From Nitrospirota bacterium (GTDB lineage Bacteria; Nitrospirota; Thermodesulfovibrionia; Thermodesulfovibrionales; UBA1546), in the NCBI GenBank assembly GCA_021824065.1, contig JAKALU010000013.1:1-33465 (forward strand): DNA of 33,465 nucleotides, in the 5' to 3' direction. Under the pieces are notes generated by a model. The model saw only the letters and a list, made by a program, of their open reading frames with translations, ran no database searches and had not been told where the DNA came from. Position numbers and translations under genes: made by a program. The first letter of the stretch is position 1, and the number at the start of each line of letters is the position of its first letter. Of this stretch, positions 1 to 33,465 are shown in pieces.

Positions 1-1019
1 ATCTAATAACAGAAGGGCTGCTTTCAAGGCTTACAAGGCCGCAGCTTGAAGCTGTCCTGGCACATGAGGCATATCACATCCTTTCAGGAGATTGTCTTGA
101 GGCTACAGTTGTAACAAGCCTCTTCGGAATGTATTCCTCCATGCTTGATAAACTTCAAAATCTTGCAGAGGAAGACACCGCTGGGTTTCATCCAGCATTC
201 ATACCTTTCTGGATTTTTCTGAAGCTAAGCAACCTGCTCAATCTATTCATCTCGCGTGAGCGGGAATACAGGGCAGATGCAGGTGCTATACGCATGACAC
301 GCAATCCTCTCGCAATGGCCGAGTCATTATACCTGATTTCAAAAAACTGGAGGGGCTCAGGATTTATAGGACGCGGCATTGAGATGCTCTGTATAGTTAA
401 TCCTCAGGTGAACTCATTAGACGAATCAGAAGGATGGTTAGCAGACATGATGTCAACACATCCTCCTTTAAGGAAGAGGATAGGGATATTATTAGATATG
501 GCCCATGCCAGTATGTCATGGCTTGAGACAAGGGCAAATTTAAAGACCGGGGTCTCTGATGTCTCGGAAGGGTTAAGCCAGAGAGAAGGGACACTCTCAG
601 AATTTATGTGCCCTTATTGCAGACAGCCTTTGTATGCAATATCATATGAAAAGACAAAGGTCTACCAGTGCAATTCGTGCAGGGGCGTTATGGTAGATAA
701 TGATAGGATTCCGAGAATAATCGTGAGAAGAGAGATCCCCTGTCCGGAAAGGATTAAGGCACTTGCAAAGGCAGTGATAATGGATAATCAGAGAAATCTG
801 ACGATAAGAAAACTAAGAGGTGCCGGGACAGGAATTAAGTCAGGCGTACTCTGTTTAAAATGCAATAACCCCATGTTCAGGACTTTTTACAGCCTTGCGT
901 ATTTGGTTGAGATAGACAGGTGCGGCATATGCGGTATCACATGGTTTGATAAAGATGAACTTGAGATGCTTCAGTGTTTGATAGAAAACCGGATAACTGC
1001 TGATAAGAACCTATCATGA
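1..1019 (+). CDS. M48-family zinc metallopeptidase with C-terminal zinc ribbons (5' partial)
   Basis: The track starts this ORF at an internal Met (129), but the frame is open to the window edge, and the upstream codons encode LEAVLAHEAYH. The HExxH zinc motif of M48 (HtpX/Ste24-like) peptidases lies at nt 63-77, so the gene begins outside the window. Downstream, EREYRADAGA supplies the expected third zinc ligand (Glu) and the usual ExxxD context. A hydrophobic stretch (PFWIFLKLSNLLNLF) precedes it, suggesting membrane association. The C-terminal half is unusual for the core family: two four-Cys clusters, CPYCRQ...CNSC and CLKC...CGICG, resemble TFIIB-type zinc ribbons. Likely role: membrane-linked quality-control protease; the ribbons may bind substrate or nucleic acid (inference). 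The stop overlaps the next start by 4 nt (ATGA), so the two are co-translated. Confidence 0.88.
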   Translation, partial: LITEGLLSRLTRPQLEAVLAHEAYHILSGDCLEATVVTSLFGMYSSMLDKLQNLAEEDTAGFHPAFIPFWIFLKLSNLLNLFISREREYRADAGAIRMTRNPLAMAESLYLISKNWRGSGFIGRGIEMLCIVNPQVNSLDESEGWLADMMSTHPPLRKRIGILLDMAHASMSWLETRANLKTGVSDVSEGLSQREGTLSEFMCPYCRQPLYAISYEKTKVYQCNSCRGVMVDNDRIPRIIVRREIPCPERIKALAKAVIMDNQRNLTIRKLRGAGTGIKSGVLCLKCNNPMFRTFYSLAYLVEIDRCGICGITWFDKDELEMLQCLIENRITADKNLS

Positions 1020-1546
1020 AAATGAAAGGCATTGCACTCTGGATAACAGGTCTTCCAGGAAGCGGCAAAAGCACCATTGCTGATGAGATTAAAAAAGTCT
1101 ATCCGAAGTTTATTGTATTAAGGATGGATGAGTTCAGAAAGATTGTAACACCAAAGCCTACCTATTCAGATATTGAAAGGGATATTGTTTATCGCTCACT
1201 CGTTTATCTTGCAAAGATAATGACAGAGCAGGGGCATAATGTAATTATAGATGCAACAGGAAACCTGAGAAAATGGAGAGACCTTGCAAGGAAACTCATA
1301 CCAAGATATGCAGAGATATATCTGAAATGTCCGATTGATGTCTGCATGAAAAGAGAAAGAAAAAGAATTTTTACGCATAAAGCTCCAAAGGGCATTTATA
1401 AAAAAGGCAAGGCTGGCTGGCCTGTGCCCGGAGTAAGAGTTCCATACGAAGAACCAAAAAAGCCTGAGGTCGTAATAGAGACAGATAAGGTCCCGCTAAG
1501 GGAGAGCATAAGAATTCTTAAGAATGTAATAAAAAGTTTTAGGTAA
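1016..1546 (+). CDS. P-loop kinase, adenylylsulfate (APS) kinase-like
   Basis: 176 aa. The N-terminal Walker A motif GLPGSGKS follows a hydrophobic beta strand (ALWITGLPGSGKST). The fold continues with a DEFRKI stretch, a second strand (VIIDAT) and an Arg-rich lid region (CMKRERKRIF). This matches CysC-type APS kinases and related small P-loop kinases in size and order. CysC would phosphorylate adenylylsulfate to PAPS, but the typical APS-binding motifs are not clear to me. The substrate is therefore uncertain, and a nucleotide or sugar kinase of the same superfamily is possible. The start overlaps the peptidase stop by 4 nt; a second in-frame ATG lies at 1022. It appears to be the last strongly supported gene of this operon. 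Confidence 0.75.
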   Translation: MKMKGIALWITGLPGSGKSTIADEIKKVYPKFIVLRMDEFRKIVTPKPTYSDIERDIVYRSLVYLAKIMTEQGHNVIIDATGNLRKWRDLARKLIPRYAEIYLKCPIDVCMKRERKRIFTHKAPKGIYKKGKAGWPVPGVRVPYEEPKKPEVVIETDKVPLRESIRILKNVIKSFR

Positions 1547-1554
1547 TTAGAATT

Positions 1555-1734
1555 ATGGGCTTAATGTCGTTTACTTTTGCAATGTCGTTGTTACTTGTAA
1601 TCTTAGGTCGTGTTCTAAGAGCTAAGAAAAAAAGTTTGTTATATAAAGTCTTTTTGGTTCTTGGTATTGTAATATTCTTAACCGGCATATTAGAGGTTGT
1701 CTCTATTCTGATTTTCTTTGGAGGCTATAGATAG
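1555..1734 (+). CDS. small two-helix membrane protein
   Basis: A 59-aa ORF below the track's length cut-off, starting MGLMSFTFAMSLLLVILG and ending IFFGGYR. It has two hydrophobic segments (about residues 5-17 and 32-54) separated by a basic loop (RVLRAKKKS), as expected of a small inner-membrane protein. It starts 8 nt after the P-loop kinase stop and fills most of the gap to the ferredoxin gene. The ribosome binding site is weak. I do not recognise a family. The clean hydrophobic/positive-inside pattern argues for a real gene, but chance cannot be excluded. Confidence 0.45.
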   Translation: MGLMSFTFAMSLLLVILGRVLRAKKKSLLYKVFLVLGIVIFLTGILEVVSILIFFGGYR

Positions 1735-1785
1735 TTCCTGATTAAAAACATATCCCTCCGACAAAAAATAAGTTAAAATTTGTTT

Positions 1786-2793
1786 ATGGAAAAAATTGAT
1801 AGGGCATTTCTGAGATACATAAGATACACAGTCCAGTGGGCTATATTCTTTTTTCTTATCTACGCGGGGTACAAATTCTATTTATTTGTAGACTATTTCA
1901 CCTCCGGAAACATATCTGCACCCGCAGTCAGCAGACCACCGTCAGTTGAAGGATTCCTTCCCATAGGCGCTTTAATGTCATTAAAACTCTGGATTACAAC
2001 AGGTATATTCGACCGAATCCATCCCGCGGGGCTTGTGATATTTGTTGCAGCCCTTTTAATGGCATTGCTCCTCAAGAAAAGTTTCTGCGGGTGGATATGC
2101 CCGGTTGGTGCATTGTCTGATGCAGTATGGAAACTCGGCAGAAAGATATTCGGCAGGAACTTCATGCTAAAACCATACGCTGATTATCCTTTGAGGTCTT
2201 TGAAATATATCCTGATGGCATTTTTCATCTATGTAATTGTTGTAAAGATGCCACCTTTAGCAATCCTGCGATTCCTTGAAGGCGATTACTATAAGATTGC
2301 AGATGTAAAGATGCTCTATTTCTTTACAAAGATGACAGAAGCAACGTTTATCTCACTCCTGCTATTATTTATTCTTTCACTGCCATTTAAAAATTTCTGG
2401 TGCAGGTATCTCTGCCCGTATGGCGCTTTGCTCGGTCTTGTAAGTTTCTGCAGTCCATTGAAGATAACAAGGAACGTAGATGCATGCATTGACTGTGGGA
2501 AATGCACAAAAAACTGTCCCTCACTTCTGCCTGTTGATAAGAAAATAAGGGTGAGGTCTCCTGAATGTACAGGCTGTTTGACATGCGTTAGCCATTGCCC
2601 TGCAAAAGGGGCGCTTGATGTAGCGTTCACGAAGAAAAAGGTCTTAAATCCAGTATTATTCGTAGTCCTTATTTTAGTTCTGTTTTTTGGCGCAATAGGT
2701 ATCGGGAAACTGACAGGCAAGTGGAATTCAGTAGTCACTTATGAAGAATATAAGCAGATAATACCTCAGGCATCAATCCTCGAACATCCATAA
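1786..2793 (+). CDS. NapH/NosR-like membrane-bound polyferredoxin (4Fe-4S)
   Basis: About 335 aa. Several transmembrane segments (AIFFFLIYAGYKFYLFV, LVIFVAALLMALLL, YILMAFFIYVIVV, FISLLLLFILSL and LFVVLILVLFFGAIGIG) carry cytoplasmic Cys motifs. Two CxxxCP motifs (CGWICPVGA, CRYLCPYGA) mark the NapH/MauN/NosR-type membrane family. Two ferredoxin clusters follow (CIDCGKCTKNCP and CTGCLTCVSHCP). The protein probably moves electrons between the quinone pool and a periplasmic or membrane partner; no partner reductase is adjacent, so the pathway is unknown. The track begins at a TTG (1780). I prefer the ATG at 1786, which gives a better N-terminus. A TAAAAT hexamer ends 6 nt before this ATG and no Shine-Dalgarno is visible. 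Confidence 0.85.
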   Translation: MEKIDRAFLRYIRYTVQWAIFFFLIYAGYKFYLFVDYFTSGNISAPAVSRPPSVEGFLPIGALMSLKLWITTGIFDRIHPAGLVIFVAALLMALLLKKSFCGWICPVGALSDAVWKLGRKIFGRNFMLKPYADYPLRSLKYILMAFFIYVIVVKMPPLAILRFLEGDYYKIADVKMLYFFTKMTEATFISLLLLFILSLPFKNFWCRYLCPYGALLGLVSFCSPLKITRNVDACIDCGKCTKNCPSLLPVDKKIRVRSPECTGCLTCVSHCPAKGALDVAFTKKKVLNPVLFVVLILVLFFGAIGIGKLTGKWNSVVTYEEYKQIIPQASILEHP

Positions 2794-2827
2794 GGCTTGC
2801 CAGTGCTGCCATTTCGAGCCCAGGATG

Positions 2828-2885
2828 TGTCATGCTGAACTTGGTTCAGCATCTCGTGAGACCCTGAAACGAGTTCAGGGTGACA
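2828..2885. repeat. nested palindromic intergenic element (TGTCAT...TGACA type)
   Basis: This 58-bp element contains two hairpins. ATGCTGAAC-ttg-GTTCAGCAT is a perfect 9-bp stem and CCCTGAA-acgag-TTCAGGG a perfect 7-bp stem. Outer ends TGTCA/TGACA are also inverted. A related element lies at 17754-17825. Its reverse-strand translation gives the familiar spurious peptide LVSGSHEMLNQVQHD. It sits just past the polyferredoxin stop and may act as a transcription barrier between convergent genes. Confidence 0.8.
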
Positions 2886-2890
2886 ACTAA

Positions 2891-3253
2891 TTATTTCAGG
2901 CGCTCTAAAACCTTCTGTATCTGCTTTTTGTGATGTTCTATGATATCTTCCGGAGTGCCCCATGATGCTGATTTTTTTGCCAGAACGCCAACCACATTCA
3001 TAAGGCTCTCTTTTGTCGGCTTATCAAAATCTCCATCAGCCTCTTTAAATGCCAATCTCACACCTGAAACTACACTGGCATGTATGTCCTCATCGCTTGA
3101 ACGAATGCCTAACTGTTGCCTCGACCTCAGAAACGTCTCTTTTTGTGCCTCATAAAAGCATTTTACGATCAGGTCCCTTGCCTTGGACGGGGTGAGATCC
3201 GATAGATCGCTTTCACTAATACTCCACCTTTTGAATTCCTTAGGCTTTTTCAT
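2891..3253 (-). CDS. conserved hypothetical protein, 120 aa
   Basis: A soluble, charged 120-aa protein starting MKKPKEFKRWSISESDL. It is rich in Lys, Glu and Asp, predicted mostly helical, with no signal peptide, membrane segment or cysteine motif beyond one Cys. A strong ribosome binding site (GGGAGG, 6 nt before the ATG on the minus strand) supports the start. I do not recognise the family. It is transcribed in the same direction as the SWIB gene upstream, with about 150 nt between them containing a hairpin. It converges on the polyferredoxin gene across a palindromic repeat. Function unknown. Confidence 0.7.
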   Translation of the reverse strand: MKKPKEFKRWSISESDLSDLTPSKARDLIVKCFYEAQKETFLRSRQQLGIRSSDEDIHASVVSGVRLAFKEADGDFDKPTKESLMNVVGVLAKKSASWGTPEDIIEHHKKQIQKVLERLK

Positions 3254-3327
3254 GCAAGCCTCCCTTCATGTTTTTGAATTGATGTAGGGAAAAAGTCAAG
3301 CATGGAGAGAAATTCCCTCGAAGGTCA

Positions 3328-3369
3328 AGAAAGCAGGCAGGCGTTGCTACTAATGCTTACCTGCTTTCT
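3328..3369. repeat. inverted repeat between SWIB gene and 120-aa gene
   Basis: AGAAAGCAGG and CCTGCTTTCT form a perfect 10-bp outer stem. The inner bases (AGGCGTT/AATGCTT) extend it with G-T wobbles to a long hairpin with a small loop. It lies 39 nt past the SWIB stop on the minus strand. There is no U-tract, so it may be a processing or attenuation hairpin rather than a classical terminator. Confidence 0.6.
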
Positions 3370-3407
3370 ATGGATTAAACTATAAACTATTACCTGCTCT
3401 TACCTGT

Positions 3408-3737
3408 CTAACTTAAATGTTTGTTAACCAGCTTGGTCATCTCAAACATTGATACTGTCTTTTTCCCTCCAAATACTGCCTTTAAATTTTCATCGGCATT
3501 GATATTCCGTTTGTTCACTGTATCCTGCAGTTTATTCTTCTTGATGTACTGCCACAGTTTCTTGGTTACCTCAGTCCTCGGCAACGGTTTGCTGCCGACT
3601 ACCTTTGCCAGGGCATCACTAATCTTCATGGCTTTCATGAATGCCGGATTTGGTTTCCTTTTAGTCTTAGCCTTTGCAACTTTCTTCTTTGCTACCTTCT
3701 TCACTACTTTTTTCTTTGCTGCTTTTTTCTTTGCCAT
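3408..3737 (-). CDS. SWIB/MDM2-domain protein with lysine-rich histone-like tail
   Basis: 109 aa from the ATG at 3737. The longer track ORF adds 32 residues that look like untranslated leader, whereas this ATG has a GGGGG ribosome binding site 6 nt upstream on the minus strand. Residues 1-30 are an AKKKAAKKKVVKKVAKKK-type repeat tail like histone H1 or bacterial Hc1. Residues about 35-109 (AFMKAMKISDALAKVVGSKPLPRTEVTKKLWQYIKKNKL...) are a SWIB domain, known from eukaryotic chromatin remodellers and from chlamydial and other bacterial proteins. Likely role: DNA-binding, nucleoid-associated protein. It is divergent from ychF, with a structured element in the shared upstream region. Confidence 0.88.
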   Translation of the reverse strand: MAKKKAAKKKVVKKVAKKKVAKAKTKRKPNPAFMKAMKISDALAKVVGSKPLPRTEVTKKLWQYIKKNKLQDTVNKRNINADENLKAVFGGKKTVSMFEMTKLVNKHLS

Positions 3738-3845
3738 CTTTACCCCCTTTATATTTTTTAGCATCCTAACGATGCTATTACATCCTGATTCAGAAGCCAA
3801 GAAAATCCTACCAAACCTCGTTACTATTGTCAATTAATTTTTCTC

Positions 3846-3903
3846 TATCCTTTAAGGGGGAAAAGCCTCCGGGAATAGCTAAAGTGGGTTCCGATAAAGG
3901 ATA
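3846..3903. promoter_or_regulatory. candidate structured RNA or operator in SWIB-ychF divergent region
   Basis: A perfect 9-bp inverted repeat TATCCTTTA/TAAAGGATA encloses 40 nt. Two further potential stems lie inside it: GGGG-aaaag-CCTCC and CGGgAA...TTCCG. Read on the plus strand, AAAGCCTCCGG and GGGTTCCGA recall parts of the c-di-GMP-I (GEMM) riboswitch core, but the usual 5' GGCAAACC block is absent. It could equally be a DNA operator or part of the SWIB leader on the minus strand. Confidence 0.4.
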
Positions 3904-3916
3904 TAAGACTGCTTTA

Positions 3917-3925
3917 TGTTAAAAT
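3917..3925 (+). promoter_or_regulatory. extended -10 promoter candidate for ychF
   Basis: TGTTAAAAT is an extended -10 element (TGn-TAAAAT) 21 nt before the ychF ATG. No convincing -35 was found. Initiation would give a leader of about 15 nt carrying the TAGGAG ribosome binding site. Confidence 0.35.
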
Positions 3926-3946
3926 AAACGATTTATAGGAGAAAAA

Positions 3947-5032
3947 ATGAAAGTAGCTATTATCGGACTTGCGAATTCGGGAAAGACAACGATCTTTAAT
4001 GCCTTAACAGGGTTGAACCTTGAGACAACTATATATCCGACAGTAACTGCAGAGCCACATATCGGAGTGGTAAAGGTTCCGGATGCGAGGGTGGAAAAAC
4101 TCGCAGAGATTTACAAACCAAAAAAGACAACGCATGCAACTGTGGAATATATCGACTACATCGGCCTCACAAAAGGCGATGTGGAACAGAACAAAAAGGT
4201 CTTTGACCTTATAAAGGACGCTGATGCGGTTGTGAATGTTCTAAGAGGGTTTGAAGATGAGACAGTAATTCATCCATTGGGGAATGTTTATCCCCGGCGT
4301 GATGCAGAGACAATAGAGCTTGAGATGATATTCGGCGATCTGGAGCTTGTGGAGAAAAGACTTGAAAGGATGGAGCAGGGTTTAAAGAGAGGGAAGAAAC
4401 CCGATGAGACAGAGAAGAAGCTGCTTATTAAATGCAAGGAGGCATTAGAAAAAGAGACTGCCCTCAGGGATATGGAGTTTTCAGATGAAGAACAGAAGAC
4501 TATGAAACATTTACAGTTTATGTCAATAAAACCTGAAGTAGTTGTGCTGAATGTAGATGAGCATGAAATAAATTCTGAAAAAACCCGGGCAACGACTTCA
4601 GAATTGAAAACATTTTTCAAAGGGAAACAGGTAAAGATTTTGAATCTATGCGGAAAGATCGAGATGGAAATAGCCCAGCTTCCTCCCGATGAGGCAAAGG
4701 CATTTCTTGATGACCTCGGCATTGAAGAGCCTGCACTTAATAAACTAATACATGTAAGCTATGACCTATTAGGCCTTATCTCTTTTCTCACTGTCGGAGA
4801 AGACGAGGTAAGGGCATGGACGATTAAGAAAGGTACGAATGCACAAAAGGCAGCAGGCAAGATTCACTCCGACATAGAACGGGGATTTATCAGGGCAGAG
4901 GTCGTCTCATTTGATTATTTTATTAAATACGGTGATATGGCAGGTGTTCGCGAAAAAGGGCTTTTAAGGCTTGAGGGGAAGACTTATGAAGTAAAAGACG
5001 GAGATATAATAAATTTCAGGTTTAATGTGTGA
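3947..5032 (+). CDS. ychF: YchF/OLA1-family redox- and ribosome-linked GTPase/ATPase
   Basis: 361 aa, the normal family length. It starts with the Obg-type P-loop GLANSGKTT. The G2/switch region (TIYPTVTAEPHIGVVKVPDARV) follows, matching the YchF consensus almost word for word. The G4 position reads NVDE rather than NKxD, which is the known reason YchF binds ATP as well as GTP. A coiled-coil insert (residues about 125-195) and a C-terminal TGS domain (GLISFLTVGEDEVRAWTI...YGDMAGVREKGLLRLEGK) complete it. The family associates with ribosomes and stress responses. A TAGGAG site 6 nt upstream supports the ATG. Its stop is 1 nt from the end of convergent guaB, leaving no room for a terminator. 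Confidence 0.95.
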   Translation: MKVAIIGLANSGKTTIFNALTGLNLETTIYPTVTAEPHIGVVKVPDARVEKLAEIYKPKKTTHATVEYIDYIGLTKGDVEQNKKVFDLIKDADAVVNVLRGFEDETVIHPLGNVYPRRDAETIELEMIFGDLELVEKRLERMEQGLKRGKKPDETEKKLLIKCKEALEKETALRDMEFSDEEQKTMKHLQFMSIKPEVVVLNVDEHEINSEKTRATTSELKTFFKGKQVKILNLCGKIEMEIAQLPPDEAKAFLDDLGIEEPALNKLIHVSYDLLGLISFLTVGEDEVRAWTIKKGTNAQKAAGKIHSDIERGFIRAEVVSFDYFIKYGDMAGVREKGLLRLEGKTYEVKDGDIINFRFNV

Positions 5033-5033
5033 C

Positions 5034-6515
<1,482 letters not shown>

Positions 6516-6639
6516 TTATCATTTTAGCATTTCTTTATTAAACAACGCAATCAGAGTAGCTTTTGGTAAGTAGCAAAACGTTTTTGTGGGTTGTCATGGG
6601 GATCGCCCTTCCTAAAGATTTGCTACATCTATCCTTTTA

Positions 6640-6669
6640 TTGATTAAAATATTGTGTACAGTTTATAGT
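6640..6669 (+). promoter_or_regulatory. sigma70-type promoter candidate for lipM-like gene
   Basis: TTGATT, an 18-nt spacer and TATAGT. The -10 ends 5 nt before the ATG at 6675, and no Shine-Dalgarno is present, so transcription would begin at or next to the start codon. Confidence 0.45.
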
Positions 6670-6674
6670 TTCCT

Positions 6675-7484
6675 ATGGATAAAACATGGAGATTTATTAA
6701 CTCAGGGCTGTGCAGTGCATCTTACAACATGGCACTCGATGAGGCGATTGCAGCCTCTGTTAGAAAAGGCGATTCGCCTCCAACGCTGAGACTATATGCA
6801 TGGGACAGGCCATCTGTAAGCCTCGGATGTTTTCAGAAAACCAGAGATGTAAACATTGAATACTGTCAGAATAGAGATATCCCGATAGTGCGGAGACCGA
6901 CAGGCGGCAGGGCAATACTCCATAGCAAAGAGCTCACTTATAGCTTCTCTGCGAAAACAGATAATGAGCTGTTTTCAAAAGGTATCTTTGACAGTTATAA
7001 AAAGATAAGTGCAGCACTGCACCTCGCCCTGTCAAAAATCGGGCTTTCAGCCGAATCAAGATTAATCAGAGAAAATCACCAATTGTCAATCGCCAATCGC
7101 CAATCAAAAAGTCCCCTCTGCTTTCAATCAGCATCCTATGGCGAAATTACAATTAATAAGAGGAAGGTAGTAGGTTCTGCCCAGAAGCGCTGGTCTGATG
7201 GGCTTCTGCAGCAGGGGTCAGTCCCTTATTCTATTGAGGAATCAGAGATACAGAAAATATTCAGGATTCAGTCTCCCAAGGATATAAAGGTGGCAATGGC
7301 AGGATTAAAAGATATGATTCCTGATTTAAACGACAAAGAGTTTAGAGAGATTATAAAAGCCTCTTTTGAGAAGACCTTCGATATACAGTTTATTTCGGCT
7401 CTTCCCTCTCAGGAGGAGGCGGCCCTTGCTCTGAAACTTGAGTCGGAGAAGTATCGGGCACCTGAGTGGAACTTTCGGCAATAG
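6675..7484 (+). CDS. lipoate-protein ligase / octanoyltransferase (LipM/LplA type)
   Basis: 269 aa of the BPL_LplA_LipB fold. RRPTGGRAILH (residues 73-83) is the signature motif and KVVGSAQKR carries the conserved Lys. A Cys at residue 149 in PLCFQSASYGE aligns by motif with the catalytic Cys of Bacillus LipM, favouring octanoyl transfer from acyl carrier protein over ATP-dependent ligation. This is inference; either activity would lipoylate GcvH or 2-oxoacid dehydrogenase E2 subunits. Residues about 132-146 (IRENHQLSIANRQSK) are encoded by tandem heptanucleotide repeats just before the active-site Cys. The C-terminus (EKYRAPEWNFRQ) matches the family and overlaps the convergent membrane-protein gene by 95 nt. 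Confidence 0.88.
   Translation: MDKTWRFINSGLCSASYNMALDEAIAASVRKGDSPPTLRLYAWDRPSVSLGCFQKTRDVNIEYCQNRDIPIVRRPTGGRAILHSKELTYSFSAKTDNELFSKGIFDSYKKISAALHLALSKIGLSAESRLIRENHQLSIANRQSKSPLCFQSASYGEITINKRKVVGSAQKRWSDGLLQQGSVPYSIEESEIQKIFRIQSPKDIKVAMAGLKDMIPDLNDKEFREIIKASFEKTFDIQFISALPSQEEAALALKLESEKYRAPEWNFRQ
7074..7105 (+). repeat. heptanucleotide tandem repeat inside lipM-like CDS
   Basis: Consecutive 7-nt units AATCACC, AATTGTC, AATCGCC, AATCGCC, AATC. They encode part of the linker IRENHQLSIANRQSK before the catalytic Cys. It is one of several heptad loci in the window. Confidence 0.8.
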
Positions 7485-8427
7485 GTTCTAATTTCATCTC
7501 TGTTGTCTCATGAGGCTTAACCTCTGTAGAGAAATAGTAGATAAATGTTGTAGCAATTATAACAAGTCCTAAATAGCTCTGAACTGCGTAAGAAAAAAGC
7601 TGATACGGGATGGCGATAATGGTGCCTACTATTGGAATTAAACTGAATGGGGTACCAAAAAGAATAAGGAGAAAACTTACAGTTATGTACCCTGCAAAGA
7701 TTATGCAGTAAAGCCATAACGCAGCAGGATGATGATAGAGATATCTTATCGTCTCCTTTGTGGATCTCAAAGGCCCTTCCCCTTTAAACACAACCGCTGC
7801 CACGCCATATAAAGTAAGTGCAATTGTGCAGGCAATGAGGATAAGCCCAACGCAGAACAATAACAGCGAAAAGAATATCCCGAGGAAAAGGGCGAGGGTT
7901 GCTTCATGCTCTCTCGCAATAGATATAATGGCTGCTATTCCTCCTCCAAATATGCCGAGTATAAAGGCAACCCCTATAAATATCACACCTATTATTGCGG
8001 TAAACCCAACCAGAGGGAAGAAAAGCCTCTTACCCTCTGAAAAAAATATATTCAGATCAAACCTGACGGTATTATCTCTAACAGCCCTGCCTATCAAACC
8101 TGCAGAACCACCAAAGACATAAAGCCCTATGGATGCCACAACAAGCAGATAGATTATAAAGCTGACTAAAAACACAAGAAATAACCCCAGATACCTGGAA
8201 ATAATTTCTGATGGCTCTCTCATTGCTCCGAGAAGGTCCTTGAGCCTTGTTAACTCTGTCAGGTCAAGCCCGAACATCACAAAGGCAACCGCAAGCGGAA
8301 CCCCGATAAACACAAAAAAGCCTATGCAGCTTATAACCATCATGCCAAGTTGAATGAGCACAAGCTGCCAGTTCTTATTCACAAGCCTGAAACCGTTTTT
8401 TATAGCATCACTGTAAGTCATATGCAT
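7390..8427 (-). CDS. multi-pass integral membrane protein, unknown function
   Basis: 345 aa with about seven hydrophobic segments: LVLIQLGMMVISCIGFFVFIGVPLAVAFVMFG, LGLFLVFLVSFIIYLLVVASIGLYVF, FTAIIGVIFIGVAFILGIFGGGIAAIIS, LFLGIFFSLLLFCVGLILIACTIALTLYGVAAVVF, and others. The first cytoplasmic segment starts SDAIKNGFRLVNKNW, and the soluble tail is Pro/Glu-rich (SEQGPPPPEREEPK). The overall look resembles bacterial membrane proteins of the DUF/GPDP-membrane-domain kind, but I cannot name a family. ATGs at 8427 and 8421 are both possible. The tail is encoded antisense to the lipM-like 3' end; the 95-nt overlap seems genuine because both C-termini are plausible. Confidence 0.8.
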   Translation of the reverse strand: MHMTYSDAIKNGFRLVNKNWQLVLIQLGMMVISCIGFFVFIGVPLAVAFVMFGLDLTELTRLKDLLGAMREPSEIISRYLGLFLVFLVSFIIYLLVVASIGLYVFGGSAGLIGRAVRDNTVRFDLNIFFSEGKRLFFPLVGFTAIIGVIFIGVAFILGIFGGGIAAIISIAREHEATLALFLGIFFSLLLFCVGLILIACTIALTLYGVAAVVFKGEGPLRSTKETIRYLYHHPAALWLYCIIFAGYITVSFLLILFGTPFSLIPIVGTIIAIPYQLFSYAVQSYLGLVIIATTFIYYFSTEVKPHETTEMKLEPIAESSTQVPDTSPTQVSEQGPPPPEREEPK

Positions 8428-8455
8428 TTTAAGCCCGCAGATATTTTAGCATTAT

Positions 8456-8485
8456 TTGACGTTATAGTTTACAAACATTTATAAT
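8456..8485 (+). promoter_or_regulatory. sigma70-type promoter for fdhD
   Basis: TTGACG, an 18-nt spacer and a perfect TATAAT. The -10 ends 18 nt before the fdhD ATG. The leader would be about 12 nt, A-rich and without a Shine-Dalgarno. Confidence 0.7.
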
Positions 8486-8503
8486 TTTTGTTAACAAAAA
8501 AAA

Positions 8504-9280
8504 ATGGAACACAAAAAAATGGACGCTTTAACAAAAAAGATAATACTCAAGATTTCTGGCAACTCTATTAAAGAGGCGGATGATTTCATTGCTGTAGAGA
8601 AAAGACTGAGGATATTTATCAACAAAGAAGAGGTTATCAGCCTCTATTGCACACTTTCCATGATAAGAGAGCTTGTAGTCGGCCTGCTCATGACAGAGGA
8701 TATTATTAAAGGGGAGTGGTGTTCGGACAGAATGAGCATCGAATACGGTGAGGAGGTAGTTGTTAATATACAGGCAGCAGATATTGTCATATCTAAAGAA
8801 GGCAGGGTTATAACTTCAGGCTGTATAGGCGGAATAACATTCGCTAAAAAACCAGAGACTGAAAAGATAACAGATACATTTTCAATAGATACAAAGAGTC
8901 TTTTTAATATATTCAAAGAATTTCAGAGCCGCTCCGAGCTTTATCGGCTTACAGGTTGTGTTCACAGCGCTGCTTTATCAGATGGGAGGAATATCATTGC
9001 ATTTGCAGAGGATATAGGGAGGCACAATGCTGTTGACAAGGTTATAGGGTATTCACTGCTCGAGAACATAGCGTTTTCAGAAAAGATAATGCTTGCAAGC
9101 GGACGGCTTTCATCAGAGATAGCATCAAAGTGCTCGAAATGGGGCATCCCTGTACTTGCAAGCAGGACGGCTCCGACAAACCTTGCAATAGAAATTGCTG
9201 AATTGAGAGGGATAACACTTGCTGGATTTGTCCGTGGTGACAGGCTGAACGTATATACACATCCGCATAGGATTAGATAA
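8504..9280 (+). CDS. fdhD: formate dehydrogenase accessory sulfurtransferase FdhD
   Basis: 258 aa. FdhD passes sulfur from IscS to the bis-MGD molybdenum/tungsten cofactor of formate dehydrogenases. Recognisable family blocks are LVVGLLMTEDII, TGCVHSAAL, AFAEDIGRHNAVDKVIGYSLLENI, SGRLSSEIASKCSKWGIPVLASRTAPTNLAIEIAE and GFVRGDRLNVYT at the C-terminus. The usual CxxC (for example CGVC) is replaced by SGCIGG, with one cysteine. Starts at 8504 and 8519 are both possible. No formate dehydrogenase gene lies in the window, so its client must be elsewhere. It also hints that the host uses molybdo-enzymes that often contain selenocysteine. Confidence 0.93.
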   Translation: MEHKKMDALTKKIILKISGNSIKEADDFIAVEKRLRIFINKEEVISLYCTLSMIRELVVGLLMTEDIIKGEWCSDRMSIEYGEEVVVNIQAADIVISKEGRVITSGCIGGITFAKKPETEKITDTFSIDTKSLFNIFKEFQSRSELYRLTGCVHSAALSDGRNIIAFAEDIGRHNAVDKVIGYSLLENIAFSEKIMLASGRLSSEIASKCSKWGIPVLASRTAPTNLAIEIAELRGITLAGFVRGDRLNVYTHPHRIR

Positions 9281-9334
9281 ACAAAATAAAGCGGTTCTGC
9301 CTACAAAAGCCTTTATATCTGAATCCGGGTAATA

Positions 9335-9340
9335 TATAAT
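9335..9340 (+). promoter_or_regulatory. -10 hexamer upstream of ntrB-like kinase
   Basis: A perfect TATAAT ends 9 nt before the ATG at 9350. There is no clear Shine-Dalgarno and only a weak -35 (TTTATA), suggesting a nearly leaderless mRNA. Confidence 0.4.
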
Positions 9341-9349
9341 CAAAAATAC

Positions 9350-10384
9350 ATGTTCCCATTTGAAGCGCTGATAAACAGCATTGAAGAGACTATAGTACTG
9401 TTCGACAAAAAGGCTGTGGTAAAGTTCGTAAACAGGGCTGGAGAAGAGCTTCTTGGGAAGAGCCTGAAAGAGATAAGCGGGAAAAAATTTAAAGAACTAT
9501 TCCCCGAGGAAAAAGCCATGTCAGGATTCATAAGAAAGACCATATCCGAAGAACGGCCTTTCAGTGGTAAGAGTGTAGATATAAACATTGGGAGAATAGT
9601 AAATGTTGATTTCAACCTTTCACCTTTTTTTGTGCAGGATGAAACAAAGGGCGCTGTTCTTTCACTCAGAGAAAATATCGCCATTGTAGAGAGAGAAGAT
9701 TATCAGTTCGACTCCCTAATATATCTTTTGGGCACCATAGCACATGAGATTAAAAACCCTCTCGGCGGTATAAAAGGAGCAGCACAATTGCTGCGCGATA
9801 AGACACAGACTGCGGATATTGGCGAATATATAAACCTGATAATCAGAGAGACTGACAGGTTAAATTCGATACTTCAGAATTATTTAACCATCTCTAAGAG
9901 GCCATCATTCCACTCAATAAATATCCATGAGGTTCTTGAAAAAGCTCTCTCGATTTTAGATATTCCAATGAAAAACAAGAAACTTATTTTACATAAGATA
10001 TACGATCCGAGTCTTCCGAAGGTAATGGGAGACGAGGGGAAATTGCTCCAAGTATTCTTAAATATAGCAAAAAATGCAATAGAGTCAATGCAGGAAGGAG
10101 GAAGGCTGACAGTATCGACAAGGGTTTCAAGAGAATACGTCAGACAAAGGGGGAAACCCAAGCGCTGGGCTGTCATATCCATCAAGGATACAGGTGAGGG
10201 AATTCCCTCTGAGGACATATCAAAGATATTTCTGCCTTTTTATACAAAAAAGAAGCATGGAACTGGTATAGGCCTTGCATTGTCGAAAAAGATCATCCTT
10301 GACCACAGGGGATTCATAAAGGTCGAAAGCAAACTTAATGAAGGCACAACATTTAATATTTATCTGCCGTTTAAGGAGAAATGA
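9350..10384 (+). CDS. PAS-domain sensor histidine kinase, NtrB (GlnL) type
   Basis: 344 aa, soluble. An N-terminal PAS domain (residues about 5-105, INSIEETIVLFDKKAVVKFVNRAGEELLG) precedes the H-box HEIKNPLGGIKGAAQLL, almost identical to the NtrB/GlnL consensus. The kinase core shows an N-box (FLNIAKNAIESM), a G1 box (IKDTGEGI) and a G2 box (GTGIGLALSKKI). It should autophosphorylate on His and act on the NtrC-type regulator encoded 33 nt downstream, controlling sigma54 promoters. Nitrogen control is the likely theme from similarity to GlnL, but no glnA, glnB or amtB is adjacent, so the signal is not proven. Confidence 0.9.
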   Translation: MFPFEALINSIEETIVLFDKKAVVKFVNRAGEELLGKSLKEISGKKFKELFPEEKAMSGFIRKTISEERPFSGKSVDINIGRIVNVDFNLSPFFVQDETKGAVLSLRENIAIVEREDYQFDSLIYLLGTIAHEIKNPLGGIKGAAQLLRDKTQTADIGEYINLIIRETDRLNSILQNYLTISKRPSFHSINIHEVLEKALSILDIPMKNKKLILHKIYDPSLPKVMGDEGKLLQVFLNIAKNAIESMQEGGRLTVSTRVSREYVRQRGKPKRWAVISIKDTGEGIPSEDISKIFLPFYTKKKHGTGIGLALSKKIILDHRGFIKVESKLNEGTTFNIYLPFKEK

Positions 10385-10386
10385 TA

Positions 10387-10403
10387 AACATGCTTTGCAT
10401 GTT
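10387..10403. repeat. short inverted repeat between the ntrB-like and ntrC-like genes
   Basis: AACATGC-ttt-GCATGTT is a perfect 7-bp palindrome in the 33-nt gap. It could tune relative expression of the two genes by RNA processing or attenuation; no U-tract follows. Confidence 0.5.
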
Positions 10404-10417
10404 GCTTAGTAAAATCT

Positions 10418-11809
10418 ATGGATAAAGAAGTTTTAATAATCGATGACGATGAGAGTATAACATGGGTTGTTCAAAAAGCCCTTGAACCAATCGGCTATAA
10501 AGTTGTTTCACATACAAAACTCTCCTCAGGGCTGAAGGCAGTAAAAGAGGACTCTCAACTCATCCTCCTCGACCTTATCCTGCCTGATGGGAATGGCCTC
10601 GACGGTTTGCGCGACATAAAATCATCCAACCCCGATGCAACAGTAATAATGATAACAGCACATGGAAAAATGGAAAGCACTATAGAGGCTATGAAAGAAG
10701 GGGCATACGACTATATTGAAAAACCATTTGATATTGATGAACTCAAGATAGTTGTGGAAAAGGCATTCAAAGATATGTCCCTGAGAGAAGAACTCAAGAG
10801 ACTGAAAGAGACAACATCCGAGACAGAGGCACCACAAATAATCGGCAGAAGTGAAAAGATAATGAAGGTATTTAAAGAAATCGGCAGAGTCGCAACAAAA
10901 GACATAACAGTGCTCATAACAGGCGAGAGCGGGACAGGGAAAGAGCTTGTTGCAAAGGCAATACAATATAACAGCAAGCGCAGTTCAGGACCATTCGTTG
11001 CAATAAATTGCGCCTCCATCCCAAAAGACCTCATTGAGGCAGAACTTTTTGGCTGGGAAAAAGGCGCATTTACAGGTGCAAAAGAAAAACGCATAGGCAA
11101 GATCGAATCAGCAAATGGAGGGACGTTATTCCTTGACGAAATCTCTGAACTTGATCTAAACCTGCAGGCAAAGCTTCTCAGATTTTTGCAGGACAGGGAA
11201 TTCAGCCCACTGGGAAGCAATAAAGTAACAAAGGCAGATGTCAGGATAATAGGCGCAACTAACAAAAATCTGAAAGAGGCTGTTGCCAAAGGCTCGTTCA
11301 GAGAAGACCTCTACTACAGATTCAATGTTATACAGATAAAGCTTCCGCCTTTGAGAGACCGGAAAGAAGATATTCTCCCACTTGCAAAACACTTCCTCAA
11401 AGAGGCTCAGGCGAAGTTTGAAACAGGCCAGAAAGAGCTTTCAAAAGAAGCAAAGGATTTTATAATAAAATATGACTGGCCGGGCAATGTAAGGGAATTG
11501 GAAAATACAATCAAGAGCGCGTGCATCCTCTCTGATGGGACAGCAATAGAAAAACGCGACCTGCATGTAGAAGAAGGGAATTCGTATTCTATAAAGGAAT
11601 TCCTTGAGGATAAGTTGAAGCGATATTTAAAGGACATGACAAAACTCGAGACAGGTAATCTTCACACCGCTGTGATGTCTGAAGTTGAAAAAGCTTTGAT
11701 AAGCATCGTACTGAAAGAAACAAAAGGCAACCAGCTCAAGACAGCAAGAACCCTCGGCATTAACAGAAATACCCTGAGGGCGAAGATAAAAGAGTATAAG
11801 ATAAAGTAG
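10418..11809 (+). CDS. sigma54-dependent response regulator, NtrC family
   Basis: 463 aa. The receiver domain (1-120) has the acidic pocket DDD at 9-11, phospho-acceptor Asp52 in LLDLILPDGNG, and KPFDIDE. The AAA+ domain (about 140-375) has Walker A GESGTGKE, the sigma54-contacting loop GAFTGA, Walker B GGTLFLDEIS and the sensor region RFNVIQIKLPPLRDRKEDI. The C-terminal Fis-type helix-turn-helix is LKTARTLGINRNTLRAKIKEYKI. All catalytic elements are intact. It pairs with the upstream NtrB-like kinase, and the receiver domain resembles E. coli NtrC, particularly around WVVQKALEPIGY and the C-terminal KPFDIDE. Confidence 0.93.
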   Translation: MDKEVLIIDDDESITWVVQKALEPIGYKVVSHTKLSSGLKAVKEDSQLILLDLILPDGNGLDGLRDIKSSNPDATVIMITAHGKMESTIEAMKEGAYDYIEKPFDIDELKIVVEKAFKDMSLREELKRLKETTSETEAPQIIGRSEKIMKVFKEIGRVATKDITVLITGESGTGKELVAKAIQYNSKRSSGPFVAINCASIPKDLIEAELFGWEKGAFTGAKEKRIGKIESANGGTLFLDEISELDLNLQAKLLRFLQDREFSPLGSNKVTKADVRIIGATNKNLKEAVAKGSFREDLYYRFNVIQIKLPPLRDRKEDILPLAKHFLKEAQAKFETGQKELSKEAKDFIIKYDWPGNVRELENTIKSACILSDGTAIEKRDLHVEEGNSYSIKEFLEDKLKRYLKDMTKLETGNLHTAVMSEVEKALISIVLKETKGNQLKTARTLGINRNTLRAKIKEYKIK

Positions 11810-11871
11810 CTCTGAACTTTGAAGGCTATTTAATATTAGTTAGTTAATTTTTATATATTGAGAGGTGTATT

Positions 11872-12546
11872 ATGACTATAAAGGTTCTTATTGTCGACGA
11901 TCTGAAAAACTTTCTTGACCTTGAAACATCATTTCTAAAGAGGACTGAATGTATTGTCCTGAAGGCTACAAACGGGCTTGAAGCGCTTCGTATTGCCAAG
12001 TCTGAAAGACCGGACATAATATTCCTCGACCTGGAGATGCCTGTTATGAACGGAATCGAATGCTGCAGGTTTGTAAGGTCAGATGTTGAATTAAAGGACA
12101 CCCCAATTGTGATTGTGACCGCCTCTCCCAAAGAAGAGGAGTGTCGCAGTGCAGGGTGCAGTTCTTATCTCCGGAAGCCGATAGACGAAGATATTTTCCT
12201 CGCTGAAATTAAAAAATTTGTTCGAATAAAAGAAAGAAATGAGCCAAGATTGGATGTGGCGATACCCGCAGATGTAGCTTTCAAAGGAACCATGACTTCA
12301 GGCACAGTTCGGAATATCAGTAAGAGCGGTCTTCTGCTTGAAACCGAAGAACCATACGGAATCGGCTCAATGCTTACAATTGATTTTTCTTTCCCTGATA
12401 GAAAAATCAAAGTAAAAATAAAAGGTATAATTGTAAGAGATGCAACAGGCAGGTCTACAGATAAAGGCTTTGGTCTCAGTTTTTTTGAGGTTGCTGAGAA
12501 ACACCAGTCATCCATTAATTCTTTCATAGACGAACAGATAAGTTAA
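11872..12546 (+). CDS. receiver-PilZ response regulator (c-di-GMP effector)
   Basis: 224 aa. The receiver domain (1-118) has Asp9/Asp10, phospho-acceptor Asp53 in FLDLEMPVMNG, Thr83 and Lys102. A PilZ domain (about 120-220) has RNEPR matching the RxxxR motif and NISKSG matching the D/NxSxxG motif, the two c-di-GMP contacts. The final F-E-V-A-E-K-HQSSINSFI resembles the terminal helix of PilZ domains. It links phosphorylation to c-di-GMP binding, typically for motility or surface behaviour. AGAGG 7 nt before the ATG is a fair ribosome binding site. It is 62 nt after ntrC and could belong to the same transcript; its cognate kinase is not evident. Confidence 0.9.
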   Translation: MTIKVLIVDDLKNFLDLETSFLKRTECIVLKATNGLEALRIAKSERPDIIFLDLEMPVMNGIECCRFVRSDVELKDTPIVIVTASPKEEECRSAGCSSYLRKPIDEDIFLAEIKKFVRIKERNEPRLDVAIPADVAFKGTMTSGTVRNISKSGLLLETEEPYGIGSMLTIDFSFPDRKIKVKIKGIIVRDATGRSTDKGFGLSFFEVAEKHQSSINSFIDEQIS

Positions 12547-12605
12547 AAACAGTTAGTAGATTTTCTTAGAGTTTTTGTCAACGGCAGGCAGCTTATCTCT
12601 CCCCC

Positions 12606-12634
12606 TTGCCCAAACTCTCCGCAGTGCATATAAT
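12606..12634 (+). promoter_or_regulatory. promoter-like module copy 1 (TTGCCC-17-TATAAT)
   Basis: CCCCC-TTGCCC-AAAC, 17-nt spacer and TATAAT. Identity with copy 3 (13788-13816) continues past the -10 through TGAAATCA..ACATGA, which in copy 3 includes the start codon of a response regulator. Here the ATG (12646) opens only an 18-codon ORF ending at 12702. It may be a duplicated promoter-start region without its gene. Confidence 0.55.
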
Positions 12635-12766
12635 GAAATCATTACATGAAAATAAACAATTATCATGAAGCAGCAGTAGGTCAGGCTTTCCTTTGTGCAT
12701 AACTGGTCGCAAATGGTCGCAGCTACAACGCTGATTTTAACTTTATAATAAACACCCCATCGCATC

Positions 12767-12801
12767 TTGATGATATCCACTAATTTGGCTATAATATAGC
12801 C
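12767..12801 (+). promoter_or_regulatory. toxin-antitoxin promoter with palindromic operator
   Basis: TTGATG, a 17-nt spacer and TATAAT (12790-12795) form a good sigma70 promoter. The -10 lies inside a perfect palindrome GGCTATA-a-TATAGCC (12787-12801). This is the expected place for an autorepressor site bound by the Phd-type antitoxin or the complex. The toxin ATG is 9 nt after the -10, without a Shine-Dalgarno. Confidence 0.7.
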
Positions 12802-12804
12802 AGA

Positions 12805-13098
12805 ATGCGATATGAAATCATCTTGTCACCGGAAGCCGTTCAAGATTTGAAATTGCTTGATGCTTACCAAAGGACAAAAATAAAGGATTTGATTGAGGTC
12901 CATTTAAGGCATGAACCGACCAAAACAAGCAAGAGCAGAATAAAGAGACTGCGCGGATTAAGGCATCCTCAATACAGGTTGAAGATAGATGACTTTCGTA
13001 TATTTTATGATCTAGAAAGAAACAGAGTAGAAATACTCTCGATAATTTTAAAATCAAAAGCCGCTGAATGGCTTAAAAAGGTAGGAGAAAGCATATGA
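12805..13098 (+). CDS. type II toxin, RelE/ParE superfamily
   Basis: 97 aa, typical toxin length. The pattern MRYEIILSPEAVQDLKLLD...IKRLRGLRHPQYRLKIDDFRIFYDLERNRVEILSIILKSKAAEWL matches RelE/ParE folds. These have a beta strand, two helices and a C-terminal sheet with the conserved YRL..DFRIFY core. RelE-type members cleave mRNA in the ribosome and ParE members poison gyrase; I cannot tell which. It precedes its antitoxin (reverse order) and overlaps it by 4 nt (ATGA). Translation of the toxin probably depends on the leaderless-type start described for its promoter. Confidence 0.85.
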   Translation: MRYEIILSPEAVQDLKLLDAYQRTKIKDLIEVHLRHEPTKTSKSRIKRLRGLRHPQYRLKIDDFRIFYDLERNRVEILSIILKSKAAEWLKKVGESI

Positions 13099-13334
13099 AG
13101 AAAGCAGCTTTGTCAGAAGTTAAAGATGACCTATCCAAATTTCTGCGGTTAGCTGAAAAAGAGGAGATTGTAATAACACGTCATGGGAAACCCGCCGGCG
13201 TTTTAATCGGGTTTGAAGACGAAGAAGATTGGTTTGATTACCGCTTGGAGAATGACCCGCGATTCTTAAAGAGAATCGAACAAGCCCGTAAGAGTCTTAA
13301 ATCAGGCAGGGGGATAAAAATAGAAAATGTTTAA
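13095..13334 (+). CDS. Phd/YefM-type antitoxin
   Basis: 79 aa. The N-terminal DNA-binding part AALSEVKDDLSKFLRLAEKEEIVITRHGKPAGVLIGFED is the classic Phd/YefM motif (including ITRHGKPAGVLI). The charged tail (RFLKRIEQARKSLKSGRGIKIENV) is expected to wrap the toxin. The ATG overlaps the toxin stop, giving coupled translation. It should bind the palindrome at the operon promoter. The stop is directly followed by an attC-like palindrome, a cassette-like arrangement. Confidence 0.85.
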   Translation: MKKAALSEVKDDLSKFLRLAEKEEIVITRHGKPAGVLIGFEDEEDWFDYRLENDPRFLKRIEQARKSLKSGRGIKIENV

Positions 13335-13391
13335 GGCATAACAAATCACTCGTGCGGATGGCGAATAGCCACCGCACAGTTCAGGCGTGGA
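13335..13391 (+). repeat. attC-like imperfect palindrome after the antitoxin
   Basis: GGCATAACAAATCACTC leads into GTGCGG-(A)-TGGC-gaata-GCCA-CCGCAC, a 10-bp stem with a single bulged A, then AGTTCAGGCGTGG. Integron attC sites share this plan: R'' (xxxTAAC) next to a gene's stop, a stem with extrahelical bases and a TCAxGCGTT end. The R' position here reads GCGTGGA rather than GCGTTAG, so it is at best degenerate. Confidence 0.4.
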
Positions 13392-13416
13392 TATCAGGAA
13401 GAAAGCGTTACCCCCC

Positions 13417-13445
13417 TTGCCCAAACTTGCCCCAGCGCATATAAA
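13417..13445 (+). promoter_or_regulatory. promoter-like module copy 2 (TTGCCC-17-TATAAA)
   Basis: CCCCCC-TTGCCC-AAAC, a 17-nt spacer ending GCGCA and TATAAA. Similarity to copies 1 and 3 stops at the -10. It would transcribe the 65-aa gene 66 nt downstream. Confidence 0.5.
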
Positions 13446-13510
13446 AAGCCTGAAATCGGGCTCGACATCTTGTTTGGATTAGTGTACGATTTAAAAAGGA
13501 GGGGTCAGAA

Positions 13511-13708
13511 ATGAAACACAAGCACAGATATGAAGCTATTTACCATCCTGCCCTTACATCTAAAACAATGGCATTGGGTATCAAGGCTGCTGAAATCAGA
13601 AAATGCGCTACCTGCCAGAAGGAAATGACGTTTGTATTAACAAAGGATGGGTGGTTTCCGCTGTTTGAGGATAAGGAATCTGACAAACAAGACATACTTT
13701 TAGCTTAA
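13511..13708 (+). CDS. small CxxC protein, 65 aa, unknown
   Basis: Starts MKHKHRYEAIYHP, with a His-rich beginning and a CATCQKEM motif in the middle (one CxxC), ending KDGWFPLFEDKESDKQDILLA. It could bind one metal ion with His and Cys ligands. A very good ribosome binding site (AGGAGGGG, about 8 nt upstream) supports translation. No family recognised. It lies between two copies of the TTGCCC promoter module, in the accessory patch between the TA pair and the two-component system. Confidence 0.65.
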   Translation: MKHKHRYEAIYHPALTSKTMALGIKAAEIRKCATCQKEMTFVLTKDGWFPLFEDKESDKQDILLA

Positions 13709-13787
13709 GTGTATTACTGTGAACCGTTGAGGCACCTTGTCTTCTAAAGGATCGCATATCACCACCTGAAATATACTCGCTCCCCCC

Positions 13788-13816
13788 TTGCCCAAACCTT
13801 CCTTAGTGCATATAAT
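13788..13816 (+). promoter_or_regulatory. promoter-like module copy 3, upstream of response regulator
   Basis: TTGCCC, a 17-nt spacer and TATAAT, preceded by a C-run. The -10 ends 11 nt before the ATG at 13828, and no Shine-Dalgarno is visible, so the two-component operon would have a leader of only a few nucleotides. Confidence 0.65.
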
Positions 13817-13827
13817 GAAATCAACAC

Positions 13828-14517
13828 ATGAGCAACGAAAAAATTCTTATAGTTGAAGACGAGAAGAAGATTGCAGACATCGTAAAGTCATACCTTAAAA
13901 GGGATGGGTTTAATGTCAATATTGCAGAAACAGGAGAACAGGCATTAAAGTTAATCAAAAATAAATACGACCTCATAATCCTTGACCTGAAACTTCCTGA
14001 CATTGATGGAGAAACAATATGCAGCACTATCAGGGAATTCTCAGACGTGCCCATAATAATGCTAACCGCTAAAAGCTCAGAAGAGGAAAGAGTGAAAGGC
14101 CTTGGAATAGGGGCCGATGATTATGTGGTAAAACCGTTCAGCCCGAGGGAACTCGTGGCAAGGGTGAAGGCGCATCTGAGGCGGACAAAGAAAGGCGAAA
14201 AAAAGGTTCTGTCTTTTAACAAAGGGGCACTGAAGATCGATACCCTCTCAATGGAGGTTACAAAAAGAGAAACAGTTATCCCTCTTACAATCACTGAATT
14301 CAAAATATTGCTCGGCCTTGCAGAAAGACCGCATGTTATATTCAGCAGGCTTCAGCTTGTAAATATGGTTCAGGGCTATGACTTTGAGGGTTATGACAGG
14401 GTTATAGATGCCCATATAAAAAACATCAGGCATAAGATAGAGGATGACACTCAAAAGCCGATGTTCATTAAAACAGTTTATGGCGCAGGATATAAGTTTA
14501 TAGGGGTTCCTGACTGA
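13828..14517 (+). CDS. OmpR/PhoB-family response regulator
   Basis: 229 aa. The receiver (1-118) has Glu10/Asp11, phospho-acceptor Asp53 (LIILDLKLPDIDG), the MLTA Thr and the KPFSPRELVARV switch end. The C-terminal winged helix (about 130-225: LTITEFKILLGLAERPHVIFSRLQLVNMVQGYDFEGYDRVIDAHIKNIRHKIEDD...VYGAGYKF) is standard OmpR/PhoB DNA-binding. It forms an operon with the sensor kinase 18 nt downstream. Direct repeats with 11-nt spacing upstream of two genes 3 kb away are the kind of site this family binds, so it is a candidate regulator of the adjacent envelope/metal genes (inference). Confidence 0.93.
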   Translation: MSNEKILIVEDEKKIADIVKSYLKRDGFNVNIAETGEQALKLIKNKYDLIILDLKLPDIDGETICSTIREFSDVPIIMLTAKSSEEERVKGLGIGADDYVVKPFSPRELVARVKAHLRRTKKGEKKVLSFNKGALKIDTLSMEVTKRETVIPLTITEFKILLGLAERPHVIFSRLQLVNMVQGYDFEGYDRVIDAHIKNIRHKIEDDTQKPMFIKTVYGAGYKFIGVPD

Positions 14518-14535
14518 TTAAAATAAGGAGTAAGA

Positions 14536-15915
14536 ATGAAAACTAAAATATTCCTTGCCCTCATAGCCGTCATCCTCGCAGCCCTTCTTTCGAATTTCAT
14601 ATTTGAATGGCTGATAATGAGAGACTTTGACAACTATGTTAACGGAGTTAAAGAAGACCAGTTTTACTGGGTACTCGCATCAGTTGAAGGAAGTTACTCT
14701 GACGGAAGATGGGATAAACAGGCGTTATCAGAGTCTATCCACTGGGCCATGATGCTCGGACTCGACATAAAAGTCCTTAATGCCGAGGGGCAAGAGGTTA
14801 TATCATCACATAAGGCAATGGAATCATTGTCTGATACAATGAAGCACCGTATGGAAGGGCTTTTTCATATCCATGAAACAACAGGTAATTTTGACGAATA
14901 TCCCCTTTACATAAAGGGCAAAAAAATAGGAACTATTCTGTCACGTCCATTTCAAAAAGAAAGAATAAAAGAGAAGGAATTCATATTCAAAAAAAGGACA
15001 AAAAATTTTCTTTATGTCTCTTTTTTAATTGCTGGCGGAGGTTCGCTATTAATAGCCCTGCTCTTAAGCCAGTACCTTTCAAAACCTATTACGAATTTAA
15101 AAAAAGCGGCAGAAAAAATTGCAAGTGGAGATTTCACCGTAAGGACAAGTCCTATATCTTATGATGAGGTCGGGAAGCTTGCCGAAACATTCAATAAAAT
15201 GGCAGAATCTCTGCAAAGAGAAGAAGAATTAAGGGAACACCTTCTTTCCAATATCGCCCATGAATTAAGAACTCCGTTAACAATATTAAAAACCCATGCA
15301 GAGGCGATTACGGATGGAGTAATAGACAGAGAAAAAGGACTCGAAAACATAAAAAATGAGATTGACCGATTAATCAGACTCGTGAAAGGCATCGAAGATA
15401 TCACTGCTGCAGAGGCAAGTTTTTTCACAAAAGGTGAGATGACAGAGATAAACCTCAAAGAATTTCTCTCGGGACTCAGCAACGAAATGCTTCCGGCATT
15501 TAAAGAAAAGGGTCTTGATATAAAGGTTGCAAGGGAAGACGACCTGTTTATTGTTACAGATACCGAAAAACTCGAAAGGATAATAAGGAATATAATTTCA
15601 AATTCTCTGAAATTCACAGAAAAAGGCGGCGTCTGGATTGACTACGGGACGGACGGGAAAACGTTCTTCATCGAGATAAAGGATTCAGGGAAAGGCATAC
15701 CCGAAAATGAAATCCCGTTTATATTCAACCGTTTTTACAGAGTAGAAAATCAAATCCCCTCATTAGTGAAAGGGGGTGAGGGGGGATTAGGACTGGGGCT
15801 TGCCATAGTAAAAGAGCTCGCTGATGTAATGGGTGGGAAAATTGAAGTCAAAAGCAAGGCCAATGAAGGGACAACTTTCAGGATATATTTTGTGATGCGG
15901 CCAGCCAATAGATAA
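14536..15915 (+). CDS. membrane sensor histidine kinase (HAMP-HisKA-HATPase)
   Basis: 459 aa. One transmembrane helix lies at about 5-27 and a second at about 158-180, enclosing a periplasmic sensor of about 125 residues of unknown ligand. HAMP (181-235: SKPITNLKKAAEKIASGDFTVR), the H-box HELRTPLTIL with His242, the N-box IRNIISNSLKFTEKG, the G1 box IKDSGKGI, the F-box FIFNRFYRVE and the G2 box GLGLGLAIVKEL follow. Between the F and G2 boxes, IPSLVKGGEGG is encoded by an inserted palindromic repeat (15753-15788), in the mobile ATP lid. AAGGAG 7 nt before the ATG is a good ribosome binding site. The architecture resembles metal/envelope-stress sensors of the CusS/BaeS type, but specificity is not shown by the sequence. 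Confidence 0.92.
   Translation: MKTKIFLALIAVILAALLSNFIFEWLIMRDFDNYVNGVKEDQFYWVLASVEGSYSDGRWDKQALSESIHWAMMLGLDIKVLNAEGQEVISSHKAMESLSDTMKHRMEGLFHIHETTGNFDEYPLYIKGKKIGTILSRPFQKERIKEKEFIFKKRTKNFLYVSFLIAGGGSLLIALLLSQYLSKPITNLKKAAEKIASGDFTVRTSPISYDEVGKLAETFNKMAESLQREEELREHLLSNIAHELRTPLTILKTHAEAITDGVIDREKGLENIKNEIDRLIRLVKGIEDITAAEASFFTKGEMTEINLKEFLSGLSNEMLPAFKEKGLDIKVAREDDLFIVTDTEKLERIIRNIISNSLKFTEKGGVWIDYGTDGKTFFIEIKDSGKGIPENEIPFIFNRFYRVENQIPSLVKGGEGGLGLGLAIVKELADVMGGKIEVKSKANEGTTFRIYFVMRPANR
15753..15788 (+). repeat. in-frame palindromic C/G-run element in kinase ATP lid
   Basis: AATCCCC at one end and GGGGATT at the other enclose CTCATTAGTG-AAAGGGGGTGAGG. It translates as IPSLVKGGEGG. It is related in style to the C-run/G-run elements at 20961-21005 and 29068-29114. 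Confidence 0.6.
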
Positions 15916-16032
15916 TTGCATAATATTATTTTTTAGTTTAAATTTGTAGAGTGCGGTGAAAACGAAATATTAAGGTACAATCCACAAGTTTCGACAGATT
16001 GAGAATAAATCATTTTTATGAAAGGAGTGCAT

Positions 16033-16728
16033 ATGAAATTACATTTGATAGTAGTTTTATGTATTGTGCTTTTGGCAAGCATGGTTTATGCGGGTGAAGA
16101 GTCTGTTCTGAAAACCCAGAAGGATAAGTTGAGTTACAGCATTGGAGTGGATATCGGTAACAGCATGAAAAGGCAATCACTTGATATTGATCCCGATCTT
16201 CTTGCGAAGGGGATCAAAGACGCTTTCTCCGGCAGCAAGCCCTTATTGACCGAGGAGGAGGTTCGCGAAACTCTGATGGCTTTGCAGAAGGAGATGATGG
16301 CAAAGCAGAATGAGCAGGCAAAAATACTTGCCGAAAAAAACAAAAAACAAGGCGAGGCTTTCCTTGCTGAGAACAAGAAAAAGAAAGGTGTGAAAACTCT
16401 GTCGAGCGGTCTGCAATATAAGATAATAACAGAAGGGACTGGTAAGACTCCGAAGGCAACAGATACTGTGACAGTCAATTATCGCGGGACATTGATGGAT
16501 GGAACAGAGTTTGACAGCTCCTACAAACGAGGACAGCCAGCAACATTTCCAGTCAGCGGCGTGATCAAAGGCTGGACCGAGGCATTGCAATTGATGAAGG
16601 AAGGTGCAAAGTGGCAGCTTTTTATCCCTTCTAATCTCGCTTATGGCGAGCGGAGTGCAGGAAGTATCATCGGCCCGAATGCAGTTCTAATTTTTGAGGT
16701 TGAACTGATATCGGTTACAGGGAAATAA
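16033..16728 (+). CDS. periplasmic FKBP-type peptidyl-prolyl isomerase
   Basis: 231 aa from the ATG at 16033, which has AAAGGAG 5 nt upstream. The track's earlier ATG (16018) adds five residues and lacks a site. The signal peptide MKLHLIVVLCIVLLASMVYA is followed by an FkpA/Mip-type helical dimerisation domain (residues about 25-120). The FKBP domain (about 125-230) has VTVNYRGTLMDGTEFDSSYKRGQPATFPVSGVIKGWTEALQLMKEGAKWQLFIPSNLAYG, all key active-site positions present. It is a periplasmic folding helper. It sits between the two-component system and the metal efflux cluster, consistent with envelope stress response. Confidence 0.95.
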   Translation: MKLHLIVVLCIVLLASMVYAGEESVLKTQKDKLSYSIGVDIGNSMKRQSLDIDPDLLAKGIKDAFSGSKPLLTEEEVRETLMALQKEMMAKQNEQAKILAEKNKKQGEAFLAENKKKKGVKTLSSGLQYKIITEGTGKTPKATDTVTVNYRGTLMDGTEFDSSYKRGQPATFPVSGVIKGWTEALQLMKEGAKWQLFIPSNLAYGERSAGSIIGPNAVLIFEVELISVTGK

Positions 16729-16738
16729 AATAACAGCG

Positions 16739-16776
16739 ATAGGGATAGTGACAATAATTATTGTCACTATCCCTAT
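16739..16776. terminator. perfect 19-bp palindrome after FKBP gene
   Basis: ATAGGGATAGTGACAATAA and its exact reverse complement TTATTGTCACTATCCCTAT are joined without a spacer, starting 11 nt past the FKBP stop. As RNA it makes a long hairpin and may terminate or stabilise the FKBP transcript. No U-tract follows, so a role as a protein-binding DNA palindrome is also possible. Confidence 0.55.
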
Positions 16777-16808
16777 ATAACCATAAATTCTCAGTCCAAC
16801 TTCTAAGC

Positions 16809-16846
16809 CTTCATAATCTTCCTATAAAACCTTCAAAAAATCTTCA
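16809..16846. promoter_or_regulatory. phased CTTCA direct repeats (11-nt period)
   Basis: CTTCA occurs at 16809, 16831 and 16842, with a degenerate TTCCT at about 16819. All are in register with an 11-nt helical repeat. The array ends about 25 nt before the ATG of the Cys-rich exported protein. Direct repeats of this spacing are typical of OmpR/PhoB-family regulator sites. Confidence 0.45.
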
Positions 16847-16869
16847 CACTCTTCTGCTAATTTAAAACC

Positions 16870-17187
16870 ATGAACAGAATGTTAATAGTTATTTTCCCTA
16901 TCCTCGCTTTTGTTTTATCTGCATATGGAGGGGATAACACACAAAAGGAAGTTACTCCTTATGGTGTTTCATGTCATTTGTGCGGCGCATATGGATACTG
17001 TGATAAACAGCCTGCACACAAAAAGGCAGTCAATGCCCTTAAATCGTATTATGAAAAGAAGGGGTTGAAGGCGGTTGTTATAAAGGAAGGCGGAAGGTTT
17101 GTAGAGGCAGACGTTTACAGGAACAAGGAGATAGTTGACAGAGCCCTGTTTGACTGTAGAACAGGACGGATAAGGTCAATATATTGA
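16870..17187 (+). CDS. small exported Cys-rich protein, unknown
   Basis: 105 aa. An N-terminal signal (MNRMLIVIFPILAFVLSAYG) is followed by an 85-residue mature part containing CHLCGAYGYC and one more Cys near the end (FDCRTGRIRSIY). The cluster looks like a metal-binding or redox site; the rest (YYEKKGLKAVVIKEGGRFVEADVYRNKEIVDRALFD) has a mixed alpha/beta pattern. No family recognised. A TGC-TAATTT extended -10 ends 7 nt before the ATG without a Shine-Dalgarno. It lies directly upstream of the CYCXC selenoprotein gene, and both have TTCA repeats upstream, suggesting common control. Confidence 0.7.
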   Translation: MNRMLIVIFPILAFVLSAYGGDNTQKEVTPYGVSCHLCGAYGYCDKQPAHKKAVNALKSYYEKKGLKAVVIKEGGRFVEADVYRNKEIVDRALFDCRTGRIRSIY

Positions 17188-17250
17188 TGATAATGATGGG
17201 CGCATACACACTTTGAAACCATCGGATTAGCTAAAAATAACTTGGAGAGA

Positions 17251-17265
17251 TTCATAATTTCTTCA
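17251..17265. promoter_or_regulatory. TTCA direct repeat, 11-nt spacing, upstream of CYCXC gene
   Basis: TTCATAATTTCTTCA holds two TTCA units exactly 11 nt apart. The first, TTCATAAT, is identical to part of the array at 16809. It lies about 60 nt before the selenoprotein ATG. Confidence 0.4.
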
Positions 17266-17326
17266 AAATTAAATGGTAGCCTTAAGGCTAAAGAAGATTA
17301 AGGGAATTACCAAAGGAGGGAGAAAG

Positions 17327-17734
17327 ATGAAGACATATAGTCTTAAATATATCGCTATCGCCACTATCATGCTCTTTTTTACAATAGGCGTAAGCGAGGT
17401 AATGGCGCAGAAGACAGTAAAAGACGAATCTCTTAGGAGGGGTGAGACAAGGTCTACACTTGACCCGAATATGTTTTCAAATTACGCGACCATAAAAAGG
17501 GCATATCAGATAGCAAAGGAGATCCCGTGGGTTCTGGACAGCATTTACTGTTATTGTTTTTGCGAAGATTCGCCAGCTTTCAAGCATAAGAGCCTTCTCA
17601 GTTGCTATCTTGACAACCACGCTGCGATGTGAGACATTTGTCTTGGGGAAGCCATGAGGGCTTTCGAGCTTTACAAAAAAGGATATTCCGTAAAACAGAT
17701 ACGGAATACAGTTGAAAAAGAATACAAGAGGTAA
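17327..17734 (+). CDS. CYCXC-family (seleno)protein with in-frame UGA (Sec102)
   Basis: The track ends this protein at a TGA (17630-17632), but the frame stays open beyond it to TAA at 17732-17734. It adds DICLGEAMRAFELYKKGYSVKQIRNTVEKEYKR, a coherent amphipathic helix pair. The full product is 135 residues: a signal peptide (MKTYSLKYIAIATIMLFFTIGVSEVMA), the CYCFC motif in SIYCYCFCED, HKSLLSCYLDNHAAM, then U102-D-I-C. This order matches the CYCXC (PCYCGC, PF13798-type) family from memory, where C-x-x-C or U-x-x-C follows the H-rich segment; that is established knowledge not checked here. It is an exported, probably thiol/selenol redox or metal-binding protein. AAAGGAGGG 5 nt upstream fixes the ATG at 17327, not the track's 17273. 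Confidence 0.82.
17630..17665 (+). promoter_or_regulatory. candidate bacterial SECIS downstream of UGA
   Basis: After the UGA, GGAAGCC-augag-GGCUUUC (17647-17665) can form a 7-bp stem with one G-U pair. Its loop starts 22 nt after the UGA, within the usual distance for a bacterial SECIS. The loop's first two bases are A and U rather than including G, so the fit is imperfect. Confidence 0.4.
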
Positions 17735-17753
17735 TCAAATGTGGATAAAGTAG

Positions 17754-17825
17754 AGATTCTGAAACAAGTCCGGCATGACAACTAAAAATCGAATAATCTG
17801 TCATTCTGAACTTGTTTCAGAATCT
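17754..17825. repeat. palindromic intergenic element, 15-bp perfect arms
   Basis: AGATTCTGAAACAAG and CTTGTTTCAGAATCT are exact reverse complements separated by 42 nt that include CATGACA and TGTCATTC. It is the same family as 2828-2885, in inverted half order. It lies between the selenoprotein and the efflux operon, immediately before the AGGAGG site of the next gene. Confidence 0.8.
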
Positions 17826-17845
17826 AATAACAACAGGAGGAAGAC

Positions 17846-18235
17846 ATGAAAAAATTGGCTGTATTCAGTTTAATCCTGCTTTTAATAGCAGGCATAGCAT
17901 ACGCAAAGGACTACGAGGTAAAGAAAAAGGCAGGGGATTATGATGTCGAAGTAAAGATCGATAAGAACCCGCCTGTTGTTGGTGACAACAACATTAAGGT
18001 TGAGATAAAAGACTCCGCTGGCAAATATGTCACTGATGCAAAAGTAAAGGTTGAATACTCCATGCCAGCAATGCCGGGTATGCCTGCAATGACCTATAAA
18101 ACAGATGCTGCATTAAAGGGCAATGAATATAAGGCAAAGATGAATCTTTCGATGTCAGGTGCATGGAATGTTGCTGTAAAAATAATTCGTGGCGGCAAAA
18201 CAACAACAGTAAAGTTCAATGTGGATGCACATTAG
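17846..18235 (+). CDS. exported YtkA/FixH-like protein with Met-rich loop
   Basis: 129 aa. Signal peptide MKKLAVFSLILLLIAGIAYA, then a beta-sandwich (KAGDYDVEVKIDKNPPVVGDNNIKVEIKDSAGKYVTDAKVKVEYSMPAMPGMPAMTYKTDAALKGNEYKAKMNLSMSGAWNVAVKI) typical of YtkA-like/FixH domains. The MPAMPGMPAM loop contains several Met residues suited to Cu(I) or Ag(I). It directly precedes the CusC/B/A genes, so a periplasmic metal-delivery role like CusF, though unrelated in fold, is a reasonable inference. A GGAGG site lies 7 nt before the ATG. Confidence 0.85.
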   Translation: MKKLAVFSLILLLIAGIAYAKDYEVKKKAGDYDVEVKIDKNPPVVGDNNIKVEIKDSAGKYVTDAKVKVEYSMPAMPGMPAMTYKTDAALKGNEYKAKMNLSMSGAWNVAVKIIRGGKTTTVKFNVDAH

Positions 18236-18248
18236 AAACAGAATAAAG

Positions 18249-19568
18249 ATGCCAGAGCACAGAGCACAGACAAAATCTCTAAAATCACTGGTTAAAAAAT
18301 CTGTGTTCTGTGTTCTGTGTTCTGTGTTCTTGGCTCCTAATGCTTTTGCTGAAGACTTAAAGCTTCAGGATCTGATTGATGAGGGATTAAAAAATAACCA
18401 TGACCTTATTGTTTCTGAGTTCAGGGCCTCTACTTCGAAATACAGAATACCTCAGGCTCAGAGCCTTCCTGATCCAATGTTCATGGTCGGTTATCAGAAT
18501 GAAGGGTGGAGCAGATATACATATGGCGAAATGGAAGGCGCACAATGGATGTTCTCTGCATCTCAGATGTTCCCATTCCCGGGGAAACTCTCATTAAAAG
18601 GAGAGATGGTTGCTAAAGAATCTGAAAGCCTGAAGGCATCGTATGAATCTGCAAAACTTGCAACCATAGCAAAAATCAAAGAACTATACTATGATTTATT
18701 TCTTACATATAAGGATATTGACCTTATCGGAGACAAGACTGCGCTTTTCTCAAAAATAGAGGATGCTGCACTTGCACGATATTCAACTGGCATGGCGCCT
18801 CAACAGGAAGTCCTGATGGCACAGACAGAAAAATACATGCTTCTTGAAAAAGAGGAGATGCTGAAACAAAAAATCCAATCCATCGAGGCAATGCTCAATG
18901 CAACTGTTGGAAGGGATATTAATTCTCCGCTCGGCAGACCGGTTGAGCCTGCTTACACCGCATATGATTATAGTATGGATGGGCTGCTTACGATGTCATA
19001 CGAAAATTCTCCAGAGATAAAATTTAAAGAGAAAATGATTGAGGCAGCAGCAGCAAAGGTTAAGATGGCTGAGAAAGAATATTATCCCGATTTCACACTC
19101 AGTGCGAGCGTATTTAAAAGAAAAGGTGATTTTGAAGACATGTGGAGTCTTACAACCACAATTAATATCCCAATATTTTATAGGACAAAACAGAAAATGG
19201 CTGTGCTTGAGACAGAATCCTCCCTTGCAGAAGCAAGGCATGAACTTGAGGCAACAAGGTTTATGCTGGCTTCTGGCATAAGGGACAACTACTCAATGTT
19301 AAAGACAGCAGATAGATTGATGGAACTTTACAAAAATGGTCTGATACCCAAAACATATCAAGACTATGAATTAGCCTTATCAGGTTATATAACAGGAAAG
19401 ATTGAGGCAATAACTGTTATATCGAGGCTAAAATCTCTCATTGACTATGAACTTTTATACTGGGGACAGTTCGTTGAAAGGGAGAAAGCAATAGCAAGGA
19501 TTGAGGCATTAACGACAGTCAGTAGTCAGCAGTCAGTAGTCAGCAGTCAAGGAGAAAAAGAGAAATGA
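18249..19568 (+). CDS. TolC-family outer membrane channel (CusC/CzcC-like)
   Basis: 439 aa from the ATG at 18249. The track's 18219 start overlaps the upstream gene and only lengthens the leader. Signal peptide: MPEHRAQTKSLKSLVKKSVFCVLCSVFLAPNAFA. Its hydrophobic core SVFCVLCSVFL is encoded by tandem heptanucleotides (18300-18330). The mature protein starts EDLKLQDLIDEGLKNNHDL and shows two OEP repeats (KEYYPDFTLSASVFKRKGDFEDMWSLTTTINIPIFY in the second). It exports ions handed over by the adaptor and pump. The C-terminal tail TTVSSQQSVVSSQGEKEK is also repeat-encoded. The stop overlaps the adaptor start by 4 nt (ATGA). Confidence 0.9.
   Translation: MPEHRAQTKSLKSLVKKSVFCVLCSVFLAPNAFAEDLKLQDLIDEGLKNNHDLIVSEFRASTSKYRIPQAQSLPDPMFMVGYQNEGWSRYTYGEMEGAQWMFSASQMFPFPGKLSLKGEMVAKESESLKASYESAKLATIAKIKELYYDLFLTYKDIDLIGDKTALFSKIEDAALARYSTGMAPQQEVLMAQTEKYMLLEKEEMLKQKIQSIEAMLNATVGRDINSPLGRPVEPAYTAYDYSMDGLLTMSYENSPEIKFKEKMIEAAAAKVKMAEKEYYPDFTLSASVFKRKGDFEDMWSLTTTINIPIFYRTKQKMAVLETESSLAEARHELEATRFMLASGIRDNYSMLKTADRLMELYKNGLIPKTYQDYELALSGYITGKIEAITVISRLKSLIDYELLYWGQFVEREKAIARIEALTTVSSQQSVVSSQGEKEK
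18253..18330 (+). repeat. heptad-repeat hairpin at start of TolC-family gene
   Basis: The left arm CAGAGCACAGAGCACAGA (period 7) pairs with the right arm TCTGTGTTCTGTGTTCTG through 18 bp, including two G-U wobbles, with a 29-nt loop. It begins 1 nt after the ATG at 18249-18251. Copies of CTGTGTT continue to 18330. Confidence 0.85.
19517..19549 (+). repeat. heptad tandem repeat at 3' end of TolC-family gene
   Basis: Units AGTCAGT, AGTCAGC, AGTCAGT, AGTCAGC, AGTCA. It encodes the C-terminal SSQQSVVSSQ stretch before the stop. Confidence 0.8.
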
Positions 19569-20866
19569 AAAAGAGAAAGCTGATAATCATCGCTGGATTG
19601 ATTTTAGTAGCTGGGTTTTTATTTTATCTTTCAAAATCAGGCTCGCTTGATAATATTTTAAAAACTAAAGCAGAGAAGTCCGTACAATCATCTCAAGCTA
19701 ATCCAGAACATCAGCAGTCTGCAGAAACCGCAAAACCCGAGGAACAAAGCCAACCTCCGGAGGAGCAAACAGAAGAAGTTCCTACAGTTGAAATACCCTT
19801 AGACAAACAGCAGTTAATCGGGGTTAAGACAACCGAGGTAGCAGTAAAGCCCCTTCAGAAGATTATAAGAACAGTAGGCCGTATTGAATATGATGAGAGA
19901 AGGCTTGCCACTGTTAATACAAAGATTGAAGGATGGATTGAGAAACTCTATGTGGATTATACAGGCAGATATGTAAAAAAAGGAGAACCACTATCTGAGA
20001 TTTACAGCCCTGAGCTCATCGCTACTCAGCAGGAATTCATAAATGCAGTGAAATGGGGTCAGTCTCCTCAGGCGACTCGTCCGCACCCGGGCGGACTCGC
20101 CGAGGAGAGCCGAGGCGAGGGGTCAGGGGTCAGGGGTCAGGAGTCGAAGGTAGTTAGTGAATTAATATCAAAGGATGCCGCGGCAATAGTCGAGGCTGCA
20201 AGACAGAGATTAAGACTCTGGGACATAACAGAAAATCAGATCAAAAAGATTGAAGAAACAGGAAAGCCTATAAGGACATTGACTATATACAGCCCTGTGA
20301 GCGGCTATGTTGTTCAAAAAATGGCATTGCAAGGGATGCGTGTAATGCCTGGCGAAAAGCTTTTTGATGTTGCAGACCTGTCAACAGTCTGGGTAGTTTC
20401 TGATATTTATGAATATGAATTGCCTCTGATAAAAACAGGACAGACAGCAAAAATAAGTCTGAGCTATTTCCCCGGCAAAGAATTTTCATCAGTGATTGAT
20501 TATGTTTATCCTGCACTTGCAGGCGAGACAAGGACTGCTAAAGTAAGATTCTCAATCTCAAATCCCGGCGGGCAGCTTAAACCCCAGATGTTTACCAACG
20601 TAGAAGTAAAGATTGACCTTGGCAGAAAACTTGCCATTCCTGATGATGCTGTAATTGATACAGGCACAAGGCAGATTGTCTATGTGGATAAAGATGAAGG
20701 ATATTTTGAACCGAGGGAGGTAATGCTCGGCATAAGGGCAGAAGGTTTCAGAGAAGTGGTCATGGGATTAAAAGCAGGCGAAAAGGTCGCCTCATCTGCA
20801 ACGTTCCTAATTGATTCAGAGGCACAGCTTAAAGGTGTCACACCGCTGGGCGAACATAAACATTAA
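19565..20866 (+). CDS. RND efflux periplasmic adaptor (CusB-type)
   Basis: 433 aa. A single N-terminal membrane anchor (LIIIAGLILVAGFLFYLSKSG) and a Gln/Glu/Pro-rich linker precede the adaptor domains. IRTVGRIEYDERRLATVNTKIEGWIEKLYVDYTGRYVKKGEPLSEIYSPELIATQQEF is the CusB-like barrel-sandwich/hairpin start. VSGYVVQKMALQGMRVMPGEKLFDVADLSTVWVVSDIYEYELPLIKTGQ and the beta-barrel region follow. Residues about 160-187 (SPQATRPHPGGLAEESRGEGSGVRGQES) are encoded by a GC-rich palindrome plus heptad repeats in the hairpin tip, where extra length may be tolerated. The Met-rich N-terminal metal site of E. coli CusB is not evident. It is part of the CusCBA-like operon. Confidence 0.92.
   Translation: MKKRKLIIIAGLILVAGFLFYLSKSGSLDNILKTKAEKSVQSSQANPEHQQSAETAKPEEQSQPPEEQTEEVPTVEIPLDKQQLIGVKTTEVAVKPLQKIIRTVGRIEYDERRLATVNTKIEGWIEKLYVDYTGRYVKKGEPLSEIYSPELIATQQEFINAVKWGQSPQATRPHPGGLAEESRGEGSGVRGQESKVVSELISKDAAAIVEAARQRLRLWDITENQIKKIEETGKPIRTLTIYSPVSGYVVQKMALQGMRVMPGEKLFDVADLSTVWVVSDIYEYELPLIKTGQTAKISLSYFPGKEFSSVIDYVYPALAGETRTAKVRFSISNPGGQLKPQMFTNVEVKIDLGRKLAIPDDAVIDTGTRQIVYVDKDEGYFEPREVMLGIRAEGFREVVMGLKAGEKVASSATFLIDSEAQLKGVTPLGEHKH
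20071..20145 (+). repeat. GC-rich palindrome and heptads inserted in adaptor CDS
   Basis: GGCGA-(CTC)-GTCCGC pairs with GCGGACTCGCC (20091-20101) around an ACCCGG loop, an 11-bp stem with a 3-nt bulge. Then AGGGGTC occurs three times and AGGAGTC once (20118-20145), period 7. In frame, it encodes QATRPHPGGLAEESRGEGSGVRGQES. Confidence 0.8.
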
Positions 20867-21074
20867 AGCAAAAATGATGAATGTCTCTAAAGCAGGGATA
20901 GTATCTTCGCTCATTCTCGCCTCCCGACAAAAAGTCGGGGGACTCCGAGGATTTTGCCTCACCCCCCTCATGTCCCCCCTTGGCAAGGGGGGATGTAAGG
21001 GGGGTTACTGTCGGAATATCAGCAAAATAATCCGCTCAGATACAATCCCTGTTTATCATGATTAGGACTGAAAT
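20867..21074 (+). repeat. repeat-filled gap between adaptor and pump genes
   Basis: This 208-nt gap is unusual inside a CusBA operon. It holds CCCGAC-aaaaa-GTCGGG (20923-20939), a small hairpin. It also holds CCCCCCTCATGTCCCCCCTTGGCAAGGGGGGATGTAAGGGGGG (20962-21004), a C-run/G-run palindrome. The 84-aa track ORF here is a translation of the repeats. The hairpins could lower pump expression relative to the adaptor. Confidence 0.75.
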
Positions 21075-24000
21075 ATGATAGCAAAAATAATAGAATACAG
21101 CGCAAGAAACAAATTCATAATATTTCTGCTGATCGGATTTCTCTCTGCATGGGGATACTGGTCGCTTAAGAATACACCATTGGATGCAATACCTGATTTA
21201 AGCGACACGCAGGTAATAATATACACTGAATGGCCGGGAAGAAGTCCAGACCTTGTTGAGGACCAGATAACATATCCAATTACATCCACTCTATTGGCAG
21301 CGCCAAAGGTGCAGGTTGTGCGCGGATTTTCCTTTCTCGGCAGTTCATTCATTTATGTCATTTTTGAAGAAGGTACAAATATATACTGGGCAAGGAGCAG
21401 GGTTTTAGAATATCTTCAGGCAGTTAAAAATAAACTCCCGCCTGATGTAAACCCTGTTTTAGGACCTGACGCTACCAGCGTAGGATGGGGCTTCAGTTAT
21501 GCAGTTGTAGATGAAACAGGCGGACATGACCTCTCGCAACTTCGTTCTATCCAAGATTGGAATACCAAACTCGCTCTTGAAAGCGTACCCGGTGTATCGC
21601 AGGTCGCCAGTGTCGGGGGATTTGTAAAACAATATCAGATAAACATCGACCCCAATCGCCTTGCAGCATATAACGTACCTGTTATGAAAATCATGGAGTC
21701 TATCCGCCGAAGCAATAAGGATGTGGAGGGTCGCGTCATTGAGTTTTCAGGTGTGGAATACATGGTTCGGGGCCGAGGGTATATCAAAAGCATTAAGGAC
21801 TTAGAGGATATCCCTGTTGGCACAAATGGTGTCGGGACACCTGTATTCTTACGTGATATTGCTAATATCCAGCTCGGGCCCGAGATAAGGAGGGGACTTA
21901 TTGACCTTGATGGGAAAGGCGAAGTGGCTGGTGGCATTGTTGTTGTCCGTTTTGGGGAGAATGTCCTTAATGTCATTGAACGTGTGAAAGAAAAGATCGA
22001 AAACGACATTCAGCCCAGTCTGCCAAAAGGCGTTAAGATCATTACCACCTATGACAGGACAGATCTTATACACAGGTCAATAGACACCTTAAAAGATGAG
22101 ATAATCAAGCTGTCGGTGGCAGTCAGTGCAGTCTGTGTCGTGTTTCTTTTCCATCTGCCCAGTGCCCTTGTTGTTATATTGACACTGCCTGTCGCCATTA
22201 TTATTTCATTTATTTGTATGTATTACATAGGGGTTACGTCAAACATCATGAGTCTTGGCGGCATCGCCATTGCTATTGGAGCTATGGTGGATGCCTCTAT
22301 TATCATGGTTGAAAATGCCCATAAAAAACTTGAGGACTGGGAACTGCACGGGAAAACTGGAAATCGTTTGGATGTAATTATAGATGCTGCAAAAGAGGTT
22401 GGGCCGTCTCTGTTTTTCTCTCTCCTGGTTATTACGGTTGGATTCCTTCCCATATTTACACTACAGGCACAGTCAGGAAGGCTTTTTAAACCGCTGGCAT
22501 ACACAAAAACATTTGCTATGCTCTTTTCATCCTTTCTTGCCATTACACTGACACCCGTTCTAATGGGTCTTTTCATAAGAGGGAAGATTCGACCTGAAGA
22601 AAAGAATCCGGTCAGTCTGATATTGCACAAACTATACGAGCCGATCGCAAAAATTGCATTAAGGTTCAGAAAGACAGTCATAATCCTTGCAATAATTATA
22701 ATGTTGTTAACAGTTTATCCTTTCATAAAACTCGGCTCTGAATTTATGCCTCCGTTATATGAGGGGACGCTTTTTTATATGCCTGTTACTGTTCCCGCTG
22801 CTTCAATCTCAGAGGTGTCGAAGCTGCTTCAGATACAGGACAAAATTCTAAAAAAAATCCCTGAAGTGACCCATGTCTTTGGAAAGGCTGGACGTGCCGA
22901 GACCGCAACAGACCCGGCGCCCCTCGAGATGTTCGAAACCGTTATTAATCTCAAGCCGGAATCAGAGTGGCGCAAGGGGATGGATGTAGAAAAACTGAAG
23001 AATGAGATGAACGAGGCGCTCACAATCCCTGGGGTTGCGAACTCCTTTACAATGCCGATTAAGGCCAGAATCGATATGCTTGCAACTGGTATAAGAACGC
23101 CTGTAGGAGTTAAGGTCTTAGGACCTAAAATTGATGTAATAGAAAAGATTGCCATGAATGTGGAGAATGCCATAAAAGAGATTAAAGGCACAAGAAGTGC
23201 TTATGCTGAAAGATTAACAACCGGTTATTTCCTTGATATTAAACCAAAGCGCAATGAGATAGCACGTTATGGTCTTTCCATGGATGACGTTCAGGATGTG
23301 ATTGCGAGTACACTTGGCGGCATGACCCAGACAATAACTGTGGAGGGCAGAGAGAGATATCCTGTAAATGTCAGATATTTACGGGAATTGAGAAACGATA
23401 TAGAGAAAATAAAGAGGATACTCGTCCCTGTCAACCTCTCGGGTGGCTCATCCAATATGCAGGGCATATTTACTACTGCTATGGGGACAGCCCAGATACC
23501 ATTGGGAGAAATTGCTGATATAAGCATTGTTAAGGGACCAACATCGATTAAGAGCGAAGAAGGACTTCTCGCAGCGTATGTTTTTGTTGACTTTTCTGGT
23601 CGTGATATTGGCGGTTATGTCGGGGAGGCAAAGAAAAAAGTTGCGTCTACTGTTAAGTTACCAGAAGGCTATAGACTTGAGTGGAGCGGCGAGTACGAAT
23701 ATCTTGTTAGGACACATGAAAGGTTGAAACTCGTTATTCCCCTTACAGCACTTATAATTTTTGTTCTTATTTATTTCAACACCAAGTCAGTGACAAAGAC
23801 AATAATCGTTCTTCTTGCTGTCCCGTTCTCCCTCGTTGGGTCTTTCTGGCTTCTTTATCTTCTTAATTACAACATGAGTATTGCGGTATGGGTCGGTATT
23901 ATAGCTCTTGCAGGTCTTGATGCAGAGACTGGTGTCGTAATGCTACTTTATCTTGAGCTTGCATATGAGAAATGGAAAAAGGAAGGCAAACTAAATTCCG

Positions 24001-24245
24001 GCAGTGATCTAAAAGATGCTGTAATGTATGGCGCTGTAAAAAGGATACGCCCTAAGATAATGACTGTGAGCGTCATCCTTGCCGGGCTTATACCGATAAT
24101 GTTCAGCCATGGCACCGGAGCTGATGTGATGAAACGAATTGCAGCTCCTATGGTGGGCGGTGTTATAACATCCACAATCCTTGAGTTAATAATATACCCT
24201 GCTATTTATATGATATGGAAAGGGAGGGGATTTAACAAACAATGA
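21075..24245 (+). CDS. heavy-metal RND efflux pump, CusA type (Cu+/Ag+)
   Basis: 1056 aa, full-length HME-RND transporter with 12 expected membrane helices. Family blocks include [122 protein letters not shown] and [43 protein letters not shown] is the Met-containing signature of monovalent-ion (CusA) members. CzcA-type divalent-ion pumps instead carry a TQPI...ELISG pattern (from memory). [17 protein letters not shown] is also CusA-like. It acts as a proton-driven trimer with the adaptor and channel encoded upstream. Its stop overlaps the cytochrome start by 4 nt. Confidence 0.95.
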   Translation: [1056 protein letters not shown]

Positions 24246-24655
24246 AACTATCTGCTATTTTTATTAGCCTTTTGTTTTTAATCAGTAGCAACAGAGCCGT
24301 AGCCGAGACCTCTTTACACAAACATGTTATGACCCCTGAAATGAAGAAGCAGCATCAAGCAATGGAAATAATCAACAAACAATGGAATGCTTGCAAAAAA
24401 ACCCTGAATAACAATAACCTTAATGCATCTGACAGGGCAATTGGAAAAATGCTTGAAGCTGCGACCTACATGGAGAAATTTAAATTGCACAGAAATGCAG
24501 ATAAGCATGAGCAGTTTGTTGAACAATGTAAGAACTTCAAAGAAAACCTAATTAACCTGAGAGAAGCCATAAAAACAGGAGATACCAATGCTACAAATAG
24601 ATTCTCAATAAAAGTGCAGGATAACTGCTATTACTGCCACAAGATATTCAGATAG
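24242..24655 (+). CDS. small periplasmic c-type cytochrome (c'-like, single heme)
   Basis: 137 aa. The signal peptide MKLSAIFISLLFLISSNRAVA precedes a helical mature protein (KKQHQAMEIINKQWNACKKTL...ASDRAIGKMLEAATYMEKFKLHRNADKHEQFVEQCKNFKENLINLREAI) ending CYYCHKIFR. One CxxCH heme motif near the C-terminus and a four-helix look match the cytochrome c'/c556 type. The start overlaps the pump stop (ATGA), so it is an integral last gene of the efflux operon. A role in periplasmic metal redox or in binding small ligands is possible, but unproven. Confidence 0.85.
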   Translation: MKLSAIFISLLFLISSNRAVAETSLHKHVMTPEMKKQHQAMEIINKQWNACKKTLNNNNLNASDRAIGKMLEAATYMEKFKLHRNADKHEQFVEQCKNFKENLINLREAIKTGDTNATNRFSIKVQDNCYYCHKIFR

Positions 24656-24680
24656 GACTCCAGCTTTAAAATCCTAATCC

Positions 24681-24710
24681 TTGAAAAAATAAGGAAAAAA
24701 TTAGTAAAAT
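24681..24710 (+). promoter_or_regulatory. sigma70-type promoter for the pheA-aroA operon
   Basis: TTGAAA, an 18-nt spacer and TAAAAT, about 34 nt before the pheA ATG. The leader has a TAGGAG ribosome binding site. No leader peptide or attenuator is visible. Confidence 0.5.
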
Positions 24711-24743
24711 TACACTTATTCAAATAGAATCTATAGGAGATTT

Positions 24744-25814
24744 ATGGGAGAGATTGAAAAACTGAGAGACGGGATTGATGCTGTTGATGAAGAGATTCTC
24801 AAGCTCCTCAATAAAAGAGCAACGATTGTACTTGAGATCGCCAGGATAAAACGTAATAATAAAGCAAAGTTTTACTCGCCTGAGCGCGAGCGGCAGATAA
24901 TAGAGAGGCTGACATCTTTGAACAAAGGGCCTTTCCCGAATAATGCGCTTAAAGCCCTTTATAGAGAATTACTTTCTGCCTCTTTGTCACTTGAAGAGCC
25001 TCTGAAGATAGCGTATTTCGGACCTCAAGCTACATTCACACACCTTGCAGCTCTAACACACTTCGGTTCCTCAGCAGCGTTTATACCTATGGAAAACATA
25101 AAAGGCGTATTTGACGCTGTTGACTCAGGAAAAGCTGAATTTGGAGTCGTGCCAATAGAGAATTCAAGCGAGGGAGTGATAAGTTATACACTCGATATGT
25201 TTATGGATTTTGACCTTAAGATTAACGCTGAGATAATGCTTGAGGTATCGCATAACCTGCTTTCAAAAAGCGGGAATAAAAGCAGGATTAAAAAAATATA
25301 CTCTCATCCCCCTGCAACTGCACAGTGCAGAAGATGGCTTGAGGCCAACATGTCTGGCATACCTGTAATGGAAGCCACGAGCACAGCAAAGGCAGCAGAG
25401 CTTGCCTCAAAAGAGGATGATGCTGCTGCGATTGCAAGCGAGCTTGCGGCTAAAGTTTATGCCCTCAACTTTGTGGAAGCTCATATAGAAGACAGCAAGC
25501 ACAACATTACAAGATTCCTTGTAATATCTAAGGAATCTTATCCGAAAACAGGAAAGGATAAGACATCTATAATGTTTTCCATAAAAGACAGGCCTGGCGC
25601 TCTCTATGATATCCTCTCGCCATTCAAGAAGGCAAAGATAAATCTCACCAAGATTGAGTCAAGACCTTCACGAAGAAAGGCTTGGGAATATATCTTCTTC
25701 GTGGATATGGAAGGCCATATAGAGGATAAAAAAGTCAGAAAAGCTATCGAGAACATGAAAGAGGGATGTCTATACCTTAAAATTCTTGGCTCCTATCCTC
25801 ATGGTGGCCAGTGA
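24744..25814 (+). CDS. pheA: bifunctional chorismate mutase / prephenate dehydratase
   Basis: 356 aa. An AroQ-type chorismate mutase (1-85: LRDGIDAVDEEILKLLNKRATIVLEIARIKR...FYSPERERQI) is fused to prephenate dehydratase (about 90-265: IAYFGPQATFTHLAAL, GVVPIENSSEGVI, HNITRFLVI with the TRF catalytic motif). A C-terminal ACT domain (about 272-350: MFSIKDRPGALYDILSPFKKAKINLTKIESRPS) should bind phenylalanine for feedback inhibition. It converts chorismate through prephenate to phenylpyruvate. A TAGGAG site fixes the ATG. It is the first gene of the aromatic operon; its TGA overlaps the GTG start of the next gene. Confidence 0.96.
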   Translation: MGEIEKLRDGIDAVDEEILKLLNKRATIVLEIARIKRNNKAKFYSPERERQIIERLTSLNKGPFPNNALKALYRELLSASLSLEEPLKIAYFGPQATFTHLAALTHFGSSAAFIPMENIKGVFDAVDSGKAEFGVVPIENSSEGVISYTLDMFMDFDLKINAEIMLEVSHNLLSKSGNKSRIKKIYSHPPATAQCRRWLEANMSGIPVMEATSTAKAAELASKEDDAAAIASELAAKVYALNFVEAHIEDSKHNITRFLVISKESYPKTGKDKTSIMFSIKDRPGALYDILSPFKKAKINLTKIESRPSRRKAWEYIFFVDMEGHIEDKKVRKAIENMKEGCLYLKILGSYPHGGQ

Positions 25815-26899
25815 TAAAGGCTCCAGAGCATATAAGGACTATAAAGCCGTATGTCCCTGGTAAACCTATCGAGGAACTTGAGAGAGAGCTTGGGATAAAA
25901 AACTCCATTAAACTTGCATCAAATGAAAATCCAATCGGGCCGTCACCACTTGCCTTAAAGGCAATAAAAAACCGCTCAAACTGTTTAAACAGTTTAAACC
26001 GTTATCCTGATGGTAGTGGATATTATCTTAAGAATGCATTAGCAGAAAAACTATCTGTAAAGCCCGAAGAGATTATACTGGGTAATGGCTCGAATGAACT
26101 CATTGATATAGCAGCAAGAACATTCATGAGTCCTGGTGATGAGGCTGTTATGGCGTATCCGTCTTTTGTTGTTTATTCTATGGCTGTTCAAGCAATGGGC
26201 GGGAGGGCAATTCAGGTGCCATTGAAAGATTATAAACATGACCTTAATGCAATGTTGGATGCAGTGACACCAAGAACAAAGATGCTCTTTATTGCAAATC
26301 CCAATAACCCAACAGGAACTATGAACACCAGGACAGAACTTGACAGGCTTATGAGCAGGGTCAAGGATGGTATTCTTGTGGTTATTGACGAGGCATACTA
26401 TGAGTATGTCACAGACCCTGAATACGCTGACAGTTTTAAACACTTCAGGAATGGGAAGGACATATTAATCCTGAGGACATTTTCTAAGATATACGGGCTC
26501 GCTGGGCTAAGAATCGGCTATGGTATTGCAAGGCAGGACATAATAACTGAGATGAATAAGATACGCGCTCCATTTAACACAAACACAATTGCGCAGAAAG
26601 CAGCAATTGAGGCATTAAAAGACAAGACACATGTAAGGCTGTCACAGAGGATAAATAATAATGGTAAAGAATATCTGTATAAGGAACTATCTTCACTTGG
26701 TATAAAATATGTTCCCACAGAGGCGAACTTTATATATATGATCATGGATAAAGATTCAAAAACAGTCTATGATGCCCTGTTAAAGCAGGGTGTGATAGTA
26801 AGGCCTATGGGTCCAAAAGAACTTAGAGTGACCATAGGACTGCCAGAGGAAAATAAGAGATTTATTGGTGCACTTAAAAAGTCAAGAGTTGAGAGTTAA
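25811..26899 (+). CDS. hisC: PLP-dependent histidinol-phosphate/aromatic aminotransferase
   Basis: 362 aa, fold type I. IKLASNENPIGPSPLALKAI, NRYPDGSGYYLKNALAEKL, LGNGSNELIDIAARTF, IANPNNPTGT, VVIDEAYYEYV and RTFSKIYGLAGLRIGYG (with the PLP Lys) are all present. Within an aromatic operon it probably makes Phe and Tyr from phenylpyruvate and 4-hydroxyphenylpyruvate, perhaps in addition to histidine synthesis. Start is GTG at 25811, overlapping the pheA stop. The last five residues and the stop (SRVES, TAA) lie inside a heptad-repeat element. Confidence 0.93.
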   Translation: MIKAPEHIRTIKPYVPGKPIEELERELGIKNSIKLASNENPIGPSPLALKAIKNRSNCLNSLNRYPDGSGYYLKNALAEKLSVKPEEIILGNGSNELIDIAARTFMSPGDEAVMAYPSFVVYSMAVQAMGGRAIQVPLKDYKHDLNAMLDAVTPRTKMLFIANPNNPTGTMNTRTELDRLMSRVKDGILVVIDEAYYEYVTDPEYADSFKHFRNGKDILILRTFSKIYGLAGLRIGYGIARQDIITEMNKIRAPFNTNTIAQKAAIEALKDKTHVRLSQRINNNGKEYLYKELSSLGIKYVPTEANFIYMIMDKDSKTVYDALLKQGVIVRPMGPKELRVTIGLPEENKRFIGALKKSRVES

Positions 26900-26946
26900 G
26901 AGTCATTGGTATTTTAATTTTCACCTTTTAACTTTTAACTCTGAAC
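26884..26946. repeat. heptad-repeat inverted element spanning hisC stop
   Basis: The left arm AAGAGTT, GAGAGTT, AAGAGTC and right arm TTTTAAC, TTTTAAC, TCTGAAC each have period 7. They are near reverse complements (GAGAGTTAAGAGT against CAGAGTTAAAAGT). It lies in the hisC-aroF gap and contains the hisC stop codon. Confidence 0.8.
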
Positions 26947-26964
26947 TTACTACTGGAGGAATAG

Positions 26965-27990
26965 ATGGACATAATAGTTTTAAGACCCGATGCCTCAGAG
27001 AAAGACATCGAGCGGATAGTAAAAAAGCTTGAAGGCAAGGGGCTAAAGACAACAGTATCCAAGGGGACTGAAAGGACTGTTATAGGCGTAATTGGCGACA
27101 CCTCAAAGATAACAGAAGAAGAGGAAAATGCAGTACGCGCGATGCGAGGGGTTGAGGAGGTAATGAGAATCCTCAAACCATATAAACTCGCAAGCAGAGA
27201 CTTCAAGGCGCAAGATACAATAGTAAAGGTCAGGGGGAAAGTCATAGGGGGCAAAAAAATACCTGTTATTGCAGGTCCCTGCGCTGTTGAGAACAAAACT
27301 ATGATGATGAATATTGCTGAGAAGGTTAAGGCTGCAGGCGCATCATTTATAAGAGGTGGCGCTTACAAACCAAGGACATCGCCATACTCATTTCAGGGTC
27401 TCGGTGAAGAGGGACTTCAATATCTCGCTGAGGCAAGTAAGAAAACAGGGCTGCCTGTTGTTACAGAGATTATGGATCCGAGGGATTTAGAGACTATTTT
27501 GAAATATACGGATATTATCCAGATAGGTGCACGGAACATGCAGAACTTCAGGTTATTGTTAGAGGTCGGGATGTGCAAAAAACCAGTGTTACTGAAGAGA
27601 GGGCTTTCAGCCACAATCCAGGAATGGCTTATGGCAGCAGAGTATATAATGTCAAAAGGAAACCAGCATGTTATCCTCTGTGAAAGAGGCATAAGGACAT
27701 TCGAGACTGCAACAAGAAATACACTCGACCTGAGTTCTGTGCCGGTTCTGCATCAAAAAACGCATCTGCCCGTGATTGTTGACCCGAGTCATGGTGTTGG
27801 CAAATGGGATCTTGTTGCGCCAATGGCAAAGGCAGCTGTAGCTGCTGGCGCTGACGGCCTTCTAATTGAGGTTCATACAAACCCTGAAGATGCAATGTCA
27901 GACGGAGAGCAGTCATTAAAGCCCGATGCATTCAAAAAACTGATGAGTGAATTGAAGCCAATAGCAAAGGCTGTTGGAAGAGAGATATAA
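26965..27990 (+). CDS. aroF: 3-deoxy-7-phosphoheptulonate (DAHP) synthase, class I-beta
   Basis: 341 aa. An N-terminal ferredoxin-like regulatory domain (1-75: MDIIVLRPDASEKDIERIVKKLEGKGLKTTVS) precedes the TIM barrel. The barrel has PVIAGPCAVENKTMM, IRGGAYKPRTSPYSFQG, VTEIMDPRDL, IQIGARNMQNF, LLKRGLSATIQEWLMAAEYI, LCERGIRTFE and PVIVDPSHGVGKW. It joins PEP and erythrose-4-phosphate, the first step of the shikimate pathway; the extra domain is the Thermotoga-type site for tyrosine or phenylalanine inhibition. GGAGG 5 nt before the ATG confirms the start. Confidence 0.95.
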   Translation: MDIIVLRPDASEKDIERIVKKLEGKGLKTTVSKGTERTVIGVIGDTSKITEEEENAVRAMRGVEEVMRILKPYKLASRDFKAQDTIVKVRGKVIGGKKIPVIAGPCAVENKTMMMNIAEKVKAAGASFIRGGAYKPRTSPYSFQGLGEEGLQYLAEASKKTGLPVVTEIMDPRDLETILKYTDIIQIGARNMQNFRLLLEVGMCKKPVLLKRGLSATIQEWLMAAEYIMSKGNQHVILCERGIRTFETATRNTLDLSSVPVLHQKTHLPVIVDPSHGVGKWDLVAPMAKAAVAAGADGLLIEVHTNPEDAMSDGEQSLKPDAFKKLMSELKPIAKAVGREI

Positions 27991-28016
27991 TGCTTAAAAG
28001 GCAGGATTATTAACTG

Positions 28017-28874
28017 ATGGCAAAGTTACATTTTAATAAAGTCACTATTCTTGGAGTTGGCCTGATTGGTGCTTCCTTTGCCCTTGCTCTTAAGAAAAAA
28101 AGGCTCTGCAATCAGATAACAGGGTATGGGAGAAGAGAAAATAACCTCAGAAGGGCAAAGGAGATGAAGATAATCGATTCTCTGGAGCTTGATGCCGCTA
28201 ACGCCTGTATAGATTCTGACCTTATTCTGTTTTCTATGCCAGTTGGTTCTTTTACTGAGACAGCAAAGATGATGAAAGGTTCTTTAAAGGACGGTGCAAT
28301 TGTAACAGACGTTGGAAGCGTGAAAGGGGAACTTGTTAAGAAGATGGAGGGATTGATGCCCGGGGGTGTTAGTTTTGTGGGTGGTCATCCAATAGCAGGA
28401 AGTGATAGAACAGGGATAGATACAGCAACAGCAGATTTATTTATTGGAGCAAAATGTATCCTAACGCCAACAGAAAAGACCGATAAGACCGCACTTAATA
28501 AAATTACTGAATTATGGAATGCATTAGGCGCTGTTACCTCGATCCTGAGTCCTGATAAACACGACAGGGTATATGCTGCTGTAAGCCACCTCCCACACAT
28601 TATTGCCTATGCCATTGTCAACACTGTTGCCGATATAGACAGTTCTTATCTTAAGTTTGCAGGTCAGGGTTTTAAAGATACGACAAGGATTGCTTCGAGT
28701 TCTCCAGAACTCTGGCGGGATATATGTTTGATGAACAGGGAAAATCTTCTTGAATTCATAGAGATTTTCAAGAAGAATCTCGATGGTCTTGGCAGATATT
28801 TGCAGGAATCAGATTCCGATGCCCTGGAAAAAGAATTCAATAAGGCCAAGACATTGAGGGAAGATGTCAGATAG
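28017..28874 (+). CDS. tyrA: prephenate dehydrogenase
   Basis: 285 aa. An N-terminal Rossmann motif VTILGVGLIGASFALALKKK and an Arg pair (GRRENN) for the cofactor are followed by LFSMPVGSF, VTDVGSVKGELVKKM and VGGHPIAGSDRTGIDTATADLF with the catalytic His region. The helical dimerisation domain (HDRVYAAVSHLPHIIAYAIVNT) completes it. It oxidatively decarboxylates prephenate to 4-hydroxyphenylpyruvate. Gene start is 26 nt after aroF, and it overlaps aroA by 11 nt. No ACT domain is present. Confidence 0.95.
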   Translation: MAKLHFNKVTILGVGLIGASFALALKKKRLCNQITGYGRRENNLRRAKEMKIIDSLELDAANACIDSDLILFSMPVGSFTETAKMMKGSLKDGAIVTDVGSVKGELVKKMEGLMPGGVSFVGGHPIAGSDRTGIDTATADLFIGAKCILTPTEKTDKTALNKITELWNALGAVTSILSPDKHDRVYAAVSHLPHIIAYAIVNTVADIDSSYLKFAGQGFKDTTRIASSSPELWRDICLMNRENLLEFIEIFKKNLDGLGRYLQESDSDALEKEFNKAKTLREDVR

Positions 28875-30216
28875 AATTGAACTCAAAAGAGCAAAAAAAC
28901 TGAAAGGCGAAATAATACCCCCGCCTGATAAATCAATATCGCACAGGGCAGTAATCCTCTCATCAATATCAAAAGGCAAAAGCATCATAAAAAATTTTTT
29001 GAGGGCTGAAGATACATTAAGCACAGTTAATGCTTTTAGAAGACTTGGGATAGAAATAGAAGAAAAATTACCCCCCCGCCGCCCCCCCTTGCCAAGGGGG
29101 GGATGGGGGGGTAAAGAAGGTACCTCTTCGTGTGAGCTAATAGTTCACGGCAAGGGGTTTCATGGCCTCAAAGAGCCTGAAAATATTATTGACTGTGGAA
29201 ATTCAGGTACAACAATAAGATTGCTCTCAGGGATTCTTTCAGGCAATCCATTTCTCTCAATCCTTACAGGCGATGATTCTTTAAGGAGAAGACCCATGAA
29301 AAGGGTTATAACCCCGTTAAAACAGATGGGAACTGAGATTGCTGCACGGGCTGATGATGCTTATCCTCCAATTGTTATAAAAGGTAAACAGCTAAAACCA
29401 ATCAGGTATGAGATGCCGATTGCGAGTGCACAGGTCAAGTCTGCAATACTCCTTGCAGGGCTTTATGCTGATGGAGAGACAGAAATCATAGAGCCTGTGA
29501 AATCACGTGACCATACAGAAAGAATGCTTCCTTCTTATGGCGCTGAGATAAAGGTTGAAGGTCTGAGTATAAAAATCAAAGGTGGCACCGAGCTGAAAGG
29601 CAGGAATACAGAAGTGCCAGGTGATTTCTCATCAGCAGCATTTTTTATTATTGCAGCCCTTTTGATGAATAACTCTGATGTGATAATAAAAAATGTTGGA
29701 ATAAACCCAACGAGGGTAGGGCTTCTTGATGCCCTGAAGAAAATGGGCGCAGAGATTAAATTAATGAATGTAAGAGATGTTTCAGGCGAGCCGGTTGCAG
29801 ACATACACTGCAAGGGAGCGCAAGGGTTAAAAGCAATAAACATAACAAAAGAGCAGGTCCCATCATTGATTGATGAGTTCCCGATAATATGTATTGCTGC
29901 AACTCAGGCAGATGGTATAACTACTATAAGAGGCTCAGAAGAACTCAGGGTAAAAGAGTCTGACAGGATAAAGGCAATGGCAGAAGGGTTGAGAAAGATG
30001 GCAGCAGAGGTCGAAGAATTCAAAGATGGCCTGAGCATAAAAGGTCCGGCAAAACTTAAAGGCGCAGTAATAGACAGTTATGGAGACCATAGAATTGCAA
30101 TGGCATTTTCCATAGCTGCATTGATTGCAAGCAGGACAACAACTATAAAAGGCGTTTCATCTGTGAATATATCGTTTCCTGGGTTTTATAAGATATTGAA
30201 AGGGCTTACGAAATAA
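28864..30216 (+). CDS. aroA: 3-phosphoshikimate 1-carboxyvinyltransferase (EPSP synthase)
   Basis: 450 aa, slightly longer than usual. It has the two-domain inside-out barrel with LKGEIIPPPDKSISHRAVIL (PEP/shikimate site), IDCGNSGTTIRLLSGIL, RRPMKRVITPLKQMG, SAQVKSAILLAGLYADG, PGDFSSAAFFIIAALLM and VKESDRIKAMAEGLRKMGAE-like motifs. DSYGDHRIAMAFSIAAL follows. Residues about 69-83 (PPRRPPLPRGGWGGK) are encoded by a C-run/G-run palindrome inserted in frame, between the first strands and a surface loop. It makes EPSP from shikimate-3-phosphate and PEP. GAGGGAAG lies directly before the ATG. The last 11 nt overlap the end of an antisense toxin remnant. Confidence 0.95.
   Translation: MSDRIELKRAKKLKGEIIPPPDKSISHRAVILSSISKGKSIIKNFLRAEDTLSTVNAFRRLGIEIEEKLPPRRPPLPRGGWGGKEGTSSCELIVHGKGFHGLKEPENIIDCGNSGTTIRLLSGILSGNPFLSILTGDDSLRRRPMKRVITPLKQMGTEIAARADDAYPPIVIKGKQLKPIRYEMPIASAQVKSAILLAGLYADGETEIIEPVKSRDHTERMLPSYGAEIKVEGLSIKIKGGTELKGRNTEVPGDFSSAAFFIIAALLMNNSDVIIKNVGINPTRVGLLDALKKMGAEIKLMNVRDVSGEPVADIHCKGAQGLKAINITKEQVPSLIDEFPIICIAATQADGITTIRGSEELRVKESDRIKAMAEGLRKMAAEVEEFKDGLSIKGPAKLKGAVIDSYGDHRIAMAFSIAALIASRTTTIKGVSSVNISFPGFYKILKGLTK
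29068..29114 (+). repeat. in-frame palindromic C/G-run element in aroA
   Basis: TTACCCCCCC...CCCCCCCTTGCCAAGGGGGGG...GGGGGGGTAA is a near-perfect two-level palindrome of 47 nt. It encodes LPPRRPPLPRGGWGGK and keeps the aroA frame open. Confidence 0.9.
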
Positions 30217-30466
30217 TAAGCATAGCAATATCTTCATTGGAAAGCCATAGGAACACCAGGCGAAAGTCATAACCTGTTTTACGGAGGTCTGTAATCCATC
30301 GGGCAAAAGTTCGACTTGCCAGTGTTGTTTCAAAGGTAAAATCAACACGTTTTTTTGCAAGATAATGTATGCGCTCAAGCATTACGCGTCCTGCATGAAA
30401 AACTGCGCCTTCAGGCTGAAATTCGGACAGACATTGTGCGATCAAATCTGCATTAACAAACTCGGT
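30206..30466 (-). pseudogene. zeta-toxin-like P-loop kinase remnant
   Basis: On the minus strand, TEFVNADLIAQCLSEFQPEGAVFHAGRVMLERIHYLAKKRVDFTFETTLASRTFARWITDLRKTGYDFRLVFLWLSNEDIAML matches the middle of zeta-toxin/UDP-GlcNAc-kinase-like proteins. These are normally about 190-200 aa. The N-terminal P-loop (GPNGAGKTT-like) is absent: the frame meets a stop a few codons upstream, and I find no P-loop in the other frames. The C-terminal half is lost at the aroA 3' end. About 85 codons remain, so it is non-functional. The track's 79-aa ORF is only its open part. Confidence 0.8.
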
Positions 30467-30537
30467 AACCTTAATAGTACCTCAATCATTATCGCTTGCA
30501 TCGAACGGAAACAAAAAGCTTCAGAATGAACGTGCCC

Positions 30538-30708
30538 TCATTTCAGTTCGGATATTTTTTTCTGGAGTCCCCTTACGAGTTCCTCTTCATCATGCAGGGA
30601 AGACGTGCCGCGTTTCGTTGCGGCGACTTCGAGTCTCAACTCTGAAAGGTAGGAATCAAGGATTTTCTTCAACAGGTCCTGCTCTACGGCGCTGAGATCA
30701 ATAATCAT
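30538..30708 (-). CDS. small 56-aa protein, possible former antitoxin
   Basis: Below the track's length limit. MIIDLSAVEQDLLKKILDSYLSELRLEVAATKRGTSSLHDEEELVRGLQKKISELK, a highly helical charged protein. AAGGAGG lies 9 nt before the ATG on the minus strand. Short proteins beginning M-I-I-D-L and containing a YLSELR-like segment are common as small orphan or toxin-linked genes in my memory, but I cannot name the family. It lies just upstream of the zeta-toxin remnant on the same strand, so it may be the antitoxin-side leftover of that module. Confidence 0.65.
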   Translation of the reverse strand: MIIDLSAVEQDLLKKILDSYLSELRLEVAATKRGTSSLHDEEELVRGLQKKISELK

Positions 30709-30890
30709 GACTATGCACCTCCTTCTTAGCGTACTGTATGATTAAATCATAGCAGAAAAATTGAGAGTGTCAAGGCTGCGAATCCCAGGAACCCGCTTTA
30801 TCTCATTTCGATTAAAAAAGTTGCCCCTTGCTCTTTTCTGCTGACGAGCGCAAGACTTGCCATGTAAATAAGTTTGGGAGCTGGAGGCAA

Positions 30891-30920
30891 TTGAGATATG
30901 CCTTAAAATTAAGTTAGAAT
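30891..30920 (+). promoter_or_regulatory. sigma70-type promoter candidate for cmk operon
   Basis: TTGAGA, an 18-nt spacer and TAGAAT, ending 13 nt before the cmk ATG. It would restart transcription after the inserted minus-strand block. Confidence 0.45.
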
Positions 30921-30933
30921 CATAGGGTTAACA

Positions 30934-31590
30934 ATGGGTAAGGTCATTGCAATAGACGGCCCTTCAGGCGCCGGGAAGGGGACAATAGCAAAGCTTCTTG
31001 CTAAAGAACTCGGATTCAGTTGCCTTGATACAGGCGCTCTTTATCGGGCAGTCGCACTTGCATTAAGAGAGAAAAGAATCGAACCTGAAGACAGTGATGA
31101 CAAATTAAAAGCTGCTCTAACAAATATAGATGTCAGTTTCGTGGATGGAAGAGTTTTGCTAAACGGGAAAGACGTATCAGAAGAGATACGCACTACTGAG
31201 ATAGGACATTACTCTTCTGTTTTTTCTGCAAGAAAGGTTGTGAGGGATTTTCTCCTTGGCATCCAGAGAAATGCTGCCAAGAATGCTGACATTGTTGCTG
31301 AGGGAAGGGATATGACAACAGTTGTTTTTCCTGATGCATGGAAAAAGTTTTATCTCGATGCATCTCTCAATGAAAGGGCAAAAAGGCGGTATTTACAGCT
31401 GAAAGAACAGGGGGTTGATATAACCGAATCCGAGGCTAAAAACGATGTTGTTGAACGAGATAAAAGAGACTCCAGTCGGGATATCGCCCCGCTCAGGAAG
31501 GCTGAAGACGCTGTTCTTATTGACTCATCAACAATGACATCTGGTGAGGTTTTAGAGTATCTACTTAAAATCATAAGGGCTGACCATTGA
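30934..31590 (+). CDS. cmk: cytidylate kinase
   Basis: 218 aa. It phosphorylates CMP/dCMP with ATP. Walker A GPSGAGKGT, LDTGALYRAVALAL (nucleotide-binding), EIRTTEIGHYSSVFSARKVVRDFLLGIQR, the VAEGRDMTTVVFPDA block and the lid DKRDSSRDIAPLRKAEDAVLIDSS are all present. It starts the cmk-plsC-ispH-rpsA block, in line with the frequent aroA-cmk-rpsA gene order of bacteria; here a 717-nt stretch separates it from aroA. Its TGA overlaps the TTG start of the next gene. Confidence 0.96.
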   Translation: MGKVIAIDGPSGAGKGTIAKLLAKELGFSCLDTGALYRAVALALREKRIEPEDSDDKLKAALTNIDVSFVDGRVLLNGKDVSEEIRTTEIGHYSSVFSARKVVRDFLLGIQRNAAKNADIVAEGRDMTTVVFPDAWKKFYLDASLNERAKRRYLQLKEQGVDITESEAKNDVVERDKRDSSRDIAPLRKAEDAVLIDSSTMTSGEVLEYLLKIIRADH

Positions 31591-32189
31591 GCTTCCTTTA
31601 CCGGATTATCAGACTCTCACTGCTTGTTATCTTTAAAACTTTCTTCAGGCTTGAAGTTATTGACAGCGAGAATGTTCCCGAGAAGGGGGGAGCAATTGTG
31701 GTGACAAATCACGTGAGTTATTTAGACCCCTTAGTAATAGGTTGTGCCATTAAAAAAAGGCAGCCGACATATATGGCAAGGCATGGTCTGTTTAAAATAC
31801 CTTTAATCGGCACATTTGTGAAATTATTCTCGTTACCGGTTGATAGAGATAAAACACAGCCATCCACAATAAAAGATGTTGTAACCCGATTAAAAAACGG
31901 AGAACTCATAGTAATGTTTCCCGAAGGAGGCCGAAGTAAAGACGGAAGCCTGCTCGATGCAAAAAGGGGGACTGGTATGATAGCAGCGTTAGCCAAAGCA
32001 ATAGTTGTTCCTGCGCTCATCGATGGCACTCACAAGGCATTGCCCGCAGGCGCTAAGTTTATAAAACTTTCAAAGATTAGGGTAATCTTTGGGAAACCAA
32101 TAGAGATAAAAGAGGAAGGGACAGGCAAGGATTTCCAGGAGAAGATAGGGAATGATATAATGGAGGCAATAAGGAGATTGAAAGGTTGA
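31587..32189 (+). CDS. plsC: 1-acyl-sn-glycerol-3-phosphate acyltransferase
   Basis: 200 aa. The first 20 residues (SFLYRIIRLSLLVIFKTFFRL) anchor it to the membrane. NHVSYLDPL is the HxxxxD acyltransferase motif, KIPLIGTFVKLFSLPVDRD and MFPEGGRSKDG are substrate-binding motifs, and VPALIDGTHKALPAG is conserved. It transfers an acyl chain to lysophosphatidate, making phosphatidate. The start is TTG at 31587 (TTGA overlap with cmk). The stop lies at the beginning of an inverted heptad-type repeat. Confidence 0.93.
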   Translation: MSFLYRIIRLSLLVIFKTFFRLEVIDSENVPEKGGAIVVTNHVSYLDPLVIGCAIKKRQPTYMARHGLFKIPLIGTFVKLFSLPVDRDKTQPSTIKDVVTRLKNGELIVMFPEGGRSKDGSLLDAKRGTGMIAALAKAIVVPALIDGTHKALPAGAKFIKLSKIRVIFGKPIEIKEEGTGKDFQEKIGNDIMEAIRRLKG

Positions 32190-32240
32190 GACTGAGGTTA
32201 AGGTAAAGAAAAATCCTTAATCTCAACCTTAGCCTTAACG
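32184..32240. repeat. inverted repeat between plsC and ispH
   Basis: TGAGGTTAAGG (32193-32203) pairs with CCTTAATCTCA (32215-32225) through 11 bp, one G-U, with loop TAAAGAAAAAT. The flanks GGTTGAGACTGAGG and TCAACCTTAGCC extend the inverted similarity, with about 6-7-nt periodicity like the other heptad elements. Confidence 0.7.
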
Positions 32241-32250
32241 TTTATACTGT

Positions 32251-33084
32251 ATGAAGATAATAGTTGCTAAAACAGCAGGATTTTGTTTTGGAGTAAAAAG
32301 GGCTGTTGATATGGCCTTTGAGATGGCAGAAAAAAAGCAGAAAGGCATATTTACCCTTGGCCCGATAATACATAACCCTCAGGTCATAGAAAAACTCAGA
32401 GCAAAAGGGATTGCACCGATCGATGATATAAATAAACCCGGGATAAATGCCATTATTATCAGGACACACGGGATACCTCTGCAGCTTATGAATAAAATAT
32501 CCGATGCAGGATATAAGATGATTGACGCAACCTGTCCATTTGTAAAAAAAGCTCAGCATTATGCTAAACTTCTTAAGGAAGAGGGCTATCAGGTGATCAT
32601 CCTTGGAGACCGGGAACATCCTGAGGTCAAGGGCTTGATGAGCTATGCAGGTGAAGATGTTTTAGTCGTTGATGATAATGAACCACTTCCGAGAATCAAA
32701 CGCAATGTGGGGATAGTGGTTCAGACTACTCAGCCGATAGAGGCATTAAAAAAATTATTTGGGAAGGTCATAGAACAGGCAAATGACGTAAAAGTATATA
32801 ATACAATATGTAACTCCACAGCCCTCAGGCTGAAAGAGACCGAGGAGATGTCTAAAGGGGTGGATATCATGCTTGTTGTTGGTGGCAAGAATAGTGCAAA
32901 CACAACGCAGCTTGCAAAATTATGCCAATCGATGTCTGTCCCAACTTATCATATAGAGACATCTGATGAATTAGAACCTGAATGGTTTAAGGGCGTAAAA
33001 AAAGTTGGCATAACAGCAGGGGCATCAACCCCTGAGTGGATAATAAGAGAGATAGTGAAAAAGATTAAGGATATAGGAGGATAA
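32251..33084 (+). CDS. ispH: 4-hydroxy-3-methylbut-2-enyl diphosphate reductase
   Basis: 277 aa. It is the last enzyme of the MEP isoprenoid pathway, with a [4Fe-4S] cluster. Three ligands are visible: Cys12 in AKTAGFCFGVKRAVDMA, Cys in DATCPFVKKAQ and Cys in YNTICNSTALR. IRTHGIP with the catalytic His, VVQTTQP and VGGKNSANTTQLAKLC complete the family motifs. The ATG is close to the repeat's right arm and lacks a strong Shine-Dalgarno. Its end is 7 nt from rpsA, a neighbour pair that some lineages have fused. Confidence 0.96.
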   Translation: MKIIVAKTAGFCFGVKRAVDMAFEMAEKKQKGIFTLGPIIHNPQVIEKLRAKGIAPIDDINKPGINAIIIRTHGIPLQLMNKISDAGYKMIDATCPFVKKAQHYAKLLKEEGYQVIILGDREHPEVKGLMSYAGEDVLVVDDNEPLPRIKRNVGIVVQTTQPIEALKKLFGKVIEQANDVKVYNTICNSTALRLKETEEMSKGVDIMLVVGGKNSANTTQLAKLCQSMSVPTYHIETSDELEPEWFKGVKKVGITAGASTPEWIIREIVKKIKDIGG

Positions 33085-33091
33085 AAGGGTG

Positions 33092-33465
33092 ATGGAAATT
33101 AAAAACAATGAGATGGAAAGACTCTATGCCGAGACCTTTCATAGTATTGAAGAGGGTTCTATATTAAAAGGAAAGGTCATAGCTGTGAAGCAGGATGGGG
33201 TAATTATTGATATTGGCTACAAATCTGATGGGTTTGTCCCGGTAGAGGAATTTTCCCTGGAAGAACTCTCTGATCTGAAAGAAGGCGACACAATTGAGGT
33301 ATATGTTGAAGGCATCAGGGATTCTAACGGGATAGTCAACCTCTCTAAAAGAACTGCAACAAAGATAAAGGCATGGGACATCATCGAGTCCGCCTTAGAA
33401 AAAGGGGTTCCTGTTGAAGGGAGAATTTCAGGGAAAACAAAGGGCGGCCTTTCAGTAGATATACT
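33092..33465 (+). CDS. rpsA: 30S ribosomal protein S1 (3' partial)
   Basis: Absent from the track because the frame is open to the window edge. From the ATG at 33092 it reads MEIKNNEMERLYAETFHSIEEGSILKGKVIAVKQDGVIIDIGYKSDGFVPVEEFSLEELSDLKEGDTIEVYVEGIRDSNGIVNLSKR. Then comes TKIKAWDIIESALEKGVPVEGRISGKTKGGLSVDI. That is a complete first S1 RNA-binding repeat followed by the start of the second, as in RpsA. AGGAGG lies at 33075-33080, rather far (11 nt). S1 delivers mRNA to the ribosome, notable given the many start sites here without Shine-Dalgarno. Confidence 0.93.
   Translation, partial: MEIKNNEMERLYAETFHSIEEGSILKGKVIAVKQDGVIIDIGYKSDGFVPVEEFSLEELSDLKEGDTIEVYVEGIRDSNGIVNLSKRTATKIKAWDIIESALEKGVPVEGRISGKTKGGLSVDI

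Follow-up and report, generated by a model that had tools for sequence, protein, structure and literature searches.

Organization of the cusC-like efflux locus

The window analysed here, a 33,465-nt stretch of contig JAKALU010000013.1 from a Nitrospirota genome (GCA_021824065.1), contains a ytkA-like gene followed on the same strand by cusC-, cusB- and cusA-like genes (Table 1). The cusC-like product is identified as a TolC/CusC outer-membrane factor by its OEP domains and by the RND operon context, with HlyD_D23 and ACR_tran genes downstream. The last 17 nt of ytkA are shared with the probable start of cusC, and the ytkA-like protein has an ordinary signal peptide of its own, MKKLAVFSLILLLIAGIAYA.

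Table 1. Features of the ytkA-cusCBA region (window coordinates)
Feature	Position	Strand	Evidence and remarks
ytkA-like gene	17846..18235	+	129 aa; Pfam YtkA 1.1e-20, also FixH; directly 5' of the cusC-like gene
cusC-like outer-membrane efflux (TolC-family) gene	18219..19568	+	Pfam OEP PF02321 6.8e-35; 449 aa from probable ATG 18219
Signal-peptide coding region, MWMHIRNRIKMPEHRAQTKSLKSLVKKSVFCVLCSVFLAPNAFA	18219..18350	+	translation; cleavage after NAFA predicted by eye
Left arm of inverted heptamer element, CAGAGCA units	18253..18270	+	encodes polar n-region EHRAQ
A/T-rich spacer (loop) between arms	18271..18299	+	encodes basic TKSLKSLVKK
Right arm, (TCTGTGT)4.4 = (CTGTGTT)4.4	18300..18330	+	encodes hydrophobic h-region SVFCVLCSVF
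Second heptamer array (CAGTCAG/TAGTCAG)	19516..19549	+	encodes cusC C-terminal tail VSSQQSVVSSQ; site recurs in relatives
cusB-like membrane-fusion gene	19565..20866	+	HlyD_D23 5.7e-81
Third heptamer array (AGGGGTC), inside cusB	20118..20145	+	encodes GSGVRGQ; site recurs in relatives
cusA-like RND transporter gene	21075..24245	+	ACR_tran 3e-214

Tandem Repeats Finder reports two 7-nt arrays in the cusC leader, one of 2.6 copies in the left arm and one of 4.4 copies with 100% matches in the right arm. In the frame of the ORF at 18219-19568, the right array encodes SVFCVLCSVFL; next come APNAFA and then E, a plausible signal-peptidase I site. By inspection the leader appears to have a Sec-type n-region, an h-region and an AxA-type cleavage site; the mature start that follows, EDLKLQ, is conserved among orthologues. 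The A-rich arm thus encodes the polar n-region and the T-rich arm the hydrophobic core. The translation agrees with the initial annotation, according to which the CTGTGTT repeat forms the hydrophobic core of a TolC-family signal peptide, and the observation extends to other genes and genomes, as described below.

The pairing of the two arms is likewise borne out: the left arm, CAGAGCACAGAGCACAGA, pairs by hand with the right one through 18 bp including two G-U pairs, and perfect-match inverted-repeat length understates this hairpin because it ignores G-U pairs. The fold of 18236-18340 has a computed energy of -38.4 kcal/mol, whereas dinucleotide-shuffled sequences give -18.5 +/- 3.3 (z -6.1, with 0 of 200 shuffles as good). 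Such a structure at the ytkA-cusC boundary could be a selected intercistronic hairpin, which would lower or uncouple expression of cusCBA relative to ytkA or protect the ytkA mRNA end; tight packing of the genes would account for its overlap with the signal peptide, and repeat DNA would be convenient raw material. Against this idea, a terminator scan of 18253-18340 found neither a plus-strand terminator match nor a U-tract at the hairpin, and Rfam gave 0 matches at the gathering score across 17000-20500.

Start codon of the cusC-like gene

Comparison of orthologous sequences indicates that cusC probably starts at ATG 18219 and not at ATG 18249; a further in-frame ATG at 18225 is an alternative, and both 18219 and 18225 overlap the end of ytkA. 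We judge a start at 18249 less likely than either, because cusC lies in the frame of a ytkA-overlapping start in 64 of the 86 orthologues with an upstream ytkA (P about 1e-14 against an expectation of 1/3), and because several orthologues have no ATG other than the overlapping one. The hairpin had been described as beginning 1 nt after the start codon and as a possible translational brake. The first statement holds for a start at 18249 only, and not for the two starts that the comparative evidence prefers; as to the second, the computed fold is real, but with a start at 18219 about 32 nt would separate the initiation codon from the downstream hairpin, which weakens the case for a brake.

Rapid turnover of the ytkA-cusC junction

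We gathered cusC orthologues at 110 loci, 93 of them unique, using 61 genomes together with scanned contigs of named genomes; each species is represented by one genome, and many of the genomes are metagenome bins. Across the unique loci ytkA adjoins cusC in 86 of 93, and an array of period 7 or 8 lies at the cusC junction in 30, as against 0 of 372 mature segments, with no arrays in the folded core of cusC in any of the 93. The junction array is present in 12 of the 13 family members that have a close cusC orthologue. Further recurrent array sites are found at the cusC-cusB boundary and at two places with coordinates in cusB. The distance from the ytkA stop to the mature cusC start is 52-76 nt in compact orthologues and mostly 103-163 nt in those with a hairpin. 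The orthologues that the initial annotation had named as counter-evidence, without the repeat and with a different signal peptide, occur among more distant relatives only; close ones carry other repeats.

The identity of the repeated unit at the junction varies by species (CTGTGTT, CTGTCTT, TTCTGGC, TGCATCA, TTTACTG, TTCACTG, TGTCAGC and 8-base forms), with at least 24 changes of unit type on a mature-protein tree, an approximate figure from a quick tree and unit classes set by hand. The mature cusC sequences of L035 and L041 are 97% identical in nucleotides over 900 nt, yet their junctions are 55% identical, which is near chance (50% for shuffled sequences, 95th percentile 54%). In L034 and L032 the corresponding values are 89% and 51%, and L178 and L186, with 92% protein identity, differ by 138 nt at the junction. 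That near-identical proteins carry completely different repeats leads us to conclude that export tags appear to have been rebuilt repeatedly from dispersed repeat DNA.

In a sliding fold scan hairpin z peaks only at the cusC junction and rises less strongly where cusC meets cusB; its mean at the junction is -2.6 in the 29 nearest loci and about -0.2 elsewhere, including over ytkA's own signal peptide. The recurrence of a strong fold at exactly the ytkA-cusC boundary despite differing sequence is what a selected intercistronic hairpin would predict, as is its lower frequency in the few loci without an adjacent ytkA (1 of 7 versus 48%). The distant orthologues L197, L179, L162 and L052 encode the signal peptide across a non-repeat stem-loop, a few of these with T-runs (in L197 the stem-loop is followed by a T-run, as in an intrinsic terminator), and these too favour the selected hairpin. 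The compact orthologues weigh against it, having no left arm, no hairpin and, except for L142, no array, while L142 itself keeps a right-arm array without a left arm. With the change in LolA described below also counting against it, we regard a selected intercistronic hairpin as unlikely.

At the junctions of L034, L037, L040, L147, L155 and L157 we noted a further dispersed-looking palindrome, AATCCCCC...GGGGGATT, which in several orthologues is nested between the heptamer arms and is read, for example, as NPPQSPLIKGG. Another junction, that of L161, was considered as a frame-broken allele and rejected as such, its frame being open and a deletion beside the array having removed the first mature residues together with the last part of the signal peptide; it is possibly a damaged or recently deleted cusC copy.

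Heptamer arrays across the genome

The window element has many relatives in the same genome. A search of the 2.73-Mb genome for CTGTGTTCTGTGTT, allowing at most one mismatch, gives 46 matches, as compared with 0 for the reversed control, and the sequence is therefore a member of a dispersed family rather than a chance repeat; its matches often have AACACAG units in the first arm and CTGTGTT units in the second, separated by an A/T-rich loop. In a 1.35-Mb sample, about half the genome, we counted 57 arrays of period 7, 15 of period 8 and none of periods 3-6, against 0 at any tested period in a Markov-shuffled control, and a stricter exact-repeat count agrees. The CTGTNTT form itself is restricted, its strict pattern being matched in 12 of 148 Nitrospirota genomes.

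Most of the 57 period-7 arrays (47) lie inside ORFs or their N-terminal extensions, and 10 are intergenic. Of 26 arrays in gene interiors, 24 run in the hydrophilic orientation and give inserts such as RAQNTEHRTQ and SEVRSQKSEVR; one interior array lies in L015, which by eye we take to be a B12-type ribonucleotide reductase. With gene starts and signal peptides assigned by simple rules, signal-peptide-like N-termini have arrays in 12 of 189 cases, a 6-fold higher frequency than that of interior segments (39 of 3611, P 5e-6); the count for other N-termini is 10 of 817. Repeat-built leaders occur in the envelope families SpoIID, LolA, LptD, secretin, T2SSK pseudopilin, ATP-synt_B, Peripla_BP_2 and TPR lipoprotein, and besides cusC, LolA and SpoIID about ten other envelope genes of this genome have them. 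In L068, L071 and L201, among others, a polar array precedes a hydrophobic one, as in the window.

The inverted layout, the many dispersed copies and the in-frame insertion in many ORFs are reminiscent of a short mobile palindromic element that has landed in signal peptides by chance, and the 138-nt difference between L178 and L186 might be explained in the same way. Such an element would be like the Rickettsia palindromic elements, which are dispersed palindromic DNA inserted in frame in protein-coding genes (PMC10969869). Those elements, however, form families of about 150 bp with conserved sequence and peptide, whereas the copies described here share only a 7-nt period and a loose vocabulary of short units, with differing loops and lengths and no conserved ends, and they make a targeting signal. 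We thus find a mobile palindromic element improbable.

Leaders of LolA and SpoIID and concerted change of units

Period-7 arrays are present in the leaders of 14 of 16 LolA orthologues and 12 of 14 SpoIID orthologues, with units that are almost all different, and hairpin z is -2.4 and -2.2, respectively, as compared with about 0 in mature controls. Many units recur among cusC, LolA and SpoIID and constitute a limited common vocabulary, and we estimate that this sharing exceeds chance. That the same signal-peptide sites are filled by different units across the family indicates that the arrays turn over quickly.

The LolA pair L265 and L266 differs by G-to-T at four right-arm positions exactly 7 nt apart, which points to concerted array evolution, as slippage or unequal exchange predicts. 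Four G-U pairs are lost to mismatches through the right-arm changes, and the single change in the left arm does not compensate for them. As judged from these two sequences, the pair argues against strict selection on arm pairing, at least there; conserved RNA pairing is unsupported in this one close pair that was checked, and both a selected intercistronic hairpin and the translational brake lose ground accordingly. In a separate observation, the LolA signal region alone matched parts of other, longer ORFs in related genomes (L277, L278 and L279), and these alignments suggest that the same repeat-built leader may be present on non-homologous proteins.

Slippage of this kind raises the question of phase variation, in which gain or loss of 7-nt units would shift the reading frame of the mature protein and so switch the efflux system on and off, as the initial annotation had proposed. 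Seven-base arithmetic allows it: the window array is perfect, 1, 4 and 7 copies are in frame, and 2, 3, 5 and 6 copies hit early stops, while concerted unit change implies that slippage-like events happen. The promoter regions of hmw1A and hmw2A in Haemophilus influenzae carry 7-bp arrays whose copy number varies by strain, and those contingency loci resemble the cusC leader in that expression could depend on how many copies of a 7-bp repeat are present; they differ in that the arrays there are in promoters, whereas the array here is coding and one genome per species was compared. No out-of-frame orthologue was found among the loci examined, and an array of four copies is short for a contingency locus. 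Moreover, like arrays sit in housekeeping genes, namely lptD, lolA, the ATP-synthase B gene and the apparent B12-type ribonucleotide reductase gene, which makes random OFF-switching implausible. The proposed switch is thus not upheld, and of the explanations weighed here we hold it the least probable.

Proposed origin of the repeat-encoded signal peptides

These data support a model, to which we assign a probability of roughly two in three, where dispersed, fast-evolving heptamer DNA settles where the protein tolerates it and has been recruited to encode signal peptides, its units turning over fast, the cusC feature being one copy of a dispersed heptamer repeat that is often an inverted pair of an A-rich arm, an A/T-rich loop and a T-rich arm. 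Slippage or recombination in steps of 7 nt would spread and homogenise the units of an array, and selection would remove array lengths that break the frame. Complementing a codon swaps A and T at position 2 and hence polar and hydrophobic residues. Codons that have A at position 2 specify polar residues and their complements, with T there, hydrophobic ones; an inverted pair with its A-rich arm first therefore encodes a signal-like peptide, and could serve as a ready-made one in which the left and right arms become the n- and h-regions. Signal peptides tolerate much sequence change. At cusC, an inserted array would have extended, or taken the place of, an earlier and compact signal peptide begun inside ytkA, and the hairpin would be mainly a by-product of the inverted layout.

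A generic self-complementarity of all n- and h-regions arising from codon composition was also considered and is rejected, because ytkA's own signal peptide has no hairpin excess at the same loci. Tolerance alone fails to explain arrays in nearly all cusC, lolA and spoIID leaders of the family as opposed to none in ytkA, and some maintained property of the cusC, lolA and spoIID loci may be at work. A further reading, which goes beyond passive tolerance of repeats, is an active, template- or recombination-driven replacement of signal peptides from a common vocabulary of 7-base units in inverted pairs, acting on a defined set of envelope genes; we consider it unlikely.

With co-option of dispersed repeats as the preferred reading, it looks, from the genomes compared, as though repeat DNA in a group of environmental Nitrospirota has repeatedly supplied an apparently working targeting signal on several unrelated envelope proteins. 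Near-identical mature proteins with unrelated signal peptides offer a natural comparative system for the origin and minimal sequence of export signals, and the complementary-codon rule, polar to hydrophobic and the reverse, could allow a signal peptide to arise from any repeat that forms a hairpin. Start sites called automatically and alignments of N-termini should be treated with caution in these genomes, since many are likely to be wrong.

Relation to known repeats and other palindromes in the window

Heptameric repeats are known to be over-represented in bacteria, a phenomenon that has been called little studied; the well-described cases are intergenic (PMC4692102). The heptameric SSR/STRR sequences of Nostoc, Calothrix and Xanthomonas resemble the present arrays in having 7-base tandem units at many dispersed loci, sometimes as inverted pairs, and in varying extensively in length and sequence between related genomes (PMC4692102). 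They differ in that the known ones (Xanthomonas, Nostoc) are mainly intergenic, whereas only the minority noted above is so here and several arrays serve as signal peptides. A second likeness is to a system in which dyad-symmetric repeat DNA codes for a portion of membrane-targeted proteins (PMC2996958); the repeats there are long, 25 residues in the protein, and are neither 7-nt arrays nor signal peptides. Our search of the literature, which covered few subscription journals, turned up no description of signal peptides that consist of heptanucleotide repeats.

Elsewhere in the window, an inverted heptamer pair (AGTTAAG and then TTTTAAC units) at 26880-26948 spans the end of the gene at 25811-26899 and the gap before 26965. 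A palindromic element, GATTCTGAAACAAGT...ACTTGTTTCAGAATC, lies 5' of ytkA at 17755-17824; its half-site GAACTTGTTTCAGAATC has 10 genome matches at one mismatch or fewer as compared with 0 in the control, which indicates a second dispersed palindrome family, and a related sequence is found at about 2818-2885.
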